Below, one piece after another: positions 1 to 64,000 of a DNA stretch of 64,000 bases. Both the position numbers and the translations under genes were made by a program. A model generated the notes under the pieces. It was not told where the DNA came from. It saw only the letters and a list, made by a program, of their open reading frames with translations, and did not search any database. Position 1 is the first letter of the stretch; every line of letters starts with the position of its first letter. This DNA comes from Pseudalkalibacillus berkeleyi (GTDB taxonomy: Bacteria > Bacillota > Bacilli > Bacillales > Fictibacillaceae), in the NCBI RefSeq assembly GCF_021608225.1, contig NZ_JAKIJS010000001.1, forward strand, positions 1,178,001 through 1,242,000, read 5' to 3'.

Positions 1-186
1 GTTGTTGGAAAATGCTACTACTGTGGTAAAACAGAAGATCGATACGTTAATTGTGCGAACCCAGAATGTAACCTACAACACGTAGCATGTCACGAGTGTG
101 AAGAAGAGCATATGCGTTCATGTTCTGATGAATGCCGTGAACATCCACGAAATCGATATAAAAGTAAATTAGAGCAACAAGCCTAA
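1..186 (+). CDS. trhO: tRNA uridine hydroxylase (TrhO/UPF0176 rhodanese family), C-terminal fragment
   Basis: The window opens inside this gene; 61 codons remain and end at TAA 184-186. The piece is the Cys-rich tail typical of TrhO/YbfQ proteins: paired CxxC-type motifs (CYYCG, CANPEC, CHEC, CSDEC) that probably bind zinc. It aligns by eye with the tail of the complete paralogue at 4022-4918 (CYHCG, CPIDEC, CDTC, CSAQC). Family knowledge: TrhO uses molecular oxygen to hydroxylate U34 of certain tRNAs, the first step to mo5U/cmo5U. The catalytic rhodanese domain lies upstream of the window. Two family members so close together is unusual. Confidence 0.85.
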   Translation, partial: VVGKCYYCGKTEDRYVNCANPECNLQHVACHECEEEHMRSCSDECREHPRNRYKSKLEQQA

Positions 187-210
187 AGCTAAGGTTGTAT
201 AAAAATAAAA

Positions 211-240
211 AGCACTGTCCGGGATGGACAGTGCTTTTCC
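211..240 (+). terminator. Rho-independent terminator after the trhO fragment
   Basis: A 10-bp perfect stem (AGCACTGTCC / GGACAGTGCT) with a short GGGAT-type loop is followed by a T-rich stretch, 25 bp after the stop codon. Confidence 0.85.
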
Positions 241-358
241 TCATTTTTGTGTTAAAGTTTATTAATATTGATCAACTATTCTAACGATAGTTGAATCTTA
301 ATCAGCATACAGTCGTATATGATAGTAAGTAGGTGACTACTTGGAAGGAGTGAGAGGG

Positions 359-559
359 ATGGAAGAAATGTTTCAAATGATGCGTTGGGACTTAATTTTA
401 CCAATCATATTAATTGAACTTGTTTTAATAATAGTGGCATTGGTTGATTTAATTAGGAATAAAGAAACAAATGGACCACGATGGTTGTGGGTCATTCTTA
501 TCCTGTTCATTCAAGTGTTTGGTCCGATCTTATACTTTTTATTCGGAAGGAAGCATTGA
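359..559 (+). CDS. yxlE: YxlE-like small membrane protein (PLDc_N domain)
   Basis: A 66-residue protein with two hydrophobic helices separated by a short charged, Pro-containing loop (RNKETNGPRWLW), ending FGPILYFLFGRKH. This is the PLDc_N signature seen in B. subtilis YxlE. Start at ATG 359 is chosen because GGAAGGAG at 343-350 lies 8 nt upstream; the TTG at 341 would overlap that site. Its stop is 2 bp before the ATP-binding protein gene, as in the sigY-yxlCDEFG operon, where YxlDE act as negative regulators of SigY. No sigY or yxlC/D is present here, so that role is not shown. Confidence 0.75.
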   Translation: MEEMFQMMRWDLILPIILIELVLIIVALVDLIRNKETNGPRWLWVILILFIQVFGPILYFLFGRKH

Positions 560-561
560 AA

Positions 562-1470
562 ATGACTATGATAAGCGTAAATGAGCTTCATAAACGATAT
601 GATGGTAAGTATGTTGTAAATGGCATTAGCCTTCAACTTCAACCAGGCAAATGTGTCGCCTTACTAGGGCCAAATGGAGCTGGGAAAACGACCACACTCC
701 GAATGCTTTCTGGATTAATCCGTCCCACGTCAGGTTCGATTCAATTTGATGGATTAAGTGATACCAAAGATATTCGACACCATATTGGCTATCTTCCTCA
801 ATATCCGGCTTTCCATAACTGGATGACGGGAAGGGAATTTCTTGTGTACGTCGGACAGTTAGCAAAGCTCTCAAAATCTGAAGCATCAAAAAGGGCTAAT
901 GAACTATTATCGTTAGTAGGAATTTTTGATGCTGGAGATCAAAGGGTTAAGAAATATTCTGGTGGGATGAGGCAACGACTAGGCATCGCTCAAGCATTAA
1001 TACATAATCCAAAACTACTTTTGTTGGATGAACCCGTGTCAGCACTAGATCCTATTGGACGGAGAGAGGTACTGACGTTAATGGACAGTCTGAAAGAACA
1101 TACAACCCTCCTCTTTTCGACTCACATTCTTAATGATGCAGAGGAAATTTGTGATGAGCTTTTTGTGATGCATCAAGGGAAAATGTTAGAGTCCGGTTCA
1201 ATCAATGACCTTCGTAATAAGCACCGTTTAGATAAAATAATCATCAAATTCGAAGGTGAGCTAGACCAACATAAAACAATAATAGAGCAGCTCAATCCTG
1301 TAAAAAGAGTGGAAATAGTGAAGGAACACTTGGAAATATACGTTGATGACCTACCACGAGGTAGAACAGAGATCCTTAACTTGATTCAGGAGAAATCATG
1401 GCCATTAACAAAGTTCGAGTTTGCGCAAACGACCTTAGAAGACATGTTTATGAGGATGGTCAATAAATGA
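562..1470 (+). CDS. yxlF: ABC transporter ATP-binding protein, YxlF-like
   Basis: A 302-residue ABC ATPase. Walker A is GPNGAGKTT near residue 40, the signature motif is YSGGMRQRLG, Walker B is LLLLDEPVSALD, and the H-loop is STHIL. A C-terminal accessory domain follows, as in bacitracin/ABC-2 type exporters. ATG 562 is preferred because it follows yxlE by 2 bp with GGAAGG at 545-550. Its end overlaps the permease start by 4 bp (ATGA). It should energise export through YxlG; the substrate is unknown. Confidence 0.85.
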   Translation: MTMISVNELHKRYDGKYVVNGISLQLQPGKCVALLGPNGAGKTTTLRMLSGLIRPTSGSIQFDGLSDTKDIRHHIGYLPQYPAFHNWMTGREFLVYVGQLAKLSKSEASKRANELLSLVGIFDAGDQRVKKYSGGMRQRLGIAQALIHNPKLLLLDEPVSALDPIGRREVLTLMDSLKEHTTLLFSTHILNDAEEICDELFVMHQGKMLESGSINDLRNKHRLDKIIIKFEGELDQHKTIIEQLNPVKRVEIVKEHLEIYVDDLPRGRTEILNLIQEKSWPLTKFEFAQTTLEDMFMRMVNK

Positions 1471-2243
1471 TTCAGTGGTTTGCGGTCTTTAAAAGAGAAA
1501 ACTTAGAGAACTGGCGCAATTTCAAATGGATTTGGGTGCCTATTATTTTCATAATTCTCGGTGTGATGGACCCGATTACGACCTATTATTTACCGAAAAT
1601 TATTGATGCGGTCGGAGGTTTACCAGAAGGAGGTACGATTACGTTACCTGAGTACAGTCCGGTAGATATACTCATGGCTAGTCTTGGTCAATATAGTCAG
1701 CTCGGTGTATTAATCATCGTGTTAATGACGATGGGTGTCATTGCTCGTGAAAGAAGAAGCGGCATCGCAGAATTAATACTCGTTAAACCTGTGAAGTACA
1801 GTAGTTATGTTAGTGCGAAGTGGAGCGCAACAGCCCTTCTTGTCATCGTGTCTCTAACAGTCGGTCTTTTAATGAGTTGGTACTATACGGGCGTTTTGTT
1901 TGGAGCACTTACCGTTATACAATTGATTCAAGCTTTATTCTTTTATAGCTTATGGCTGATCCTCGTTGTATCTATTTCTATATTTATGAATACGCTTGTC
2001 AAAAACTCTGGGGTTGTTGCATTTTTGACCATCACAGCCATTATTGTAATGAGTATTCTAACTAGTATATTCAAGCATCAACTGATATGGAGCCCTAACC
2101 GAATATCTGATTACATAAGAGATACACTATATACAGGTGTCATTCCAAATGAACTTTGGGGTACTTCAATCGTAACAACATTGATGATTTTCAGTTTCAT
2201 TATTGGATCAGTATTGATGCTAAGAAATAAAGAAATGTCTTAA
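1467..2243 (+). CDS. yxlG: ABC-2 type permease, YxlG-like
   Basis: A 258-residue integral membrane protein with about six hydrophobic segments. The middle carries the ABC-2 feature GVIARERRSGIAELILVKP just after the second segment, the cytoplasmic coupling region of this permease class. It starts within the last codon of the ATP-binding gene, so translation is coupled and a YxlF2-YxlG2 transporter is likely. Together with yxlE it forms a three-gene unit with no terminator between members. The substrate cannot be read from the sequence. Confidence 0.82.
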   Translation: MIQWFAVFKRENLENWRNFKWIWVPIIFIILGVMDPITTYYLPKIIDAVGGLPEGGTITLPEYSPVDILMASLGQYSQLGVLIIVLMTMGVIARERRSGIAELILVKPVKYSSYVSAKWSATALLVIVSLTVGLLMSWYYTGVLFGALTVIQLIQALFFYSLWLILVVSISIFMNTLVKNSGVVAFLTITAIIVMSILTSIFKHQLIWSPNRISDYIRDTLYTGVIPNELWGTSIVTTLMIFSFIIGSVLMLRNKEMS

Positions 2244-2308
2244 TAAGCAAAGTCTTTGATAAAATTCATATGGATTTGGTACCTTAAGAACAAAGGAGTG
2301 ATGAATCA

Positions 2309-2551
2309 ATGACACAACCAAAGGTTACCGTATATTCTCAGCCTTCCTGACCACCATGTCAAATGGTGAAAGAGTTTCTTTCACAGCATAATGTTGAGTT
2401 TGAACAGTACAACGTAGCTGAAAATGAGGAAGCACGAGAAACAATGATCGACAAATACGATTCAATGTCTACACCAACAATTATTATTGGTGATCAAGTG
2501 ATTACTGGATTTGATCCAGATAAGCTAACAAGACTATTGAATTTAGCTTAG
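2309..2551 (+). CDS. Glutaredoxin-like selenoprotein (UGA at codon 14 read as Sec)
   Basis: ATG 2309 has AAAGGAGTGATG upstream. The frame runs 13 codons, meets TGA at 2348-2350, and continues open to TAG 2549-2551, giving 80 residues including Sec14. The segment before the TGA (KVTVYSQPS) is the first beta strand of a glutaredoxin/NrdH fold; the segment after it begins PPCQMVKEFL and includes the cis-Pro motif STPTIIIGD. The TGA therefore sits exactly at the first Cys of the usual CPPC redox motif, giving UPPC. A hairpin at the correct distance follows (separate entry). Role: thiol/selenol reductase; partner unknown. Without Sec insertion only a 13-residue peptide would be made. Confidence 0.85.
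2351..2384 (+). promoter_or_regulatory. Bacterial SECIS-like hairpin for the glutaredoxin selenoprotein
   Basis: Just after the UGA, GTGAAAG (2366-2372) pairs perfectly with CTTTCAC (2378-2384) around the loop AGTTT, whose second base is G. The loop starts 22 nt after the UGA. Known bacterial SECIS elements have an apical loop roughly 16-37 nt downstream with G among the first loop bases. A competing 6-bp hairpin (CACCAT/ATGGTG, 2352-2368) lies closer to the UGA. Confidence 0.75.
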
Positions 2552-2580
2552 AAAGGCGGCTTTGCTGCCTTTCTATTTTT
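2550..2580 (+). terminator. Rho-independent terminator after the glutaredoxin selenoprotein
   Basis: AGAAAGGCGGC pairs with GCTGCCTTTCT around TTT, one mismatch, followed by ATTTTTATT. The stem starts on the stop codon. Confidence 0.8.
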
Positions 2581-2716
2581 ATTAAAGGACCATAATATTA
2601 TTATGTAAACATATGTGTTGTTGGTAAATCATTCATCTATTTCCGGTGACCTCCTATTGTTTCAGGGAATAGGATTCTTTTACAATAAAAAGGAATTGTC
2701 TTTGGGAGGTGTAGAT

Positions 2717-3370
2717 ATGATAAGTAAAGTGACAAAGTTATTATTTGCTATGATGCTTACAGTTGGTACAGTCGTTTCTCTTCCGACCGAGAAAGCAAAT
2801 GCTCATTCGAAAACCGTTCAAATCGGTGATCGATATGGTCAGGTCTGGAATTTACAACATCGACTCCAACAATTAGGGTTATATCAATCAAAAATAGATG
2901 GGATTTTCGGTCCTAAAACAAAAAGTGCGGTTAAACGTTTTCAAAGTAATATAGGGATCAAGGTAGATGGAATTGCTGGACATCAGACAATGACGAAGCT
3001 TGTAAATGCTACATTGAGCAAAAATGAAATTCAAATGATGGCTCAAATGGTACATGGTGAGGCACGAGGGGAACCGTTTAAAGGTAAAGTAGCGGTAGCT
3101 TCGGTTATCTTAAACCGTGTAGATTCATCAAAATTTCCTAATTCTGTAGACAAAGTGCTGTTTGATAGTAGAGCGTTTACAGCTGTTGCTGATGGTCAAT
3201 ACAACATGGAGCCTAATGATGATGCATATCGTGCTGTATACCATGCTATCAAAGGGTGGGACCCTTCAAAAGGGGCAACATTCTACTTTAATCCAAATAC
3301 TGCAACATCTGATTGGATTTGGTCAAGAGAACAAATCACACAAATCGGAAAACACATTTTTGCAAAATAG
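2717..3370 (+). CDS. sleB: Spore cortex-lytic enzyme, SleB-like (peptidoglycan-binding plus Hydrolase_2)
   Basis: A 217-residue exported protein. A signal peptide ends near AHS (residues 1-31), a peptidoglycan-binding repeat covers about residues 35-95 ([20 protein letters not shown]), and a SleB/CwlJ hydrolase domain fills about 100-217 (VHGEARGEP with the catalytic Glu, then NRVDSSKFP and [13 protein letters not shown]). ATG 2717 follows TTGGGAGGTG; an in-frame upstream extension lacks a site and would hide the signal peptide. SleB-type enzymes are lytic transglycosylases that cut muramic-lactam cortex during germination. No ypeB follows, so this may be a paralogue rather than the canonical sleB. 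Confidence 0.82.
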
Positions 3371-3376
3371 TTTGTG

Positions 3377-3411
3377 AAAGGGATCGGCTAATGGGTCGAT
3401 TCCTTTTTTAA
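3377..3411 (+). terminator. Terminator after the SleB-like gene
   Basis: GGGATCG and CGATTCC form a stem around a G-rich loop, then TTTTTT. It overlaps the 3' end of the convergent HAD gene. Confidence 0.55.
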
Positions 3412-3906
3412 TATCCAATTAGCAGCTTTTTCAAGATTATCTGTTGTATAATCTGCATCAACGTGTTTTTCCCCCAAAAAGATTGTTTTCGTACCTGCTT
3501 TTTGACCGGCTTCAATATCTGTAATTCGGTCGCCGATCATGTAACTATTCGATAAATCGACGTTGTATTTCTTAGCAAGGTCAGTGAGCATACCTGAATC
3601 AGGCTTTCTACACGTACAGCCTTCGTGTGGCTTATGAATACAAGCCCGGATTTCATGGATGTGTGCGCCTTCTTTAGATAATTCTGTCATCATGTAATGA
3701 TGGATGTTTTCTAAATCTTGGACAGATAAGTAGCCAAGACCTACGCCTCCTTGATTGGTAACGACAAACACGATATAGCCATCGTCATTGAGTCTTCGAA
3801 TCGCGTCTCCAACACCAGGATATAACTTTAAATCATCTGGCTGATTAACTGGACGTTTATTATCGTTTATTACACCATCACGATCAAGAAAAACAGCTCT
3901 TTCCAT
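3388..3906 (-). CDS. HAD-IIIA family phosphatase (GmhB-like)
   Basis: A 172-residue HAD phosphatase with motif I FLDRDGVIND near the N terminus, motif II VVTNQGGVG, the zinc-loop cysteines C-x-H...GCTCRKP typical of GmhB-type histidinol-/heptose-bisphosphate phosphatases, and motif III GDRITDIEAGQKAG. Start at 3906 follows AAGGAGTG 7 nt upstream; the in-frame ATG at 3927 lies before that site. In Gram-positives without heptose LPS the true substrate is unclear. It is convergent with the SleB-like gene and divergent from trhO. Confidence 0.8.
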   Translation of the reverse strand: MERAVFLDRDGVINDNKRPVNQPDDLKLYPGVGDAIRRLNDDGYIVFVVTNQGGVGLGYLSVQDLENIHHYMMTELSKEGAHIHEIRACIHKPHEGCTCRKPDSGMLTDLAKKYNVDLSNSYMIGDRITDIEAGQKAGTKTIFLGEKHVDADYTTDNLEKAANWILKKESTH

Positions 3907-4021
3907 ATCCTCACTCCTTCTTCTCAATTACATCTTACCCTTACTGTACATTTACATGTGATTAACCAATCGATTTTTGATAAAATAAACGGTGGAAAAC
4001 TAAACAAAAAAGGTGATCTAA

Positions 4022-4918
4022 ATGACGGATAATATAGAGAACTATGAAATTTTGCTTTTTTATAAATATGTAGCGATTGAAGACCCGGAATATTTTGCGA
4101 GGAAACATTTGAAATTCTGTAAAGAGATAGGTGTATTCGGAAGGGTCATTGTTGCGCAAGAAGGGATAAACGGTACCATTTCAGGGACGAAGGAACAGAC
4201 AGCATCTTATATATCTGCTCTACAGAACGACAGTCGATTTGAGGATATGGAGTTCAAGCGTGAACCTTCAGAAGGGCATGCGTTCAGTCGGATCTCAGTA
4301 AAAGCAAGAGATGAAATCGTCTCTCTCCGATTAGACGATGACCTTAATCCAAATGAGATTACAGGAAACCACCTATCACCAAAAGAGTGGCAGGAAGCTT
4401 TGGAAGATGAAGATGTGATTGTACTTGATGCCCGCAATGATTATGAATACGACATCGGCCATTTTAGAAATGCAATTCGACCAGATATTAAAGCATTCAG
4501 AGAATTACCAGAATGGATTAAACAAAATCTAGCTGACAAGAAGGACAAGAAAATACTTACTTATTGTACAGGTGGAATACGATGCGAAAAGTTCTCAGGC
4601 TTTCTTGTTCAGGAAGGATTTAAGGATGTAAATCAACTACACGGCGGCATTATTAAATACGGACAAGATCCTGAAACACGAGGAAAATACTTTGATGGGA
4701 AATGCTTCGTTTTCGATGATCGGTTAACGACAGAGATCAACAAGACAGATGATCAAAAAACGGTCGGGAAATGTTATCATTGTGGTCTACCAGCAGAACA
4801 ATTTGTAAACTGTCCAATTGACGAATGCGATAAACTACACATATCATGTGACACTTGTCGAGAACAATATCAAGGTTGTTGTTCAGCACAATGTATGGAC
4901 GGACTTTTGACAAAATAA
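4022..4918 (+). CDS. trhO: tRNA uridine hydroxylase (TrhO, rhodanese/UPF0176 family)
   Basis: A complete 298-residue protein. It has an N-terminal UPF0176 domain with VIVAQEGINGTISG, a central rhodanese domain with the loop YCTGGIRCEK (Cys182 is the expected catalytic Cys), and a Cys-rich zinc-binding tail (CYHCG, CPIDEC, CDTC, CSAQC). TrhO hydroxylates U34 of tRNA, which is then methylated or extended to widen wobble decoding. ATG 4022 follows AAAAAAGGTGATCTAA. It is somewhat shorter than B. subtilis YbfQ. The kapB gene begins 12 bp later, probably on the same transcript. A second family member ends at position 186. Confidence 0.88.
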   Translation: MTDNIENYEILLFYKYVAIEDPEYFARKHLKFCKEIGVFGRVIVAQEGINGTISGTKEQTASYISALQNDSRFEDMEFKREPSEGHAFSRISVKARDEIVSLRLDDDLNPNEITGNHLSPKEWQEALEDEDVIVLDARNDYEYDIGHFRNAIRPDIKAFRELPEWIKQNLADKKDKKILTYCTGGIRCEKFSGFLVQEGFKDVNQLHGGIIKYGQDPETRGKYFDGKCFVFDDRLTTEINKTDDQKTVGKCYHCGLPAEQFVNCPIDECDKLHISCDTCREQYQGCCSAQCMDGLLTK

Positions 4919-4930
4919 AGAGGTGATGAA

Positions 4931-5314
4931 TTGGATTTTAAAATTGGAGATTACGTTACAGCTTCCTACAAAACGGGGCGATATGTCGGGGAAATCATTG
5001 ACTTCAAGCCGAAAATAGACAAGGCGGTTGTAAAGGTATTAGCAGTACTCACACATCCTAAGCAAGGAGATCTACATGCGCCAAATCAAGTCAATGTTCA
5101 ATTGTTTCATGAACGAAAGGCACTCGCATACACAGAAAAAGCACTCGTACCTTTGACGAGTATGAAGGGATATGATGGTGAAATCCCAGAATATCGACAT
5201 TCATTATTGGAATCTATTCAAAGACAAATGAAAGCTTTAGTCGAAGACGACAGTGAATATGCTAAAGCCTCCTATCAAAGGCTTGAAATTCTATTAAATG
5301 AATACGAAAAGTAA
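4931..5314 (+). CDS. kapB: Kinase-associated lipoprotein B homologue (KapB)
   Basis: A 127-residue soluble protein that starts DFKIGDYVTASYKTGRYVGE, the KapB family beginning, with a small beta-barrel N-terminal half and a helical C-terminal half. The start is TTG 4931, set by AGAGGTGAT 6-7 nt upstream; no ATG lies near. KapB in B. subtilis is needed for KinB input to the sporulation phosphorelay. No lipobox is visible in this version, in line with a cytoplasmic protein. It follows trhO by 12 bp. Confidence 0.8.
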   Translation: MDFKIGDYVTASYKTGRYVGEIIDFKPKIDKAVVKVLAVLTHPKQGDLHAPNQVNVQLFHERKALAYTEKALVPLTSMKGYDGEIPEYRHSLLESIQRQMKALVEDDSEYAKASYQRLEILLNEYEK

Positions 5315-5321
5315 ATCTATC

Positions 5322-5356
5322 AAACCGCGTCGTATCAGTGATGACGCGGTTTTGCC
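5322..5356 (+). terminator. Terminator after kapB
   Basis: AAACCGCGTC (5322-5331) pairs perfectly with GACGCGGTTT (5343-5352), followed by T. Confidence 0.85.
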
Positions 5357-5457
5357 TATTCTATTAAAATCCATTCGGTTGTAAAATTGATACTTCTAAT
5401 TTCGTTAGCTTGTACATAGGAATAGAGGTATAAAGCAACGCGAAAGGATGGGTATAC

Positions 5458-6639
5458 ATGAAACACAATCGATTGATCTATCATTTGAAGAAGTCAAAGA
5501 AAGAAACGTTGTTCAAGAGAGCAAGTATATATGCATCGATTGTGTTAATTTTGTTTGTGACTGTTTCAATTCTTGCCTCATCCTTTTTTGAAAAGCGATT
5601 CCAATCAAGTTCTTTGAAAGGAACATTAAACATCTTTTCAACGGAACAATTAGTTACTTTCATGGGAACGGTTAATCCATATTTCCAACAAGGACTTCCG
5701 AGTTCATATGAGCCACCTTCCATCCAAAGGCTATCCTTTGAACTAGCAACGAACATTAAACCAGGGGACATTCGTTCTCTACTAGGCAGAGAACTACCTG
5801 GGTTTGCGATATTCGACACTGAAATTTTAGTTGCAGGAGAAGGAACCGACTATACAACCTTACCAATTGAATCCGCACCCCCACTTGATGTGTTGTTGAA
5901 AGAACGGGAAGTTGCTGAGGAAAAATTAAAAGTTGTTGATTCAAAAGATAAGCCTAAACCAAATATGACGACAAATGGTCGCAAAGTGGTATATGTCTAT
6001 CAATCTCATTCATACGAATCCTTTATACCACTTTTAAAAGGTGCAAAAGTTCCCAATGATGCGAATTCCTCAAACCCGAAAGCGAATATGATCAGGGTTG
6101 GGGAAATCCTGGCAAATGAGTTTGAACAAAGAGGGATTGGAACACTACAAGATCGAACCAATACTGGTGAAAAATTATTAAGCCGAGGTTGGCAACATGG
6201 GAATGCTTACCAATTATCGAGAGAAACAGTAAAAGCAGCCGTTTCTAATAACACAGATATTACCTTTTCATTTGATCTCCATCGAGACTCTTTAAGAAGA
6301 GAAAAGACAACAGCAAAGATTAATGGGAAAAGTTATGCTAAGTTAATGTTTGTAATTGGAGAAGCCAACCCAAACTTTGAAAAAAACGCACAACTTGCAG
6401 AAGAATTACACAAGTTGCTTAATCAAAAATTTCCTGGATTAAGCCGAGGTGTATTACTAAAAAGTAAGAGTGAAGGTAACGGGTTATACAACCAAGATCT
6501 GTCTGACCGAGCTGCACTCATGGAGGTCGGCGGTGTCGACAACAACCTCGAAGAAATTCAACGATCAATGGAAGCATTCGCCGAGGTTTTTGCTGAATAT
6601 TATTGGAAAGATGAGAAAGTCAATGCAGGAAGTAACTGA
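5458..6639 (+). CDS. spoIIP: Stage II sporulation protein P (SpoIIP)
   Basis: A 393-residue membrane-anchored protein, near the usual SpoIIP length of about 400. The N terminus is basic, one transmembrane segment covers about residues 24-42, and the extracytoplasmic part ends in the SpoIIP amidase domain, with VVYVYQSHSYESF, DITFSFDLHRDSLRR and a late ALMEVGGVDNNLEE motif holding metal-binding His/Glu residues. SpoIIP is the amidase and endopeptidase of the DMP complex that drives septal thinning and engulfment. It is monocistronic here, not next to gpr as in B. subtilis, so a second copy elsewhere is possible. RBS: GCGAAAGGATGGG. Confidence 0.88.
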   Translation: MKHNRLIYHLKKSKKETLFKRASIYASIVLILFVTVSILASSFFEKRFQSSSLKGTLNIFSTEQLVTFMGTVNPYFQQGLPSSYEPPSIQRLSFELATNIKPGDIRSLLGRELPGFAIFDTEILVAGEGTDYTTLPIESAPPLDVLLKEREVAEEKLKVVDSKDKPKPNMTTNGRKVVYVYQSHSYESFIPLLKGAKVPNDANSSNPKANMIRVGEILANEFEQRGIGTLQDRTNTGEKLLSRGWQHGNAYQLSRETVKAAVSNNTDITFSFDLHRDSLRREKTTAKINGKSYAKLMFVIGEANPNFEKNAQLAEELHKLLNQKFPGLSRGVLLKSKSEGNGLYNQDLSDRAALMEVGGVDNNLEEIQRSMEAFAEVFAEYYWKDEKVNAGSN

Positions 6640-6749
6640 TTCGTAGCGAATAAAACATAAGTGGAGTTAATCTTCACATTATTCTCACATTTATCTTCTT
6701 TAGCTTATGAGATAATAAATATACGAATCTTTTAACAGACTGAGGTTGA

Positions 6750-7403
6750 ATGAAAATGCCAAACTGGTTAAGAAAAACGCTCGTCATTTTAATTACCGTA
6801 TTTACATTGGGGACCGTATCACCACCGCCTCATCTGCTAGCGGAAAGTGATGAACGATCATCAACGGAATCCACTGCTACAGTTACAAATAATGATTTCG
6901 TAGACATATCAAGTTCAACAAACGATAGTTCTGAAAGTGACCTCCCAAATAGAACATGGCAAGAGGTTGCTGCTACATATGAAGATCCAGCAGAATTACA
7001 AGATGCATTCATCACATACACATTACACCAAGCGACCGAACAGACAAAAGAAAAGTTTGGTGAGCGGATTGAAGCAAAGCGCGGTGAAGAATTTAGGACG
7101 GTTATTTTACCGAAAATTGAAGAAACGATCATCCAACTAAGTAACCAGCTGAACGTTGAAGAAATGAGGAACTTAAACATTTCTGAACAGCCTTCAAAAG
7201 GGAAAAGTGAGAAGATTTTTCATATTTCAAATGCTATGACCATGAAAGATGTTTTCAGATTGCATGTACGAAGAGAGAATCCTCCCGGCCAAGGTCATTG
7301 GTTCTCGTTCCATTATCATGAAGCAAGTGATAACTTTGAAAGCCATCATGAACTAGGAAGTATATATTGGGATCGAAATACACCTCCGAATTGGATGAGC
7401 TAA
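6750..7403 (+). CDS. ypjP: YpjP-like exported protein
   Basis: A 217-residue protein with an N-terminal signal or anchor segment (residues 8-30, ending LLAES), a Ser/Thr-rich linker (about 33-65), and a globular C-terminal part rich in aromatic residues and His (GQGHWFSFHYHE). Its place directly upstream of thymidylate synthase and dfrA matches ypjP-thyB-dfrA in B. subtilis. The function is unknown. Start ATG 6750 follows TGAGGTTGA; ATG 6756 is an alternative. A terminator separates it from thyA. Confidence 0.75.
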   Translation: MKMPNWLRKTLVILITVFTLGTVSPPPHLLAESDERSSTESTATVTNNDFVDISSSTNDSSESDLPNRTWQEVAATYEDPAELQDAFITYTLHQATEQTKEKFGERIEAKRGEEFRTVILPKIEETIIQLSNQLNVEEMRNLNISEQPSKGKSEKIFHISNAMTMKDVFRLHVRRENPPGQGHWFSFHYHEASDNFESHHELGSIYWDRNTPPNWMS

Positions 7404-7428
7404 GCAACCTGAAATCAGGTTGCTTTTT
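7404..7428 (+). terminator. Terminator after ypjP
   Basis: GCAACCTGA pairs with TCAGGTTGC around AA, followed by TTTTTG. Confidence 0.85.
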
Positions 7429-7520
7429 GTATGTGATCTCGATTTTCATCCTGTAAGCATTAAATCCATAATGCTATAATTGGTACAGGAAAGAAAAAGA
7501 GAATAGAAGAGAGGGATATC

Positions 7521-8018
7521 ATGGAACAATACTTAGATTTGTGCCGTCACATACTAGAAAATGGCACAAAGAAGGATGATCGAACAGGAACTGGAACAGT
7601 GAGTGTTTTCGGTTATCAAATGAGGTTCGATCTACAAAAAGGCTTCCCGATGATTACAACCAAGAAGTTGCATCTAAAATCTATCATTCATGAGTTGCTT
7701 TGGTTTCTAAATGGAGATACGAACGTGAAATATCTTCAAGATCATGGCGTCCGTATTTGGAATGAATGGGCAGATGAAAAGGGAGATTTAGGACCTGTCT
7801 ACGGAAAACAATGGCGTTCTTGGTCAAAACCAGATGGCGGGACAGTTGATCAGATTACGAGAGTTGTCGAAGAAATTAAGAAGAATCCTGACTCAAGAAG
7901 ACTGGTTGTCAATGCATGGAATGCAGGGGAACTAGATGAAATGGCACTCACACCTTGTCATTGCCTCTTCCAGTTCTATGTAAACGACGGTAAGTTATCG
8001 TGTCAGTTGTATCAGCGT
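7521..8018 (+). CDS. thyA: Thymidylate synthase, exon 1 (codons 1-166)
   Basis: The first 166 codons of a ThyA-type thymidylate synthase, ending at the CGT codon for Arg166. Visible parts are the dUMP-binding Arg near [18 protein letters not shown], and the catalytic Cys146 in [10 protein letters not shown]; numbering matches E. coli ThyA. A TAA follows directly (8019-8021), but it belongs to the intron. Joined to exon 2 (8288-8584) the product is 264 residues, the normal length. The enzyme makes dTMP from dUMP using methylene-THF, giving dihydrofolate for the DHFR encoded next door. RBS: AGAGGGATATC. Confidence 0.93.
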
Positions 8019-8287
8019 TAACATATGAGCGCCTTTACAGAGTAATCTGTATCGAAAACTCTACTAAACGGGGAAACTCTCTATGGAGACAATCCCGTGC
8101 TAAACTTCCAGAGACAAGGAAGTAATGCCGAACGACTAGAGCTTTATGCTCGTAAGGTGTAAGCGGTTGACACCTGAAACGTAGAGCATCCTGTTATTAG
8201 GATGATGATATAGTCTAATCTGCATGGTGACATGCAGCAGTTCATAAGAGAACGGGTTATGCGTAGCGAGCATAATTGAATATCATG
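8019..8287 (+). ncRNA. Group I self-splicing intron in thyA
   Basis: This 269-nt insert splits a conserved codon run (QLYQR / SADTFLG). It shows group I core elements: a P-like stretch near 8091-8104 (AATCCCGTGCTAAA), an R element GAACGACTAGAG near 8129-8141, and an S element GATATAGTCTAATC near 8207-8220. Exon GCGU before the 5' splice site pairs with GCGC at 8029-8032, giving the expected U-G wobble at the cut, and the intron ends in G. After the core, CTGCATG/CATGCAG closes a GTGA tetraloop (8220-8237), a P9-type stem. No homing endonuclease frame fits inside. Splicing restores a 264-residue enzyme. Confidence 0.9.
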
Positions 8288-8584
8288 TCTGCTGACACAT
8301 TTCTAGGAGTACCTTTCAACATCGCATCCTATGCACTTCTCACGATGATGATTGCGCAAGTTTGTGATCTTGAGCCTGGTGAGTTTGTCCATACATTTGG
8401 TGACGCACACATTTATCTAAATCACATTGAACAAGTCAACTTGCAGCTTACTAGAGACACGAGAGAGTTACCAACTATGAAAATAAATCCAGAAGTAAAA
8501 TCAATCTTTGATTTCAAATTCGAGGATTTCACATTAGAAAATTACAATCCACATCCACACATTAAAGGAGCCGTATCTGTATGA
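8288..8584 (+). CDS. thyA: Thymidylate synthase, exon 2 (codons 167-264)
   Basis: Ninety-eight codons plus stop, beginning [18 protein letters not shown] and ending [11 protein letters not shown], the usual ThyA end. It includes the substrate-binding [12 protein letters not shown] region. It has no start of its own that fits: the in-frame TTG at 8276 and ATG at 8285 lie in the intron, so the exon is expected to be translated only after splicing. The last codons overlap dfrA by 4 bp (ATGA), coupling the two genes of the dTMP/THF cycle. Confidence 0.93.
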
Positions 8585-9066
8585 TTTCACTATTGTTTGC
8601 GATGGGGAGTAACCGAGTAATCGGGAAAGATAATGATCTTCCATGGCATTTACCTGAAGATTTAAAGTGGTTCAAAAAGGTCTCAACAGGACATACAATC
8701 ATCATGGGACGCAAAACGTATGAATCAATCGGAAAACCTTTACCAAATCGTAAAAATGTAATTGTAACAACAGATCAATCCTACGAAGCTGAAGGCTGTG
8801 TAGTTACCCACTCAATAGAGGAAGCTTTACAACAAAGTGGGGATGAAAAAGTAGTCATTGGTGGAACTCAGATTTTTAAACAAGTATTAGATCAAACGGA
8901 CCGCATCTACATGACGTATATAGATGAAGAATTTGAGGGTGATACTTTCTTCCCGGAACTTGATGATTCAAATTGGATACTCAAGTCCAAAGAAAAAGGG
9001 ATTAAAGATGAAAAGAACCCATATGATTATTACTTCATGATTTATGATCGTAAATCGAACGCATAA
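8581..9066 (+). CDS. dfrA: Dihydrofolate reductase
   Basis: A 161-residue DHFR, standard for bacterial chromosomal enzymes. It has the N-terminal [20 protein letters not shown] signature with the active-site acidic residue and Met20-type loop, the NADPH-binding [12 protein letters not shown], and VIGGTQIF. It reduces dihydrofolate produced by ThyA. It starts within the thyA stop codon, so it relies on the same transcript and on translational coupling; splicing of the thyA intron might therefore affect its yield. Confidence 0.95.
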
Positions 9067-9079
9067 CGATATGAAATCT

Positions 9080-9124
9080 ATTGTGTCTGACAATATGCAA
9101 TTTAGTCAGACACAATTCTTTTTC
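9080..9124 (+). terminator. Terminator after thyA-dfrA
   Basis: ATTGTGTCTGAC (9080-9091) pairs perfectly with GTCAGACACAAT (9105-9116), followed by TCTTTTTC. Confidence 0.9.
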
Positions 9125-9146
9125 TGAACTTGTAAAGGAGTCTTAT

Positions 9147-10121
9147 ATGTACATAGAAGATCGTTTATACGGAACATTTGAAGTAGAGCCCGTTTTGTCA
9201 GACTTAATTCTATCGGACGCTGTTCAACGCTTAAAGCATGTTCATCAAAATGGTGCTAGCTATTTGATGAATTCAAAATGGAACAACACAAGATACGACC
9301 ATTCAATAGGTGTCATGTGTTTAATTAGAACACTAGGCGGTACTGTAGAGGAACAAATTGCCGGCCTTTTACACGATGTCTCTCACACAGCATTCTCTCA
9401 TGTTGTAGATGATGCGTTAGGTGAAGTGAATGAAGATTATCATGAACAGATCAAAGAGCAAATGATCCTGAATTCGGACATCCCTTCCATTTTGAAAAAC
9501 TATCAATATAACCTACACTCCGTTTTGGATGAGTCAAAATGGATGATACTTGAACAATCTGCTCCACGCTTGTGCGCGGATCGGATCGATTATACGTTGA
9601 GGGATCTCTATGGATATGGTGAAATTTCGAAATTAGAGGTAGAAAAATTTTTGAAAAGTATGGTTTTGTACAAGGGGAGAATCCATCTAAATAAACAAAG
9701 TGCAGCAGAATGGTTTGTTAAACAGTATTATCGAGAAGTGTTGGACTTCTTTTTACACCCATTAAATATTTATAGCAATCATGTAATGGCAGAGATATTG
9801 AAGCTCGCTATTCAGAAATCAGTCATAACGAAAGATGATTTTCTATTAACGGACGAACAATTACTAAGTAAAATACAAGTCTCAACAGACCATGAAATTA
9901 GAACAAATATAAAGCAACTTTCTTCACCAGTAAAAGTAATTGAAACACAGGACGATTATGATATCCAGGTGAAAAAAAAGTTGAGATTAATTGACCCAGA
10001 GGTACTCATAGATAATGAAAGCATGCATGTAAGCGAACTTTCCCAAGACGTAAAGGATATGAATGCGAAAGCGAAACAACGATCTCTAAAAGGTGTGAAA
10101 ATAAAAGTCATCACGCAATAA
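9147..10121 (+). CDS. HD-domain phosphohydrolase, YdhJ-like
   Basis: A 324-residue HD superfamily protein. The metal-binding residues are visible as RYDHSIG, the HD pair in LLHDVSHTAFSH, and a later Asp in LCADRIDYTLRDL. These resemble the dNTPase/YdhJ-type group. Start ATG 9147 follows TAAAGGAGTC; an upstream in-frame ATG at 9081 lies inside the dfrA terminator and is rejected. The substrate is not known. It follows the dfrA terminator and precedes a 2H phosphoesterase by 79 bp. Confidence 0.8.
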   Translation: MYIEDRLYGTFEVEPVLSDLILSDAVQRLKHVHQNGASYLMNSKWNNTRYDHSIGVMCLIRTLGGTVEEQIAGLLHDVSHTAFSHVVDDALGEVNEDYHEQIKEQMILNSDIPSILKNYQYNLHSVLDESKWMILEQSAPRLCADRIDYTLRDLYGYGEISKLEVEKFLKSMVLYKGRIHLNKQSAAEWFVKQYYREVLDFFLHPLNIYSNHVMAEILKLAIQKSVITKDDFLLTDEQLLSKIQVSTDHEIRTNIKQLSSPVKVIETQDDYDIQVKKKLRLIDPEVLIDNESMHVSELSQDVKDMNAKAKQRSLKGVKIKVITQ

Positions 10122-10200
10122 AATTTCACGTACCGTACTAGATAGCAAAATTTCTAATACAACGTTTAATAAGAATAGGTAAGAGGAGTGGGACGTTACA

Positions 10201-10713
10201 ATGAACAAGACGAGAGCGATTTCGATTTTCTTGAAACGAAGTAATCTTGAATGTGTTGAAATGATACGTTCCAAGTACGATGATTTGTTTCATAAAATAC
10301 CGCCTCATATTACACTTGTTTTCCCTTTTCGGAGTGACCTCACCCTGGAGGCGTGTATTGAACATATGCATTCTTGTTTACAAGGTTATGAATCATTCTC
10401 CATTCGCTTGGAAGGATTAAAAGTTGCGGATGACGGTTGTTTATTCTTGCTTGTTCGAGATGGGAAGGAACAAATTGAACAATTAAATCGATCCCTTTAT
10501 TCAGGACCATTGAGAACATACAAGTCCGAAGAACACACATTCATTCCTCATGTCACTATTGGACGCTTTAATCATATTGAACAGGCAAAAGCTGTGCAAA
10601 AAAAAGTTGCACAGCTCATCCCAAATTTGAGTCTACTTGTTGATCGAATTACATTAGAATCGATTGGCGTTCATGGATATTCTGAACTTGAATATGTATA
10701 CCAATTGAATTAA
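10201..10713 (+). CDS. 2H phosphoesterase / 2'-5' RNA ligase family protein
   Basis: A 170-residue protein with the two signature motifs of the 2H superfamily, PHITLVFPF near residue 39 and PHVTIGRF near residue 118, each giving the HxT needed to bind and cleave cyclic phosphates. It resembles B. subtilis YjcG-type proteins. Family members open 2',3'-cyclic phosphates or ligate 2'-5' RNA ends in vitro; the biological substrate here is unknown. RBS: AGAGGAGTG, 9 nt before the ATG. Confidence 0.8.
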   Translation: MNKTRAISIFLKRSNLECVEMIRSKYDDLFHKIPPHITLVFPFRSDLTLEACIEHMHSCLQGYESFSIRLEGLKVADDGCLFLLVRDGKEQIEQLNRSLYSGPLRTYKSEEHTFIPHVTIGRFNHIEQAKAVQKKVAQLIPNLSLLVDRITLESIGVHGYSELEYVYQLN

Positions 10714-10743
10714 ATTGAATCTTTTTTGAAAATGAATCGTAAA

Positions 10744-11193
10744 CTACAGTGAAGATGGTTTAACATACATGACATAAGCTCGTCGATCTTCATCTATTTC
10801 TGTAGCGACTCTTTCATATTCGGTATCTGTCAATTGTACATAGTCTGAGCTAATATATGCGAGTACTTCCTCATGATTTTGACACTCAACTGTTTGTAGA
10901 ATCGGTGAATCGACATATTGTTTCCATTCACGTATTTCTAATGTTACGAATTCATAAGTAGGTGCTTCATCAAATATTTCTTCCTTTGTATCAATGGACA
11001 AGTATATGACGAACAGATTCGATTCATATGAAGTTGAAGTCTTTGTGTAAATTTGATTCTTCTTAACGTAGAAATCGCATAACCGTCTTGAGAATAGCTC
11101 TCCAAAGCTGAGGTCTTCATAATGATATAAAGCTGGGAATCCATTTCTCTCATCAAACAAACGATATTCTAACCGGTTAGTAAGAGTGCTCAA
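10744..11193 (-). CDS. Hypothetical acidic protein
   Basis: A 149-residue soluble protein rich in Glu, Asp and Tyr; I do not recognise the family. There is no signal peptide or membrane segment. The start is taken as TTG 11193, with GGTGGT upstream and no nearby ATG. It is convergent with the 2H phosphoesterase gene and divergent from the lipoprotein/ATP-grasp operon. The regular beta-rich pattern and an uninterrupted frame suggest a real gene. Confidence 0.6.
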   Translation of the reverse strand: MSTLTNRLEYRLFDERNGFPALYHYEDLSFGELFSRRLCDFYVKKNQIYTKTSTSYESNLFVIYLSIDTKEEIFDEAPTYEFVTLEIREWKQYVDSPILQTVECQNHEEVLAYISSDYVQLTDTEYERVATEIDEDRRAYVMYVKPSSL

Positions 11194-11249
11194 TTATTAC
11201 CACCACCATATTTATTAGATATAATGATTATATAAGAGGAGGGAAATTG

Positions 11250-11573
11250 ATGAAAGGAACAAAGACAAAAAAATTAATGACAGGTGTGTTATCTACTGTT
11301 GTTGCAACTTCTATGACGGGATGCGGCAACCAGCAAAGCCTACCACCTGAACCAGACGATCCCAACTGTGATGAATGGGAATGGGAAGCTGAAGATGGTG
11401 TTTATGAGTGTGAGGATTTTGACTCTGATTACAACGGTTACTTGTTCTATGCAGGCGCTTATTATATGACAAAAAGTAAATTAAAAAAAAGCTCAGCCTA
11501 TAAGAAATATAGATCTAGCAAAAGCTTCAAAGGGGGCTTTGGCTCAGGGTCTAAAGGTGGATTTGGGGGTTAA
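11250..11573 (+). CDS. Small lipoprotein, first gene of a YjfM/YjfC/YjfL-like module
   Basis: A 107-residue exported protein. A hydrophobic signal (TGVLSTVVATSMTGC) ends in a likely lipobox Cys near residue 25; a very acidic, Cys-containing stretch follows (DDPNCDEWEWEAEDG), then a basic, Gly-rich tail (FKGGFGSGSKGGFGG). It recalls the DUF1190 (YgiB/YjfM) lipoproteins that sit beside glutathionylspermidine-synthase-like proteins. ATG 11250 follows AGAGGAGGG; TTG 11247 is also possible. The ATP-grasp gene starts 2 bp after its stop. Confidence 0.7.
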   Translation: MKGTKTKKLMTGVLSTVVATSMTGCGNQQSLPPEPDDPNCDEWEWEAEDGVYECEDFDSDYNGYLFYAGAYYMTKSKLKKSSAYKKYRSSKSFKGGFGSGSKGGFGG

Positions 11574-11575
11574 TC

Positions 11576-12838
11576 GTGTTTGATCAACTTCAACATTCAA
11601 CGAGAAGAGATAAGTTTTATAAAGAGGTTAAAGACTTTTGGCATGATTTAGATGGGGATGAATATGCACTATTCGATTGCTATTCTATGTCTGAGGAAGA
11701 AATTCACGAAATTAGGGTTGCAACAGAAATCGTAGGACAAGTTTATATCAAAACAGCGTCAATATTAAGAGAATTAAGTGATGAGATTCTCCTTCAATTG
11801 GATATACCACAAGCTGTACTTCCATATATCAGAACGAAAAGTCTAGCTGCCGAAATGCTGATTTCAAGAGTTGATTTGGTAAAAACACCCGAAGGATTAA
11901 AAGTATTGGAAGTAAATGCAGATACACCAACTTTTGAAAAAGAAGTATTCCATGTTAACGGGCAAGTTGCCAATCATTTTAATTATGATGATCCGAACGA
12001 AGGTTTTGAAAACAAGCTAGCTGAAACCATACATACAACAGTTCAGAAGAGCCTTCAATCTCTTCAAAAGCCTATGAATGCAAATATCATCTTCACATCC
12101 CATGGCGATCATGAAGAAGATCGGCTAACAACAAGATATTTAATGGAGATCAGTGGATTAAATGCAAGATATGTACCTCTAGACCAATTGCAATTATGTA
12201 AGGAAGATGGAAGAAGTATTCTCCTCGACGATCTTGGAGAACCAGTTGATGTCCTATACCGTCAGACATATCCTTTGGAACATTTGGTTAACGATAAGGA
12301 CCCAGATACTGAAGAGTATGTTGGTGTTGAATTGATGAAGCTCATTCATGAAAAAAGCATCATATGTTTTAATCCTCTATCTGCATTCTTACTCCAATCT
12401 AAAGCTGTGCAAGCTGTCATTTGGGGACTGCATGAAGAAGGAAGTACTTTTTATACAAAGGAAGAACATCAATGGATTGATACCTATTTTTTACCTACTT
12501 ATCTAGATGCAGAGCCCTTTCTGGAACAGTCAGTTCCTTTCGTAAAAAAGCCGAGCTTCGGTAGAGAAGGAGACACTGTTGAAGTATATGATGCCGATGG
12601 AAAGATGGTCAATGCAGATCAAAACAAAACGTACAAAGAGTCCATACCTGTATATCAAAAATATGTGAGCCTACCAACAACGACCATAAATACGTGTAAA
12701 GGGCAAGTGGATGCTCATCTTTTGATTGGGAGTTTCCTCATTAAAGGTGAAGCAAGCGCAATCGGACTACGTGCAGGAAATCAAATCACGGACAATCAAG
12801 CATACTTTTTACCCGTAGGTATGTACAATGTAAAATAG
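11576..12838 (+). CDS. Glutathionylspermidine synthase-like ATP-grasp protein (YjfC/YgiC family)
   Basis: A 420-residue protein of the GSP_synth family. It shows VLEVNADTPTFEKEVFHVNG near residue 105, the conserved ATP-grasp segment VKKPSFGREGDTVEVYD near residue 322, and a C-terminal NQAYFLPVGM. It starts at GTG 11576 behind GGATTTGGGGG, overlapping the upstream coding tail. E. coli YgiC/YjfC are related ATP-grasp enzymes that lack the amidase domain of Gss and whose substrate is not settled. The adjacent lipoprotein and DUF350 genes repeat the yjfM-yjfC-yjfL association. Confidence 0.8.
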   Translation: MFDQLQHSTRRDKFYKEVKDFWHDLDGDEYALFDCYSMSEEEIHEIRVATEIVGQVYIKTASILRELSDEILLQLDIPQAVLPYIRTKSLAAEMLISRVDLVKTPEGLKVLEVNADTPTFEKEVFHVNGQVANHFNYDDPNEGFENKLAETIHTTVQKSLQSLQKPMNANIIFTSHGDHEEDRLTTRYLMEISGLNARYVPLDQLQLCKEDGRSILLDDLGEPVDVLYRQTYPLEHLVNDKDPDTEEYVGVELMKLIHEKSIICFNPLSAFLLQSKAVQAVIWGLHEEGSTFYTKEEHQWIDTYFLPTYLDAEPFLEQSVPFVKKPSFGREGDTVEVYDADGKMVNADQNKTYKESIPVYQKYVSLPTTTINTCKGQVDAHLLIGSFLIKGEASAIGLRAGNQITDNQAYFLPVGMYNVK

Positions 12839-12856
12839 AAAGGGAGTAGAAGACAA

Positions 12857-13252
12857 ATGGAACTAATACTAAATTTTTTAGCTTACTTTGGAGTCGGTCT
12901 TTGTTTATTAATTGTGGGGATCTTCTTATTTGAAATGACAACCAAAAATAAGGAATTCAAATTAATTGCAGAGGGGAACAAAGCCGCCGCATACGCACTA
13001 GGTGGAAAAATAATCGGCCTTTCAATCGTCCTTTATTCATCTATCGCGAATTCAATCAGTCTTTATGACATGATCGTTTGGGGTGCTGTAGCGATCATCG
13101 TGCAAATTCTTGCTTTTTATATCGTAGAGTGGATGACACCTAAATTCCACATTACACAAGCCATTGATGAAGACAATCAAGCAGTAGGTCTCTTTCTATT
13201 ATTTGTTTCAATAGCTCTTGGACTAACCATTGCAGGGTCACTCACGTACTAA
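12857..13252 (+). CDS. DUF350 family membrane protein (YjfL-like)
   Basis: A 131-residue protein with four predicted transmembrane helices and the DUF350 pattern: FEMTTKNKEFKLIAEGNKAAAYALGGKIIG after the first helix and a later GLFLLFVSIALGLTIAG. It lies 18 bp after the ATP-grasp gene, completing a three-gene lipoprotein/ATP-grasp/DUF350 unit. The function is unknown; the context suggests that a cytoplasmic peptide-type ligase works with an envelope complex. RBS: AAAGGGAGTAG. Confidence 0.8.
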   Translation: MELILNFLAYFGVGLCLLIVGIFLFEMTTKNKEFKLIAEGNKAAAYALGGKIIGLSIVLYSSIANSISLYDMIVWGAVAIIVQILAFYIVEWMTPKFHITQAIDEDNQAVGLFLLFVSIALGLTIAGSLTY

Positions 13253-13343
13253 TGAATTGCAATTACTTGCTTCCAAACCATGTATGATATATCATATCCG
13301 CGTAAATGATAATCTAAAATAGCGATATAAGGAGTAAGTAGTA

Positions 13344-13868
13344 ATGACGGTAAAAGCAAAAAGTGTAAGAGAATCAAGGACGGTAAAGAGCAGTCATGTG
13401 CTTCCTCCAGATACAAATACGCATGGGACTTTATTTGGTGGTAAACTGATGGCTTATATTGATGATGTTGCTGCAATTGCGGCAACTCGACATGCAAGAC
13501 AACATGTCGTAACCGCATCAAGTGACTCTGTTGACTTCCTACATCCGATAAAAGAAGGATATTCTGTTTGTTTAGAAGCATTTGTTTCTTGGACTCACAG
13601 GACATCGATGGAAGTGTTCGTCAAAGTAATTTCAGAAAATCTACTCACTGGAGAACGAAAATTATGCGCCTTGTCTTTTTTAACGTTTGTCGCGATTGAT
13701 GATCAAGGTAAACCAGCTCCTGTTCCAAGTGTGATTGCTGAATCTGAAGAAGAGAAATGGCTGTTTGATGGTGCGCCTAAACGTGCTGAAAGAAGAAGGA
13801 AACGAAGAGATGAGAGTAAGCAACTCTCACGAAATTTTGGAACTGAAAAACCATGGGAACGATCATAA
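13344..13868 (+). CDS. Acyl-CoA thioesterase, YkhA-like hotdog protein
   Basis: A 174-residue single-hotdog thioesterase. The motif DTNTHGTLFGGKLMAYIDDVAAIAA contains the Asn-x-x-Gly-x-x-Gly-Gly and Asp seen in YciA/YkhA/BACH enzymes, followed by VDFLHPIKEG. The C-terminal 30 residues are strongly basic (RAERRRKRRDE), a common extension in Bacillus YkhA homologues. It hydrolyses acyl-CoA to fatty acid and CoA. RBS: AAGGAGTAAG. Confidence 0.85.
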   Translation: MTVKAKSVRESRTVKSSHVLPPDTNTHGTLFGGKLMAYIDDVAAIAATRHARQHVVTASSDSVDFLHPIKEGYSVCLEAFVSWTHRTSMEVFVKVISENLLTGERKLCALSFLTFVAIDDQGKPAPVPSVIAESEEEKWLFDGAPKRAERRRKRRDESKQLSRNFGTEKPWERS

Positions 13869-13894
13869 TTTAAATGTATTAGTTACACAAAAAG

Positions 13895-13942
13895 GCAGAG
13901 CTCATTGGGCACTACTCATCCAATGGAGCTCTGCTATTATTT
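13895..13942. terminator. Bidirectional terminator between the thioesterase and a convergent gene
   Basis: GCAGAGCTCATTGG (13895-13908) pairs with CCAATGGAGCTCTGC (13920-13934, one bulge). An A-run precedes it and T-rich DNA follows it, so it can serve both strands. Confidence 0.8.
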
Positions 13943-13944
13943 TC

Positions 13945-14289
13945 CTATTTTAATTGTGGTTTTTCGCTTAGTTTAGGAAGTATATTCATCTTCTCAATTT
14001 CCTTCTTTGTATATGAAGTACCTAGTGTGTAAATCCACTTGTAAATTTCGAGTAATTTCGTATAGGTGATGTTCCGGTCCACATCTACAGCTGCTTCATT
14101 AAAATGCGTTAAGTTCCAAAAATCTTCTTTTTCCACGTCTTCAGAAGAATTGTACGACTCTACCGCAACTTTAAATTGGTTTAATTCATCATCGGTTGCA
14201 TTGATTTCAAACAATTGAAGTTGAGCATCGGCTTCCATACGAAAAATATCGCCTTTAGGTGAAACAAAATAAGTATTTCGTTGTTTCAT
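13945..14289 (-). CDS. Hypothetical protein
   Basis: A 114-residue soluble protein of no family I can name. It begins MKQRNTYFVSPKGDIFRM and is rich in Asp/Glu and Asn. ATG 14289 is preferred over ATG 14295 because AGAGGGG abuts the latter and is correctly spaced for the former. It is convergent with the thioesterase gene across a shared terminator and divergent from the histidine kinase. Confidence 0.6.
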   Translation of the reverse strand: MKQRNTYFVSPKGDIFRMEADAQLQLFEINATDDELNQFKVAVESYNSSEDVEKEDFWNLTHFNEAAVDVDRNITYTKLLEIYKWIYTLGTSYTKKEIEKMNILPKLSEKPQLK

Positions 14290-14494
14290 AATCATCCCCT
14301 CTAATCATTGTAAGATTATTAGTTAAATTCCACATTCTACTTGTTCTTAAACGTAAGGGGGAACCGTATCGATATTTCGACAAAAAACATGTTATTTCGT
14401 TCAGATAGGTAATTTTTTTGCATTTGCTAGAAGGTAATGAGAAGATTTTGTCAAACTATGATACAGAGTAAATAAATTTGTGTGAGGTAAAAGT

Positions 14495-16330
14495 ATGTAT
14501 TCAAACAAAAAATATAAAGCCTCGAACAATTCTTCAATAAAGGATTTATTAAACTCAGACATGTATAAATCCTTGTTTGATTACAATTGTGACGCAATTT
14601 GGGCAATTAATTTAGATGGCATGATTCTTAAAATAAATGATGCTGCAAAATCAATGTTTAAAATGAAGGAAAATCAGTATTTACATACAGCTATCAATTT
14701 ATGGATTGAGATCGATGACGAAACATTATTCTTTGATTGTCTTTCTTCTTCCAAACCACATATGTTTAAGGGGAAATTGGATACCGAAGAATTGTACATA
14801 ACGCTAGAAATGACAAGCATTCCTATCATAATCGATAGCGAAATCATAGGTCGATTCATCCAAATGAAGGATAGGACGATCGAAACGCGTGAAGTGGATC
14901 ATATGAGGTCTGAAAATGCTTATTGGGAATCATTTATGAATCATTCTACTGATGCGATTGGATTATTTGATTTGGATGGTAATATTATCAAATTAAATAG
15001 AGCTACGGAAGACATATTTCTTTACTCAAGAGAGGAGCTTCTCGGGAACAAAGTTATTACGATTCCTGACGAATCCTATAGAGATGAAGTTGAATTTCTT
15101 CAAAGGAAAGTAAAATCTGGGAAGTCAGTTGTAGAATATGAGACGATCCGTAAACGTAAAGATGGAAAATTAATTGATGTAGCCATTACATACTCTCCAC
15201 TGTATGACTTTGAGGGGAACATGATTGCGATGGCCAATATTTTAAGGGACATTACTGAGCGGAAAAATGCTGAAAATGAATTGAGAGATCGAGAGGCGAA
15301 ATACCGTTTAATCGCTGAAAATACAGCCGACCTAATTCGAGTGCTAGATTTAAATAATACCATTACATACACATCACCATCTCATACTTGGATGCTCGGC
15401 AGGGATACAGACAAGTATCAATATGGTGATGGGTTTCAGTTTGTTCATCCTTTAGATCATCACCATTTAAATGCTTTATACGAAGAGATGTTAACCACAA
15501 AACAACCACTAAATATCGAATTTCGTGAACAACATGCAAGTGGGGAGTGGATACCATTAGAAGCAAGGTGTATGCCTGTACTGGATCAAAATCATAATGT
15601 AACTTCTGTAGTGATGGTTATACGTGATTTATCTGAGAGAAAGAACACTGAAGAACTTCTGCGTAACTCTGACAAACTGGCAATTATCGGTCAGCTCGCT
15701 GCAAGTATTGCGCATGAAATTCGTAACCCATTAACCTCATTAAAAGGCTTCTTGCAATTTTTCTATTCTAATGGAGATGAGCTTTCTAGAAACTATTATG
15801 AATTAATGTTGTCTGAAGTTGAGAGAATCAATCTTATCGTCAGTGAATTTCTGCTTCTTGCTAAGCCACAATCCTCTAATTTCAAAGAAACAGAGATTAA
15901 CGAACTCTTTAATCACTTATTAGCATTAGTAGATAGTCAAGCAATTATGGAAAATGTGGAGCTCTCTTTGGAAATAGATGAAGAGATTCCAAAAATCTAT
16001 GGTGATAGTAACCAATTAAAACAGGTTTTCTTAAATTATATTAAGAATGCAATAGAAGCTTGTTCTACGGGAGGGCAAATTGACATATCCGTTTCTACAA
16101 AGCTTGATATGGTTGAAATAAAAATTAAGGATAATGGTAGTGGAATTAAAGAAGATCATTTAAACAAAATCGGCACACCTTTCTTTACTACTAAAGAAAA
16201 AGGAACGGGTCTAGGATTAATGATTAGCGAAAGAATTATTTCCAACCATAAAGGAACCGTACGCTTCGAAAGTAAAGAAGGCTTAGGGACGACAGTAACC
16301 ATCCACATCCCTTATCAAAAGAAAGCCTAG
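14495..16330 (+). CDS. PAS-domain sensor histidine kinase, sporulation-kinase type
   Basis: A 611-residue cytoplasmic kinase with three PAS domains at about residues 25-130, 150-255 and 265-385, each of the last two ending in a PAC-like RDITERK/RDLSERK. HisKA has phosphoacceptor His407 in SIAHEIRNPLTS; the ATPase domain shows the N box (NYIKNAIEA), G1 (DNGSGI) and G2 (KGTGLGL). There is no transmembrane segment and no adjacent response regulator, as in orphan KinA/KinE-type kinases that feed Spo0F. The signal is unknown. Start ATG 14495 follows GTGAGG; the Nudix gene follows by 12 bp. Confidence 0.85.
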   Translation: MYSNKKYKASNNSSIKDLLNSDMYKSLFDYNCDAIWAINLDGMILKINDAAKSMFKMKENQYLHTAINLWIEIDDETLFFDCLSSSKPHMFKGKLDTEELYITLEMTSIPIIIDSEIIGRFIQMKDRTIETREVDHMRSENAYWESFMNHSTDAIGLFDLDGNIIKLNRATEDIFLYSREELLGNKVITIPDESYRDEVEFLQRKVKSGKSVVEYETIRKRKDGKLIDVAITYSPLYDFEGNMIAMANILRDITERKNAENELRDREAKYRLIAENTADLIRVLDLNNTITYTSPSHTWMLGRDTDKYQYGDGFQFVHPLDHHHLNALYEEMLTTKQPLNIEFREQHASGEWIPLEARCMPVLDQNHNVTSVVMVIRDLSERKNTEELLRNSDKLAIIGQLAASIAHEIRNPLTSLKGFLQFFYSNGDELSRNYYELMLSEVERINLIVSEFLLLAKPQSSNFKETEINELFNHLLALVDSQAIMENVELSLEIDEEIPKIYGDSNQLKQVFLNYIKNAIEACSTGGQIDISVSTKLDMVEIKIKDNGSGIKEDHLNKIGTPFFTTKEKGTGLGLMISERIISNHKGTVRFESKEGLGTTVTIHIPYQKKA

Positions 16331-16342
16331 AAAGGGGCACAT

Positions 16343-16975
16343 TTGTTGAGTGAGTGGTTAAGCATTTATGATGAGTCACACATGCCAAAAGGGATTGCTT
16401 CTAGGTCTGAAGTTCACCGACGAGGCTTATGGCATGATACTTTCCATTATTGGTTAGTCTGCAAGGAAGAGGAACAGAATTATATATACTTTCAGATTCG
16501 AAGTGATGACAAAACGGATTATCCAGGTCTCGTCGATATCACTGCAGCCGGCCATATTCTCGAAAATGAGACTGTTGAAGATGGGATAAGAGAGATTCAA
16601 GAGGAATTAGGAATCAACGTTTGCATCCATGATCTTGAAAAACTAGGGATCGTCCGTTATCAAGTTTCGAATGGGGAATTGATTGATAAAGAGTTTGCAC
16701 ATACATATTTGCATAGACCAACGGAAAATATCGAGCATTTCAAGCTTCAAAAAAGTGAAGTGAAGGGGATGGTTAAGGCAGATTTCAATAGCTTCTATTC
16801 TTTCTGCTTTGATAAGTTCAGTCGTTTAGAAGTACAAGGGTTTGAAGTGAACGGAAAGGATCAATTTATTCCGGTAAACAGAAGCATAACACGTTCTGAA
16901 TTTGTCGGACACAGTGATCTCTTTTTCAAAGAAATTGCTACATTAATCAATAACAAACTAAAAGAGGCAGATTAA
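16343..16975 (+). CDS. Nudix hydrolase
   Basis: A 210-residue Nudix protein. The box GHILENETVEDGIREIQEELGI at about residues 72-93 carries the catalytic REIQEELG helix; the spacing between the first Glu and REx is one residue shorter than the textbook motif, as in IPP-isomerase-like Nudix proteins of Bacilli. It starts at TTG 16343 (or TTG 16346) behind AAAGGGG, 12 bp after the kinase gene, so the two are probably cotranscribed. The substrate is unknown; a diphosphate linked to a small metabolite is expected. Confidence 0.8.
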   Translation: MLSEWLSIYDESHMPKGIASRSEVHRRGLWHDTFHYWLVCKEEEQNYIYFQIRSDDKTDYPGLVDITAAGHILENETVEDGIREIQEELGINVCIHDLEKLGIVRYQVSNGELIDKEFAHTYLHRPTENIEHFKLQKSEVKGMVKADFNSFYSFCFDKFSRLEVQGFEVNGKDQFIPVNRSITRSEFVGHSDLFFKEIATLINNKLKEAD

Positions 16976-17003
16976 ACATAATGTTTAATCTGCCTCTTTC
17001 TAT
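16961..17003. terminator. Bidirectional terminator between the Nudix and M42 genes
   Basis: AAAGAGGCAGATTAAACAT (16961-16979) pairs perfectly with the 3' arm ending at 16999. It spans the Nudix stop codon; T-rich ends are present on both strands. Confidence 0.88.
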
Positions 17004-17005
17004 CA

Positions 17006-18061
17006 TTATTCAACTGGTTTTAAGTTTTCAGTTCCATCAAGTGAGAGGATTAACTCTGTTATAAGCGTAATTTCATCTTCAATATCCTGTAAACTAGCAG
17101 TTTCAACAGGGGAATGCATATAGCGAAGAGGTAAGGAAACAAGTGAAACAGGAACACCTTTCCCTGTTAATCTCATTCTGTCTGCATCTGTACCTGTTAC
17201 TCGTGGGGTCAATTCATATTGAATATTTATTTTATGCTTTCTAGCTGTTTCCTCGAGAAGGTTGTTAATCTTCAAATGGATAGGTGCACCCTTAGCAAGT
17301 ACAGGACCTCCGTCTAAACGTATATCTCCATGCTTTGCTTTATTAACACCTGGATAATCGGTAGCAAAAGTCACATCAACCGCTAAGGCGAAATCAGGTT
17401 CAACTTGTGAGGCTGCAAAATATGCGCCACCCATGTTTGTTTCTTCATTGACCGTACTTACTGAATATACGCCAACTTTAGGATTCTTTTTGGAAACCCT
17501 ACGCAGTACTTCTGCAACGATATATGCACCCGTTCGATTATCAAGTCCACGTCCACTAATTCGATTATTCATCAAGAATTCTAAATTTCTTCTATAAATG
17601 GCAAGATCACCAATTTGTACGAATTGTTCCATTTCTTCCTTACTCGTTGCACCACAATCTATGTATAGATCTTCAAAATTATATTCATCCTTAATGCCAC
17701 CATGATGTTCGGCATTTACACCGACGACACCTGTAATGGTTTGCTTGTATCCTAATATTTCAACCTTCATGCCGATCGCTGGTTTATGGCTGATACCACC
17801 TAATTTAGTGAAGTGAAGAAATCCATCATCATCTATTCGAGTAATCATAAACCCGATTTCATCACAATGACCTGCGAGTAATACTTTAAATGGAGCATCT
17901 GGATTAATAACTCCATATGCGTTTCCGATATTATCTGTTTCAACCTTGTCTGCAAAGGACTGAACATAATCAATCCACTTCCTTTGAATGCCCATCTCAA
18001 AACCCGATGGGGAAGGGGTAGATAATAAATTCTTCAAAAATTGTTGAGATTCGTATTCCAT
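17006..18061 (-). CDS. M42 family metallopeptidase (YtoP/YsdC-like aminopeptidase)
   Basis: A 351-residue glutamyl-aminopeptidase-type M42 enzyme. Visible motifs are TPSPSGFE at the N terminus, metal ligands in LLAGHCDEIGFM, an Asp in SGRGLDNRTGAY, the catalytic NEETNMGG, and the metal ligand in ALAVDVTFATDYPG; a final His lies in YMHSPVE. The family forms large tetrahedral complexes that trim peptides. ATG 18061 has AGGAGGTACG upstream. It is convergent with the Nudix gene. Confidence 0.88.
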   Translation of the reverse strand: MEYESQQFLKNLLSTPSPSGFEMGIQRKWIDYVQSFADKVETDNIGNAYGVINPDAPFKVLLAGHCDEIGFMITRIDDDGFLHFTKLGGISHKPAIGMKVEILGYKQTITGVVGVNAEHHGGIKDEYNFEDLYIDCGATSKEEMEQFVQIGDLAIYRRNLEFLMNNRISGRGLDNRTGAYIVAEVLRRVSKKNPKVGVYSVSTVNEETNMGGAYFAASQVEPDFALAVDVTFATDYPGVNKAKHGDIRLDGGPVLAKGAPIHLKINNLLEETARKHKINIQYELTPRVTGTDADRMRLTGKGVPVSLVSLPLRYMHSPVETASLQDIEDEITLITELILSLDGTENLKPVE

Positions 18062-18229
18062 GTCGTACCTCCTAAGTAAATATCCATATCTATCATAACT
18101 TTAAAATGCCGAAAACACAAAGCGCGTATACATGAACACCTATTTTCCAATTCCATACACCGTTGTCCATACCAGTAGTTGAATTTGGACATAACGTATT
18201 ATGTATGAAGATGATGTGGGTGAAAAACA

Positions 18230-18916
18230 ATGGAGAAAAAGAAATTAACATACGTTGCGATAGGTGATTCATTAACAATTGGTATCGGTACGAGTCGTCA
18301 AACGAATTTTGTTTCAATGTATACCAATTCATTAGAAGAGGATTTTGATTGTAGTGTAAATGTACATGTCTTTGCAAGAAATGGAGCTAAGACAAACCGT
18401 ATATTGGATTACTTCAAAAAGAAAAAGGTTCGTCAAGCCATAAAAGATGCTGATGTTATTTCAATCACCGCTGGGGGTAATGACCTCAAGAAAATAGTGA
18501 AAAAGTACATGAGAACAAAGGACGAGGGAATCATCAGAGAAGCCGTATTGTTAAGTATGAAAAACATTTCTAGCATGATCAATGAAATTCATTCTTTAAA
18601 ACAGGGTGAAAGTAAATACTTGATTAGGGTAGTTGGTCTTTATAACCCTTATTCGCACTTAAATTTTAGTCATAAATGGATACGATTGTTTAATGATAGA
18701 CTGAAAAATTTTGAGAGTGATCAATTAAAGGTTGTTGAAATATATGAAGGTTTTGAAAAGGGTGGTCGTTCAGTTTTGTCCATCGACAGGCTTCACCCAA
18801 ACAAAGAGGGGTATCTAATCATAACTAAAGCACTCTTAAAATGCGGATATGTTCCTTTAGTAAGAAAGAAGGCATTAAATTTCACATTCCCATACTTAAC
18901 CGTAAGAAAGAGCTGA
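18230..18916 (+). CDS. SGNH/GDSL-family lipase or esterase
   Basis: A 228-residue protein. Block I is YVAIGDSLTIGIG with the nucleophilic Ser near residue 14, block III is SITAGGNDLKK with the oxyanion-hole Asn, and block V is SIDRLHPNKEGY with the catalytic Asp and His. No signal peptide is present, so it probably acts inside the cell, unlike B. subtilis YpmR. RBS: GATGTGGGTG, weak. The substrate is unknown. Confidence 0.8.
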   Translation: MEKKKLTYVAIGDSLTIGIGTSRQTNFVSMYTNSLEEDFDCSVNVHVFARNGAKTNRILDYFKKKKVRQAIKDADVISITAGGNDLKKIVKKYMRTKDEGIIREAVLLSMKNISSMINEIHSLKQGESKYLIRVVGLYNPYSHLNFSHKWIRLFNDRLKNFESDQLKVVEIYEGFEKGGRSVLSIDRLHPNKEGYLIITKALLKCGYVPLVRKKALNFTFPYLTVRKS

Positions 18917-18955
18917 AAAAGTAGTTTTATCAACCCTTTTTCAGCTCTTAAAAAG
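18908..18955. terminator. Terminator between the SGNH and metallophosphatase genes
   Basis: AAGAGCTGAAAAAG (18908-18921) pairs perfectly with CTTTTTCAGCTCTT (18936-18949). It lies between convergent genes. Confidence 0.85.
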
Positions 18956-18958
18956 GAG

Positions 18959-19804
18959 CTACGATGCTGATTCTGTTTGCGTTTTTTCTTTTGATAAAGA
19001 GAGTTTGTGGATCGTGATTTCTGGTCTTGAACCTACACGTATGTTTATACCAGTTTGACCTAAACCCTCGCTAATATAGAAAGGTTTTCCATACATATAA
19101 TGTAAGCCTTGGACCATTCTCATTCTTGCTAATTTCCCCATTTTTATCAAGTGATAAGGCTTTGGCCAATGAATTTGTCCATTATGGAAGTGACCGGAAA
19201 GTAAATAATCAAAAGGATGATCCTTCATGTTCAAAATAATGTTAGGGTCATGAGTAAGGACAAGATTAAAATCAGCTTCATTCAATGCATGATAACTATC
19301 TGACAAACGACTCCTACCCGTACTATAATCATCTATGCCGATAATATTTATCATTAATCCATGCATTACAATTTGTGTATGCTCATTTCTAAACGTTCGT
19401 ACACCAAATTCATTCAACGTTTTTTCTAAATGCGCAAAGTACGGCTCTTTTAAAACGTAATCATGATTACCAAAAACAGCAAAACAACCTAATGTAGGTT
19501 TCAGTTGTTTAAAGACTTCAAGATATGCGGGGAGTTTCTTTAATGTTCGTTTGCGATCTAAGTAGTCTCCAGTTAGTGCAATTAAATCAATGTCTTCATC
19601 CTTCAGTTGATCATATAACTCTTCAGGACTTATGGATATGTTTTCTAAGTGCATATCGGAAATTTGAAGTACGTTTAAGGTATTACAACATTGTTTTTTC
19701 CCGTTGTTAATCGTTATCCTTTCAAGCTGTATGTTTTTCGTGTTGTTATAGGCTTTCCATATAAATATCGAAAGTAAGATAACGAATAATGCAGTAACGA
19801 ACAA
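18959..19804 (-). CDS. Membrane-anchored metallophosphoesterase (YkoQ/YpbG-like)
   Basis: A 281-residue calcineurin-like phosphatase with one N-terminal transmembrane segment (residues 2-17). Metal ligands are visible as ISDMH, TGDYLDRKR, FGNHDYV, LTHDPN and SGHFHNGQIHWP. The start is TTG 19804, set by TAGGAGGGGA 7 nt upstream. The upstream YkoP-like gene makes a ykoQ-type assignment attractive, but YpbG or YkuE relatives cannot be excluded. It probably dephosphorylates a membrane or envelope substrate. Confidence 0.78.
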   Translation of the reverse strand: MFVTALFVILLSIFIWKAYNNTKNIQLERITINNGKKQCCNTLNVLQISDMHLENISISPEELYDQLKDEDIDLIALTGDYLDRKRTLKKLPAYLEVFKQLKPTLGCFAVFGNHDYVLKEPYFAHLEKTLNEFGVRTFRNEHTQIVMHGLMINIIGIDDYSTGRSRLSDSYHALNEADFNLVLTHDPNIILNMKDHPFDYLLSGHFHNGQIHWPKPYHLIKMGKLARMRMVQGLHYMYGKPFYISEGLGQTGINIRVGSRPEITIHKLSLSKEKTQTESAS

Positions 19805-19866
19805 ACCAATCCCCTCCTATAACAATTATAGGAAATGGATTGGTGATTGTAACCGGTAAATACTGG

Positions 19867-20442
19867 TTACTTGTTTATATTTGATTGGTAGCGATTGAAC
19901 AATTGCGTTTTTGACATCATTAAATAATGTGGTTTTAAGGTGAAGAATTGTTTCTCTTTATTGCTTGAAAGAATTGCAATAGGTATGAGTGAACTCAGCT
20001 TAAAGATCCGATACCATTTGTTTTGAATGATAAAAGGCTCAAAACCAAGCTTTTGACATCCTCTCTCTAATAGAGTAATCCCTACAATCCCCTTGATTTC
20101 ATTACAATCTTTATGTTTTTCCAAATACTTTGCAACATGTGGTAATGATGTCTTTATTTTCTGAAATAGACAGACGACCTTTTTAAAATCGTTATCGATA
20201 TGATGAAGATCTTTAATCAGCTTGACATTATGAAGGTGTATTTTCACGAGTAAATCATTTTTCTTAATTTCTGTTCCATCCTTTAATATGACTGTCCGAC
20301 CTTTATATCGTGTTAACCTTACTCGGAAAACGCAGTCCGAAGAGTCCTCATTCATACCTAAGTATGTTAACCGTGTAAATAGATAATAAACGGGATCTAA
20401 TGTATGCCAGATGGATAATGCATAACCCCTAATCATCTCCAT
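19867..20442 (-). CDS. ykoP: YkoP-like protein
   Basis: A 191-residue basic protein with VFRVRLTRYKGRTVILKDGT and KNDLLVKIHLHNVKL in its first half. This matches my memory of the B. subtilis YkoP family, an uncharacterised protein whose gene sits next to metallophosphoesterase ykoQ; the same pairing is seen here with 62 bp between genes. ATG 20442 is chosen because AAAGGAGA is too close to ATG 20448. No signal peptide or clear membrane helix is visible. Confidence 0.65.
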   Translation of the reverse strand: MEMIRGYALSIWHTLDPVYYLFTRLTYLGMNEDSSDCVFRVRLTRYKGRTVILKDGTEIKKNDLLVKIHLHNVKLIKDLHHIDNDFKKVVCLFQKIKTSLPHVAKYLEKHKDCNEIKGIVGITLLERGCQKLGFEPFIIQNKWYRIFKLSSLIPIAILSSNKEKQFFTLKPHYLMMSKTQLFNRYQSNINK

Positions 20443-20618
20443 ATCCATTTCTCCTTTACAACCCTAAACCTTATACATCGTCCTTATTGTTCTCTTCCTC
20501 CATGGAATGTAATAGAGGTAATAACAGGATAGAGAACCAGAAGTATGATTTTCCATCAGTTTGAAACAATAAAGGAAAACGAGGTTGTATCGAATGAACA
20601 TGAAAGGACAGATTTTAT

Positions 20619-21062
20619 ATGATACAAGTGAAGAAAATGTTTCTCGTTCCTGCGATAATAATGATCATCGTACTTGGAGGATGTAAAGAGGAACAATCAT
20701 CAGATATGAAGAATACTATATCGACGAAGGAGCTTTCTGTACAAGAATCCTCATCCATTCATGAAGAAATAAAAAAGGTGAATGGTGTGGATGATGTCAA
20801 ACTCATTCATTCTAAAGATCAACTATTGGTAGCGATTAAAATAACAACAATGGATCGTTTTAGAATAGAAGAGATCCAGCATAAAGTTCAAAAGAAATTG
20901 GATGCGGCATACCCGGAAATGGATGTCACAATATCACCAGACAAGAAAATTTTTATGAAAATTGGTGAACTCGAAAGTAAACAATCTGAAAAATCATTAA
21001 CTGAACGAGACATCCATAAGAAAGTCAGATCTTTAATTAAGCTATCTAAGGACAAAGGGTAA
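20619..21062 (+). CDS. YhcN/YlaJ-type sporulation lipoprotein
   Basis: A 147-residue lipoprotein. The signal AIIMIIVLGGC gives a lipobox with Cys near residue 22. The mature part has alternating alpha/beta pattern (VDDVKLIHSKDQLLVAIKI) as in the YhcN/YlaJ domain of spore germination lipoproteins. It ends in a Lys-rich helix. Upstream is AAAGGACAG; downstream is the TVP38-like gene. In B. subtilis the YhcN protein lies in the spore inner membrane. Confidence 0.7.
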   Translation: MIQVKKMFLVPAIIMIIVLGGCKEEQSSDMKNTISTKELSVQESSSIHEEIKKVNGVDDVKLIHSKDQLLVAIKITTMDRFRIEEIQHKVQKKLDAAYPEMDVTISPDKKIFMKIGELESKQSEKSLTERDIHKKVRSLIKLSKDKG

Positions 21063-21167
21063 TCAATCATTCATAATCTTTCTAGCCTTTTCGACATTAC
21101 ATAACCCTAGAGAATATTTTTGTACAGTACTTTGGGAACAACACGTAATGAGAAAGGGCTGTTGTGC

Positions 21168-21806
21168 ATGAGATGGGTATTACACACATTAAAATATAGT
21201 GCAATGGCTGCTATGATTCTATTTTTAATTTTGATTGGAAACAAGGTTAATCATGATCCAGAACAATTAAGAAACTGGTTTATATCTTTTGGCATATTTT
21301 CACCGTTAATGTATGTCGTATTTTGTTCTTTACGACCGGTGATCCTATTTCCGTTTCTCATTTTGACAGTTGCCGGAGGGTTAGCATTTGGTCCGATATT
21401 TGGCACACTTTTAACCATTATCGGTGGTTTAATTGGGGCATCTATATCGTTTTATATCTCGCGAAAATACGGTGATTTATTGAAAATCGAAAGTCGAGAA
21501 CGTTTCCAAGCCTTAACACAGAAAATTGACCAAAAGGGATTCCAGTATGTACTCATATTGAGGTTAGTTCCGCTATTGAATTTTGACATTGTTAGTTACT
21601 CTTCAGGTTTGACATCCATCCGTTATAAACCTTATATCCTTGCAACCTCTGTCGGTATGATTCCAGGCACAGTCGGTCTTAATTACATTGGCAGCTCACT
21701 TGTATCTGTTAATATGAAAGAAATGATCATTGTTCTTGCTCTACTGTTCATCGTCTTTATCCTATCTATCGGTCTCAAGAGGTATATGAGTAATAGATTG
21801 GATTAA
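21168..21806 (+). CDS. TVP38/TMEM64 family membrane protein (SNARE-associated/DedA-like)
   Basis: A 212-residue protein with five or six transmembrane helices. The VTT-domain core is visible: LTVAGGLAFGPIFGTLLTIIGGLIGASISFYISRKYG and LRLVPLLNFDIVSYSSGLTSIRY. ATG 21168 is chosen as it follows GAAAGGG; the upstream frame from 21120 lacks a binding site. Family members are thought to act in lipid scrambling or flippase-type functions. The last codon overlaps the end of the convergent small gene by 4 bp. Confidence 0.83.
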   Translation: MRWVLHTLKYSAMAAMILFLILIGNKVNHDPEQLRNWFISFGIFSPLMYVVFCSLRPVILFPFLILTVAGGLAFGPIFGTLLTIIGGLIGASISFYISRKYGDLLKIESRERFQALTQKIDQKGFQYVLILRLVPLLNFDIVSYSSGLTSIRYKPYILATSVGMIPGTVGLNYIGSSLVSVNMKEMIIVLALLFIVFILSIGLKRYMSNRLD

Positions 21807-22054
21807 TGTAAGACATTTGTTTCCCAACTGGATAAGTCATAATGTCCTACATTAATTTTTGATGCTTCATTTTGAAGGAGAGTACGTAAATGTTCAGGTA
21901 GGCTTGGGGTTAGTGGATGATCTAAATCAATTGTATCATTTGGAGAATAGATTAGAACGGAAAATAACTTACGATTGGTCATATCCATACCCGTTATTGT
22001 AATAAAATTCAGGTCTCTCGTCCGATAAGTATAGAAAATGCGGTATAACTCCAT
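21803..22054 (-). CDS. Hypothetical small protein
   Basis: An 83-residue protein, MELYRIFYTYRTRDLNFITI at the start, with no recognised domain. ATG 22054 follows AAAGGTGAT with proper spacing; an ATG 9 bp upstream is too close. It ends NVLH and overlaps the convergent TVP38-like stop by 4 bp. It is possibly a beta-rich cytoplasmic protein; the function is unknown. Confidence 0.55.
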   Translation of the reverse strand: MELYRIFYTYRTRDLNFITITGMDMTNRKLFSVLIYSPNDTIDLDHPLTPSLPEHLRTLLQNEASKINVGHYDLSSWETNVLH

Positions 22055-22142
22055 CGATATCACCTTTTTTTATCAACATTATCGCCAATAGACAGCTATT
22101 ACATACTTGTATCCGTGTCCGTTATTAAATGGAGGTAAATAT

Positions 22143-22796
22143 ATGAAGGTAAGAATTGAATTAATCTATAAAACACCAAAAGGCATGAAAACATCTTTCA
22201 ATTCTGAGATGATAGATGCAGAAGATGCCATTCTCATCTCAGAAGACTTAGAAAAGACCGGGCGTGTAAAGAGTATCAAGTTTGTCGACCACCGAGAGGG
22301 CACTTGGTCTGTAAAGGAACTGAAAGAATTTTTAAAGGGGATTCAAACCGAACCTCATGACATCATCGTTTACTTTGATGGAGGCTTTGACTTAGAAACT
22401 AAGCATTCTGGATTAGGTTGTAGTATTTATTACAAGCAAAACGGGAAATCATATCGATTACGAAAAAACTCGTTGATTGAAGAACTTCATACAAATAATG
22501 AAGCAGAATATGCTGCACTTTATCTTGCAATAGATGAATTAGAACAGTTGGGTGTTCATCATCTACCTGTACAATTTAATGGTGATTCACAAGTTGTCAT
22601 TAATCAGATGCGAGAAGAATGGGCATGTTTTGAAGATGCTCTGAGAAGTTGGGCTGATCGAATTGAAAACAAAATGAAGAAATTAGGAATTGAACCTGAG
22701 TATTTATTGGTCTCAAGGAAAGAAAACAAAGAAGCAGACAAATTAGCGACCCAAGCATTACAAGGTATTGAAATCATCAGTACCACTGAAAAATGA
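22143..22796 (+). CDS. RNase H-like protein with N-terminal extension (YpeP-type)
   Basis: A 217-residue protein. An N-terminal domain of about 70 residues is followed by an RNase HI fold: IIVYFDGGFDLE (first Asp), LHTNNEAEYAALYLAI (Glu), NGDSQVVINQM (Asp) and SRKENKEADKLA (last Asp), so all four catalytic carboxylates are kept. This matches the B. subtilis YpeP/RnhA-like group rather than RnhB/C. Start ATG 22143 follows ATGGAGGTAA. RNA:DNA hybrid cleavage is expected but several YpeP-type proteins have no proven activity. Confidence 0.8.
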   Translation: MKVRIELIYKTPKGMKTSFNSEMIDAEDAILISEDLEKTGRVKSIKFVDHREGTWSVKELKEFLKGIQTEPHDIIVYFDGGFDLETKHSGLGCSIYYKQNGKSYRLRKNSLIEELHTNNEAEYAALYLAIDELEQLGVHHLPVQFNGDSQVVINQMREEWACFEDALRSWADRIENKMKKLGIEPEYLLVSRKENKEADKLATQALQGIEIISTTEK

Positions 22797-22912
22797 AGAT
22801 AAACATACTCAACATTTATAATCGTTATTCAACAGACACATCTGGAAGACTCAAGAGGCATAGAACCGCATTCGTACCGCGAAAGTGGAGAAAAGCTGAA
22901 ATGGCGGATTGA
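22793..22912 (+). CDS. Possible 39-residue basic protein coupled to the RNase H-like gene
   Basis: An ATG overlapping the preceding TGA (ATGA) opens a 39-codon frame with a basic C-terminal half (GRLKRHRTAFVPRKWRK). Translational coupling is the only start signal. The base composition and Arg/Lys-rich ending look coding, and a terminator follows 30 bp later. I cannot name a family; it may be chance. Confidence 0.4.
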   Translation: MKINILNIYNRYSTDTSGRLKRHRTAFVPRKWRKAEMAD

Positions 22913-22941
22913 AAGAGCCCTATTCGTGCCATAACTATAGG

Positions 22942-22977
22942 AAAAGGTTTAGAGATGTTCTTCTCTAAACCTTTTTA
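22942..22977 (+). terminator. Terminator downstream of the RNase H-like gene
   Basis: AAAAGGTTTAGAG (22942-22954) pairs perfectly with CTCTAAACCTTTT (22963-22975), followed by T. Confidence 0.85.
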
Positions 22978-23016
22978 CTGTGAAACAATTAGTCTTTGTT
23001 ACCGCATTTTTTAACC

Positions 23017-23922
23017 TTATTGTCCGAATCGATTCAGTTTCTCATAAAACTCTTTCAAGAATTCAAAAAATATTTGCTCGGATGGTGCGAGTTCTCGATT
23101 TTGAGGTATGACAATACCGACCGTTTTTTTGACATTCGGTTCAATGACTTCAATAGCGACGGTGTCACGGTCTTGTCTTTCATGCAAACTGATTTCTGGT
23201 AGTAAGCTTACGCCAAGACCAGCGGAAACGAGCCCTTTAATCGTATCGACATCTTCACCTTCAAAAGCAATTCGTGGATTAAACCCTACCTGTTGACAAG
23301 CTCTCGTTACAAGCTCTCGTAATACATACCCTTGTCTGAACATAACAAATGGGTCCTGCTTTAATTGACCTAACCTCAAATGTAGCTCGCCAGCTAATGA
23401 ATGTTGTTCAGGTAATAAAGCTAATAGTTTTTCTGTAAAGAAGATATGCCCTTTCACATCTGATTGTTTTGCTGGAACAGGAGAGACGAATGCCAGATCA
23501 ATATGACCTTGGATTACAGCGGTAGTTAGTTCATGAACAGTCCCTTGACGTAATTGAAAACCGATTTGAGGATGTTCCTTCCTGAAAGCAGAAATGACAG
23601 ATGGAAGCGTCTTTGCTGCAAGACTGTTAGGAAATCCGAGTCTAATTGTTCCGGTCTCTGGATTCAAATATTCATAAACTTCTTGTTTCGCCTTATCGAT
23701 CTCTAATACTGCTAACTGTGCACGCTCCAGAAAAATCCTACCTACTGGAGTCAACCGGATGTTACGACCTTCTCTGAAAAAAAGCTTGACCCCAAGCTCT
23801 TCTTCAAGGTTGGCGATTTGTCGACTTACTGCAGATTGTGCGATATGTAATTCTGCAGCTGCATCACTGAAATGCTCCATTTCTGCCACTTTAATAAAAT
23901 AATTAATCTGTCTTAATTCCAT
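23017..23922 (-). CDS. gltC: LysR-type activator of glutamate synthase, GltC
   Basis: A 301-residue LysR regulator. The N-terminal winged helix reads MELRQINYFIKVAEMEHFSD with AQSAVSRQIANLEEELG as recognition region; the effector domain fills the rest. It is transcribed divergently from gltA, as gltC is in B. subtilis, where GltC activates gltAB and represses itself in response to 2-oxoglutarate, glutamate and glutamate dehydrogenase. A LysR-type dyad lies 26 bp upstream of its start (separate entry). Confidence 0.92.
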   Translation of the reverse strand: MELRQINYFIKVAEMEHFSDAAAELHIAQSAVSRQIANLEEELGVKLFFREGRNIRLTPVGRIFLERAQLAVLEIDKAKQEVYEYLNPETGTIRLGFPNSLAAKTLPSVISAFRKEHPQIGFQLRQGTVHELTTAVIQGHIDLAFVSPVPAKQSDVKGHIFFTEKLLALLPEQHSLAGELHLRLGQLKQDPFVMFRQGYVLRELVTRACQQVGFNPRIAFEGEDVDTIKGLVSAGLGVSLLPEISLHERQDRDTVAIEVIEPNVKKTVGIVIPQNRELAPSEQIFFEFLKEFYEKLNRFGQ

Positions 23923-23947
23923 TCATATCAACCCTTGTAAGCGCTTA

Positions 23948-23962
23948 ATCTCAAAATGAGAT
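23948..23962. promoter_or_regulatory. GltC-box-like dyad between gltC and gltA
   Basis: ATCTC-AAAAT-GAGAT is a perfect 5-bp inverted repeat with the T-N11-A spacing of LysR sites, and resembles Box I of the B. subtilis gltC-gltA region. It lies close to the gltC start, in line with autorepression, and about 140 bp before gltA. Confidence 0.75.
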
Positions 23963-24101
23963 CAATTCAATCTAATTTATATATTGAAAGCATAACAGAA
24001 AACCAATAACATTAAAACTAACCTATTGTCAGAAATTTTCGAATGCTCATAGGAGAATTTATTAATTTTCTTTTCATAAATATTAACGCTGGGGTGATGA
24101 G

Positions 24102-27100
24102 ATGATACGGACAGGACTACCAGAGAAACAAGGGTTATATGATCCTAAATATGAAAGTGATGCTTGTGGAATCGGATTTGTTGCACAAGTAGATGGTACT
24201 TCTACTCATAAAACGATTAAAGATGCATTGACCATCCTGTGCCGACTTGAACATAGAGGAGGTCAGGGAGCAGACCCTGATTCTGGAGACGGCGCAGGCA
24301 TTATGATACAAATGCCAGATCGACTTTTTCGTAAGACTTGGAATGAAACCCTCCCTAAACAAGGCGATTATGCTGTAGGGATGGTTTTTTTACCTCAAAA
24401 TGAGTCTTTACGTAATCAAATAGAAGAAGTGATTGAGGAAATCGTTTATAAAGAAGGTCATCAATTTATTGGATGGCGAACAGTACCTGTAGACGATACA
24501 ATCATCACTTCAAATGCGAAAAAGACAATGCCGTTTATAAAACAAATGTTTATTAGAAAACCTGACCATATAAAATCTGCAGAAAAGTTTAATCAAACCT
24601 TGTACTTGATTCGTAGGCTGATTGAGAAGAAAGTAGTAACACTGAACAATATTGCAGAGGGACCGTTCTACATTGCAAGTCTCTCTCCAGATGCAATTGT
24701 TTATAAAGGGATGCTCACCTCATATCAGCTCGACCAATTTTATCTCGACTTAGCGAATCCAATTACGACATCTATGTTTGGAATGGTTCATTCTCGATAT
24801 AGTACAAATACGTTTCCATCGTGGGAACGAGCTCACCCAAACAGAATGCTCATGCATAATGGAGAAATCAATACAATTACGGGTAATGTGAATTGGATGA
24901 AAACACGGGAAAGTGCAGCCGTATCAACTGTATATGGCAAACGTCACAAAGATCTCCTTCCTGTTGTATCAGAGGATGCAAGTGACTCTGGTATGCTAGA
25001 TCAAACATTTGAGTACCTAGTTATGAATGGTAGATCTCTCGCACATACCGCTATGTTATTGGTACCAGAAGCTTGGGATTTCAACGATCAGATGACCGAC
25101 CCTGAGCGAGCTTGCTTTGAATATATGAGTTGTATTATGGAACCTTGGGACGGCCCAACTGCTCTTGCATACACCAATGGAAAGCAAATTGGTGCTTCAA
25201 TTGACAGGAACGGTTTGCGCCCTGCGAGGTATTATTTAACAGACGAGAATACCATCATCTTCTCTTCTGAGGTCGGAGTGTTGGATATTGATCAAGAAAA
25301 TGTCGTCCAAAAAGGGCGTTTAGCTCCTGGAGAAATGATCCTTGTTGACCTTGAAAAGAATGAAATCCTTATTAATGATGAAATCAAGCGAAAAGTTGCC
25401 GTTCAACACCCATATCGAAAATGGTTGAACGAGTCTCTCGTTAAATTACATGCTCATATTGATGGTCCGCGGTTTGAAAAGATGATCGATAAGGAAATGT
25501 TGACTTATCAACTTGCACACGGATACACGAACGAAGAAATAATGAAAAACATTCTTCCGATGGTGAATGAAATGAAAGATCCAATTGGATCAATGGGGAA
25601 CGACACGCCTTTAGCCGTTTTATCTACAAAGCCTCAATTGCTATTCAATTATTTCAAGCAACTGTTTGCGCAGGTCACGAACCCACCGATTGATGCAATT
25701 CGAGAAAAGGCAATCACATCTACCACATCCTATATAGGTGCTAAAGCAAACTTGTTGGATGAAGGACCACAACATTGTACACGAATTCGATTATATACGC
25801 CCATTTTGAAGAAAGAAGAGTTTGAAGAGATTATTCATAACGGAAGAAATGACTTCCGTTCAACAAAAATATCTACTTGTTTTTCAGGTGGCACAGCTAG
25901 TTTAGAGCCTGCATTAGATAACGTATTCGAACAGGTCGAAAGAGCAATCAGACAAGGTGTTTCATTGATCGTATTAACAGATCGAGACATGAATGACAAT
26001 AATATTCCTATTCCATCCTTGTTGATGGTAAGCGGATTGCATCATTACCTTGTAAGAAAAGGCATGAGGACAAAGGCAAGCATCATTATAGAGACAGCTG
26101 AAGCGAGAGACGTGCATCAATTCTCCATGCTGATCGGATACGGAGCTGATATGGTCTATCCATATCTCACATACCGGACTATTGAAAGCTTGATAGACGA
26201 TGAGCATGTAACGGATTACGACTATGTGGAAGCTGTTGATCGCTTTAGAGATGCTGCCACTTCTGGAATCGTCAAAGTCATGTCAAAAATGGGGATCTCT
26301 ACAATCCAGAGTTATCGTGGGGCACAAACGTTTGAAGCAATCGGACTCTCAGAAAAGGTGATTTCAAAATATTTCAGTGGCACCTCCTCTAAATTGGGAG
26401 GAATTGACCTTCAGATGATTGCAGATGAATCGATTAAACGCCATCAAAAAGCTTATTCCACATTGAACCCATCACTAGAAGCTGGAGGAGCAATGCAATG
26501 GAGAAGCACAGGTGAGCATCATTCATTTAACCCTAAGACGATTCATACGCTTCAACATGCATGTCGGACGAATGACCCTGAATTATTCAAAAAGTTTTCT
26601 GAGCTTGTTCGTACTGAAGAAGTTACCTATTTAAGGGACCTATTTGAATTCAATACAGAAAGTACAACACCGATTCCGTTGGATGAAGTTGAACCCGTGG
26701 AATCATTATGGAAGAGATTTAAGACTGGCGCGATGTCTTATGGTTCTTTAAGTAAAGAAGCGCATGAAATTCTTGCTGTTGCAATGAACCGGATCGGAGG
26801 TAAAAGTAACAGTGGTGAAGGTGGCGAAGATCCAGATCGTTTCATTAGAGATGAGAATGGAGACAGTCGAAAAAGTGCAATCAAACAAGTCGCATCTGGA
26901 AGATTCGGAGTTAATAGCCATTATCTTGTGAGTGCTGACGAAATCCAAATCAAAATGGCTCAAGGTGCGAAGCCAGGTGAAGGAGGTCACCTTCCAGGTA
27001 AGAAGGTACATCCTTGGATTGCAGAAGTTCGCGGCTCTACGCCAGGCGTCGGTCTGATTAGTCCTCCACCACATCACGATATTTACTCCATTGAAGACCT

Positions 27101-28631
27101 GTCTCAACTCATCTATGATTTGAAACATGCTAATCCTAAAGCTCGAGTTAGTGTGAAGTTGGTCGCAAAAACTGGTGTTGGAACAATTGCAGCAGGTGTT
27201 GCGAAAGGAAAAGCAGATGTCATACTTATTAGTGGATACGAAGGTGGTACAGGTGCATCACCTAAAACAAGTATCCGACATGCTGGTTTACCTTGGGAAC
27301 TTGGATTAGCGGAAGCCCATCAAACGCTTATCCTAAATAACCTACGTGATAAAGTTGTATTAGAGACAGATGGCAAATTAATGACTGGCGTAGATGTAGT
27401 GAAAGCCGCTTTATTTGGTGCAGAAGAATTTGGTTTCTCCACAGCACCACTCGTCGTACTCGGTTGTATCCTGATGAGAGCTTGTCAATTAGATACATGT
27501 CCAGTGGGTATTGCGACACAAAACCCTGAGCTTCGAAAGAAATTCATGGGTAAGCCCGAACATGTTGTCAACTACATGAGATTCATTGCTGAAGAAATTC
27601 GTGAGGTGATGGCACAACTTGGAGTCCGAACACTTGATGAATTGATTGGTAGGACGGATTTCTTGAAATTGAATGATCAAGCGATTCATCACCCGAAAGC
27701 AAGACATCTTGATTTTACACCGCTATTCATACAAACGGACCATAGTTGGAAGCACAAGAACAGAAATTATCGGACTGAATATAACGAAAATCATTTAGAT
27801 CATGCACACATTATTCCAAAAGTTCAAAAGAGTATCATGAATGAACAACCTGTCAAACTTACTCTTCCTATTCGTAATACGGATCGAGCAGTAGGTACCC
27901 GATTAGGATATGAAATCACTGAAAAATATGGAGCTAAAGGGCTCCCAGAAGATACAATTGAACTAACTTTCAACGGCACAGCCGGACAAAGTTTCGGTGC
28001 TTTCTTACCAAAGGGTGTAACACAAAAGGTGCTTGGTGATGCAAATGACTATGTAGGGAAAGGTTTATCTGGAGGGAAAATTATTGTCGCACCTCCACGG
28101 TCCAACACTTTCCGAAAAATGGAAGAAGTCGTCATCGGCAACGTTTCGTTATTCGGAGCAACTTCAGGTCAAGTATTCATCAATGGGGCGGCAGGTGAGC
28201 GTTTTGGAGTACGGAATAGTGGCGCACATGCAGTCGTGGAAGGTGTAGGAGACAACGGATGTGAATATATGACCGGTGGCAGAGTGATCATATTAGGATC
28301 AATTGGCAAGAACTTTGCAGCAGGTATGTCCGGTGGCATTTCTTACATTTGGGCTATGAATCCAAAAACAGTTATGGACCGATGTAACCGAGAAATGGTC
28401 CTTCTGGAAGAACTTGATAATATTGAAGAAATTCAATATATAAAGGAAATGCTTCACAAGCATGTTCAATATACAGGTAGCGCAAAAGCGAAATATATTT
28501 TGAATCACTGGCGGGAAGCCGTCAAACAGTTCGTCAAAATTATTCCTGAAGAATATAAACGTAAACTACAGCAAGATGATGACAGGGACATGAAAAAAGC
28601 TTCAAGTGACCATACAACATTGACCAAATAA
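24102..28631 (+). CDS. gltA: Glutamate synthase (NADPH) large subunit
   Basis: A 1509-residue protein, close to the usual 1520. A 21-residue propeptide is followed by the N-terminal nucleophile Cys22 (ACGIGFV) of the class II glutaminase domain. The FMN-binding synthase domain follows with SGEGGEDPDRF and GAKPGEGGHLPG, then the 3Fe-4S Cys cluster CILMRACQLDTC (C-x5-C-x4-C). The C-terminal GXGXG beta-helix is seen as AGQSFGAF and GDNGCEYMTGG. It transfers ammonia from glutamine to 2-oxoglutarate. RBS: GGGGTGATG. gltB begins 14 bp later. Confidence 0.96.
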   Translation: MIRTGLPEKQGLYDPKYESDACGIGFVAQVDGTSTHKTIKDALTILCRLEHRGGQGADPDSGDGAGIMIQMPDRLFRKTWNETLPKQGDYAVGMVFLPQNESLRNQIEEVIEEIVYKEGHQFIGWRTVPVDDTIITSNAKKTMPFIKQMFIRKPDHIKSAEKFNQTLYLIRRLIEKKVVTLNNIAEGPFYIASLSPDAIVYKGMLTSYQLDQFYLDLANPITTSMFGMVHSRYSTNTFPSWERAHPNRMLMHNGEINTITGNVNWMKTRESAAVSTVYGKRHKDLLPVVSEDASDSGMLDQTFEYLVMNGRSLAHTAMLLVPEAWDFNDQMTDPERACFEYMSCIMEPWDGPTALAYTNGKQIGASIDRNGLRPARYYLTDENTIIFSSEVGVLDIDQENVVQKGRLAPGEMILVDLEKNEILINDEIKRKVAVQHPYRKWLNESLVKLHAHIDGPRFEKMIDKEMLTYQLAHGYTNEEIMKNILPMVNEMKDPIGSMGNDTPLAVLSTKPQLLFNYFKQLFAQVTNPPIDAIREKAITSTTSYIGAKANLLDEGPQHCTRIRLYTPILKKEEFEEIIHNGRNDFRSTKISTCFSGGTASLEPALDNVFEQVERAIRQGVSLIVLTDRDMNDNNIPIPSLLMVSGLHHYLVRKGMRTKASIIIETAEARDVHQFSMLIGYGADMVYPYLTYRTIESLIDDEHVTDYDYVEAVDRFRDAATSGIVKVMSKMGISTIQSYRGAQTFEAIGLSEKVISKYFSGTSSKLGGIDLQMIADESIKRHQKAYSTLNPSLEAGGAMQWRSTGEHHSFNPKTIHTLQHACRTNDPELFKKFSELVRTEEVTYLRDLFEFNTESTTPIPLDEVEPVESLWKRFKTGAMSYGSLSKEAHEILAVAMNRIGGKSNSGEGGEDPDRFIRDENGDSRKSAIKQVASGRFGVNSHYLVSADEIQIKMAQGAKPGEGGHLPGKKVHPWIAEVRGSTPGVGLISPPPHHDIYSIEDLSQLIYDLKHANPKARVSVKLVAKTGVGTIAAGVAKGKADVILISGYEGGTGASPKTSIRHAGLPWELGLAEAHQTLILNNLRDKVVLETDGKLMTGVDVVKAALFGAEEFGFSTAPLVVLGCILMRACQLDTCPVGIATQNPELRKKFMGKPEHVVNYMRFIAEEIREVMAQLGVRTLDELIGRTDFLKLNDQAIHHPKARHLDFTPLFIQTDHSWKHKNRNYRTEYNENHLDHAHIIPKVQKSIMNEQPVKLTLPIRNTDRAVGTRLGYEITEKYGAKGLPEDTIELTFNGTAGQSFGAFLPKGVTQKVLGDANDYVGKGLSGGKIIVAPPRSNTFRKMEEVVIGNVSLFGATSGQVFINGAAGERFGVRNSGAHAVVEGVGDNGCEYMTGGRVIILGSIGKNFAAGMSGGISYIWAMNPKTVMDRCNREMVLLEELDNIEEIQYIKEMLHKHVQYTGSAKAKYILNHWREAVKQFVKIIPEEYKRKLQQDDDRDMKKASSDHTTLTK

Positions 28632-28645
28632 GGAGGGAGCTCATC

Positions 28646-30127
28646 ATGGGTAATCCGAAAGGTTTCTTAGAATATGCTCGAAAAAGCAATGAAGAGCGAA
28701 ATCCGAAAGAAAGGATCAATGATTGGAACGAATATACACTACGACAAACGGACCAAGATCTAAAGCAACAAGGTGAAAGGTGCATGGATTGCGGAACACC
28801 ATTTTGTCATACGGGTATGGAATGGGACAAATCATCCATTGGATGTCCAATCAACAACTTAATACCGGAATGGAACGAATTCGTTCACCAAGGAAAATGG
28901 AAACAAGCGTTAGAACGGTTGGAATTGACTAATAATTTTCCTGAGTTCACTGGAAGAGTTTGTCCTGCACCGTGTGAAGGATCTTGTGTGTTAGGCATAA
29001 ATGATGATCCAGTCACGATTAAGTCGATAGAAAACGAAATTGTAGAGCGTGGTTTTGACAATGGTTGGATTCAACCGGTTCCACCAAAAACACGGACAGG
29101 AAAGCACATCGCTATAATCGGATCTGGTCCAGCAGGGTTAACTGCTGCTGATGAACTAAATAAGGCAGGCCATTATGTTACCGTCTTTGAACGTGAGGAT
29201 CGTCCTGGAGGACTCCTCATGTACGGTATACCTAATATGAAATTGGAAAAGAAAACAATTGATAGAAGAATACAAATTTTAATGGAAGAGGGTATACAAT
29301 TCCAATTAAATACAGAGATAGGTGTGGATATTAGTAAAGATCAACTATTAAGTGATTATGATGCTGTTGTTCTTTGCACTGGTGCACAGCAACCGCGTGA
29401 TATTCCAATTGAAGAACGTGAAAGTAAAGGGATCCACTTTGCAATGGATTATTTGACTGAATCCACGAAATCATTACACTCAAAATCAGAACCTAATATA
29501 AGTGCAGAAGGTAAGGATGTAATCGTAATTGGTGGTGGAGACACAGGTGCAGACTGTGTCGCAACCGCATTAAGACAAAAATGTAAAAGCATTGTTCAGT
29601 TTGGTAAACATCCAGAACTTCCTTTAAATCGAGGAGAAGATAATCCTTGGCCGCATACACCGATGACCTTTTCACTCGAATACGCATATGAAGAAGCACA
29701 TAAACAATACAAGAAAGATCCGCGTGAGTATGAAGTGCTGACACAGGCATTCAAATCATCTGATAACGGATCTGTTCAATCATTAATAACCTCTCAAGTA
29801 AAAAAGGAAACAAAAGATGGAAAAACCATCACTGTTAATATACCTAATACCGAAAAAGAGTGGAATGCTCAGCTCGTTTTGATTGCGATTGGATTTACTG
29901 GTCCTGAACAAGAAATTCTAGAGCATTTTGATTTAAGGAAGACAGAGAGAGGTTTGGTTTGGACAGATCAATCCACTTACAAGACGAGTGTAGATGGCGT
30001 ATTTACGGCAGGGGACGCTAGACGCGGTCAAAGCTTGGTCGTATGGGCAATTCGTGAGGGTAGAGAAGTAGCAAAAGAAGTCAATGAGTATGTATTGAAT
30101 TCTCAAAATACAGCTTTAACAAGCTAA
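28646..30127 (+). CDS. gltB: Glutamate synthase (NADPH) small subunit
   Basis: A 493-residue flavoprotein. The N-terminal 4Fe-4S region has CMDCGTPFCH, GCPINNLIPEW and CPAPCEGSCVLGI. An FAD fold (IIGSGPAGLTAADELNKAG) and an NADPH fold (VIVIGGGDTGADCV) follow, ending with VFTAGDARRGQSLVVWAI. It oxidises NADPH and passes electrons to GltA. AAGGAGGGAG gives strong translation. Co-transcribed with gltA. Confidence 0.96.
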   Translation: MGNPKGFLEYARKSNEERNPKERINDWNEYTLRQTDQDLKQQGERCMDCGTPFCHTGMEWDKSSIGCPINNLIPEWNEFVHQGKWKQALERLELTNNFPEFTGRVCPAPCEGSCVLGINDDPVTIKSIENEIVERGFDNGWIQPVPPKTRTGKHIAIIGSGPAGLTAADELNKAGHYVTVFEREDRPGGLLMYGIPNMKLEKKTIDRRIQILMEEGIQFQLNTEIGVDISKDQLLSDYDAVVLCTGAQQPRDIPIEERESKGIHFAMDYLTESTKSLHSKSEPNISAEGKDVIVIGGGDTGADCVATALRQKCKSIVQFGKHPELPLNRGEDNPWPHTPMTFSLEYAYEEAHKQYKKDPREYEVLTQAFKSSDNGSVQSLITSQVKKETKDGKTITVNIPNTEKEWNAQLVLIAIGFTGPEQEILEHFDLRKTERGLVWTDQSTYKTSVDGVFTAGDARRGQSLVVWAIREGREVAKEVNEYVLNSQNTALTS

Positions 30128-30237
30128 TTCGGTTATAGACCGATAACATTGTTTTACTTCCCATTCTTTTAATATTCTCGTACCTTCCAGGACATCCTTA
30201 TAGTATGAAAAAGGATAATCAAGGGAGGTATTGGAGT

Positions 30238-30381
30238 ATGGGTAGAGGCAAAAACTTTGAGCACAAACGTCAAGGTACAATTAATCGACCACCAGAAGGG
30301 TCAAAAATTGCTCGTGAAGAATTTGCACGAGACGAACCTATTGATATTCAAAAACAAGAAGATAAAAAGAATAAACGATAA
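30238..30381 (+). CDS. Small hydrophilic protein (47 residues)
   Basis: A frame of 47 codons begins MGRGKNFEHKRQGTINRPPE and ends in KKNKR; it is highly charged, lacks aliphatic core residues and looks disordered. AAGGGAGG lies 8-12 nt before ATG 30238, and an intrinsic terminator follows the stop directly, so it has its own transcription unit. The MGRG/K start recalls small YfhD-type sporulation proteins, but I cannot assign it. Confidence 0.65.
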   Translation: MGRGKNFEHKRQGTINRPPEGSKIAREEFARDEPIDIQKQEDKKNKR

Positions 30382-30386
30382 GAAAT

Positions 30387-30420
30387 AAAAGGCTGGACCT
30401 ATTCAGGTCGAGCCTTTTAT
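30387..30420 (+). terminator. Terminator after the 47-residue protein gene
   Basis: AAAAGGCTGGACCT pairs with AGGTCGAGCCTTTT around ATTC, with one mismatch, then TATCTT. Confidence 0.8.
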
Positions 30421-30577
30421 CTTGGTTATAAATTGCATTTTGCTTAAGACTAACCCATTAGAACTTGGATAGAAATAGCTGTCCTGAAACGAAAATTCAT
30501 TAATCGTTTGCAGGAATCATTCTAAGGGAAAAGAAAAGTATGATCTAATAAAACATGATTAAAAGGGGAGAACAAAA

Positions 30578-31846
30578 TTGTCAGTAATGGATCAAAAATA
30601 TACCTTGTTATTACAACGTTACAAGCAAATACGAGGATTCTCAAAACAAATTGTATCTCCATTAGAGGTTGAAGATTTCGTCATTCAATCCATTCCAGAT
30701 GTTAGTCCTCCAAAATGGCACCTTGCCCATACTACATGGTTTTTTGAGACGTTTATCTTAATTCCATATGCGGATCATTACGATAGGTTTAATGATAAAT
30801 ATGATTACCTATTCAATTCCTACTACGAAACACACGGCAAACCGTATCCTAGACATGCAAGGGGATTGCTCGCAAGACCGTCAGTGAATGAAATCATAAA
30901 ATACCGAGAATATGTTGATGGACACATCAGTGATTTACTTGAAGATGGCAGCGAAGAATTATGTAAGCAAATAGAACCGATCCTAGAAATTGGCTTACAT
31001 CATGAACAGCAACATCAAGAATTATTGATTACTGATATAAAGTATAACTTCTTCATTAATCCACTACGGCCAGCTTATCATGACCAAAAAAATGTATCCT
31101 ATCATCCAGTTCCTCGCTTTGATTGGATTCATTTTGAAGAAGGGATCGTTGAAACAGGACATTCAGCAAAAGGATTTTCATTTGATAATGAAAGACCTGT
31201 CCATAAATCATGGGTAGACGATTTTGCAATCGCGAATAGACCTGTTACAAATGGTGAGTTTATTCACTTTATCAACGAGGGTGGCTATGAAAAGCCAGAG
31301 TTCTGGCTATCTGAGGGCTGGTCTATTGTGAAAGAAGAACAGTGGAAGTCACCCCTTTATTGGGAAAAGAATGAAGGAGACTGGTATACGTTTACCCTAA
31401 CAGGCATGCAGAAGGTAAACGAAAACGAACCGGTCACACATATTAGCTTCTACGAAGCGGATGCTTATGCACGGTGGGCTGGCTTCAGACTTCCAACAGA
31501 AACGGAATGGGAGCATGCTATGAAAGACGCTAGCCTACAAGGTAATATGGCTGATCGTAGTTTATTCCATCCGAATGATCAATATGAAAATAGTGATTCC
31601 AACTTCTATAAAACGTATGGAGATGTTTGGGAATGGACCTCTAGTCCATATGTACCTTATCCTAGATCTAAACCACTTGAAGGTACACTCGGTGAATATA
31701 ATGCGAAATTCATGTGCAATCAAATGGTGTTGAGAGGTGGTTCTTGTGCGACTCACTCCACACATATGAGGCTTACTTATCGAAATTTCTTTCATCCAGG
31801 AAAAAGATGGCAATTTAGTGGATTACGCTTAGCTAAGGATTTATAA
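30578..31846 (+). CDS. egtB: EgtB-like sulfoxide synthase (ergothioneine biosynthesis)
   Basis: A 422-residue protein with a DinB-like helical domain (iron ligands expected at His51 in HLAHTTWFFE and His142/His146 in HHEQQHQE) and a C-terminal FGE-sulfatase domain (FRLPTETEWEHAM, GDVWEWTSSPY, GGSCATHSTHMRLTYRNFF). This layout defines EgtB, which joins a thiol to hercynine with O2. The start is TTG 30578 behind AAAGGGGAG. No egtD methyltransferase or other pathway gene is adjacent, so the pathway is unproven here; selenoneine-type SenA enzymes share the fold. Confidence 0.82.
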   Translation: MSVMDQKYTLLLQRYKQIRGFSKQIVSPLEVEDFVIQSIPDVSPPKWHLAHTTWFFETFILIPYADHYDRFNDKYDYLFNSYYETHGKPYPRHARGLLARPSVNEIIKYREYVDGHISDLLEDGSEELCKQIEPILEIGLHHEQQHQELLITDIKYNFFINPLRPAYHDQKNVSYHPVPRFDWIHFEEGIVETGHSAKGFSFDNERPVHKSWVDDFAIANRPVTNGEFIHFINEGGYEKPEFWLSEGWSIVKEEQWKSPLYWEKNEGDWYTFTLTGMQKVNENEPVTHISFYEADAYARWAGFRLPTETEWEHAMKDASLQGNMADRSLFHPNDQYENSDSNFYKTYGDVWEWTSSPYVPYPRSKPLEGTLGEYNAKFMCNQMVLRGGSCATHSTHMRLTYRNFFHPGKRWQFSGLRLAKDL

Positions 31847-31874
31847 TAAATGATGAATGGAATCAAAACTATTC

Positions 31875-31907
31875 GGGGCTGAATCAAACTTGATTCAGCC
31901 CCTTTTT
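31875..31907 (+). terminator. Terminator after egtB
   Basis: GGGGCTGAATCAA (31875-31887) pairs perfectly with TTGATTCAGCCCC (31890-31902), then TTTTT. Confidence 0.92.
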
Positions 31908-32000
31908 CACGTTTTATGGACAAGACACCATACCGTTTGTCTTTCACTTGAATCTAATAGGTATAAGAGCAATGCGATTTGAGTGAAAGGGAGATTGAAG

Positions 32001-32948
32001 ATGGCAGACCTACAATTGTTTCCGTCTCAAATGATTAATACGAATGGATTTCGACGTGAAATACCGTACGGGGTCCACATGATCAACGCAAAAAAGATGT
32101 GGGACTTAGGATTCAAAGGAAAAGGGGTAACCGTTGCGGTATTGGATACTGGATGTCAACCAGATCACCCTGACCTACGTGGCCGAATCATCGGTGGACG
32201 AAATTTTACTGCAGATCATGGTGGAGACCCCTCCAACTATTCAGATAATCATTTTCACGGAACACACGTGGCTGGAACTATTGCAGCAAATTTAAATGGC
32301 TTTGGGGTAGCAGGAGTTGCGCCAGAAGCACAGCTATTAATCCTAAAAGTCATTCATGAAAGCGGAGCTAGTTCTTACGACAGTTTAATCCGCGGGATAT
32401 ATTATGCAATTAATTGGAGAGGACCCAACCGAGAACGTGTACGTGTCATATCCATGTCATTAGGTGGACCTGTTGATGATCCAAGATTACACGCAGCTGT
32501 GAAAAGAGCTGTTTCGAAAAACATCCTAGTCGTTTGTGCAGCAGGAAATCTAGGAGATGGACAGGCATATTCTTTTGATCGTACCTATCCTGGATACTAC
32601 CCTGAGGTCGTTTGTGTTGGAGCTATTACAGAAGACAGAAAGCCTGCAGACTTTACAAATACAAATGATGAGATAGATTTAGTCGCCCCAGGTGTGAATA
32701 TTACATCGACATACTTAGGAAGTAAATATGCAAGGTCTTCTGGGACATCTATGGCTACACCGCACGTCTCCGGAGCAGCAGCCTTACTTATCCAAGGGTA
32801 TGAAGCCAAACTAAAGCGAAGACTTTCAGAAAGAGAAATCTATAACCTCTTAATGAACAATACTGAAAGACTGGAATTCGATCGTTTATCTGTTGGAAGG
32901 GGACTCTTGGATCTCTCGAAAGGAATTCAAGGTAAGAGGAATAGCTAA
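32001..32948 (+). CDS. Intracellular subtilisin-type serine protease (IspA-like)
   Basis: A 315-residue S8 protease without signal peptide. The catalytic triad is visible in AVLDTGCQPDHPDL (Asp), HFHGTHVAG (His) and GTSMATPHVSG (Ser). The N terminus has REIPYGVHMI, like the LIPY/F propeptide motif of intracellular subtilisins, whose short propeptide blocks the site until removed. ATG 32001 follows AAAGGGAGA. It has an IspA-like length (about 320). It acts in the cytosol, mostly in late growth and sporulation in relatives. Confidence 0.88.
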   Translation: MADLQLFPSQMINTNGFRREIPYGVHMINAKKMWDLGFKGKGVTVAVLDTGCQPDHPDLRGRIIGGRNFTADHGGDPSNYSDNHFHGTHVAGTIAANLNGFGVAGVAPEAQLLILKVIHESGASSYDSLIRGIYYAINWRGPNRERVRVISMSLGGPVDDPRLHAAVKRAVSKNILVVCAAGNLGDGQAYSFDRTYPGYYPEVVCVGAITEDRKPADFTNTNDEIDLVAPGVNITSTYLGSKYARSSGTSMATPHVSGAAALLIQGYEAKLKRRLSEREIYNLLMNNTERLEFDRLSVGRGLLDLSKGIQGKRNS

Positions 32949-33116
32949 CGTAATGACCCAAGATGAAATAATTTCTCTAGGGTCATTTTAATGTTTTCGT
33001 TTATACATACATCCTTGAAGGGATAGAACACTTTATTGTCGAAGGCTTGTAGGCAATACAATAATAGATTATTTTACACTACCAAAAGACTTTTGATTTA
33101 TATTGAGGGGGAGCTC

Positions 33117-33850
33117 ATGAACCGATTGGATTCTTATATAGCTGCAAAAGATTTAATTAATGTGGAATTTCGAGATTGTCAAGGTGCAATACTAGCCGGT
33201 AGTGTCGTTCGGAAAGAAGAAACATCAACTTCTGACTTAGACATTGTAATATTTGATAATCAACTTAAATCATCTTACCGTGAGTCCTTCATTTATAAAG
33301 GATGGCCAGTTGAGATTTTTGCGCATAGCCTGTCCTCTTACCAAGCATACTTCAAAATGGATTGTGAACGAGCTATTCCCTCTTTGCCACGTATGATATT
33401 CGAGGGAAGAATTATTAAAGATGAAGGGATCCTTGCACCTATTCGAAAAGAAGCAAAATTACTTCTCGACAAAGGTCCTGTTACATGGACAAAGGCAACG
33501 ATTAATACAAAGAGATACTTTATTACAGACTTAATTGATGACTTACTCGGCAGCAATAACAGGAATGAACAAATATTTATTGTAAATACACTAGCTGACC
33601 GACTTCATGAGTTTGTACTTAGAACGAATGGAAAATGGATTGGTAGCTCTAAATGGATCTATCGAGCTTTAAGATCATATGATGAGCACTTTACAAATTC
33701 TTTTATAGATGCATTGAAACCTTCTATCAAAGAGGAGAATTTTGCAAAGTCATCCACATGGCTGATTTGATTTTAGAGCCTTATGGCGGTCGTTTATTTG
33801 ATCGTTTCTCGATTGGGGATGTTAATCAAATTAAGAGGAGGGGTCTGTAA
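33117..33850 (+). pseudogene. Nucleotidyltransferase-domain protein, frameshifted near 33750
   Basis: The frame from ATG 33117 (site GAGGGGGAG) encodes a nucleotidyltransferase with GSVVRKEETSTSDLDIVIFD, the Gly-Ser and Asp-x-Asp of the pol-beta fold, and stops at TGA 33768-33770 after 217 residues. A different frame then continues MADLILEPYGGRLFDRFSIG to TAA 33848-33850, directly before the next ATG at 33851. A one-base deletion near 33745-33757 would explain this; the downstream piece has coding character and restores normal gene packing. It may be a true mutation or a sequencing error. The truncated form keeps the catalytic motif. Confidence 0.7.
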
Positions 33851-34705
33851 ATGCAGAAAATAGGTATAGCCGTTATTCACGGTGCGGGCATCCAAAAAGA
33901 AGATTTTGCTGAGATCCTCATTTGTCGCTTGAAAGAAAAAATTGAGCAAGTCGCAAAAAGTAAGGGGTTAGAGATTACAGGTGAAGAATTTGTATTCATT
34001 CCAATTTATTGGGGGGAGGTCTTCCATGATAAAGAATTGAAACTGTGGGAGGCCGTTCAAAAAGGTGGACCACTTGACTTTCTCTCACTAAGAAAATTTA
34101 TGATTGAGTTTTTGGGTGATGCGATAGCCTATCAACCTACTGATACCCATTATCAAAACTATGAACGAGTACATGAGACCTATTTTAAAGCATTGGAACG
34201 TTTAAGTGAACAAGTGGGACATGATTCACCTTTAATGGTAATTGGCCATAGTCTTGGCACGGTTATTACAAGTAACTATTTCTATGATGTACAGAAGGTG
34301 AATGATACTCTTCCATATATTAAAGATTGGCTACACGGGGCTTCACCTTTATCTAAGGGAGAGACACTAGCGAGTTTTGTGTCCCTCGGATCTCCTCTCG
34401 CTCTATGGAGTTTACGTTTTTACAATTTCGACAAACCGATTCAAGTTCCTTCAAAGGACTTTAAAAATCATTACCCTAACGCTAAAGGTGGATGGTGGAA
34501 TATATACGACAGAGATGATGTCCTTGGGTATCCGTTAAAAACACTTAATCATGCGTATGACCAAGCTGTTAATGAAGATATAGAAATGAATATTGGAAAC
34601 TTGTTAACAAATTGGAATCCGTTATCTCACTTTCAATATGTGAAGGATGAACAAATCATCCAATTTATTGTCCAAAAGCTGATATCGTTACACAGTTCTT
34701 TGTAA
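33851..34705 (+). CDS. Alpha/beta hydrolase (lipase-like)
   Basis: A 284-residue protein. AVIHGAG near the N terminus supplies the oxyanion loop and VIGHSLGTVI near residue 133 the nucleophile elbow (GHSLG). A candidate catalytic Asp/His pair lies in YDRDDVLGYP and LSHFQYV. It has no signal peptide, so it is probably intracellular. RBS AGGAGGGG lies inside the frameshifted tail of the previous gene. The substrate is unknown. Confidence 0.75.
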   Translation: MQKIGIAVIHGAGIQKEDFAEILICRLKEKIEQVAKSKGLEITGEEFVFIPIYWGEVFHDKELKLWEAVQKGGPLDFLSLRKFMIEFLGDAIAYQPTDTHYQNYERVHETYFKALERLSEQVGHDSPLMVIGHSLGTVITSNYFYDVQKVNDTLPYIKDWLHGASPLSKGETLASFVSLGSPLALWSLRFYNFDKPIQVPSKDFKNHYPNAKGGWWNIYDRDDVLGYPLKTLNHAYDQAVNEDIEMNIGNLLTNWNPLSHFQYVKDEQIIQFIVQKLISLHSSL

Positions 34706-34788
34706 TTTGATCTAGGCATATTACTTATAACTGATCTTTATTTTCTACTATAATGACTGTAATCCATTAAAAGGAGTGATGAAGGATG

Positions 34789-35616
34789 ATGAAGACGATT
34801 CAAGAAACAATCCAATTACATAATGGGGTTAAGATGCCTAGACTAGGTTTCGGTGTGTTTAAAGTGGAAGAGGGATCTGAAGTTGTAGAATCAGTGAAAA
34901 CGGCATTAGAAGCAGGTTATCGCAGTATCGATACAGCAGCTATATATAGAAATGAAGAAGGCGTAGGAAAAGCGATACAAGAAGCTAATATTCCCCGTGA
35001 AGAATTGTTTATTACGACAAAAGTATGGAATAAAGATCAAGGATATGAAAGCACAATGAAGGCATTTGAAGACAGCCTCGAAAAGCTAGGTCTAGATTAC
35101 GTTGACTTGTATTTGATACATTGGCCTGTTGAAGGCAAATATAAAGATACATGGAGAGCAATAGAAAATTTATATGAAAGTGGGAAAGCACGAGCGATCG
35201 GTGTTTGTAATTTCAATGTCCATCACCTAAAGGACTTGATGGAGGATGCCGATGTAAAGCCCATGGTAAACCAAATTGAACTCCATCCAAAACTGACCCA
35301 AAGAGAAGTACGGACTTTTTGCAGAGACAATAACATCGTAGTAGAAGCATGGTCTCCGTTAATGCACGGTAAGCTTCTTGAACATCCAGTATTGAAAGAA
35401 ATAGGGGACAAATATAATAAAACACCTGCTCAGGTTATCTTAAAGTGGGACCTACAACATGACATTGTCACAATACCGAAATCCGTTAATCCTTCTAGAA
35501 TTCGTGAAAATGCTTCATTATTTGATTTTTCGCTTACAAATGAGGATATGCAAGCGATTGACCAATTAAATGAGAATGAGCGGTTCGGACCAGATCCAGA
35601 TCACTTTGATTTTTAA
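34789..35616 (+). CDS. Aldo/keto reductase (YvgN/glyoxal reductase type)
   Basis: A 275-residue TIM-barrel AKR. Signatures are GFGVFKVEEGSEVVESVKTALEAGYRSIDTA (shortened to the catalytic Asp region), YRNEEGVG with the catalytic Tyr, a Lys in ITTKVW, LIHWP with the active His, and the NADPH-binding IPKSVNPSRIREN. Size and motifs match B. subtilis YvgN/YtbE, which reduce glyoxal and methylglyoxal. ATG 34786 is an alternative start. RBS: AAAGGAGTGATG. Confidence 0.9.
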   Translation: MKTIQETIQLHNGVKMPRLGFGVFKVEEGSEVVESVKTALEAGYRSIDTAAIYRNEEGVGKAIQEANIPREELFITTKVWNKDQGYESTMKAFEDSLEKLGLDYVDLYLIHWPVEGKYKDTWRAIENLYESGKARAIGVCNFNVHHLKDLMEDADVKPMVNQIELHPKLTQREVRTFCRDNNIVVEAWSPLMHGKLLEHPVLKEIGDKYNKTPAQVILKWDLQHDIVTIPKSVNPSRIRENASLFDFSLTNEDMQAIDQLNENERFGPDPDHFDF

Positions 35617-35663
35617 TTATTGATTGTTAGGTACCAAACCAAATTATTGAAAGAGGTGAAAAC

Positions 35664-36401
35664 ATGATTGAAAAAGTAGAAAAAGCTGTACAAGAAAGAT
35701 GGGTTCCTTCATTTAAATACGAGAGAAACGAAACGAGTGTGTTTACTCGGTTAAATAAACCTCTTGAACAATCCAAAGGAGTAATCATAACAACTGGTGG
35801 CGTTTATGTTAAAGGCCAGCCTCCGTTTCAAGATCATTACGGCTTGGGTGACCCTTCTTACCGAGAAATCAAGCACGACGTTAGCTATGATCAACTTTCT
35901 ATAGCCCATGAGCATTATGATCACACGAAGGCTAATGAAGATCGAAATGTTGTTTTCCCTTTAGAGATTTTGAAGCATTTAAGTGAGGAAGGGACAATCG
36001 GTTCAATTGCAGATGTACATTATTCGTTTATGGGATATGTCCCTATCCCACATCCGTTAAAGAAGGTTACTGCAAAAGAAGTTGCAGAGAAACTACAGCT
36101 TCAACAAGTAGATTTCGCCATACTCGTTCCTTCCTGACCGATTTGTCAACAGACGGCCGGTCTGGTCGCTAGAACGATTGAAGAATACGATATTCCGACG
36201 GTTACATTAACGATGGCAAAAGAAATTGCCGAATTGGTAAAACCACCTCGTTCTTTATATTCACGATTTCCTTTCGGAAGTCCACTTGGACAACCTAAGA
36301 ATATTGAACAACAAAAGAACGTTCTTAAATCGGCGATCAATCTTTTAACTGATGTTAATGAGGCAGGAACCATAGTAGATTCAAACATTTCATACAAATA
36401 A
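35664..36401 (+). CDS. GrdB-related selenoprotein (UGA at codon 158 read as Sec)
   Basis: From ATG 35664 (site AAAGAGGTG) 157 codons are open, then TGA 36135-36137, then 87 more codons to TAA 36399-36401: 245 residues with Sec. The N-terminal half (GVYVKGQPPFQDHYGLGDPSYREI) and C-terminal half (IPTVTLTMAKEI, FPFGSPLGQP) both match the glycine/sarcosine/betaine reductase selenoprotein B family, and the TGA falls at its Sec site, VPS-U-PICQQ (UxxC). No other Grd subunits are nearby, so substrate reduction by a true glycine reductase is unlikely; a stand-alone oxidoreductase is more plausible. Confidence 0.88.
36138..36164 (+). promoter_or_regulatory. Bacterial SECIS-like hairpin for the GrdB-related selenoprotein
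   Basis: CAGAC (36150-36154) pairs with GTCTG (36160-36164) around the loop GGCCG. The loop begins 17 nt after the UGA and starts with G, both expected for a bacterial SECIS element. The stem is short, so it is weaker than the one in the glutaredoxin gene. Confidence 0.65.
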
Positions 36402-36438
36402 AGATCAAGCAAACTGAAACAACTCTTTTCAAAAATAA

Positions 36439-36493
36439 TGGTATAATTGAATTGGAGTAGCTGAAATATCAGTTACTCCTATTTCATTTTTTT
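36439..36493 (+). promoter_or_regulatory. Extended -10 promoter followed by a leader hairpin before the DUF502 gene
   Basis: TG-G-TATAAT (36439-36447) is an extended -10 element with no good -35. Starting about 6-8 nt later, GGAGTAGCTGA pairs with TCAGTTACTCC (36453-36479) and is followed by T-rich DNA directly before the GGAGGT ribosome site. It may end upstream transcripts, attenuate the DUF502 message, or protect its 5' end. Confidence 0.55.
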
Positions 36494-36503
36494 GGAGGTA
36501 ATG

Positions 36504-37112
36504 ATGAAAGCATTTGCCAAAAATTTTCTGAACGGGATTGTTACCGTTGTACCAATCATCCTTGTTATTTATGTCGTCATAAAAGTATTTGAGTTCTTGG
36601 ATAATATATTGGGCCAAGCTTTTCGCAGTGTCATGCAAGAGGATTATGTCCCTGGTATTGGACTATTAGGCTCTATTCTCTTAATAACTCTGTTAGGCTG
36701 GTTATCCAAACAATATATAAGTGGAAAAGTGGTTGAGCTCTTAGACCGCTTGCTTGATCGTATTCCGCTTGTGAAGAGTTTATATTCGATCATTAAAGAC
36801 ACATTGCAGTCTTTTGCAGGTGATAAGAAATCCTTCTCAAAAGTTGCACTTGTCTATATTCCAGGTACGAATATGAAAGCAATTGGATTTGTAACATCTG
36901 AATCAGTTGACTCAATTGCTGAACCGTTAACTGAACATATCGCAGTTTATGTTCCTCAAACATTTCAAGTAGCAGGAATGACTTTTCTTGTACCTATAGA
37001 AGATGTAGAAATCTTAGATATGAAAGCAGAGGATGCAATGAAGTTTGTATTATCAGGTGGAATGAGCGTGAAGCCGAACCATTTAAAAGGTGAGGGGAAA
37101 GAAAATGCTTAA
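36504..37112 (+). CDS. DUF502 family membrane protein
   Basis: A 202-residue protein with two transmembrane helices (about residues 6-28 and 50-72) and a soluble C-terminal domain with DRIPLVKSLYSIIKDTLQSF and VYVPQTFQVAGMTFLVP, typical of DUF502. ATG 36504 is preferred over ATG 36501 because GGAGGT would be too near the latter. Function unknown; some relatives are membrane-trafficking or channel-like. Its end overlaps the mug gene by 8 bp. Confidence 0.8.
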   Translation: MKAFAKNFLNGIVTVVPIILVIYVVIKVFEFLDNILGQAFRSVMQEDYVPGIGLLGSILLITLLGWLSKQYISGKVVELLDRLLDRIPLVKSLYSIIKDTLQSFAGDKKSFSKVALVYIPGTNMKAIGFVTSESVDSIAEPLTEHIAVYVPQTFQVAGMTFLVPIEDVEILDMKAEDAMKFVLSGGMSVKPNHLKGEGKENA

Positions 37113-37626
37113 CCCTGTTCCTGATTTATTAGATAAAAATTTGAGGGTAATTTTCGTAGGATTTAATCCGAGTATTCGTTCTAGTGAAACTGGACATAAC
37201 TACGCGAATCCTACCAATCGATTTTGGAAAATTCTTTATCAATCTGGTTTGACAGAGAGGTTATTTAAAGCCCATGAGGGAGAGCAGTTGATGGATGAAT
37301 ATCGATATGGCTTTACAAATATTGTGTCTAGACCAACGAAAGAAGCTGCAGACATAACGAAGGAAGAATATGAACACGGGAAAATCCAGTTGTTACAGAA
37401 AATAGAAGCTTACAGTCCCAGTGTTGTCTGTTTTGTAGGGAAGGGAGTTTATAAGCAATTTAGCGGTAGAAGAGAGGTTCAATGGGGTTTTCAAGATCAA
37501 ACGGTTAGTGATCGAGCGGAAGAATTCGTCGCTCCATCTTCTAGTGGATTAGTAAGGATGAAATTAGATGAAGTGGTTAGCATATATGAACAACTTTCAA
37601 CATTGTTGCAAACCCGCTCAAAATAA
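37105..37626 (+). CDS. mug: G/U mismatch-specific DNA glycosylase (Mug)
   Basis: A 173-residue member of the uracil-DNA glycosylase superfamily, family 2. The active-site motif is FVGFNPSIRSSETGHNYANPTNRFW, with the catalytic Asn in GFNPS, and the C-terminal motif is APSSSGLVRM. Mug removes U or thymine-like bases from G mispairs. It starts at ATG 37105 inside the DUF502 gene, behind GAGGGGAAAG, so the two are coupled. Confidence 0.85.
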   Translation: MLNPVPDLLDKNLRVIFVGFNPSIRSSETGHNYANPTNRFWKILYQSGLTERLFKAHEGEQLMDEYRYGFTNIVSRPTKEAADITKEEYEHGKIQLLQKIEAYSPSVVCFVGKGVYKQFSGRREVQWGFQDQTVSDRAEEFVAPSSSGLVRMKLDEVVSIYEQLSTLLQTRSK

Positions 37627-37696
37627 ATGAACAAAGAAGTTTACCAACAGTTCAGAAAGGATACAGTATAGTAACATACTGTTGGAGGCGTATACT

Positions 37697-38026
37697 ATGG
37701 CAAGGGAATTTGATCAAGATATTATTGATATTTGCAAAGAATGTCGAGATCGTTGTGCAGAGTGGCTAGAAGTAAACAATATTCAAACATCCGAACAAGT
37801 AAAAGATGATTGTAGCAGATTGATACTTGAATGCTATGATATATGTGCATACACTGTTATAACGCTTGAAAGAGAAACGCCCTTTTCTAAAGAGATTTGT
37901 CAACTTTGCGAGTTAATTTGTGAAGCTTGTGGCAATGAATGCAATACAGGTAAAGATTCATCTATCAATAGCGTAGCTGAAATTTGTTACGAAACTGCAG
38001 AACGATGTCGCCAAAGACTTTATTAA
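37697..38026 (+). CDS. Cys-rich four-helix-bundle protein (Csp/DUF326 type)
   Basis: A 109-residue protein with Cys pairs along helices: DICKECRDRCAEW, DDCSRLILECYDICAY, EICQLCELICEACGNEC and EICYETAERCRQR. The pattern matches the copper storage/ferredoxin-like four-helix proteins (YhjQ/Csp). Copper binding is likely but untested. ATG 37697 follows TTGGAGGCG. It stands alone with its own terminator. Confidence 0.75.
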   Translation: MAREFDQDIIDICKECRDRCAEWLEVNNIQTSEQVKDDCSRLILECYDICAYTVITLERETPFSKEICQLCELICEACGNECNTGKDSSINSVAEICYETAERCRQRLY

Positions 38027-38030
38027 ATCA

Positions 38031-38060
38031 AGGACCGGTAGAGTAAAGCTGGTCCTTTTT
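38031..38060 (+). terminator. Terminator after the four-helix protein
   Basis: AGGACC pairs with GGTCCT, with extra G/T pairs inside, followed by TTTTTAATTTTT. Confidence 0.7.
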
Positions 38061-38091
38061 AATTTTTAGATTAATTATCTTAATTTACTGA

Positions 38092-38125
38092 AACGCTCGG
38101 AGGCTATAATGAGTCTCCGAGCGTT
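38092..38125. terminator. Strong hairpin downstream of the YjfB-like gene
   Basis: AACGCTCGGAG pairs perfectly with CTCCGAGCGTT. It lies 5 bp past the minus-strand stop codon; the T-run on either side is weak. Confidence 0.6.
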
Positions 38126-38129
38126 CTTG

Positions 38130-38315
38130 TTACACTTTAATATCAACTTTGTGACCTGCTGTAGGGTGCTGAAGCTGTTGTTGCCCTTCTTGGAAGTCTT
38201 TTAGCATCACTGTGCTTTGTGCAGCCTGTTTAGCCAAATTACCATCCAATAAATTCATATTCAATGTGTGACGTAGTTGTGATAAGTTGTTCGCCATAAT
38301 TGAAGATAACTCCAT
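38130..38315 (-). CDS. YjfB family protein
   Basis: A 61-residue protein that ends HPTAGHKVDIKV, the YjfB_motility signature (HP-x-G-x-x-x-DIKV), and has an amphipathic helix with many Gln before it. B. subtilis yjfB is SigD-dependent and of unknown role. GAGGAGGTG lies about 14 nt before ATG 38315, which is a loose fit; an ATG 18 bp further in (MANNLSQ) is an alternative. Confidence 0.7.
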   Translation of the reverse strand: MELSSIMANNLSQLRHTLNMNLLDGNLAKQAAQSTVMLKDFQEGQQQLQHPTAGHKVDIKV

Positions 38316-38368
38316 ACCTTTCGTCTACACCTCCTCAACTAATTCTAGTATCGGTAAGGTTTAAACGA

Positions 38369-39736
38369 TTATGAAGTTTCATCAACCCATCTAGAAATGT
38401 GTTTCTTTTGGAGTACACGCAATCTGAAATAAAGGGTAACCGCAGCACAAGTTAATCCTGAGCTTAAACCAACCCAGTATCCAAATGGTCCTAGATCAGT
38501 ATGGATTGAAAGCATATATCCAAGAGGCAAACCTACGACCCAATAAGAGACCAACGCCATGACTAGTGTAATGTTCACATCTTTATAACCTCTCAGAGCT
38601 CCTTGTATGGGAGCAGCAATAGCATCAGAAAGCTGGAAGAATATCGCATAAATTAAGAAATGACCAGTCAGCTGAAGGACCGCTTGATCGTTCGTATATA
38701 ACCCAGCGATTTGTTCATTAAACAGATAAAGTAAGATTGCGGATACTAGTGCAAATAGAACGGCAATGACAATTCCCAACTGACTATACTGTTTAGCATC
38801 TTTAGCTCGTTTAGCACCAACTTCAAATCCGACAGCTATCGTTAAAGCCATAGAGACACTCAAAGGTGCCATATATAAAAGTGAAGCAAAGTTAATTGCA
38901 GCTTGGTGAGAAGCAATTGTTACTGTATCATAACTGCTCATTAATAACGTGACCGCCGCAAATATGCTTACTTCAAAAAATATGGACAGACCAATTGGAA
39001 CGCCAATTTTCATTATTTCTTTCCACTTACTAAATGAAATACGATAAAAAGTATGGAATACACGGTAAATGGAAAACGGCTGAATTCTATGAACAAAAAA
39101 GACAATAATCAAGAATATAAACCAGTAAGTAATAGCTGATGCATATCCCGCTCCAACTCCCCCAAGTTTCGGAAAACCAAATTTCCCGAAAATTAGCAAG
39201 TAGTTAAATAAAACGTTTATTGGTAACGAAAGAAGCGTGATGAACATCGTCGTTTTCGTTTCACCTAGTGCATCAATAAAACTCCGTAATGCAGTATAAA
39301 CAAATAGCGGTAGGATACCAATAGACAATCCGATCAAATAATGTTTCGCCACATGAGAAACATGATCCGTCAAATTCATCCCATTTAATATGGGGTGTAT
39401 GATGAATATACCAAGAATAACGACTAGAATAGAAAGGAATATTGACAAATACACGCCTTGTAAGACCGAATAGGAAACACGGTTTCCCTCTTTTGCTCCA
39501 ATTAATTGCGCTACAATCGGTGTTAATGCCATCAATATTCCAGTTAAGCCTGTAAAGACTGGAACCCATAGACTTGAACCGATAGCAACACCTGCAAGAT
39601 CTGATGCTCCGGCTCGTCCACTCATTACGGTATCGAAGAAATTCATAGCTAAGAGACCAACTTGAGTGATAAGAATCGGTAATAAGATGATCATGAATTG
39701 TTTCATTTTTTCTGAAATTGAATTAGTTTTATACAT
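38369..39736 (-). CDS. MATE family multidrug efflux protein (NorM-like)
   Basis: A 455-residue membrane protein with twelve hydrophobic segments in two similar halves, standard for MATE exporters. Early residues MNFFDTVMSGRAGASDLAGVAIG and the middle GVPIGLSIFFE match the family. It uses Na+ or H+ to expel cationic drugs or metabolites. It is divergent from the CurA-like reductase gene. RBS: TAGAGGTATAT. Confidence 0.87.
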   Translation of the reverse strand: MYKTNSISEKMKQFMIILLPILITQVGLLAMNFFDTVMSGRAGASDLAGVAIGSSLWVPVFTGLTGILMALTPIVAQLIGAKEGNRVSYSVLQGVYLSIFLSILVVILGIFIIHPILNGMNLTDHVSHVAKHYLIGLSIGILPLFVYTALRSFIDALGETKTTMFITLLSLPINVLFNYLLIFGKFGFPKLGGVGAGYASAITYWFIFLIIVFFVHRIQPFSIYRVFHTFYRISFSKWKEIMKIGVPIGLSIFFEVSIFAAVTLLMSSYDTVTIASHQAAINFASLLYMAPLSVSMALTIAVGFEVGAKRAKDAKQYSQLGIVIAVLFALVSAILLYLFNEQIAGLYTNDQAVLQLTGHFLIYAIFFQLSDAIAAPIQGALRGYKDVNITLVMALVSYWVVGLPLGYMLSIHTDLGPFGYWVGLSSGLTCAAVTLYFRLRVLQKKHISRWVDETS

Positions 39737-39880
39737 GATATATACCTCTATTTCTACAAATACAATCGGTAACTAAGTGATTATATCATATATAAATCTG
39801 ATTAATGTGTAAGCATTCTATTTCCTTTCTTAAGATAAGAAATTTATAATGATAAACAAGTTGAAAGGTGGAATGATTAT

Positions 39881-40894
39881 ATGAATACAAAACAAATCCG
39901 CTTAAAAGAGCGTCCTGTTGGTATGCCAACTTACGAAACATTCGATTGGACTAATAATGAGGTGAGTGAGCCATCAGAAGGTGAGGTATTACTTAAATCA
40001 ATTTATATTTCGGTTGATCCTTACATGAGAGGTCGTATGAACGATCAGAAATCATATGTAGAGCCTTATCGTGTAGGTGAAGTCATATCGGGTGGGGTGA
40101 TCGCTGAAGTAGTAAAGTCTAATAGTGCTGAGTATGTACCTGGTGATCTTGTAATAGGTAATCTCGGATGGCAAACCTATCAAATTGCTAATGAAGATCA
40201 TTTACGAAAAATTGATCCTAAACAAGCTCCTATTTCAACTCATCTGGGCGTTATTGGGATGCCAGGTATGACCGCTTATTTTGGGTTGTTAGATATCGGT
40301 AAACCTGAGTCTGGTGAAACTGTAGTTGTCTCCGGTGCAGCTGGTGCTGTCGGAACCGTTGTTGGACAAATCGCAAAAATTGCTGGAGCAAGAGTAGTAG
40401 GAATTGCCGGTACAGATGAAAAAATTAAATATTTAAAAGAAGAACTTCACTTCGATGAAGTCATTAATTATAAATCAGATCAATATTTTGAAGCATTAAG
40501 AGAAGCGTGTCCAAAAGGCGTCGACGTTTATTATGATAATGTTGGTGGGGAAGTATCTGATGCCGTTTTACGTCTAATCAATAAAGGTGCTAGAATCCCA
40601 ATTTGTGGACAAATCTCATTGTACAACCTAGAAAAACCGGACTATGGCATGAGAGTACAGCCCAACTTACTTGTAAATAGTGCATTAATGAAAGGATTTA
40701 TCGTTTCAGATTACGGAGCTCATTTTGAAGAAGCGATAAAGGATCTATCCAATTGGTTACAAGAAGGTAAGCTCAAATATAAAGAAACGATTGTAGAAGG
40801 CTTTGAGAACATACCTGAAGCATTTATTGGATTGTTTAAAGGTGAAAATATTGGTAAATACATCGTAAAAGTCGCAGATCCAGAGCATAATTAA
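39881..40894 (+). CDS. NADP-dependent oxidoreductase (CurA/YfmJ-like, leukotriene B4 dehydrogenase family)
   Basis: A 337-residue medium-chain reductase without the structural zinc. Visible are SVDPYMRGRMND, the NADP-binding VVSGAAGAVGTVVGQIAKIAGARVVG, YYDNVGGEVSD and a C-terminal GENIGKYIVKV. YfmJ and E. coli CurA are close relatives that reduce alkenals or curcumin double bonds. RBS: AAAGGTGG. A strong terminator follows. Confidence 0.87.
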   Translation: MNTKQIRLKERPVGMPTYETFDWTNNEVSEPSEGEVLLKSIYISVDPYMRGRMNDQKSYVEPYRVGEVISGGVIAEVVKSNSAEYVPGDLVIGNLGWQTYQIANEDHLRKIDPKQAPISTHLGVIGMPGMTAYFGLLDIGKPESGETVVVSGAAGAVGTVVGQIAKIAGARVVGIAGTDEKIKYLKEELHFDEVINYKSDQYFEALREACPKGVDVYYDNVGGEVSDAVLRLINKGARIPICGQISLYNLEKPDYGMRVQPNLLVNSALMKGFIVSDYGAHFEEAIKDLSNWLQEGKLKYKETIVEGFENIPEAFIGLFKGENIGKYIVKVADPEHN

Positions 40895-40905
40895 AAGACA
40901 CAATG

Positions 40906-40950
40906 AAGCCGATTTAAAGGGATTCCCTATTAAATCGGCTTATTATCTTT
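40906..40950 (+). terminator. Terminator after the CurA-like gene
   Basis: AAGCCGATTTAA (40906-40917) pairs perfectly with TTAAATCGGCTT (40930-40941), then ATTATCTTT. Confidence 0.85.
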
Positions 40951-41043
40951 AAGGTTTAAACCCTAATGATTGATTACGCACATTTCAATTTATTTATTAT
41001 TTGATAGAATAGATGTAGTTCAATTCAAAAAGGAGACCCAATC

Positions 41044-41664
41044 ATGGACATCAATACGATTCTCTACTTTATTTTTGCATCGATCCTTCTCACAATTACG
41101 CCAGGACCTGATTTTATGTTTGTCTTCGCGCAAAGTGTATCTCATGGTAAGAAAGCAGGTATTGCTACTGGATTAGGATTGTGCACAGGTTTAATCGGTC
41201 ATACATTCGCAGCGGCGGTTGGAATATCTGCAATCATCTATCAATCAAGTCTAGCATTTACTTTAATAAAAATCGTAGGCGCAATTTATTTACTATATTT
41301 AGCCATTCAAGCATTTCGTGAAAATTCACAACCAGAAACAAAAGAGGTAAAGCAGTACAGTTTAAGTGCATTGTATCGGAAGGGTATTTTGATGAATATA
41401 TTGAATCCTAAAGTATCGATATTTTTCTTAGCCTTTCTACCACAATTTGTGAGTATGAAGCAAGGTTCCATTCCAATGCAAATGACTATTCTCGGGGTTC
41501 TTTTCATTATTCAAGCATTACTCATTTTTGTTGTGTTATCAATATCAGCAGGTTCAGTCGGAGAGAGACTTTGGGGGAATCAAACTGTAGTTAAATGGAT
41601 CAACCGAATGAAAGGTTCAGTATTTGCTTTTTTCTCAATACGGTTATTATTTGAACAAAAATAA
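41044..41664 (+). CDS. LysE/RhtB family amino acid exporter
   Basis: A 206-residue membrane protein with six hydrophobic segments. The N-terminal signature TPGPDFMFVFAQSVSHGKKAGIATGLG (split by a helix turn) and NPKVSIFFLAFLPQF are typical of RhtB/LysE. It probably exports an amino acid or a derivative. RBS AAAAGGAGACC precedes the ATG. The following 190 bp to the methyltransferase gene hold no feature I can support. Confidence 0.85.
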   Translation: MDINTILYFIFASILLTITPGPDFMFVFAQSVSHGKKAGIATGLGLCTGLIGHTFAAAVGISAIIYQSSLAFTLIKIVGAIYLLYLAIQAFRENSQPETKEVKQYSLSALYRKGILMNILNPKVSIFFLAFLPQFVSMKQGSIPMQMTILGVLFIIQALLIFVVLSISAGSVGERLWGNQTVVKWINRMKGSVFAFFSIRLLFEQK

Positions 41665-41858
41665 TACATCATAATTGTGATTGTCTCAGGATCAAATCTA
41701 CATAATCCCTAAAAGGGAACAAAATTTAAGTTACCAATAGAATATTATGTCTACTATGCTTTATTCGCCTTAATCAACCAAATGTTGACTATAGTCCGCA
41801 ATGTTTTCGAGCTTGTTATGACACATGTTGAGGCAAAATGTCTACAGGAGTGTGAATG

Positions 41859-42578
41859 ATGGACAAATCAATTTCATATGAAGCCTATCAAGAAATGGCC
41901 GATTATTATGCAAGATACATAGATCATAAACCATTTAATGCTTATTATGAACGCCCAGGAACTTTATCGTTACTGCCGGATGTTGAGAACAAGAAAGTGC
42001 TTGATGCTGGTTGTGGTGCAGGATATTATACTGAGTGGTTAATCTCGAATGGTGCTCAAGTGACAGCTGTGGATTTTAGCGAAAATATGGTACAAAGAAC
42101 AAAGGCACGCGTAGGAAACAAAGCGGATGTAATTCATGCTGATTTAAATGAACCATTAAGCGCTATAAAATCTAAATCAAAGGATTTAATCGTTTCAGCA
42201 TTGACGTTACATTATTTAAAAGATTGGGAACAACCTATAAAAGAATTCAACCGGATTCTAAAAAATAAAGGACGATTTGTGTTTTCTGTGCATCATCCCT
42301 TTATGGATTTTACGATGTTCAATCGAGAAAATTATTTCGCAACGGAACTATTAACAGATGAATGGGAAACGAATAATGGTAAAGTAGAGGTTCAATTTTA
42401 CAGGCGACCTTTAAGCGAAGTATTTAAGCCTTTATACTTAAATGGATTTGTAATCGAGAAAGTTTTAGAACCATTGCCTACTGAGGCTTTCAGGAAAGCA
42501 GTGCCTGAGCAATACGAACGCTTAAAGAAACGGCCACAATTTCTATTTGTGCGTGCTCAAAAGACAACCAACATGTAA
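41859..42578 (+). CDS. Class I SAM-dependent methyltransferase
   Basis: A 239-residue enzyme of the methyltransf_11 type. Motif I is VLDAGCGAGYYTEWL, motif II VTAVDFSENMV, then ADLNEPL and the motif LIVSALTLHYLKDW. The substrate is not clear; the sequence resembles many Bacillus small-molecule methyltransferases. ATG 41856 or 41859 can be the start behind AGGAGTGTGA. A terminator shared with the convergent DeoR gene follows. Confidence 0.83.
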   Translation: MDKSISYEAYQEMADYYARYIDHKPFNAYYERPGTLSLLPDVENKKVLDAGCGAGYYTEWLISNGAQVTAVDFSENMVQRTKARVGNKADVIHADLNEPLSAIKSKSKDLIVSALTLHYLKDWEQPIKEFNRILKNKGRFVFSVHHPFMDFTMFNRENYFATELLTDEWETNNGKVEVQFYRRPLSEVFKPLYLNGFVIEKVLEPLPTEAFRKAVPEQYERLKKRPQFLFVRAQKTTNM

Positions 42579-42585
42579 ACAATTA

Positions 42586-42623
42586 GTTAAGAAAAGCGGA
42601 TATCTATCTACGCTTTTCTTAAC
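42586..42623. terminator. Terminator between the methyltransferase and DeoR-type genes
   Basis: GTTAAGAAAAGCG (42586-42598) pairs perfectly with CGCTTTTCTTAAC (42611-42623). It overlaps the stop codon of the DeoR-type gene. Confidence 0.8.
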
Positions 42624-43398
42624 CATTGTCTTCACCTTCCTCAGCAACAAGTAACTTAATATGTGTTTGCTTAAAGAGATCTTCATACTCTTTACCGGGG
42701 TTCTTATTCGTTATTACAGTATCCACTTCAGGTAAATTAAGACTTTTAACTAAGCTTTTCTTTCCGAATGCCTCATCATCTGCAAGAACAATCACTTGTG
42801 CGCCTCTTTGGCTCATCGTTTTATGAACCATAGCGGACTCTTCGTTCGAATATGAAATCCCTTCGTTCGTGATACCTTCTGCTCCTATAAACACTTTATC
42901 AACAAAATACTGTCTTAAATGCTCATGTATAGCTGACCCAATGAGGCAGTGATTACTTTTGTCTAAAATACCTCCTAGAACACTAATCTGTATGCCTTCA
43001 TGTTTAGAAAGAATAGACGCATGAGTTAAGGAGTTTGTAATTGCCTTTAATTGAAGTGAAGATATTACTTCACATAGATACCTGACTGTTATAGACTCAT
43101 CTAACAGTATATAGTCATTATCTCTAATAAGGGTTTGTGCACTATTCGCTATTGCTCGCATACTTCTTGAAGGTAGTTCATGCTCTTGCTCCCTTTTACT
43201 ACTAGTAACTGGGGATGACTCAAGCAGCTTAGCTCCTCCTCGCGTTCTAAGTACATCCCCTTGTTCTTCAAGCTTGACTAAATCTCTTCTAGCTGTATCT
43301 CTGGATACCTCGTATAACGCCATCAATTGTGTGACAGAAATCCTTTTGTGCTTATGTAAATATTCTTTTACTTGCAATAACCGCTCATCTTGGAACAT
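42619..43398 (-). CDS. DeoR-family transcriptional regulator
   Basis: A 259-residue regulator. The N-terminal HTH reads RISVTQLMALYEVSRDTARRDLVKLE with a following RTRGGAKL, the DeoR signature; the C-terminal sugar-phosphate sensor domain has SLTHASILSKHEG, IGAEGITNEGISYSNEE and VLADDEAFGKKS. Such proteins repress sugar or nucleoside genes and release DNA when they bind a sugar phosphate. No sugar operon is adjacent, so the target is unknown. Confidence 0.85.
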   Translation of the reverse strand: MFQDERLLQVKEYLHKHKRISVTQLMALYEVSRDTARRDLVKLEEQGDVLRTRGGAKLLESSPVTSSKREQEHELPSRSMRAIANSAQTLIRDNDYILLDESITVRYLCEVISSLQLKAITNSLTHASILSKHEGIQISVLGGILDKSNHCLIGSAIHEHLRQYFVDKVFIGAEGITNEGISYSNEESAMVHKTMSQRGAQVIVLADDEAFGKKSLVKSLNLPEVDTVITNKNPGKEYEDLFKQTHIKLLVAEEGEDNG

Positions 43399-43697
43399 AT
43401 AAACACCACATTTACCGTTTTAATACATTGTAAGGCATATAAGTGAAAATAAGCAACTACATTATGCCTTAAGATTACTTATTAGTCGCAGTGTAATAAA
43501 TACTTACTATGACTTATGATGAATTACCGAGTGTGAGTGAACTATTTGTCTCGTTGAATATGAATGATCACTAAGTGTCATCAATTTATTGTAGGATAAA
43601 GCTAAGAACTTTTGTTGTAGTAAAAATAAAGGAGTGTGCAAAATGGTTCTCGAATATTAAGTCTTACAAAAGATTTATACTAGACTGGAGGAAGGAT
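43399..43697. other. Intergenic region between the DeoR-type and GNAT genes
   Basis: This 299-bp gap lies upstream of two divergent genes. It is AT-rich. I see one possible five-codon reading frame at 43642 with a good ribosome site but nothing conserved, no clear terminator, RNA or repeat. Confidence 0.4.
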
Positions 43698-44561
43698 ATG
43701 AAATTTCAAAGAGTGACAAGTGCGGTAAAGTTTTATGAATTAGTATATCCTTACTTAATGATGGATGAAGCATTACATAATCTTCCTTTAGGATTTTTAA
43801 AGAGGTGTGCCGAGAAAGAGAAACACCAACAATTTATTAATCAACTAAATTATTTCTCATTAGTAACAAAGCAAGACTCAGAGATTGTTTTAATTTCATT
43901 GATGACTCCATCACATAGTATTGGAATATATGGGGATGTTTCCTCAGAAAATATTGAATCAGCGGTACAAATTACGATTGAAAACATTTTGGAAGAGGAG
44001 ATCGTTGTTCCAGGAGTAATCGGCCAGAATGACCTAGCTTATTTGTTTGCGAAAGAATGGATGAAAAAGACTGGCCAGTCCTTCGAAGTTGCAATGAATC
44101 AATGTATATATAAATTATCGAAAGTAAATGAACTTATTATGAGCTCAGGAACTATGCGGTTTGCAACAATGGGTGATTTAGATTTAATTTCAAGTTGGAT
44201 CCATCGGTTTTCATATGCGACTGAGGCACCTTTTACAATGGAGCAGGCTAAACAAAAAGCAGAAGATTTCATCAAAGAGGACAGTGTTGTTTTATGGATA
44301 GATGACCACCCGGTTTCAATGGCTAGAAAAGCACGAAGTACCAACAATGGCATATGTGTAAACCTCGTTTATACTCCACCAGACCATACGAGGAAAGGAT
44401 ATGCGACGAGCTGTGTGGCTGAGTTGAGCAAACATCTATTAAAAGAGGGTTACAAATTTTGCACTTTATATACTGACCTATCCAATGTTTCCTCAAACAG
44501 TATTTATAAGAAAATTGGTTATCGTCCAATCGGAAATTCTATCGTATACCACTTCAATTAA
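43698..44561 (+). CDS. GNAT family N-acetyltransferase
   Basis: A 287-residue protein. The C-terminal 140 residues form a GNAT domain: MARKARSTNNGICVNLVYTPPDHTRKGYATSCVAELSKHLL (the acetyl-CoA loop is HTRKGYATS), followed by LYTDLSNVSSNSIYKKIGYRPIG. The N-terminal half is a second, degenerate domain. ATG 43698 follows TGGAGGAAGG; the upstream in-frame extension lacks such a site. The substrate is unknown. Confidence 0.83.
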   Translation: MKFQRVTSAVKFYELVYPYLMMDEALHNLPLGFLKRCAEKEKHQQFINQLNYFSLVTKQDSEIVLISLMTPSHSIGIYGDVSSENIESAVQITIENILEEEIVVPGVIGQNDLAYLFAKEWMKKTGQSFEVAMNQCIYKLSKVNELIMSSGTMRFATMGDLDLISSWIHRFSYATEAPFTMEQAKQKAEDFIKEDSVVLWIDDHPVSMARKARSTNNGICVNLVYTPPDHTRKGYATSCVAELSKHLLKEGYKFCTLYTDLSNVSSNSIYKKIGYRPIGNSIVYHFN

Positions 44562-44673
44562 AAATTAATTGCAATTAGAAAACAGGGGATGGATGAGTTA
44601 AGTAAACAGATTAATTAACAAATTGTTTTTATTCTTATATAATGTAAGTAACTATTTAATTGGAGGAATTGTC

Positions 44674-44988
44674 ATGAAACAAATAACAAGTGAAAAAGAA
44701 TTCTATGAAGTCATAAATGAAGCAAACCAAACGGTTGTTAAATTTGAGACAAATTGGTGTCCAGATTGTAAAAGACTAGATATGTTCATAGAAGATATCA
44801 TTGAGGAAAACAAAAATAAAGAATGGTATTAAATCGATAAGGACCAATTTCCACAACTTGCTGAAAAATATGAAGTAATGGGAATTCCTAGTTTGCTTGT
44901 ATACGAAAAAGGTGATAAAAAAGGCCATTTGCACAGTGCAAATGCAAAGACACCTGAATCAGTTAGATCGTTTTTAGAAAATCAATAA
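44674..44988 (+). pseudogene. ytpP: Thioredoxin-like protein (YtpP type) with in-frame TAA at codon 53
   Basis: ATG 44674 (site TTGGAGGAATT) opens a thioredoxin-fold frame with the redox motif WCPDCKR. After KEWY it meets TAA (44830-44832) and continues in the same frame IDKDQFPQLAEKYEVMGIPSLLVYEKG to TAA 44986-44988, for 104 codons in all. The cis-Pro motif GIPSLL lies after the stop. The length and both halves match B. subtilis YtpP. A single base change from GAA, AAA or CAA would give this TAA; unlike the UGA genes, TAA cannot be selenocysteine. Nonsense mutation or base-call error. Confidence 0.78.
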
Positions 44989-44995
44989 CAAGATG

Positions 44996-45030
44996 AAGAA
45001 GTGGGTCGATTTGGCTCACTTCTTATTTAT
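44996..45030 (+). terminator. Terminator after the ytpP-like gene
   Basis: AAGAAGTG (44996-45003) pairs with CACTTCTT (45017-45024), then ATTTATT. Its presence supports a full-length ytpP-like gene of 104 codons. Confidence 0.65.
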
Positions 45031-45222
45031 TAGGTATTGAACAACAAAATTTAAGCTTCTAGATATTAAACTTAAATGAATTAAATCCTAGACAAATTTT
45101 CTCAAATCTACTACTAAAGTTGGGCGTATGTCCGTTACATAAAACACATAGTGAAATATCCTAATAAAAGATGGTGAATGATTTTAAGATATCTACTTTC
45201 CATTAAAGGAGGAGGGACTTAT

Positions 45223-45447
45223 ATGGAAAAGAAACCCAGAAAGACGAATGTTAAGAAATCAATCAAACCTAATACAGCTGAGAATGAAGAAAAGGTAATC
45301 AATCCATGGGATGCGATGTGGGGGATCGGAATAGACCGGTCAGATGAAGTAGAAGTGGAACATACAGAAGAAGACCGTCCTGGAGAAGAAAAAGATAATG
45401 ATAATGAAAATGAAGATAAAGAGAGAAATTTTTGGTTTAATTGGTAA
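45223..45447 (+). CDS. Small charged hypothetical protein
   Basis: A 74-residue hydrophilic protein: a Lys-rich N-terminal third (KKPRKTNVKKSIKP), a short conserved-looking middle (NPWDAMWGIGIDRS), and a Glu/Asp-rich tail ending FWFNW. AAAGGAGGAGGG gives a very strong ribosome site before ATG 45223, and a terminator follows. It looks like a small sporulation-associated protein, but I know no family. Confidence 0.65.
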   Translation: MEKKPRKTNVKKSIKPNTAENEEKVINPWDAMWGIGIDRSDEVEVEHTEEDRPGEEKDNDNENEDKERNFWFNW

Positions 45448-45455
45448 CAAAAATA

Positions 45456-45498
45456 AGCGACTGTTGAGAATTTGTTTATTCTCGTCAGTCGCTCATTT
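45456..45498. terminator. Terminator between the small protein and YjiH-like genes
   Basis: AGCGACTG with GAGAA pairs with TTCTC and CAGTCGCT (45456-45493). It is followed by T-rich DNA. Confidence 0.75.
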
Positions 45499-45499
45499 A

Positions 45500-46864
45500 T
45501 TAAAATAGGATATGTGCCATCAATACAATGACAGGTAGTGTAATTAATGTTCTCTCAATAAAGATCAGCACTAAGTCTTTGAAATTAACAGGTATTTTCG
45601 AACCAAGTAATAACCCACCAACCTCAGACATGTAGATTAACTGTGTTACTGAAAGACTAGCGATAATAAATCTGGTCATTTCACTTTCTATGATTTCAAC
45701 ACCTATAAGTGCTGGTAAGAACATGTCAGCAAACCCAACAACCATCGTTTGTGCGGCTTCAGCTGCCTCTGGTACTTGCATGATTTGAAGCAATGGAACA
45801 AATGGTGCACCTAACCATTCAAACACTGGTGTATTCTCTGCAATAATCAATGCGATAGTACCAATCGCCATTACAATCGGAATGACAGCCATCCACATTT
45901 CAATGACATTTTTGAATCCACCTTTTATAACTGCATCAAAGCTATTTGTCTTCTTCGCAGTCAGTGCAGCTGATTTAAGTCCCCAGGAGAACATTGACAT
46001 CCCCTCAGGAATTTCTTCATTTTTTTGTATATCAGAATCGTTAATATACGTTTTCTTTTTGTTTGATAATGGTGGAATTCGCGGCATAATAAGAGCTGCA
46101 ACTAAGCCAGCAACAACAATTGTCAAATAGTACTGAACAAAATATGCATCTAATTCCATATGTTTCAAGACAACAATACTAAATGTAATTGAAACGACGG
46201 AAAATGTAGTTCCAATCACAGCAGCTTCACGTTTTGAGTAATTGCCTTGTTCATATTGTTTACTCGTCAGTAATACACCGATCGTACCATCCCCAAGCCA
46301 TGATGCAAGGCAGTCAATTGAGGATCGTCCTGGTAAGGTGAATAAAGGTCTCATTATTTTGGTTAACAATGTTCCAAATAACTCTAATAGACCAAAATTA
46401 AGTAACAATGGAAGAAATAATCCAGCAAAGAGAAATACCGAAAACAAGACTGGGATTAGATCTTGGAGAAGAAGTCCGCCCGTTCCTCCAGACCAAACGT
46501 ACTCTGGACCAATTTCATATAATGTCATAATTGCGAAGATCATACCTAAGATTCTAGCAATCACCCAAATTGGTTGTACATTGAATAAAGAATTCAAAAA
46601 TGGTTTGTCTTTGATCATTGCTGGTTTCATAATCGAACCAATTAAAGTGAAAATGACCGTAAGGGATATAATCACAGTCATGATCAATGGAATCTTACCA
46701 TCCAATAGTTGTTGTACCCAATCGGCAAGAATTGCGACCGGAATTGTAACTTCTCCATCAACATTAATTGGAATCATAAATAAGAAAATACCGATTAAAG
46801 ATGGAATAAGGAATTTAAGATAGTCTAATGGTGTTATGTTTGAGTGTTTATACTCTTTGTCCAT
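45500..46864 (-). CDS. YjiH-like membrane protein with Gate (nucleoside recognition) domains
   Basis: A 454-residue integral membrane protein with about ten helices. It has features of the Gate-domain family: a conserved segment with SIDCLASWLGDGTIGVLLTSKQ and a late MFLPALIGVEIIESEMTRFIIASLS. The start at 46864 follows GAGGTGAGC; a longer frame to 46942 has no such site. A transporter of a nucleoside-like or other small solute is likely, as for YjiH. No partner gene is adjacent. Confidence 0.78.
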   Translation of the reverse strand: MDKEYKHSNITPLDYLKFLIPSLIGIFLFMIPINVDGEVTIPVAILADWVQQLLDGKIPLIMTVIISLTVIFTLIGSIMKPAMIKDKPFLNSLFNVQPIWVIARILGMIFAIMTLYEIGPEYVWSGGTGGLLLQDLIPVLFSVFLFAGLFLPLLLNFGLLELFGTLLTKIMRPLFTLPGRSSIDCLASWLGDGTIGVLLTSKQYEQGNYSKREAAVIGTTFSVVSITFSIVVLKHMELDAYFVQYYLTIVVAGLVAALIMPRIPPLSNKKKTYINDSDIQKNEEIPEGMSMFSWGLKSAALTAKKTNSFDAVIKGGFKNVIEMWMAVIPIVMAIGTIALIIAENTPVFEWLGAPFVPLLQIMQVPEAAEAAQTMVVGFADMFLPALIGVEIIESEMTRFIIASLSVTQLIYMSEVGGLLLGSKIPVNFKDLVLIFIERTLITLPVIVLMAHILF

Positions 46865-47227
46865 CCGGTTGCTCACCTCTACATTGTATTTGTTTATCTT
46901 TAAACTAGTTTGTTTACTTGTGCAACGAAAATGTTTCAACATGAATATTCATGTGAAATGCATAATCATTACCATCAATTAAACAAAAATAGAGATGAAC
47001 GAAGTGCATCTCTAAAAACGAAACAGCATAATTATAACATACTTAAATATTCTAAAAAAGATGAAATTTCGATCATAAACGGGATGAATTCCGAAAAAAT
47101 ACATGATAACTTTACAAAATATCGCCACTTGTCCCTATCAAAACATGTACTTTTACATAGTATGTATTGAAAAGAATATTCTTTCAGGATGTTCTTTTAA
47201 TGACCTAACGGAAGGAGGATGTCTTTC
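46865..47227. other. Intergenic region without supported gene
   Basis: This 363-bp stretch lies between divergent transcription units. An 86-codon frame at 46910-47170 has no ribosome site and atypical composition, so I do not call it. The promoter of the YjcZ-like gene must lie near 47150-47200. I see no RNA or repeat. Confidence 0.5.
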
Positions 47228-47317
47228 ATGGGTTACGGATATGGAGCTGGTTTTGCTTTGATCGTAGTATTGTTTATTCTCCTTATTATTGTAGGAGTTG
47301 CTTTTGTAAGCTACTAA
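47228..47317 (+). CDS. YjcZ family sporulation miniprotein
   Basis: A 29-residue protein, MGYGYGAGFALIVVLFILL followed by IIVGVAFVSY: a Gly/Tyr-rich start and one hydrophobic helix, the standard form of YjcZ/SscA-type small spore proteins. GGAAGGAGGATG precedes the ATG at good distance. These proteins are made in the mother cell and are involved in spore coat assembly or germination in some species. It is close to the gerP genes. Confidence 0.88.
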   Translation: MGYGYGAGFALIVVLFILLIIVGVAFVSY

Positions 47318-47335
47318 AAGCAAGTTACTTAGGTT

Positions 47336-47363
47336 AGCATGAGGAGTATGAACTCCTTATGCT
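47336..47363 (+). terminator. Hairpin after the YjcZ-like gene
   Basis: AGCATGAGGAGT pairs with ACTCCTTATGCT around ATGA, with one G-T pair. There is no T-run, so a terminator role is uncertain. Confidence 0.5.
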
Positions 47364-47475
47364 TCCTAATCATAAAGAGAATTATTTATAATAATCATAT
47401 TTGAGGGTTGGCCTATTTATTTCAGGTGGGTCCGACTCTTTTTCTTTTGACTTCGTTAGATAAAGGAGGACAAAT

Positions 47476-47697
47476 ATGCCTTCCATAATAGTGGGTCCCA
47501 TCAAAATATCTGCAGTCAATGATGGGAATGTAAACTTCGGGGATCTATTTTATAATTCACCTGTTTCGTCTTCTAAATCTGTGACAGGATCAGGTGGGGG
47601 GAACACTGGTGATTTCTCTCAAGTAAACAATTTATTCAGTATTGTTGTTGCAATTGACCCAGATGTTTCGGATAGTAACAATGTTGGCAACGTGTAA
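47476..47697 (+). CDS. GerPF/GerPA-like spore germination protein
   Basis: A 73-residue protein with the GerPA/PF pattern: VGPIKISAVNDGNVNFGD at the start, a Ser-rich middle with GSGGGNTGDFSQVNN and a C-terminal DPDVSDSNNVGN. It resembles the plus-strand paralogue at 50125 more than the GerPA at 49758. GerP proteins help small germinants pass the spore coat. AAAGGAGGACA precedes the ATG. It is convergent with the minus-strand gerP block. Confidence 0.82.
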   Translation: MPSIIVGPIKISAVNDGNVNFGDLFYNSPVSSSKSVTGSGGGNTGDFSQVNNLFSIVVAIDPDVSDSNNVGNV

Positions 47698-47702
47698 TGA
47701 TA

Positions 47703-47772
47703 AGGGGCTGCCCATAATACATCTTTCTCAATATTCATGAGAGAATTACGGCAAACATGCGGGCAAGCCCAT
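47703..47772. terminator. Imperfect hairpin between convergent gerPF-like and Hsp20 genes
   Basis: GGGCTGCCC near 47706 and GGGCAAGCCC near 47762 can pair with one bulged base over a loop of about 45 nt. Terminator function is a guess. Confidence 0.4.
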
Positions 47773-47775
47773 TAC

Positions 47776-48204
47776 TCATTCACCTTGATCTTTGATTTGT
47801 ACTTTTTTCTTTGGTCGATCATCCGTCAATAAACGATATAGTCGTATATAAAGAACACCCTTATGATAGTAGGCGTCTATTGGGTCTTCTCTAACCGAGT
47901 AGGGTAAGCTTACGTCACGCTCAAATCTTCCTTGAAATATCTCATCTTGCTTAATGGACATCCCATGTGTATGCAATGAAGTATTTCCAATTAGCTTAAT
48001 TGAACTTTTGTATACATATACCTCTACGTCCTCGACGTTATTTAATCCAGGTAATGAAACAAGACAGAGCAATTCGTTTTCTGATTCATAAATATTCACT
48101 TGCGGACTTTGTTTCTGTTGTTGGTTGTGGTCAGGAAAGAAGCTCTGATTCATATATTTATCTGCTACTTGTTTCCATTCCATCATCTTTGACCATGAGT
48201 CCAT
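47776..48204 (-). CDS. Hsp20/alpha-crystallin family protein, CotP-like
   Basis: A 142-residue small heat-shock-type protein. The alpha-crystallin domain runs from about residue 40 (QVNIYESENELLCLVSLPGL) to DAYYHKGVLYIRL near residue 125. The basic tail ends KKKVQIKDQGE. ATG 48204 follows GCGAGGAGATAAC. As the last gene of the minus gerP row (22 bp after gerPB) it is probably expressed in the mother cell and may be a coat protein like B. subtilis CotP/CotM. Confidence 0.78.
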   Translation of the reverse strand: MDSWSKMMEWKQVADKYMNQSFFPDHNQQQKQSPQVNIYESENELLCLVSLPGLNNVEDVEVYVYKSSIKLIGNTSLHTHGMSIKQDEIFQGRFERDVSLPYSVREDPIDAYYHKGVLYIRLYRLLTDDRPKKKVQIKDQGE

Positions 48205-48225
48205 GTTATCTCCTCGCATTAATTG

Positions 48226-48459
48226 TTAATCTTTCCTTGGGCCACTTAGTGGTACAAGCGGACCTTCAAATGAAGTTTCGACAATACTACCAAATGGGTT
48301 TTCAATAGCTGGTGCGGGACCTACGAATTCTCCGGTATTTCCTAAATAAGAGACCGGTTTGATGACACCACTCGTTCCAATTTGAAGAACAGAAGAGTTG
48401 GATAATCCATCAATACGAATGGTTTGTATTGAGATGGTTTGATTGACATATACATTCAT
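48226..48459 (-). CDS. gerPB: Spore germination protein GerPB
   Basis: A 77-residue protein with the GerPB features: NVYVNQTISIQTIRIDGLSN, then NSSVLQIGTSG, and a Pro/Gly-rich end (FVGPAPAIENPFGS). In B. subtilis gerPB is second in the operon, after gerPA; here it lies after gerPE, 11 bp downstream. GerPB takes part in coat permeability to germinants. RBS: GGAGGGATTGG. Confidence 0.85.
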   Translation of the reverse strand: MNVYVNQTISIQTIRIDGLSNSSVLQIGTSGVIKPVSYLGNTGEFVGPAPAIENPFGSIVETSFEGPLVPLSGPRKD

Positions 48460-48470
48460 TCCAATCCCTC

Positions 48471-48845
48471 CTATTCGTAAGGATCAACTGTAAATTGACG
48501 AATGTGCTTAACTCTTGCTTCGGCTGATACATAATCTGTTTTACCTATATGAAAAGCTGAAGAAGCAGCAATACCAATTACTTTTATTGAGTTGACGTGA
48601 ATGGCTGGAACTTCATGAACCGTGTTAACAGGAATGCATTCATGTTCGATCTTCGGAAAAGGAAATGTAAACATTGGATATTGATCAAACGTATGCTCAT
48701 CAGGTTCAACATAAGTCGATTCTTGTCTCTGTACAGCAAGTGCTCTAGAAGAAGGGGTTAAAATCCGTGTATCACCAACTTCAAATATGGATGCAGATAC
48801 CATTGAGATAATCTCGACATTTTGGACAATTGACGTTCGATCCAT
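48471..48845 (-). CDS. gerPE: Spore germination protein GerPE
   Basis: A 124-residue protein. It begins with RTSIVQNVEIISMVSASIFEVGD, a GerPE mark, and has a second similar half with HVNSIKVIGIAASSAFHIG. It lies 4 bp after gerPD. Its job, with other GerP proteins, is in coat passage of germinants; the biochemistry is not known. Confidence 0.85.
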   Translation of the reverse strand: MDRTSIVQNVEIISMVSASIFEVGDTRILTPSSRALAVQRQESTYVEPDEHTFDQYPMFTFPFPKIEHECIPVNTVHEVPAIHVNSIKVIGIAASSAFHIGKTDYVSAEARVKHIRQFTVDPYE

Positions 48846-48849
48846 ACGA

Positions 48850-49029
48850 TTATTCCTTTGATAATGGAACGAGTGGCGTACCGATTATTAAGGATTCAGG
48901 AGGCGTATCAAACATGGATTGACAATTAATCACTTCACTATCTCCAACTAATAACATTGCGGATGTACCAATTCCAATAATACGAATATCTCCAACAGAG
49001 ATGTCCTTATTGACTACGTTAAGTTCCAT
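48850..49029 (-). CDS. gerPD: Spore germination protein GerPD
   Basis: A 59-residue protein, MELNVVNKDISVGDIRIIGI at the start, followed by GTSAMLLVGDSEVINC; this is the GerPD form. Its ATG at 49029 is inside the end of gerPC (11-bp overlap) behind GGAGGTCATAAGG, showing coupling. It is followed by gerPE after 4 bp. Confidence 0.85.
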   Translation of the reverse strand: MELNVVNKDISVGDIRIIGIGTSAMLLVGDSEVINCQSMFDTPPESLIIGTPLVPLSKE

Positions 49030-49654
49030 CCTTATGACCTCCTTGAGATTTTTTCTTTTCATTATTTATATATATTTCAATACCTGTTAAGATATCTTTT
49101 TTAATTTGAGTCATGATACGATCAACCTCTTGATTTGGATTCTTTTCCGCTTTATCTCGCTTGGTCGCCATCATATAATGTGGAAGTCTCTGACTCATTT
49201 GTTTTTTAATATCATCAATAATTAACTTTCTTTGTGATTCAGGCAGTGTATATGCTGACTTTTGTTCTACTTTTTGTATATCCTTGAAAACGTCATAGTT
49301 TAAATAATGGTCAACACCTTGATTCATCCATTGATACATTTCATCGGTAAATGGGGTAGTCGGTGATTTCTGCTGATTCACTTGAAAGTTGCCACCATTT
49401 ACACCAAGATCTTCAATATTTTCGAAACCATTTCCACCAGGCGTTAAACCGATGTTTAATGTTCCTTCAAGTGTTTCTATCTTTAATTGGTCAAATTTAT
49501 ATTCAATGGAAGTGTTGGGCGAGGATTTTAATTGCGTTATTTCGTTTTGGAGAGTTGTGATCATGCTTTCTAAAGAATTTGTTTTTTCTTGCAATTGTCT
49601 TATGAATTCTTCAAGCTGCATAATCCTTTGGTGTAATTCATTTGGATAATTCAA
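49019..49654 (-). CDS. gerPC: Spore germination protein GerPC
   Basis: A 211-residue protein. An N-terminal coiled coil (residues 5-45, LEEFIRQLQEKTNSLES) is followed by GTLNIGLTPGG and a long helical C-terminal half. This fits GerPC. It starts at TTG 49654 with AGGGGGTGAT upstream. GerPC is the only GerP protein with a known stable structure-like coiled coil role; it probably acts as a scaffold. It follows gerPA by about 100 bp. Confidence 0.85.
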   Translation of the reverse strand: MNYPNELHQRIMQLEEFIRQLQEKTNSLESMITTLQNEITQLKSSPNTSIEYKFDQLKIETLEGTLNIGLTPGGNGFENIEDLGVNGGNFQVNQQKSPTTPFTDEMYQWMNQGVDHYLNYDVFKDIQKVEQKSAYTLPESQRKLIIDDIKKQMSQRLPHYMMATKRDKAEKNPNQEVDRIMTQIKKDILTGIEIYINNEKKKSQGGHKDGT

Positions 49655-49757
49655 GCGCCCATCACCCCCTTATACCTAACCTATGCAAATCGGATAACAA
49701 TTTAACACCACTCTGCATAAATAAGTGAAACAAGTATATAGAAGGATGGGGGATCTA

Positions 49758-49982
49758 CTACCCTGCATTACCGATGTTGCTATTATCGACAACATCAGAA
49801 TCAATCGTATGCGTAACACTATATCCGTTATTGACTTGTAAGTAGTCACCTGTGTTAAATGATCCTGCCCCGGCGAAAGTTTTATTAGAGCTTTGTGGTG
49901 ACATATGATAGACATCGCCTACATTGAATATTGCTGTCCCTGATATTTCATTAATCTTTATAGCTCCAACCATTGCAGGCAT
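49758..49982 (-). CDS. gerPA: Spore germination protein GerPA
   Basis: A 74-residue protein, MPAMVGAIKINEISGTAIFN, then GDVYHMSPQSSNKT, GSFNTGDYLQVNN and a DSDVVDNSNIGN tail. It is the first gene of the minus-strand gerP row and fits GerPA best by position and by the MPAMVG start. The canonical partner gerPB is not next to it but four genes later. An SigK-like promoter lies upstream. Confidence 0.82.
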   Translation of the reverse strand: MPAMVGAIKINEISGTAIFNVGDVYHMSPQSSNKTFAGAGSFNTGDYLQVNNGYSVTHTIDSDVVDNSNIGNAG

Positions 49983-50014
49983 AAATATAACACCCTTTAA
50001 CATTCTATTTACAT

Positions 50015-50042
50015 CAACATATGCATTGACCTAGATGGGTGT
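50015..50042 (-). promoter_or_regulatory. Possible SigK promoter of the minus gerP operon
   Basis: On the minus strand AC, 17 nt, then CATATGTTG, one base off the SigK -10 CATANNNTA. Located about 33 bp before the gerPA start. SigK or another mother-cell factor would fit the expected timing. Confidence 0.45.
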
Positions 50043-50050
50043 TAAAAGGT

Positions 50051-50078
50051 ACCACTTGATTTGTTGATGCATACACTA
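50051..50078 (+). promoter_or_regulatory. SigK-type promoter of the gerPF-like/Hsp20 pair
   Basis: AC at 50051-50052, a 17-nt spacer, then CATACACTA at 50070-50078, a full match to the SigK -10 consensus CATANNNTA. It lies 47 bp before the gerPF-like start codon and is back-to-back with the minus-strand promoter. Confidence 0.6.
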
Positions 50079-50124
50079 TTTTAGGAAAATCAGCCTAAGG
50101 GAGTTCCTAAGGAGGGTGATACGA

Positions 50125-50349
50125 ATGCCATCAGTAATATTAGCTCCAATAAAAATTAGTACTGTCTCAAGTAATGGGACAGTGAATTTTGGTGATACCT
50201 TATACATTTCACCTAAATCTACTTCTAAATCTGCAAGTGGTTCGGGTGGGGGGAATACAGGCGACTTTATGTTAGTCAATAACTTCTGGAACATGACAAA
50301 TACATTAGATCCAGATATTAGCGATTCAAATAACTTAGCCAATCTTTAA
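50125..50349 (+). CDS. gerPF: GerPF-like spore germination protein
   Basis: A 74-residue protein, MPSVILAPIKISTVSSNGTV, then NFGDTLYISPKSTSKSASG, GGGNTGDFMLVNNFWN and DPDISDSNNLAN. It is a close paralogue of the product at 47476 and fits GerPF, which in B. subtilis is the last gene of the gerP operon; here it is divergent from gerPA. AAGGAGGGTG gives the start. The Hsp20 gene follows in 28 bp, on the same transcript. Confidence 0.83.
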   Translation: MPSVILAPIKISTVSSNGTVNFGDTLYISPKSTSKSASGSGGGNTGDFMLVNNFWNMTNTLDPDISDSNNLANL

Positions 50350-50377
50350 TACTTTTTTTAGGAGGGAGTAGGGTGGT

Positions 50378-50842
50378 ATGGACTTTTGGAAAGATCAACT
50401 GAAAAACTTGTTTAATGATGAAAGACTAGATGGTCTTATTAAATCTCTTGATCAGCAGCTAGAGCATTCACTTAAGGAATTTGATCAACACTTAAACCAT
50501 TTTCATTCTAACTATTTCTTTCAGGTGGAAAGTACTGAAGATGAAAATGAAATTATTATCGAAGCAACCTTACCAGTAGGAGAAGAGGATAAAGTAAAAT
50601 TAGATATGGTTAATCATCAACTACGAATATTAATACAACGTTTTGAAACGGAGCAAATTCAAAATAACAATGGAGAATTACTGAAGAAAGAAAATTTCTC
50701 AAAACGTATTGAAAGATATCTACCATTGCCAGCAAATGTTGATACTGAAAGCATTAAGGCGGCCATGTCAGGTAATCGTTTGACTGTAAAAATACCTAAG
50801 ATTGTGAAACAATCTCAAATTATTGACATCGATCTTGAATAG
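50378..50842 (+). CDS. Hsp20/alpha-crystallin family protein
   Basis: A 154-residue protein with an N-terminal helical part (DFWKDQLKNLFNDERLDGLI) and an alpha-crystallin domain from FFQVESTEDENEIIIEATLP to AAMSGNRLTVKIPK. It is the second Hsp20 gene of the gerP neighbourhood, this one on the plus strand behind a SigK-like promoter. RBS TAGGAGGGAG. It may be a coat protein rather than a heat-shock chaperone. Confidence 0.8.
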   Translation: MDFWKDQLKNLFNDERLDGLIKSLDQQLEHSLKEFDQHLNHFHSNYFFQVESTEDENEIIIEATLPVGEEDKVKLDMVNHQLRILIQRFETEQIQNNNGELLKKENFSKRIERYLPLPANVDTESIKAAMSGNRLTVKIPKIVKQSQIIDIDLE

Positions 50843-50852
50843 TTTTGAATGT

Positions 50853-50906
50853 AAAAGAAGTGAACAATTGGCTAATTCAGCTAACATTGTTCACTTCTTT
50901 TTTATT
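50853..50906. terminator. Bidirectional terminator between Hsp20 and the subtilase gene
   Basis: AAAAGAAGTGAACAAT (50853-50868) pairs perfectly with ATTGTTCACTTCTTTT (50886-50901), followed by TT on the plus strand and preceded by an A-rich stretch. Confidence 0.88.
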
Positions 50907-52293
50907 TAATATTCTTAATCCATTCTTTTACCTTCGCAAAAGGACGATCCTTCTCGTTTGCATATTTTAATGCTGCGGAAACGTTAATAATGCCGTGACC
51001 CGTATATTGATCCTTTCCTGGGTTACCTACATCGTCTGTTGTGTCTTTAATAATCTCGATGATTTCTTTGTTTGTTAATTGAGGCTGAGAAGATCGGATT
51101 AATCCAGCAAGTGCAGCTACATGAGGAGTAGCCATGGAAGTGCCTGATAAAGAAGCATATTGTCCTTTTAAATAAGTACTCGCTATATCAACCCCTGGTG
51201 CAGCTACATCTATATATTCTCCGAAATTTGAAAAATCAGCTCTTGTTAATTCAGTATTAACTGCTGCAACACCAATGACTTTATCGAATGCTGCAGGGTA
51301 ACTGATTTGATTCGTGTTTTCATTTCCAGACGCAGCAACAAGAATCACATCTTTTTCAAATGCATAATCAATAGCTTCTTTCAATGCTTTAGATGATTTG
51401 TAATTCCCTAAACTCATATTAATCACGTCAGCACCGTTTTCAACAGCCCAACGAACGCCTTTTGCGACATCGAACGAAGTACCATACCCTTCAGCATTCA
51501 TTGCTTTAATCGGCATAATTTGATTGTACCAAGTGATGCCAGCAACCCCAAGGCCATTATTCGTTTCAGAAGCAATAATTCCTGCCACATGTGTACCATG
51601 ACCATTTTCATCATTTGGAAGTGGGCTGTCATTTAAAACATTGTATCCTTTAACAATTCGCTTAGACAAATCAGGATGTTCAAGGTCAATCCCAGTATCA
51701 ATAATTGCAATCGTGACATCCTCTTTGCCTCTTGTAATTTCCCAACCTTCTTCAGTACGAATGGCTGGCAAGTTCCATTGATATCTTTTATAAAGTTCAT
51801 CATCAGTTTCGTTTTGCAAATAAATATAATTCGGTTCAGCATATATCACATTGGACTTTTCAGAAAAATAATTAATCAATTTAGGCGTAGTGAACATTTC
51901 AGATTTAATAATGTATGTGGAGTCTAGCTGCTTGATAACCTTTGCGCTAATCTCATTAGCCCAAAGAGTTAGCTCTCTTTGTGTAGGCTTGGTTTTAAAT
52001 TTAACGGTTACTTCATGGTTTCTGTAATGACTACTCACTTTCGTCTTGTGCTTGATCACACCAATTGACTTACTAGTATCTAATTTTCGAACTAAATTCT
52101 CCCCATACTGAATAGAGTCCATCACTACCAGTTGTTGAGATTGTTTCGTTTCCATCTGATTTGGAATAATACGTTTCTTCGTTTCGTTTTGCTGTATGAA
52201 CGGGGCTTCAACTTGACCAGCAGGATAGAAAATCATTATTCCTGCAATGGCTACTAATACGACTACTGATAAAGTCCAACTATTCTTTCTCAT
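50902..52293 (-). CDS. Exported or membrane-anchored S8 subtilisin-like serine protease
   Basis: A 463-residue precursor. A signal or anchor helix (residues 5-25, SVVVLVAIAGIMIFYPA) is followed by a propeptide of about 140 residues, then the catalytic domain with AIIDTGIDLEHPDL (Asp), GHGTHVAGI (His), AASGNEN (oxyanion Asn) and SGTSMATPHVAA (Ser). It resembles Bacillus thermitase/Vpr-like proteases. ATG 52293 follows GAAAGGTGGT. It is divergent from gvpA. Confidence 0.87.
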   Translation of the reverse strand: MRKNSWTLSVVVLVAIAGIMIFYPAGQVEAPFIQQNETKKRIIPNQMETKQSQQLVVMDSIQYGENLVRKLDTSKSIGVIKHKTKVSSHYRNHEVTVKFKTKPTQRELTLWANEISAKVIKQLDSTYIIKSEMFTTPKLINYFSEKSNVIYAEPNYIYLQNETDDELYKRYQWNLPAIRTEEGWEITRGKEDVTIAIIDTGIDLEHPDLSKRIVKGYNVLNDSPLPNDENGHGTHVAGIIASETNNGLGVAGITWYNQIMPIKAMNAEGYGTSFDVAKGVRWAVENGADVINMSLGNYKSSKALKEAIDYAFEKDVILVAASGNENTNQISYPAAFDKVIGVAAVNTELTRADFSNFGEYIDVAAPGVDIASTYLKGQYASLSGTSMATPHVAALAGLIRSSQPQLTNKEIIEIIKDTTDDVGNPGKDQYTGHGIINVSAALKYANEKDRPFAKVKEWIKNIK

Positions 52294-52432
52294 CCCTAAT
52301 ACCACCTTTCTCACATTGTTAGATTGCGTATGTAGGGATGAAAATATTTACTGCAATTTTTATATAGTTATTTTTGTTATGAAATTGTTACTCACATTTC
52401 ATTATCCTACATATCTCTCACCAGTAAAGGAT

Positions 52433-52462
52433 TTGCTTATTACAAATAATCATTATTATAAA
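52433..52462 (+). promoter_or_regulatory. Candidate SigA promoter of the gas vesicle operon
   Basis: TTGCTT (52433-52438), an 18-nt spacer, then TATAAA (52457-52462). The start codon of gvpA is 139 bp downstream. A short GGGG/CCCC hairpin lies in the leader (52533-52545). The rest of the 308-bp gap holds no gene. Confidence 0.45.
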
Positions 52463-52601
52463 ATATTATCGTAATAAACTTGGTTTCATACTTGCATAAT
52501 TCCATCCGAAAAGTTTCGAGATGAATTCACATGGGGTATAACCCCTTTATAAGACCCAACAAATATTCATCACCAATATCATAAGAAAGGAGCTTGTAAC
52601 T

Positions 52602-52859
52602 ATGAGTGTTCAAAAGACAACCGACAGCTCTAGCTTGGCAGAGGTGATCGACAGAATCCTAGACAAAGGGATTGTAATTGATGCATTTGCAAGAGTTTCT
52701 CTTGTTGGGATTGAAATATTAACAGTTGAGGCAAGAGTCGTCGTAGCAAGTGTTGATACATGGTTAAGATACGCAAATGCGGTAGGATTGCTTCGAGACG
52801 ATGTACAAGAAGAAGGATTTGTTGAACAAAACAACCAACAAGCGCGGTTTAGTATTTAA
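52602..52859 (+). CDS. gvpA: Gas vesicle structural protein GvpA
   Basis: An 85-residue shell protein. [20 protein letters not shown] starts helix 1 and the two beta strands; [20 protein letters not shown] and [10 protein letters not shown] complete the fold. GvpA forms the ribbed protein wall that excludes water. It is first in the operon, preceded by AAAGGAGCTTG. Its paralogue gvpB lies about 950 bp downstream. Confidence 0.95.
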
Positions 52860-52909
52860 AACCAAGCCTATAAAATAAAAGGATTTAGTAAAGAAAGGAT
52901 CAGATACGA

Positions 52910-53299
52910 ATGAAAGAGGATAAGAATAATGGAGAAAATAGGCGACAAAAAAATACAATAAATTTTGCAATTGCAGGTGGAATTGTAGGTTCAGGAATTG
53001 GGTTACTGACTTCCTCAAATACAAGGAAACAAATAGCCAGTACGGTAGGTAATTCAGAATTAATAAAAGGTACTGGAAATGAATTGAGAAGAACCGTACA
53101 ACAAATATTCATAGATCAAGCAATGTTGACCATAAAAGAAGCTGCATACAACTATAGAAATAAAAGTGATCGTACCGTAGAGACAGACAATCACATCAAT
53201 GCTCAGTATCAAGAATTAAAAGATGAAAATAAAGCACTAAATGAAAATTTACAACGAATCGAAGAGAAGTTAGATGCATTGTTGCAAAGTGACGAATGA
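52910..53299 (+). CDS. gvpP: Gas vesicle protein GvpP
   Basis: A 129-residue protein with a charged N terminus, a Gly-rich helix (FAIAGGIVGSGIGLLTSSNT), and a C-terminal coiled coil (NAQYQELKDENKALNENLQR). In B. megaterium gvpP follows gvpA in the same place; its role is not essential in E. coli expression. It shares the Gly-helix/NTRK-type pattern and a coiled tail with GvpT below. RBS: AGAAAGGATC. Confidence 0.82.
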   Translation: MKEDKNNGENRRQKNTINFAIAGGIVGSGIGLLTSSNTRKQIASTVGNSELIKGTGNELRRTVQQIFIDQAMLTIKEAAYNYRNKSDRTVETDNHINAQYQELKDENKALNENLQRIEEKLDALLQSDE

Positions 53300-53335
53300 C
53301 AAGTAAACACCTCTGATTTACTAAAAGGAGGTATT

Positions 53336-53779
53336 ATGTCTAACCAACCAGTAAAAAAAGTATTCAAAAAGGCTGCGGAGAAAGCGATAGAGAAAACACC
53401 CTCATCAGTTAAGGAAAAAATAAAAGATGAAGTGCAGGAACAGGCTGCAGATCATTTAGAAGAAGAAGTTCATTCAAAAGTAAGTTCAGCAGCTGAACAT
53501 CTTGCAGAAACAAAACAAAAGAATGCAGAAAATGTGCATGAAAAAGCAGAATCCGCTAAAGAGAATGTACAAGATGTCTTATTATCAGTTAAAGACAAGC
53601 TTGGAAAAGTGAAAGAAGCAGGAGAAGAGTTTCAAGAAAAGATGTCTTCAAGTAAAGATGATAAAGAAGTGAAAAGCGCACAGCAGATCAAAACTGCGAA
53701 TGATATCAAGCGTTCTAAAGATATTAAAAGTTCTACCAATATAAAGTCTTCTAAAGACATCAAGACTTTAGGATCATGA
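53336..53779 (+). CDS. gvpQ: Gas vesicle protein GvpQ
   Basis: A 147-residue, highly charged, Ala/Lys/Glu-rich helical protein without Cys or Trp ([35 protein letters not shown]). It ends in a Ser-Lys-Asp-Ile-Lys repeat tail (about residues 123-145). It matches GvpQ by order, between gvpP and gvpB. AAAGGAGGTATT is a strong ribosome site. Its exact role is unknown; it is not part of the shell. Confidence 0.82.
53702..53765 (+). repeat. Tandem 15-bp repeats in gvpQ
   Basis: Four imperfect copies of a unit encoding (S/R)-(S/N)-(K/T)-(D/N)-[19 protein letters not shown] and SSKDIK. The DNA repeats (TCTAAAGAYATHAAR-like) follow the same spacing, which suggests slippage expansion. Confidence 0.65.
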
Positions 53780-53804
53780 TGTTCATAGAAAGGAGAACGA
53801 AAAC

Positions 53805-54065
53805 ATGGCTGTTCAAAAAACAACAGATAGCTCTAGTTTGGCAGAGGTAATTGACCGAATTTTAGACAAAGGAATTGTGATTGACGCCTTCGCTCGCGTA
53901 TCAGTGGTAGGTATTGAAATCCTGACAGTAGAAGCTAGGGTAGTCATTGCAAGTGTTGACACATGGCTTCGATATGCAGAGGCAGTCGGTCTGTTAAGAG
54001 ATGAAGTTGAAGATGAGGGTTTACCTACCCAATCAAATGAAAGAAATAGACAATTTAGCATTTAA
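53805..54065 (+). CDS. gvpB: Gas vesicle structural protein GvpB
   Basis: An 86-residue second copy of the shell protein, over 80 percent like GvpA by eye ([20 protein letters not shown] identical) with the C-terminal tail longer and more acidic ([11 protein letters not shown]). In B. megaterium gvpB is the main structural gene. AAAGGAGAACG precedes it. An intrinsic terminator lies 7 bp after its stop. Confidence 0.95.
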
Positions 54066-54071
54066 CACGCA

Positions 54072-54092
54072 GGGGGGTTAGACCCCCTTTTT
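54072..54092 (+). terminator. Internal terminator or attenuator after gvpB
   Basis: GGGGG (54073-54077) pairs with CCCCC (54083-54087) around TTAGA, followed by TTTTT. Short but all G/C. Located between the shell genes and the assembly genes. Confidence 0.75.
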
Positions 54093-54117
54093 CTCAAGTA
54101 AACGATGGGAGGCAACT

Positions 54118-54384
54118 ATGAAAATAAAAAAGATCATGAACAATGTCGCACAATTTTTCGAAGAACATGTAGCTCCTCCACATAAGATTACCTCTGTAGA
54201 GACAACAGAGAAAGATGGCTGGAAAGTAATGATTGAAGTGATTGAGGAAAAGGAATATATGAAGAAATATGCTAAGGATGAAATGGTCGGTACGTATGAA
54301 GTGTTAATCAATAAAGACGAAGAAGTTACGTCTTTCAAAAGACAGGATATACGGTACCGAAGTGCAATTGGTGTTGAAAGTTAG
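54118..54384 (+). CDS. gvpO: Gas vesicle protein GvpO (GvpR in Bacillus)
   Basis: An 88-residue protein of the GvpO family: VTSVETTEKDGWKVMIEVIEEKEYM-type core (KITSVETTEKDGWKVMIEV), then GTYEVLINKDEEV and FKRQDIRYR. Known as GvpR in B. megaterium. It is an accessory assembly factor needed in minimal clusters. ATGGGAGGCAAC precedes ATG. It is the first gene after the internal terminator. Confidence 0.87.
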   Translation: MKIKKIMNNVAQFFEEHVAPPHKITSVETTEKDGWKVMIEVIEEKEYMKKYAKDEMVGTYEVLINKDEEVTSFKRQDIRYRSAIGVES

Positions 54385-54407
54385 TCCAACAACAGATGGA
54401 GGCTCCA

Positions 54408-55322
54408 ATGGCTGAATTAAATGAATCTAGCAATAAACGTTTAAATTCCTTCATATATGATCAACAAACAAAAAATCTCCACTCGCGATTGCTTCGTTAT
54501 ATGAAGGCAGGATATCCCATACACTTAACAGGACCTACAGGGACTGGGAAAACCTCGCTTGCCCTTTCATTGGCAAAGAAACGCAGGAGACCCGTTATGC
54601 TTATGCATGGTAATCATGAATTAGATAACCAGGATTTAATTGGAGGTTTCACAGGATATAAGAGTGAAAAAGTGATTGATCATTTTGTTCGCTCCGTTTA
54701 CAAAAAAGATGAGAGCGTATCTGAAGAATGGAAAGATGGTCGGTTACTTGAGGCAGTCAAACACGGTTATACACTTATTTACGATGAATTTACCCGCTCT
54801 AAAGCAACAACTAATAATATTTTCTTATCCATTTTAGAGGAAGGTGTTCTGCCACTGTACGGATCTAAAGAGACCGAACCTTTTTATAGAGTACATCCTG
54901 AATTCTCAGTAATCTTTACGAGTAACCCCGAAGAATATGCAGGTGTATACAAAACACAAGATGCATTATTAGACCGGTTGATTACTATTTTTGTGGAGAA
55001 TAAAACCACTAAACAGGAAGCTTCAATTCTTTCACATAAATTAGGATTGAATGATCGAGATGCCAACACTATCACTGAATTAATTAGCCGATTACGAAAG
55101 CATAGTTCAGGTGAGCACAGTGCACCGACGTTAAGGTCATCATTAATGATTGGAAAAATTGCTATAGAAGAGGATATCGAAATCGATGGTGAGGACAGGG
55201 AGTTCCAACAACTATGTATCGACTTATTACGTGCACCTATGAGCCGACTGCTAGAGTCTGACCATCCGATAACTACAGCAAAAGAATTAATTATTCAAGA
55301 GTGCAAAAATATAGGGAACTGA
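54408..55322 (+). CDS. gvpN: Gas vesicle AAA+ ATPase GvpN
   Basis: A 304-residue AAA+ ATPase. Walker A is LTGPTGTGKTSLALSLA near residue 38, Walker B LIYDEFTRS, and sensor 1 FTSNPEEYAG. GvpN helps vesicles grow from small bicones to full width. ATG 54408 is preferred over 54396 because the TGGAGG site lies between them. Confidence 0.92.
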   Translation: MAELNESSNKRLNSFIYDQQTKNLHSRLLRYMKAGYPIHLTGPTGTGKTSLALSLAKKRRRPVMLMHGNHELDNQDLIGGFTGYKSEKVIDHFVRSVYKKDESVSEEWKDGRLLEAVKHGYTLIYDEFTRSKATTNNIFLSILEEGVLPLYGSKETEPFYRVHPEFSVIFTSNPEEYAGVYKTQDALLDRLITIFVENKTTKQEASILSHKLGLNDRDANTITELISRLRKHSSGEHSAPTLRSSLMIGKIAIEEDIEIDGEDREFQQLCIDLLRAPMSRLLESDHPITTAKELIIQECKNIGN

Positions 55323-55344
55323 ACGTAGGAAGGACGATGATAAC

Positions 55345-56115
55345 ATGAGTGAACAGAGTGAAACTGGCATTTATATTTTTTGTGGCATCCAAACGGATCA
55401 AGAAGAGATGAATGAAATAATAGAAGTAGAAGGCAAAAAGACGGATCTCTTCTTAATTCATTACAAAGATGCTGCCATGGTAGCAGCGGAAGTACCTTTG
55501 AAAATATACCAACCTAACAAAGAAAACTTAATGATGCATCAACATACAGTCTCTAAAGTTATGAAACAACATAGAACAGTGATTCCGATCAGTTTTGGAA
55601 ATGTGTTCAACTCTCGAGAAGATGTGAAAGTGTTGTTAGAAAACTTGTATCCACAATTGACAAAGCTGTTTCCAGAAATACAAGACAAGATCGAATTAGG
55701 ACTAAAGGTCGTCGGGAAGAAAGACTGGCTTGAAAGCATTGTGAAAGAAAGTCCTGAATTAAAACAACATGCAGAGTCTGTTAATGAGAAATCAGAGGCA
55801 GCGAGTTATTATGAACGTATTCAATTAGGTGGAATTGCACAAAAGCTAATCGCATCTATACAACAGGAAATAGAGGAAGATATTTATCATTCACTTGATG
55901 ATACAGCTGTTGCCTCAAAATTAAACGATCCTCTAGGTGAAAAAATGCTCTTAAATGCATCTTTTCTAATCGACTATGATCAGGAAGAACAATTTGACGA
56001 AAAGGTAAACAAAGCCCATGAAAAGTGGAAGGATAAAGTTGATTTCAAATATACTGGACCCTGGCCAGCATATAACTTTGTGAATATTCGACTAACGGTA
56101 GATGAAAATGCATGA
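55345..56115 (+). CDS. gvpF: Gas vesicle protein GvpF
   Basis: A 256-residue GvpF/L family protein: IYIFCGIQTDQ at the start, VIPISFGNVFNSREDVKVLLE in the first domain, and the typical end TGPWPAYNFVNI. GvpF binds GvpA and starts assembly. AGGAAGGAC precedes the ATG. Its stop overlaps gvpG by 4 bp (ATGA). Confidence 0.93.
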   Translation: MSEQSETGIYIFCGIQTDQEEMNEIIEVEGKKTDLFLIHYKDAAMVAAEVPLKIYQPNKENLMMHQHTVSKVMKQHRTVIPISFGNVFNSREDVKVLLENLYPQLTKLFPEIQDKIELGLKVVGKKDWLESIVKESPELKQHAESVNEKSEAASYYERIQLGGIAQKLIASIQQEIEEDIYHSLDDTAVASKLNDPLGEKMLLNASFLIDYDQEEQFDEKVNKAHEKWKDKVDFKYTGPWPAYNFVNIRLTVDENA

Positions 56116-56369
56116 TTCATAAACTAGTTACAACCCCTATGAACCTTGTCATTAAGGTCGGAGAGAAGGTTAAAGAGGAAGCCGACAAAGAACTTTACGA
56201 CCTTCCAACCATTCAACAAAAATTGATCCAACTGCAAATGATGTATGAGCTTGGAGAAATTTCAGAAGATGCATTTAAGGAAAAAGAAGAAGAGCTCTTA
56301 ATAAGGTATGAAGTTGCCAAAAAGAAAGAATTTGAACAATGGGAAGAATTGACGAAGAAGAAGGACTGA
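56112..56369 (+). CDS. gvpG: Gas vesicle protein GvpG
   Basis: An 85-residue helical protein: TTPMNLVIKVGEKVKEEADKEL, then LIQLQMMYELGEISEDAFKE. It fits GvpG, an essential assembly factor that interacts with GvpF/L. It is overlapped by gvpF at the start and by gvpL at the stop (TGATG). Confidence 0.93.
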   Translation: MIHKLVTTPMNLVIKVGEKVKEEADKELYDLPTIQQKLIQLQMMYELGEISEDAFKEKEEELLIRYEVAKKKEFEQWEELTKKKD

Positions 56370-57181
56370 TGAAGGTGAACAAGTACATTTATTTATATGC
56401 CCTAACTGAAACACACCAATTAAAAGAACAATCTTTACCAATTCTAAATGGATTTGATACCTCGGAGAAATTATACACGATAACCACCAATGAGATCACA
56501 GCTATAGTATGTGACCTAGACCCGAAAGAATTCGCAGAAGAATCTATTAATAACAAAATTGAATCCGATCAAGAATGGTTACAAACCAAGGCTTTTCATC
56601 ATCATGAGACCCTTCTAAAATTATTTAGTCTCTTTCAAGTTATACCTTTAAAATTCTGCACCATTTATGAAAACGAAAAAAATCTAAAAGAAAAGATCAA
56701 TTCGAACGAAGAAGATTTGAAGCAAACCTTTAAATCGCTTGAAGGTAATGAGGAGTGGAATTTAAAGATATACTGTGACGATGATCAATTGAAACGAAAT
56801 GTGTTCAAACATAATGCTACTGTTGAAGCTAAAAGACAGGAAATAAGGACTCTTACACCTGGAAAGCAATATTTTGAAAAGAAAAAAATAGACAAGCTTG
56901 TTGAGGTAGAAGTTGAAAATGAGAAAGAAAAGATATGCCATTCTCTTCACGAAAATTTAAAGCAATACGCTGAAGATGCATCAATCAAAAAGAATTGGAG
57001 TCAAAATGCGACAGGGCGTAAGGAACATATGGCTTGGAATAGTGTATTCTTAATTCCAAAATCCAGAGTAAATCAATACTTGAAGGAAATAGCAAAGATC
57101 GAAGAAAACTTAACCACAAAGGGGTGGAGGATTGAAGCTACTGGACCTTGGCCACCGTATCATTATTCAAGTTTTTCATGA
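56369..57181 (+). CDS. gvpL: Gas vesicle protein GvpL
   Basis: A 270-residue GvpF/L family protein, YIYLYALTE at the start, FQVIPLKFCTIYENEKNLKE in the centre and ATGPWPPYHYSSF at the end. ATG 56369 overlaps the gvpG stop by one base, and GAAGAAGGA lies upstream. GvpL is thought to bring accessory proteins together. It is rich in Lys and Asn in the C-terminal domain. Confidence 0.93.
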   Translation: MKVNKYIYLYALTETHQLKEQSLPILNGFDTSEKLYTITTNEITAIVCDLDPKEFAEESINNKIESDQEWLQTKAFHHHETLLKLFSLFQVIPLKFCTIYENEKNLKEKINSNEEDLKQTFKSLEGNEEWNLKIYCDDDQLKRNVFKHNATVEAKRQEIRTLTPGKQYFEKKKIDKLVEVEVENEKEKICHSLHENLKQYAEDASIKKNWSQNATGRKEHMAWNSVFLIPKSRVNQYLKEIAKIEENLTTKGWRIEATGPWPPYHYSSFS

Positions 57182-57195
57182 AGAAAGGGGTTACT

Positions 57196-57447
57196 ATGAT
57201 GCCACCAAATCATTCTATAGAAAATAAAGACGTCGCACTGATTGATATTTTAGATGTGATACTTGATAAAGGTGTAGCCATTAAGGGAGATATTATCATT
57301 TCAATTGCAGGTGTAGATTTAGTGTATTTGGATTTACGCTTATTAATTTCCTCTGTTGAAACGCTCATCCATTCAAATCCTAAGACTCAAATGTCATCTG
57401 CTGTACTTGATCGTCAAAAGGAGGAACTCACTCATGCAATCAATTAG
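57196..57447 (+). CDS. gvpS: Gas vesicle protein GvpS (GvpA-related)
   Basis: An 83-residue GvpA-domain protein: LIDILDVILDKGVAIKGDII, then AGVDLVYLDLRLLISSVETL. GvpS is a minor component found in Bacillus clusters between gvpL and gvpK. ATG 57196 follows AAAGGGG. The last 14 bases overlap gvpK. Confidence 0.9.
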   Translation: MMPPNHSIENKDVALIDILDVILDKGVAIKGDIIISIAGVDLVYLDLRLLISSVETLIHSNPKTQMSSAVLDRQKEELTHAIN

Positions 57448-57718
57448 CCATGGGGATAGTAGAATCAACATTGAGCCAGAAAAAGCAGAGCAAGGGCTGG
57501 CTCAGTTGGTATTGACCGTAATTGAATTACTGAGACAGATTGTAGAAAGGCATGCCTTAGCACGTGTTGAAGGTGGGACTCTTACAGATGAGCAAGTTGA
57601 AAGCCTTGGAATTGCCTTGATGAACCTTGAGGAAAAGATGGATGAATTAAAAGATACTTTCGGGTTAGAGGCTGAAGATTTGAACATTGATCTCGGACCG
57701 TTAGGGAATCTCTTATAG
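57434..57718 (+). CDS. gvpK: Gas vesicle protein GvpK
   Basis: A 94-residue protein: RINIEPEKAEQGLAQLVLTV, then LLRQIVERHALARVEGGTLT and LGIALMNLEEKMDELK. This is the full GvpK domain. ATG 57434 follows AAAGGAGGAACTC inside gvpS. GvpK is essential for assembly in minimal clusters. Confidence 0.93.
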   Translation: MQSISHGDSRINIEPEKAEQGLAQLVLTVIELLRQIVERHALARVEGGTLTDEQVESLGIALMNLEEKMDELKDTFGLEAEDLNIDLGPLGNLL

Positions 57719-57770
57719 TTTAACGTGGAATTATATTGATCAAAAAAGAGCGACTAAGGAGGGATAACTG

Positions 57771-58100
57771 ATGCCTGTAGATCATCCTGTTCAATCTAAT
57801 ACGATTGTTGATGTACTAGAAAAGGTGTTGGATAAAGGGGTTGTAATTGCTGGTGATATTCGAGTAGGAATAGCGGATGTTGAGCTACTTACAATAAAAA
57901 TTCGGTTAATTGTAAGTTCCGTTGATAAAGCAAAAGAAATCGGTATGGATTGGTGGGAAACGGATCCATACTTGAGTTCAAAAGCAAATGAACACAAAAC
58001 GAAAGCATTAGAGGAAGAAAACAAAGAACTTAAGGATCGTCTTGAAACTATTGAAGCCGAATTGAATCAACCAAATCGATTGAAAACGACAAACAAATAA
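57771..58100 (+). CDS. gvpJ: Gas vesicle protein GvpJ
   Basis: A 109-residue GvpA-related protein: IVDVLEKVLDKGVVIAGDIR, then VELLTIKIRLIVSSVDKAKE, with WWETDPYLS and a C-terminal coiled coil (LEEENKELKDRLETIEAE). GvpJ is thought to form tips or act in nucleation. AAGGAGGGATAACTG precedes the ATG. Confidence 0.93.
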   Translation: MPVDHPVQSNTIVDVLEKVLDKGVVIAGDIRVGIADVELLTIKIRLIVSSVDKAKEIGMDWWETDPYLSSKANEHKTKALEEENKELKDRLETIEAELNQPNRLKTTNK

Positions 58101-58117
58101 CGATGAGAGGTGTAAAT

Positions 58118-58720
58118 ATGAATAGTACTGATCAAAACCAAAACAGTAATAATGGAGTACCCATTAAAAGGACGCTTGCAGGCGGAATTTTAGGAGCTGC
58201 TTTCGGATACATTGCCACACCAGAAAATAGAAAGAGGCTAATAGCGAAAGTAGATAAAGATAAAATGAAAAACAATAGCATTCGATTGAGCAATAAAGCA
58301 AAAGAATTATCGAAACAATCTATACAAAATATTAAATCGAATACTGCTGATTACTTTAGAAGAAGAACAGATGAAGAAACGAATGATCATTCTGATACTG
58401 AAATTAGCGCTACGGTTGAACCAATTGAAACAGAAGAATTGCAGCAGGTAATGGAAGAGAATAAAGAATTGAAGAACAGACTGAATAAGCTAGAAAGTAA
58501 ACTGGATCAATTAAGTGAAGTGACTGAAGATCGTAGAAAGAAGGAAAAAAATTCTTCGAATACACAACAAAAGAAGAATAGTACAAAGTCCAAAACAACT
58601 TCTACAGGCAATAACAAAGGATCTAATAAAAATAAGAACGATTCTAAGAAAGATAAAGATACTGGAAAAAAAGCGAAAAAAGATACTGCACTTTCAAGCA
58701 ACGATGATACATCTTCTTAA
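58118..58720 (+). CDS. gvpT: Gas vesicle protein GvpT
   Basis: A 200-residue protein. An N-terminal Gly-rich helix (LAGGILGAAFGYIATPENRK) resembles that of GvpP; a coiled coil at about residues 110-140 (VMEENKELKNRLNKLESKLD) follows; the last 55 residues are Lys/Ser/Asn-rich and likely disordered. ATG 58118 follows GAGAGGTG. It keeps the B. megaterium position between gvpJ and gvpU. Confidence 0.87.
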   Translation: MNSTDQNQNSNNGVPIKRTLAGGILGAAFGYIATPENRKRLIAKVDKDKMKNNSIRLSNKAKELSKQSIQNIKSNTADYFRRRTDEETNDHSDTEISATVEPIETEELQQVMEENKELKNRLNKLESKLDQLSEVTEDRRKKEKNSSNTQQKKNSTKSKTTSTGNNKGSNKNKNDSKKDKDTGKKAKKDTALSSNDDTSS

Positions 58721-58753
58721 TTTCAAAATTATGAAAGTAAAGGAGCGATTGCA

Positions 58754-59170
58754 TTGAGTACACAAGTTCAATCAAAGGATAGTATTTTAGAATATTTTGT
58801 ACAAGCTTCTAATACACAAGATTTTTCATTAGATATCACTTTGAACGTCAATGGTTCCGTTGTATCCGGAACACTGATATCAGCGAAAGACTACTTCGAA
58901 ACATTAAGTCAGAAACTTGAAGACGGTAGTGAAATTTCACAGAAATTAAGCGAACAACTTGGAGCAGCTAGTGAGACTATAGAATCTAATCCAGACGGAG
59001 AAGCTAACTTCATTCATATGAAAAATACCCGGGTATATTGTGGAGACAATAAACCTACACCTTCTAAAGGACAAATATTATGGAGAGGTAAGCTAGATGA
59101 AATCGATGGATTTTTTCTTGGAAAAATCTCCGAAACGAAAAGCAGTAGTACGAGTAAAAAGAGTTCGTAA
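58754..59170 (+). CDS. gvpU: Gas vesicle protein GvpU
   Basis: A 138-residue protein, the last of the operon. It starts at TTG 58754 behind AAAGGAGCG. Features are LDITLNVNGSVVSGTLISAKDYFETLSQ and a final VYCGDNKPTPSKGQILWRGK-type segment (split here by a turn). B. megaterium GvpU is reported to mediate clustering of vesicles in the cell. A strong terminator follows in 12 bp. Confidence 0.88.
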   Translation: MSTQVQSKDSILEYFVQASNTQDFSLDITLNVNGSVVSGTLISAKDYFETLSQKLEDGSEISQKLSEQLGAASETIESNPDGEANFIHMKNTRVYCGDNKPTPSKGQILWRGKLDEIDGFFLGKISETKSSSTSKKSS

Positions 59171-59181
59171 GCTTGCGTGTG

Positions 59182-59210
59182 ATGACGGGAAATTCCCGTC
59201 ATTTTTTTAT
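59182..59210 (+). terminator. Terminator of the gas vesicle operon
   Basis: ATGACGGGAA pairs perfectly with TTCCCGTCAT with almost no loop, followed by TTTTTTTAT. Confidence 0.92.
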
Positions 59211-59223
59211 AAGAAAAAAGAAT

Positions 59224-59246
59224 AGCTGATTCTTAATGAATCAGCT
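59224..59246 (-). terminator. Terminator of the 25-residue miniprotein gene
   Basis: AGCTGATTC pairs with GAATCAGCT around TTAAT. Read on the minus strand it is followed by ATTCTTTTTTCTT. Confidence 0.75.
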
Positions 59247-59260
59247 TAGTTGAAATGAAG

Positions 59261-59338
59261 TTAGCCGATGATATGACTTGCTAAACCGAGAAATGAGCCC
59301 GCAGAAATGCTGACGATTACCAATCGCTTACGGAACAA
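59261..59338 (-). CDS. 25-residue hydrophobic miniprotein
   Basis: A TTG at 59338 preceded by GGAGGGTG at 5-nt spacing opens a 25-codon frame: a basic start (LFRKR), one hydrophobic helix (LVIVSISAGSFLGLASHIIG) and stop. A well-formed minus-strand terminator follows 15 bp later. The set of ribosome site, frame and terminator supports a true gene. It is convergent with the gas vesicle operon. Function unknown. Confidence 0.6.
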   Translation of the reverse strand: MFRKRLVIVSISAGSFLGLASHIIG

Positions 59339-59501
59339 GGGAACACCCTCCAAACGTATTAGATTTCAAAGGAAGGAACAACAAAGGATCTTAATATGTT
59401 CATTCATTTGCCATAAATTTTAAACCTCTTCAAAATGCTGGTAAATGACAAGTTATTTATCAATATCGTAATAGTCCATAAGTTTTTCTTATAGTTCCAA
59501 G

Positions 59502-59535
59502 AAAAAAAAGAAGAGACGCAACAAATTACGTCTTT
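59502..59535 (-). terminator. Terminator after the 92-residue hypothetical gene
   Basis: On the minus strand AAAGACG pairs with CGTCTCTT around an AT-rich loop, followed by CTTTTTTTTC. Confidence 0.65.
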
Positions 59536-59548
59536 CAATTCCTGTCAT

Positions 59549-59827
59549 TTATTCAACTGTTACATTTTCACAATCCTTACAGAAAATCTGATCATGTGAT
59601 ATGTTTTTTTCCTTAAAAAATTCTTTCACCCTATAATTTGAAAGTAATTGATTAACGATAAAACCATGTTGATCAGGGTCTTTAAGTAACTCTTGATCAT
59701 ATGTGTGCAAGTTCCAATGGTTTTGTTCTAGAGACCAATTCATCATCATTGTATAAAGTCTACCATTATATACAAATGCAAATCTAACTTCATCATTATG
59801 AAAAGAGCGGATGACAATAGATTCCAT
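59549..59827 (-). CDS. Hypothetical protein with C-terminal CxxC
   Basis: A 92-residue protein, starting MESIVIRSFHNDEVRFAFVY. It has aromatic-rich strands (YTMMMNWSLEQNHWNLHTYD) and ends IFCKDCENVTVE with a CxxC pair. AAGAAGGTATAGCG precedes the ATG, and a terminator follows. I do not know the family. Confidence 0.6.
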   Translation of the reverse strand: MESIVIRSFHNDEVRFAFVYNGRLYTMMMNWSLEQNHWNLHTYDQELLKDPDQHGFIVNQLLSNYRVKEFFKEKNISHDQIFCKDCENVTVE

Positions 59828-60110
59828 CGCTATACCTTCTTTCTATTTAGGATTTACATTCAATAGGGTCATACGCAGAAATGTTTTTCTAACTCAAATA
59901 TTGATACGTTTTGTCGTATCAAATAAATAAAAAAACCTATATCATTACAAGATTTGATCAAATACCGGACAGTTATCTAATTTACATTATAAAGGACTTT
60001 GTATAGAAAATATATAATTCTGTCTAAAAATTACTATAATTTAAAATAAACACCCTATTATACCTATATAACATGCGTTAATCAAACCCGACGAACCATT
60101 ATTTAGTAAG
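59828..60110. other. Intergenic region without supported gene
   Basis: Very AT-rich DNA upstream of the 92-residue gene and downstream of the ABC-F gene. I see no gene, RNA or repeat in it; the promoter of the 92-residue gene should be here. Confidence 0.5.
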
Positions 60111-60153
60111 AAAGAGGGTGACGATCCATATGAAATGAACCGTCACCCTCTTT
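60111..60153 (-). terminator. Terminator of the ABC-F ATPase gene
   Basis: AAAGAGGGTGACG (60111-60123) pairs perfectly with CGTCACCCTCTTT (60141-60153), 8 bp past the stop on the minus strand. Confidence 0.8.
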
Positions 60154-60160
60154 ATGTTAC

Positions 60161-61780
60161 TTATGAATACATTTTTTCAAGTTCTTTTTGAATGTCCTTA
60201 TTTGCTAAATACTCATCATATGTCATCTGTTTATCCATCAATCCGTTATCGGTGATTTCAATAATACGATTGGCAATGGTATCAACAAATTGGTGGTCAT
60301 GAGAAGCAAAAATCATAGAACCCTTGAACTTAGTTAATCCATCGTTTAATGCAGTAATCGATTCTAGATCCAAGTGATTGGTTGGTTCATCTAAAATTAA
60401 TACGTTGGCATTACTAAGCATCATTTTCGATAGCATACAACGAACCTTTTCTCCTCCGGATAAGACACTAGCCTTTTTCTTAACTTCATCACCAGAGAAG
60501 AGCATCCGTCCAAGAAAACCACGCAAGAACGTGTCACTGTCATCTTCAGGTGAATACTGTCGAAGCCAATCAACAAGGTTTAAATCAGAGCCTTCGAAGT
60601 ACTCCGTGTTGTCTTTTGGAAAATAAGCTTGAGAAGTTGTAACTCCCCATTTATAGCTACCACTATCTGGCTCCATCTCACCCATCAATATTTTCATTAG
60701 TGTTGTTTTTGCAATTTCATTTTTCCCAACTAATGCAATCTTATCGTCCTTATCCATAATAAAACTTACATTATCCAATACCTTTTCACCATTGATTGTC
60801 TTAGAAATGTTATCTACACGCAAGAGATCATTTCCAATTTCTCGTTCAGGCGAAAATCCAACAAATGGGTATTTACGTGAGGAAGGTTTAATGTCATCTA
60901 AGGAAATCTTATCTAACAACTTTTTACGTGAAGTTGCTTGCTTCGATTTTGATGCATTGGCACTGAATCGTGCGATAAAATTCTGAAGCTCCTTGATCTT
61001 CTCTTCCTTCTTTTTATTTTGCTCTTGTGCCATCTTCTGTGCCAATTGACTTGACTCATACCAGAAGTCATAGTTACCGACATAGATTTGAATTTTACCA
61101 AAATCAAGATCGGCAATATGTGTGCAGACTTTGTTTAAGAAATGTCTGTCATGTGAAACGACAATGACAGTATTTTCGAAGTTAATTAGGAATTCTTCTA
61201 ACCATTGAGTTGCCTTGATATCCAGACCGTTCGTAGGCTCATCTAATAGAAGAATATCAGGATTTCCAAAAAGCGCTTGTGCTAAGAGCACCTTAACTTT
61301 TTGACCACCTGTTAATTCAGCCATTTTCTTCGTATGCAAGTCTTCTTTAATGCCTAAACCTTTAAGAAGGACAGCAGCATTGGATTCAGCTTCCCATCCA
61401 TCATGCTCCGCAAATTCTCCTTCTAACTCTGCAGCTTTCATACCATCTTCTTCAGAAAAGTCGGGCTTAGCATAAATAGCATCTTTCTCTTGCATAATTT
61501 CATACAATCGCTCATGTCCCATAATGACTGTATTCAAAACCTCATACTCTTCATATTCAAAGTGATCCTGCTTCAAAACAGCTAAACGATGTCCTGGTGG
61601 AACGTGGACATCTCCTTTTTGAGCTTCTATTTCTCCTGATAAAATTTTTAGGAACGTTGATTTCCCAGCACCATTAGCACCAATTAATCCGTAACAATTC
61701 CCAGGAGTAAATTTTATATTGACATCTTCAAATAGTTTACGATCCGCAAACCGCAAACCAACATTTGTTACATTTATCAT
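60161..61780 (-). CDS. ykpA: ABC-F family ATPase, YkpA/YbiT-like
   Basis: A 539-residue protein with two ABC domains and no membrane part. Domain 1 has GLIGANGAGKSTFLKIL, LTGGQKVKVLLAQAL and LLLDEPTNGLD; a charged linker (EQNKKKEEKIKEL) follows; domain 2 has an unusual Walker A, VGKNEIAKTTLMKIL, plus LSGGEKVRCMLSKMML and LILDEPTNHLD. The AKTT Walker A is typical of this subgroup as far as I recall. ABC-F proteins act on the ribosome. The start at 61780 follows GGAGGAATG. Confidence 0.87.
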   Translation of the reverse strand: MINVTNVGLRFADRKLFEDVNIKFTPGNCYGLIGANGAGKSTFLKILSGEIEAQKGDVHVPPGHRLAVLKQDHFEYEEYEVLNTVIMGHERLYEIMQEKDAIYAKPDFSEEDGMKAAELEGEFAEHDGWEAESNAAVLLKGLGIKEDLHTKKMAELTGGQKVKVLLAQALFGNPDILLLDEPTNGLDIKATQWLEEFLINFENTVIVVSHDRHFLNKVCTHIADLDFGKIQIYVGNYDFWYESSQLAQKMAQEQNKKKEEKIKELQNFIARFSANASKSKQATSRKKLLDKISLDDIKPSSRKYPFVGFSPEREIGNDLLRVDNISKTINGEKVLDNVSFIMDKDDKIALVGKNEIAKTTLMKILMGEMEPDSGSYKWGVTTSQAYFPKDNTEYFEGSDLNLVDWLRQYSPEDDSDTFLRGFLGRMLFSGDEVKKKASVLSGGEKVRCMLSKMMLSNANVLILDEPTNHLDLESITALNDGLTKFKGSMIFASHDHQFVDTIANRIIEITDNGLMDKQMTYDEYLANKDIQKELEKMYS

Positions 61781-62003
61781 TTTCACACATTCCTCCATAT
61801 TTCAGCTAAGAAGAGATTATATCATGTTCTGGCACATAGAGCGAGACTGTACGGTATTTAAGATAGAGATCCATATGTTAAACACTACAATGCTATAGGT
61901 CAGAAGATTATATAATCAAGACGGATGAAAATAGAGGGGGGCATTTTGAGAGTATGTCCTTCGAGACAGTCCTTCTATTGAAAAAATCCGTTTTTTTGTT
62001 ATA

Positions 62004-62052
62004 GTTGTTATTAATGTATCAACTATAATGTTGTTGACGTTAATATATCAAC
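62004..62052 (+). promoter_or_regulatory. Two tandem operator-like dyads before satD
   Basis: GTTG-N12-CAAC occurs twice, at 62004-62023 and 62033-62052, with like centres (TTAATGTAT and TTAATATAT) and a start-to-start distance of 29 bp, close to three helical turns. A TATAAT at 62024-62029 lies between them, so a bound regulator would block the promoter. Confidence 0.65.
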
Positions 62053-62072
62053 TAATTGGTAGGGGTGTTTGT

Positions 62073-62768
62073 ATGATATCTTGTATGTGTATTGCGGTAG
62101 ATGTGAAAGATTCTCGTCGTTTAAATAAGGAACAATTACGCATTTCATTAATTAATTGCTGCAATGAAATCAATGCAGCATTTGAAAGAGACATCATCGT
62201 TCCATTTGATGTTCGAAATGGGGATGAATTGTTAGGAGTGATAGATCATTTAGCGGCTGGATACAACGCCTCACAAATGATTGAAGAAAAATTGTCATCT
62301 GAGAACATTTATTTATATATTGGTCTAGGAATTGGAACATTGGATACGATTGACTCTACAATCCACACAATGAATGGATCTGCTGTATTGAATGCATTTG
62401 AAGCTAGAGATCGGTTTCTGAAAAAAGTACACCCTGAAGCAAAACCATGGCTGTCAGGAGAGGAGGCAAGTACGACTTTCTTCTATATAAATGGTTACCC
62501 TTACCAATCGCTAAACGCTCTCCATTTTGCCATTTGTGAAAAGAAAGTAGGAAGAAGTGATAAACAAAAGGAAGTCCTCACTCTCATGGAAAGTCATCCA
62601 GAAGCAACCTACGAGCAAATTGGCCAGATACTTGGTTATAAATCTCCAAAGTCCACAGTTTCATATTTATTAACACGTGCTCATTACCAAACCGTACTTG
62701 CAATGGAAAATAGTCTGATTCAGTTACTCAATTATTTAGAAAATGATTGTTTGAAGGAGGATGTTTAA
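62073..62768 (+). CDS. SatD family protein with C-terminal HTH-like segment
   Basis: A 231-residue protein. The N-terminal part (CIAVDVKDSRRLNKEQ; VPFDVRNGDELLGVID; GLGIGTL) matches SatD, known from the sat operon of Streptococcus. The C-terminal part, residues 165-215 (TYEQIGQILGYKSPKSTVSYLL), looks like a helix-turn-helix. ATG 62073 follows TAGGGGTG. The next gene is a DUF3307 membrane protein (SatE-like). It may bind the tandem dyads upstream; this is inference. Confidence 0.75.
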   Translation: MISCMCIAVDVKDSRRLNKEQLRISLINCCNEINAAFERDIIVPFDVRNGDELLGVIDHLAAGYNASQMIEEKLSSENIYLYIGLGIGTLDTIDSTIHTMNGSAVLNAFEARDRFLKKVHPEAKPWLSGEEASTTFFYINGYPYQSLNALHFAICEKKVGRSDKQKEVLTLMESHPEATYEQIGQILGYKSPKSTVSYLLTRAHYQTVLAMENSLIQLLNYLENDCLKEDV

Positions 62769-62770
62769 AA

Positions 62771-63661
62771 ATGTTTCAACTCCTTCTTTTATTTATACTG
62801 GCTCATTTTATTGCGGATTTTGTCATACAATCAAACGCAATGATTCGAATGAAAAAGACCCATCTACATAAAGGGCTATTTTTGCATATAATAACTCATT
62901 TTATTCTAATGATTGGGGTTGCTTTAGTATTTATCATCTTTATTAAAAGGGATATCGGTCTAGTCATACCTGTCGGAGTTGCGATTATCCTCATTCTTAT
63001 TCTTCATTATTTAATTGATTGGACAAAGGAAATATTGAATAAAAAGAGTGGAAAGGTTGTAGTTAGTGCTTCACTTTTTATATTTGATCAATTCGTTCAT
63101 ATCATATCAATACTTTTTATTTTTCAATTGCTAGGACTAACAGCGTTCCAATATTCAGAAATGGCTGATGTCATATTGAGGTTTTTGTTTGAAGGAGTGG
63201 AGCTCTCAGATCTATCTAAACTATTTGCTATTTGTATCATAATCGTTCTGGCAACAGAAGGAGCAGGTTATTTCTTAGGTATTATTCTAAGAAATCTAGG
63301 ACCTAGTCAAACATTGAATAAAAATATGTACAGCATTACGGATGAAAAGACAGAAATAAAGACCTACTACAATGAGAAAGGAGAAGAAGTGAACGAAGTA
63401 ACAACCTTGAGGACCGACCAATTCTATCGAGATTCTCCAAAACAAATCGGTAGATATATCGGCATGATTGAACGTGTTTTAATAATGATTTTCATTGTTC
63501 AAGGCATTCCTCATGGGATGACATTTCTAATTGCAGTCAAATCATTAACTCGGTTCAAACAATTTGAAAGCAAAGCTTTTGCTGAATATTATTTAATTGG
63601 AAGTTTATTAAGTGCAACCATCGGAATTGTACTTGGATATGCCATTTTAAGAATTATATAA
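62771..63661 (+). CDS. DUF3307 family membrane protein (SatE-like)
   Basis: A 296-residue protein with about six to seven hydrophobic segments. The first 130 residues are the DUF3307 domain: LAHFIADFVIQSNAMIRMKKT, HIITHF and HYLIDWTKE. The C-terminal half has GAGYFLGIILRNLGPS and a soluble loop. ATG 62771 follows AAGGAGGATG, 2 bp after satD, so the pair is coupled. The function is unknown. Confidence 0.8.
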   Translation: MFQLLLLFILAHFIADFVIQSNAMIRMKKTHLHKGLFLHIITHFILMIGVALVFIIFIKRDIGLVIPVGVAIILILILHYLIDWTKEILNKKSGKVVVSASLFIFDQFVHIISILFIFQLLGLTAFQYSEMADVILRFLFEGVELSDLSKLFAICIIIVLATEGAGYFLGIILRNLGPSQTLNKNMYSITDEKTEIKTYYNEKGEEVNEVTTLRTDQFYRDSPKQIGRYIGMIERVLIMIFIVQGIPHGMTFLIAVKSLTRFKQFESKAFAEYYLIGSLLSATIGIVLGYAILRII

Positions 63662-63673
63662 GTTGTTAAAAGA

Positions 63674-63717
63674 ATGACCCAAGCGCAGATTGCAATTGCG
63701 TTGAGTCATTTTTTTTA
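63674..63717. terminator. Terminator between DUF3307 and DoxX-like genes
   Basis: AATGAC-x-CAA-x-GCA pairs with TGC-x-TTG-x-GTCATT in an interrupted stem of about 14 bp, followed by TTTTTTTA. Confidence 0.75.
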
Positions 63718-63721
63718 TCTA

Positions 63722-64000
63722 TTAAGCAAAAGGGGCGTTGGAGGATGAAGTTTCTGTTGATGAATGATGTTTCCATTTTCTCCAACGATCTAATCCAATT
63801 TTAGCAGCATTATAGCCTGCTACAAGGGTAATAAAACCTAAAATGACCATCAAAGGATTCTGACCTGCAGATCCAGAGAACATGTACGAGAAATTCATAA
63901 GTAAGCCCATGAGAATGGATAAGCTCGTAAACAAACCTAATATTAATCCAACGCCTACTAGAAATTCTCCCCAAGGTACTAAGATATTAATAATCGATAC
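63722..64000 (-). CDS. DoxX-family membrane protein, 5' end outside the window
   Basis: The window ends inside this gene; 92 codons are visible. The first part, IINILVPWGEFLVGVGLILG, with the conserved Trp-Gly-Glu, and NFSYMFSGSAGQNPLM are DoxX-type marks. Two or three helices are seen, then a basic tail (LDRWRKWKHH). DoxX proteins are small quinone-related or oxidoreductase-linked membrane proteins; the exact role is unknown. It is convergent with the DUF3307 gene. Confidence 0.78.
   Translation of the reverse strand, partial: VSIINILVPWGEFLVGVGLILGLFTSLSILMGLLMNFSYMFSGSAGQNPLMVILGFITLVAGYNAAKIGLDRWRKWKHHSSTETSSSNAPFA

Follow-up and report, generated by a model that had tools for sequence, protein, structure and literature searches.

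The gene at positions 35664-36401 (forward strand) of the window, i.e., of the whole stretch of 64,000 nucleotides from Pseudalkalibacillus berkeleyi that was analyzed, is predicted to encode a selenoprotein of 245 residues that is translated through an in-frame UGA at codon 158 and that belongs to the PrdB/GrdB superfamily. The host genome encodes neither a pyruvoyl subunit of the kind on which PrdB and GrdB depend nor GrdA, and the reading preferred here, to which we assign a probability of roughly 0.55, is that this partner-less protein of 26-27 kDa uses the pair Sec158-x-x-Cys161 alone as a selenol/thiol redox centre.

Reading frame and conservation of the UGA codon

The reading frame starts with the ATG at 35664, preceded by the Shine-Dalgarno-like sequence AAAGAGGTGA (35650-35659, forward strand, read directly), and comprises 157 codons, the TGA at 36135-36137, 87 further codons and the TAA at 36399-36401. 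An intrinsic-terminator-like hairpin with 11 pairs, a consensus match only, follows at 36454-36479 on the same strand. The UGA opens a UxxC motif within the sequence P-S-U-P-I-C, and the cysteine of the motif, Cys161 (TGT, 36144-36146, forward strand), is an invariant alignment column. The stretches before and after the TGA were found to match the PrdB model TIGR04483 of NCBIfam separately (1.4e-25 and 1.6e-10, respectively), so the frame downstream of the TGA is not a product of chance, which bears out the initial annotation of 157 and 87 codons with family features on both sides of a TGA. Compared with a 64%-identical relative, dN/dS is ~0.11 before and ~0.16 after the UGA, with synonymous sites near saturation; as judged from these ratios, purifying selection acts on both sides.

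As a natural control, 397 genomes of the order were surveyed, and the tables of matches and of tRNA-Sec were joined by hand. Relatives are present in 57 of these genomes, 54 of which carry an in-frame TGA, a number that includes two full-length GrdB (G224, G239) and one fragment (G317), and tRNA-Sec scores over the cut-off in 52 of the 54. The genome G065 has the TGA form and no tRNA-Sec over the cut-off, and as it encodes SelB (374 bits) the tRNA was probably lost from the draft assembly. In a Gottfriedia genome (G278) devoid of SelB and tRNA-Sec, frame changes and a TAA disrupt the TGA copy. Cysteine forms occur in 3/57 genomes (G047, G180, G296), all without SelB and tRNA-Sec; these are genuine PrdB proteins, adjoining PrdA (877 bits) and PrdC. 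GTDB genomes were also searched with patterns chosen so as not to include the Sec codon, which yielded 18 loci, and TGA was read in 16/16 loci intact in the read region, including bins of Chloroflexi, Binatota and 'Lambdaproteobacteria'. TGA is therefore found in all intact relatives from Sec-decoding genomes: the comparison of UGA with its possible exchange for a cysteine codon came out in favor of selenocysteine, and the case in which all homologues stop at codon 157 is excluded by the read-through relatives. Two PrdB-like genes from genomes of different families, L072:1447-2253 (G150) and L073:1450-2256 (G386), contain two in-frame TGAs nine bases apart and read UPIU where their close relatives L065-L067 read UPIC, possibly a diselenide motif.

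SECIS-like hairpin and selenocysteine machinery

A SECIS-like hairpin is located at 36150-36164 (forward strand), 17 nt after the UGA, with the 5-bp stem CAGAC/GTCTG (36150-36154/36160-36164) and the loop GGCCG (36155-36159). It satisfies the bacterial SECIS rules, which ask for a loop of 3-9 nt with G in the first two loop positions, a stem of 4-16 bp, a spacing of 16-37 nt and an energy of <= -7.5 (PMC13188914). From 27 relatives of the subfamilies here termed groups A, B and D, RNAalifold chose the same five pairs (columns 16-20 with 26-30), i.e., the hairpin with a G-first loop that had been noticed initially. Compensatory exchanges between G-C and A-U and between U-A and A-U occur across subfamilies, and two-sided changes in the pairs were counted in 17 cells vs. 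5.4 expected from shuffles, a count that is inflated by relatedness and from which groups C, E and F were left out because they do not have this helix register. In the next-nearest clade one stem pair is a U.U mismatch, which weakens the helix. In the window sequence alone the hairpin is not the minimum-energy fold (z = -1.24), and the same five pairs arise in 5.4% of synonymous recodings, so that its support comes from conservation.

The host encodes a complete machinery for selenocysteine, namely SelB (353 bits, cut-off 242), tRNA-Sec with UCA anticodon (59.9 bits, cut-off 47), SelA (556 bits) and SelD (420 bits), the latter with its own in-frame TGA in the motif SSKGGUG; the refuting case of a host without Sec machinery is therefore disposed of. 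All these genes lie in one region of contig C1 (1.094-1.104 Mb), ~112-120 kb from the window gene. This region (L014:9079-18938) encodes tRNA-Sec, a serine recombinase, SelB, a GT4 glycosyltransferase whose gene overlaps the end of selB, a PhnDEC-type transporter with a sub-threshold match to a putative selenate-binding model, Sec-SelD and SelA. Family searches of the host genome found no Sec formate dehydrogenase over the cut-off and none with a TGA. As GrdA, GrdB and genuine PrdB are likewise missing, the window protein and SelD are the sole recognized host selenoproteins among the families tried. Taken together, homology and selection on both sides of the UGA, the conserved hairpin and the machinery uphold the initial annotation as a selenoprotein.

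A link to selenoneine was considered and rejected. The window gene at 30578-31846 (forward strand), an EgtB-like gene of ergothioneine biosynthesis in a Bacillus-type genome, scores 562 bits with the EgtB model TIGR03440 and only 335 with SenA (cut-off 420), and with the SenB model the GT4 gene that follows selB reaches 88 bits, far short of the threshold of 300. At the Rfam gathering threshold, the whole window contains nothing besides a group I intron at 8009-8237 (forward strand, RF00028, 89 bits).

Placement in the PrdB/GrdB superfamily

The read-through product scores 146.5 bits with the PrdB model TIGR04483 (E 8e-43, residues 24-240 alignable), which is far under the equivalog cut-off of 300 bits, while a genuine PrdB of the same order, used as control, reaches 468.7 bits. 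GrdB-type models of NCBIfam give about 54-61 bits. The part before the TGA matches PF07355 with 45.7 bits (E 7e-12), passing the gathering cut-off of 22. The protein had initially been called GrdB-related; the nearest family, however, is PrdB and not GrdB (146.5 vs. 58-61 bits). In a maximum-likelihood tree the window gene falls into a Bacillales clade with the motif PS-U-P-x-C-Q-Q (support 100/99), to which a wider set (96/94) adds free-standing Cys proteins of Haematobacter and Roseomonas, and it lies outside the clade of PrdB proteins encoded together with prdA; several branches are long, so the deep joins are uncertain. The alphaproteobacterial Cys-type relatives keep CxxC, and no prd genes are found beside them. 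On plasmid p546-2 of Roseomonas haemaphysalidis (L097:4911-7296) the Cys-type PrdB-like gene faces an adjacent selO, encoding a protein adenylyltransferase.

AlphaFold2 predicts a single confident domain that includes the part after the UGA (pLDDT 93.3, pTM 0.91), in which Sec158 connects strand 151-155 to helix 159-174. Foldseek and VIA-align revealed no convincing relative among solved structures, the best VIA-align Z of 8.3 to a LacI core being within the usual background, and neither a PDB sequence search (no true relative) nor a phage search (no match) with the window protein added to this. The Pfam model Thioredoxin_3 matched sub-threshold, and there was no thioredoxin among the fold-search matches listed. 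The alignment of relatives shows the invariant polar residues D63, D93, E173 and R196 and the near-invariant H82/Y85. All of these residues suggest a dedicated small-molecule pocket, which would argue against a generic thiol reductase.

Absence of the pyruvoyl partner

In the established PrdB/GrdB reaction a Schiff base is formed, followed by attack of the selenocysteine. The pyruvoyl partner is covered by PF09338, which comprises GrdE and also recognizes PrdA (1.3e-26). A profile search found no PF09338 protein in the host genome, and GrdA is absent there as well, while a positive control for GrdA was found in the genus (G030). This agrees with the initial description of a stand-alone gene without Grd partners: neither GrdA nor GrdE/PrdA is encoded anywhere in the genome. 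PF09338 is absent from 55 of 62 tested genomes with relatives, and the seven that have it are exactly those with a full GrdB or a genuine prdA-prdB pair. Both absences show the lack of a partner to be real and to hold throughout the branch, within the limits of draft genomes. Without a pyruvoyl subunit the known PrdB/GrdB reaction is unavailable and, as judged from gene content, the window protein cannot perform the reaction after which PrdB is named. In line with the different role suggested initially, a function outside Stickland fermentation is likely in this Bacillus-type host.

It is conceivable, though unlikely, that the protein nevertheless cleaves C-N (or C-halogen) bonds in the manner of D-proline reductase, via a pyruvoyl partner unrelated in sequence or by direct attack of the selenocysteine. 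Homology to PrdB extends over nearly the whole length, the strictly conserved residues resemble a pocket, and the superfamily can accept new substrates such as fluoroacetate (PMC10838667). On the other hand, wherever a PF09338 gene was found among the tested relatives it accompanied full GrdB or genuine PrdB; in addition, the window protein does not fall into the clade of genuine PrdB, and no prdC/prdD or amino-acid genes are adjacent.

Gene neighborhoods and proposed function

In the window the selenoprotein gene is flanked, as initially annotated, by an upstream aldo/keto reductase (PF00248, 34786-35616, forward strand), which is possibly co-transcribed, and by a downstream DUF502 membrane protein (PF04367, 36492-37112, forward strand) past the terminator. 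The presence of these neighbors was confirmed, their value as a functional clue was not. Both neighbors are shared only with the sister species Rossellomorea aquimaris, where the aldo/keto reductase lies 73 nt upstream as against 47 nt in the window, and in R. aquimaris an inserted ABC-transporter block already parts DUF502 from the selenoprotein gene. The comparison of homologue neighborhoods that the initial annotation had proposed thus found no conservation outside the sister species, the neighbors say little on function, and they were rejected as partners. Elsewhere the neighbors differ, and genus g24, the largest clade, has the gene in the orientation opposite to that of its flanking genes.

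The sister subfamilies are more informative. In three genomes from different families (G065, G247, G336), group F genes lie 36-51 nt downstream of a peroxiredoxin gene whose peroxidatic residue is encoded by TGA (TPVU); the two-gene units are L091:886-2118, L090:10260-11491 and L076:3382-4674. Some genomes have a group D gene next to an FAD pyridine nucleotide-disulfide oxidoreductase and/or rhodanese proteins. In four genomes (L065-L067, L073), the start of the group E gene is overlapped or directly adjoined by the gene for a ~100-aa protein (SLPYLKEAI...).

A partner-free thiol/selenol oxidoreductase is favored by two considerations: the UxxC motif is the remaining common element, and the sister subfamilies stand beside a Sec-peroxiredoxin, an FAD disulfide oxidoreductase and rhodanese proteins. 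As no gene consistently adjoins the window's own subfamily, the redox role is based on these sister subfamilies and on UxxC. Mechanistically, the Sec158-Cys161 pair, which follows a beta strand and opens a helix in the confident AlphaFold2 model, would act by attack of the Sec158 selenolate on a substrate that is oxidized or electrophilic, such as a peroxide, disulfide or persulfide; Cys161 would resolve the intermediate by forming a selenenylsulfide, and the pair would be regenerated by a cellular thiol or disulfide reductase. More tentatively, groups A-F might form a distinct class of Sec-dependent oxidoreductases in Bacillota and other phyla that act in defence against peroxide or reactive sulfur, some paired with a Sec-peroxiredoxin; the pyruvoyl-dependent amino-acid reductases would then be one specialized branch of the superfamily.

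Somewhat less probable still than C-N cleavage is a role in selenium/sulfur handling, for example in supplying SelD by carrying or reducing selenite, selenenyl or persulfide species. The group D members beside rhodanese proteins would fit such a role, as would a group C paralogue of G030 (L011) that adjoins Sec-selD and a PhnDEC-type transporter, suggesting a selenium-related cluster. However, the window gene lies ~112 kb from selD, most relatives are not near sel genes, and Cys forms persist without SelB, though those are genuine PrdB. That the UGA is a true stop, leaving a truncated or decaying protein of 157 residues, is highly improbable: automatic annotation would end there and the hairpin does not appear as the minimum-energy fold when the sequence is taken singly, but homology and purifying selection run on to the distal stop, relatives from many families retain TGA at this codon, the host has the full Sec machinery and the one broken copy found is in a genome without that machinery.

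Significance and comparison with known systems

According to a recent review, aerobic bacteria rarely keep selenocysteine (PMC13188914). Many Bacillales retain the whole Sec apparatus plus a PrdB-like protein that is unable to do its namesake reaction, and the function of the window protein would help to explain why the host bacteria pay for selenocysteine. Selenoproteins counted as 'proline reductase' in ocean and soil data may carry the wrong label. The review, from 2026, describes the TIGR04483 entry as D-proline reductase only (PMC13188914). The initial annotation spoke of an undescribed role. The UxxC family of PrdB type is itself already known and abundant, being among the most numerous selenoprotein families in the Sargasso Sea and GOS metagenomes, and the available parts of these reports do not describe a partner-less state or a function (PMC1088965, PMC2398784). 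The partner-less branch is an undescribed variant of a known family; a search that largely left subscription journals outside found no published account of it in Bacillales or of the peroxiredoxin-PrdB-like pair.

With PrdB the window protein shares a length of ~240 aa and UxxC at the equivalent place, and it differs in its motif (UPICQQ vs. UGTCHR) and in the missing PrdA-type partner. GrdB, GrdF and GrdH (TIGR01917, TIGR01918, PF07355) share the superfamily PF07355 and Sec at the equivalent position. In contrast, GrdB is ~430 aa long with UxxCxxC, while the window protein has 245 aa and UPICQQT, without the N-terminal 190-220 residues and the third Cys; it scores 58-61 bits vs. 602 (TIGR01917) and 65 (TIGR01918), and neither GrdA nor GrdE accompanies it. 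The alphaproteobacterial plasmid proteins of Haematobacter and Roseomonas, annotated as 'glycine/sarcosine/betaine reductase selenoprotein B family protein', group with the branch of the window protein in the tree (96/94), are free-standing and have P-x-C, but they contain Cys instead of Sec, are ~300 aa long and have a long tree branch. The 'PrdB' of the Sargasso Sea and GOS data resembles the window protein as a UxxC selenoprotein family common in the surface ocean, for which no prd operon or partner is mentioned in the accessible parts of the reports (PMC1088965, PMC2398784); it consists of metagenomic reads and is set beside the window protein by description only.
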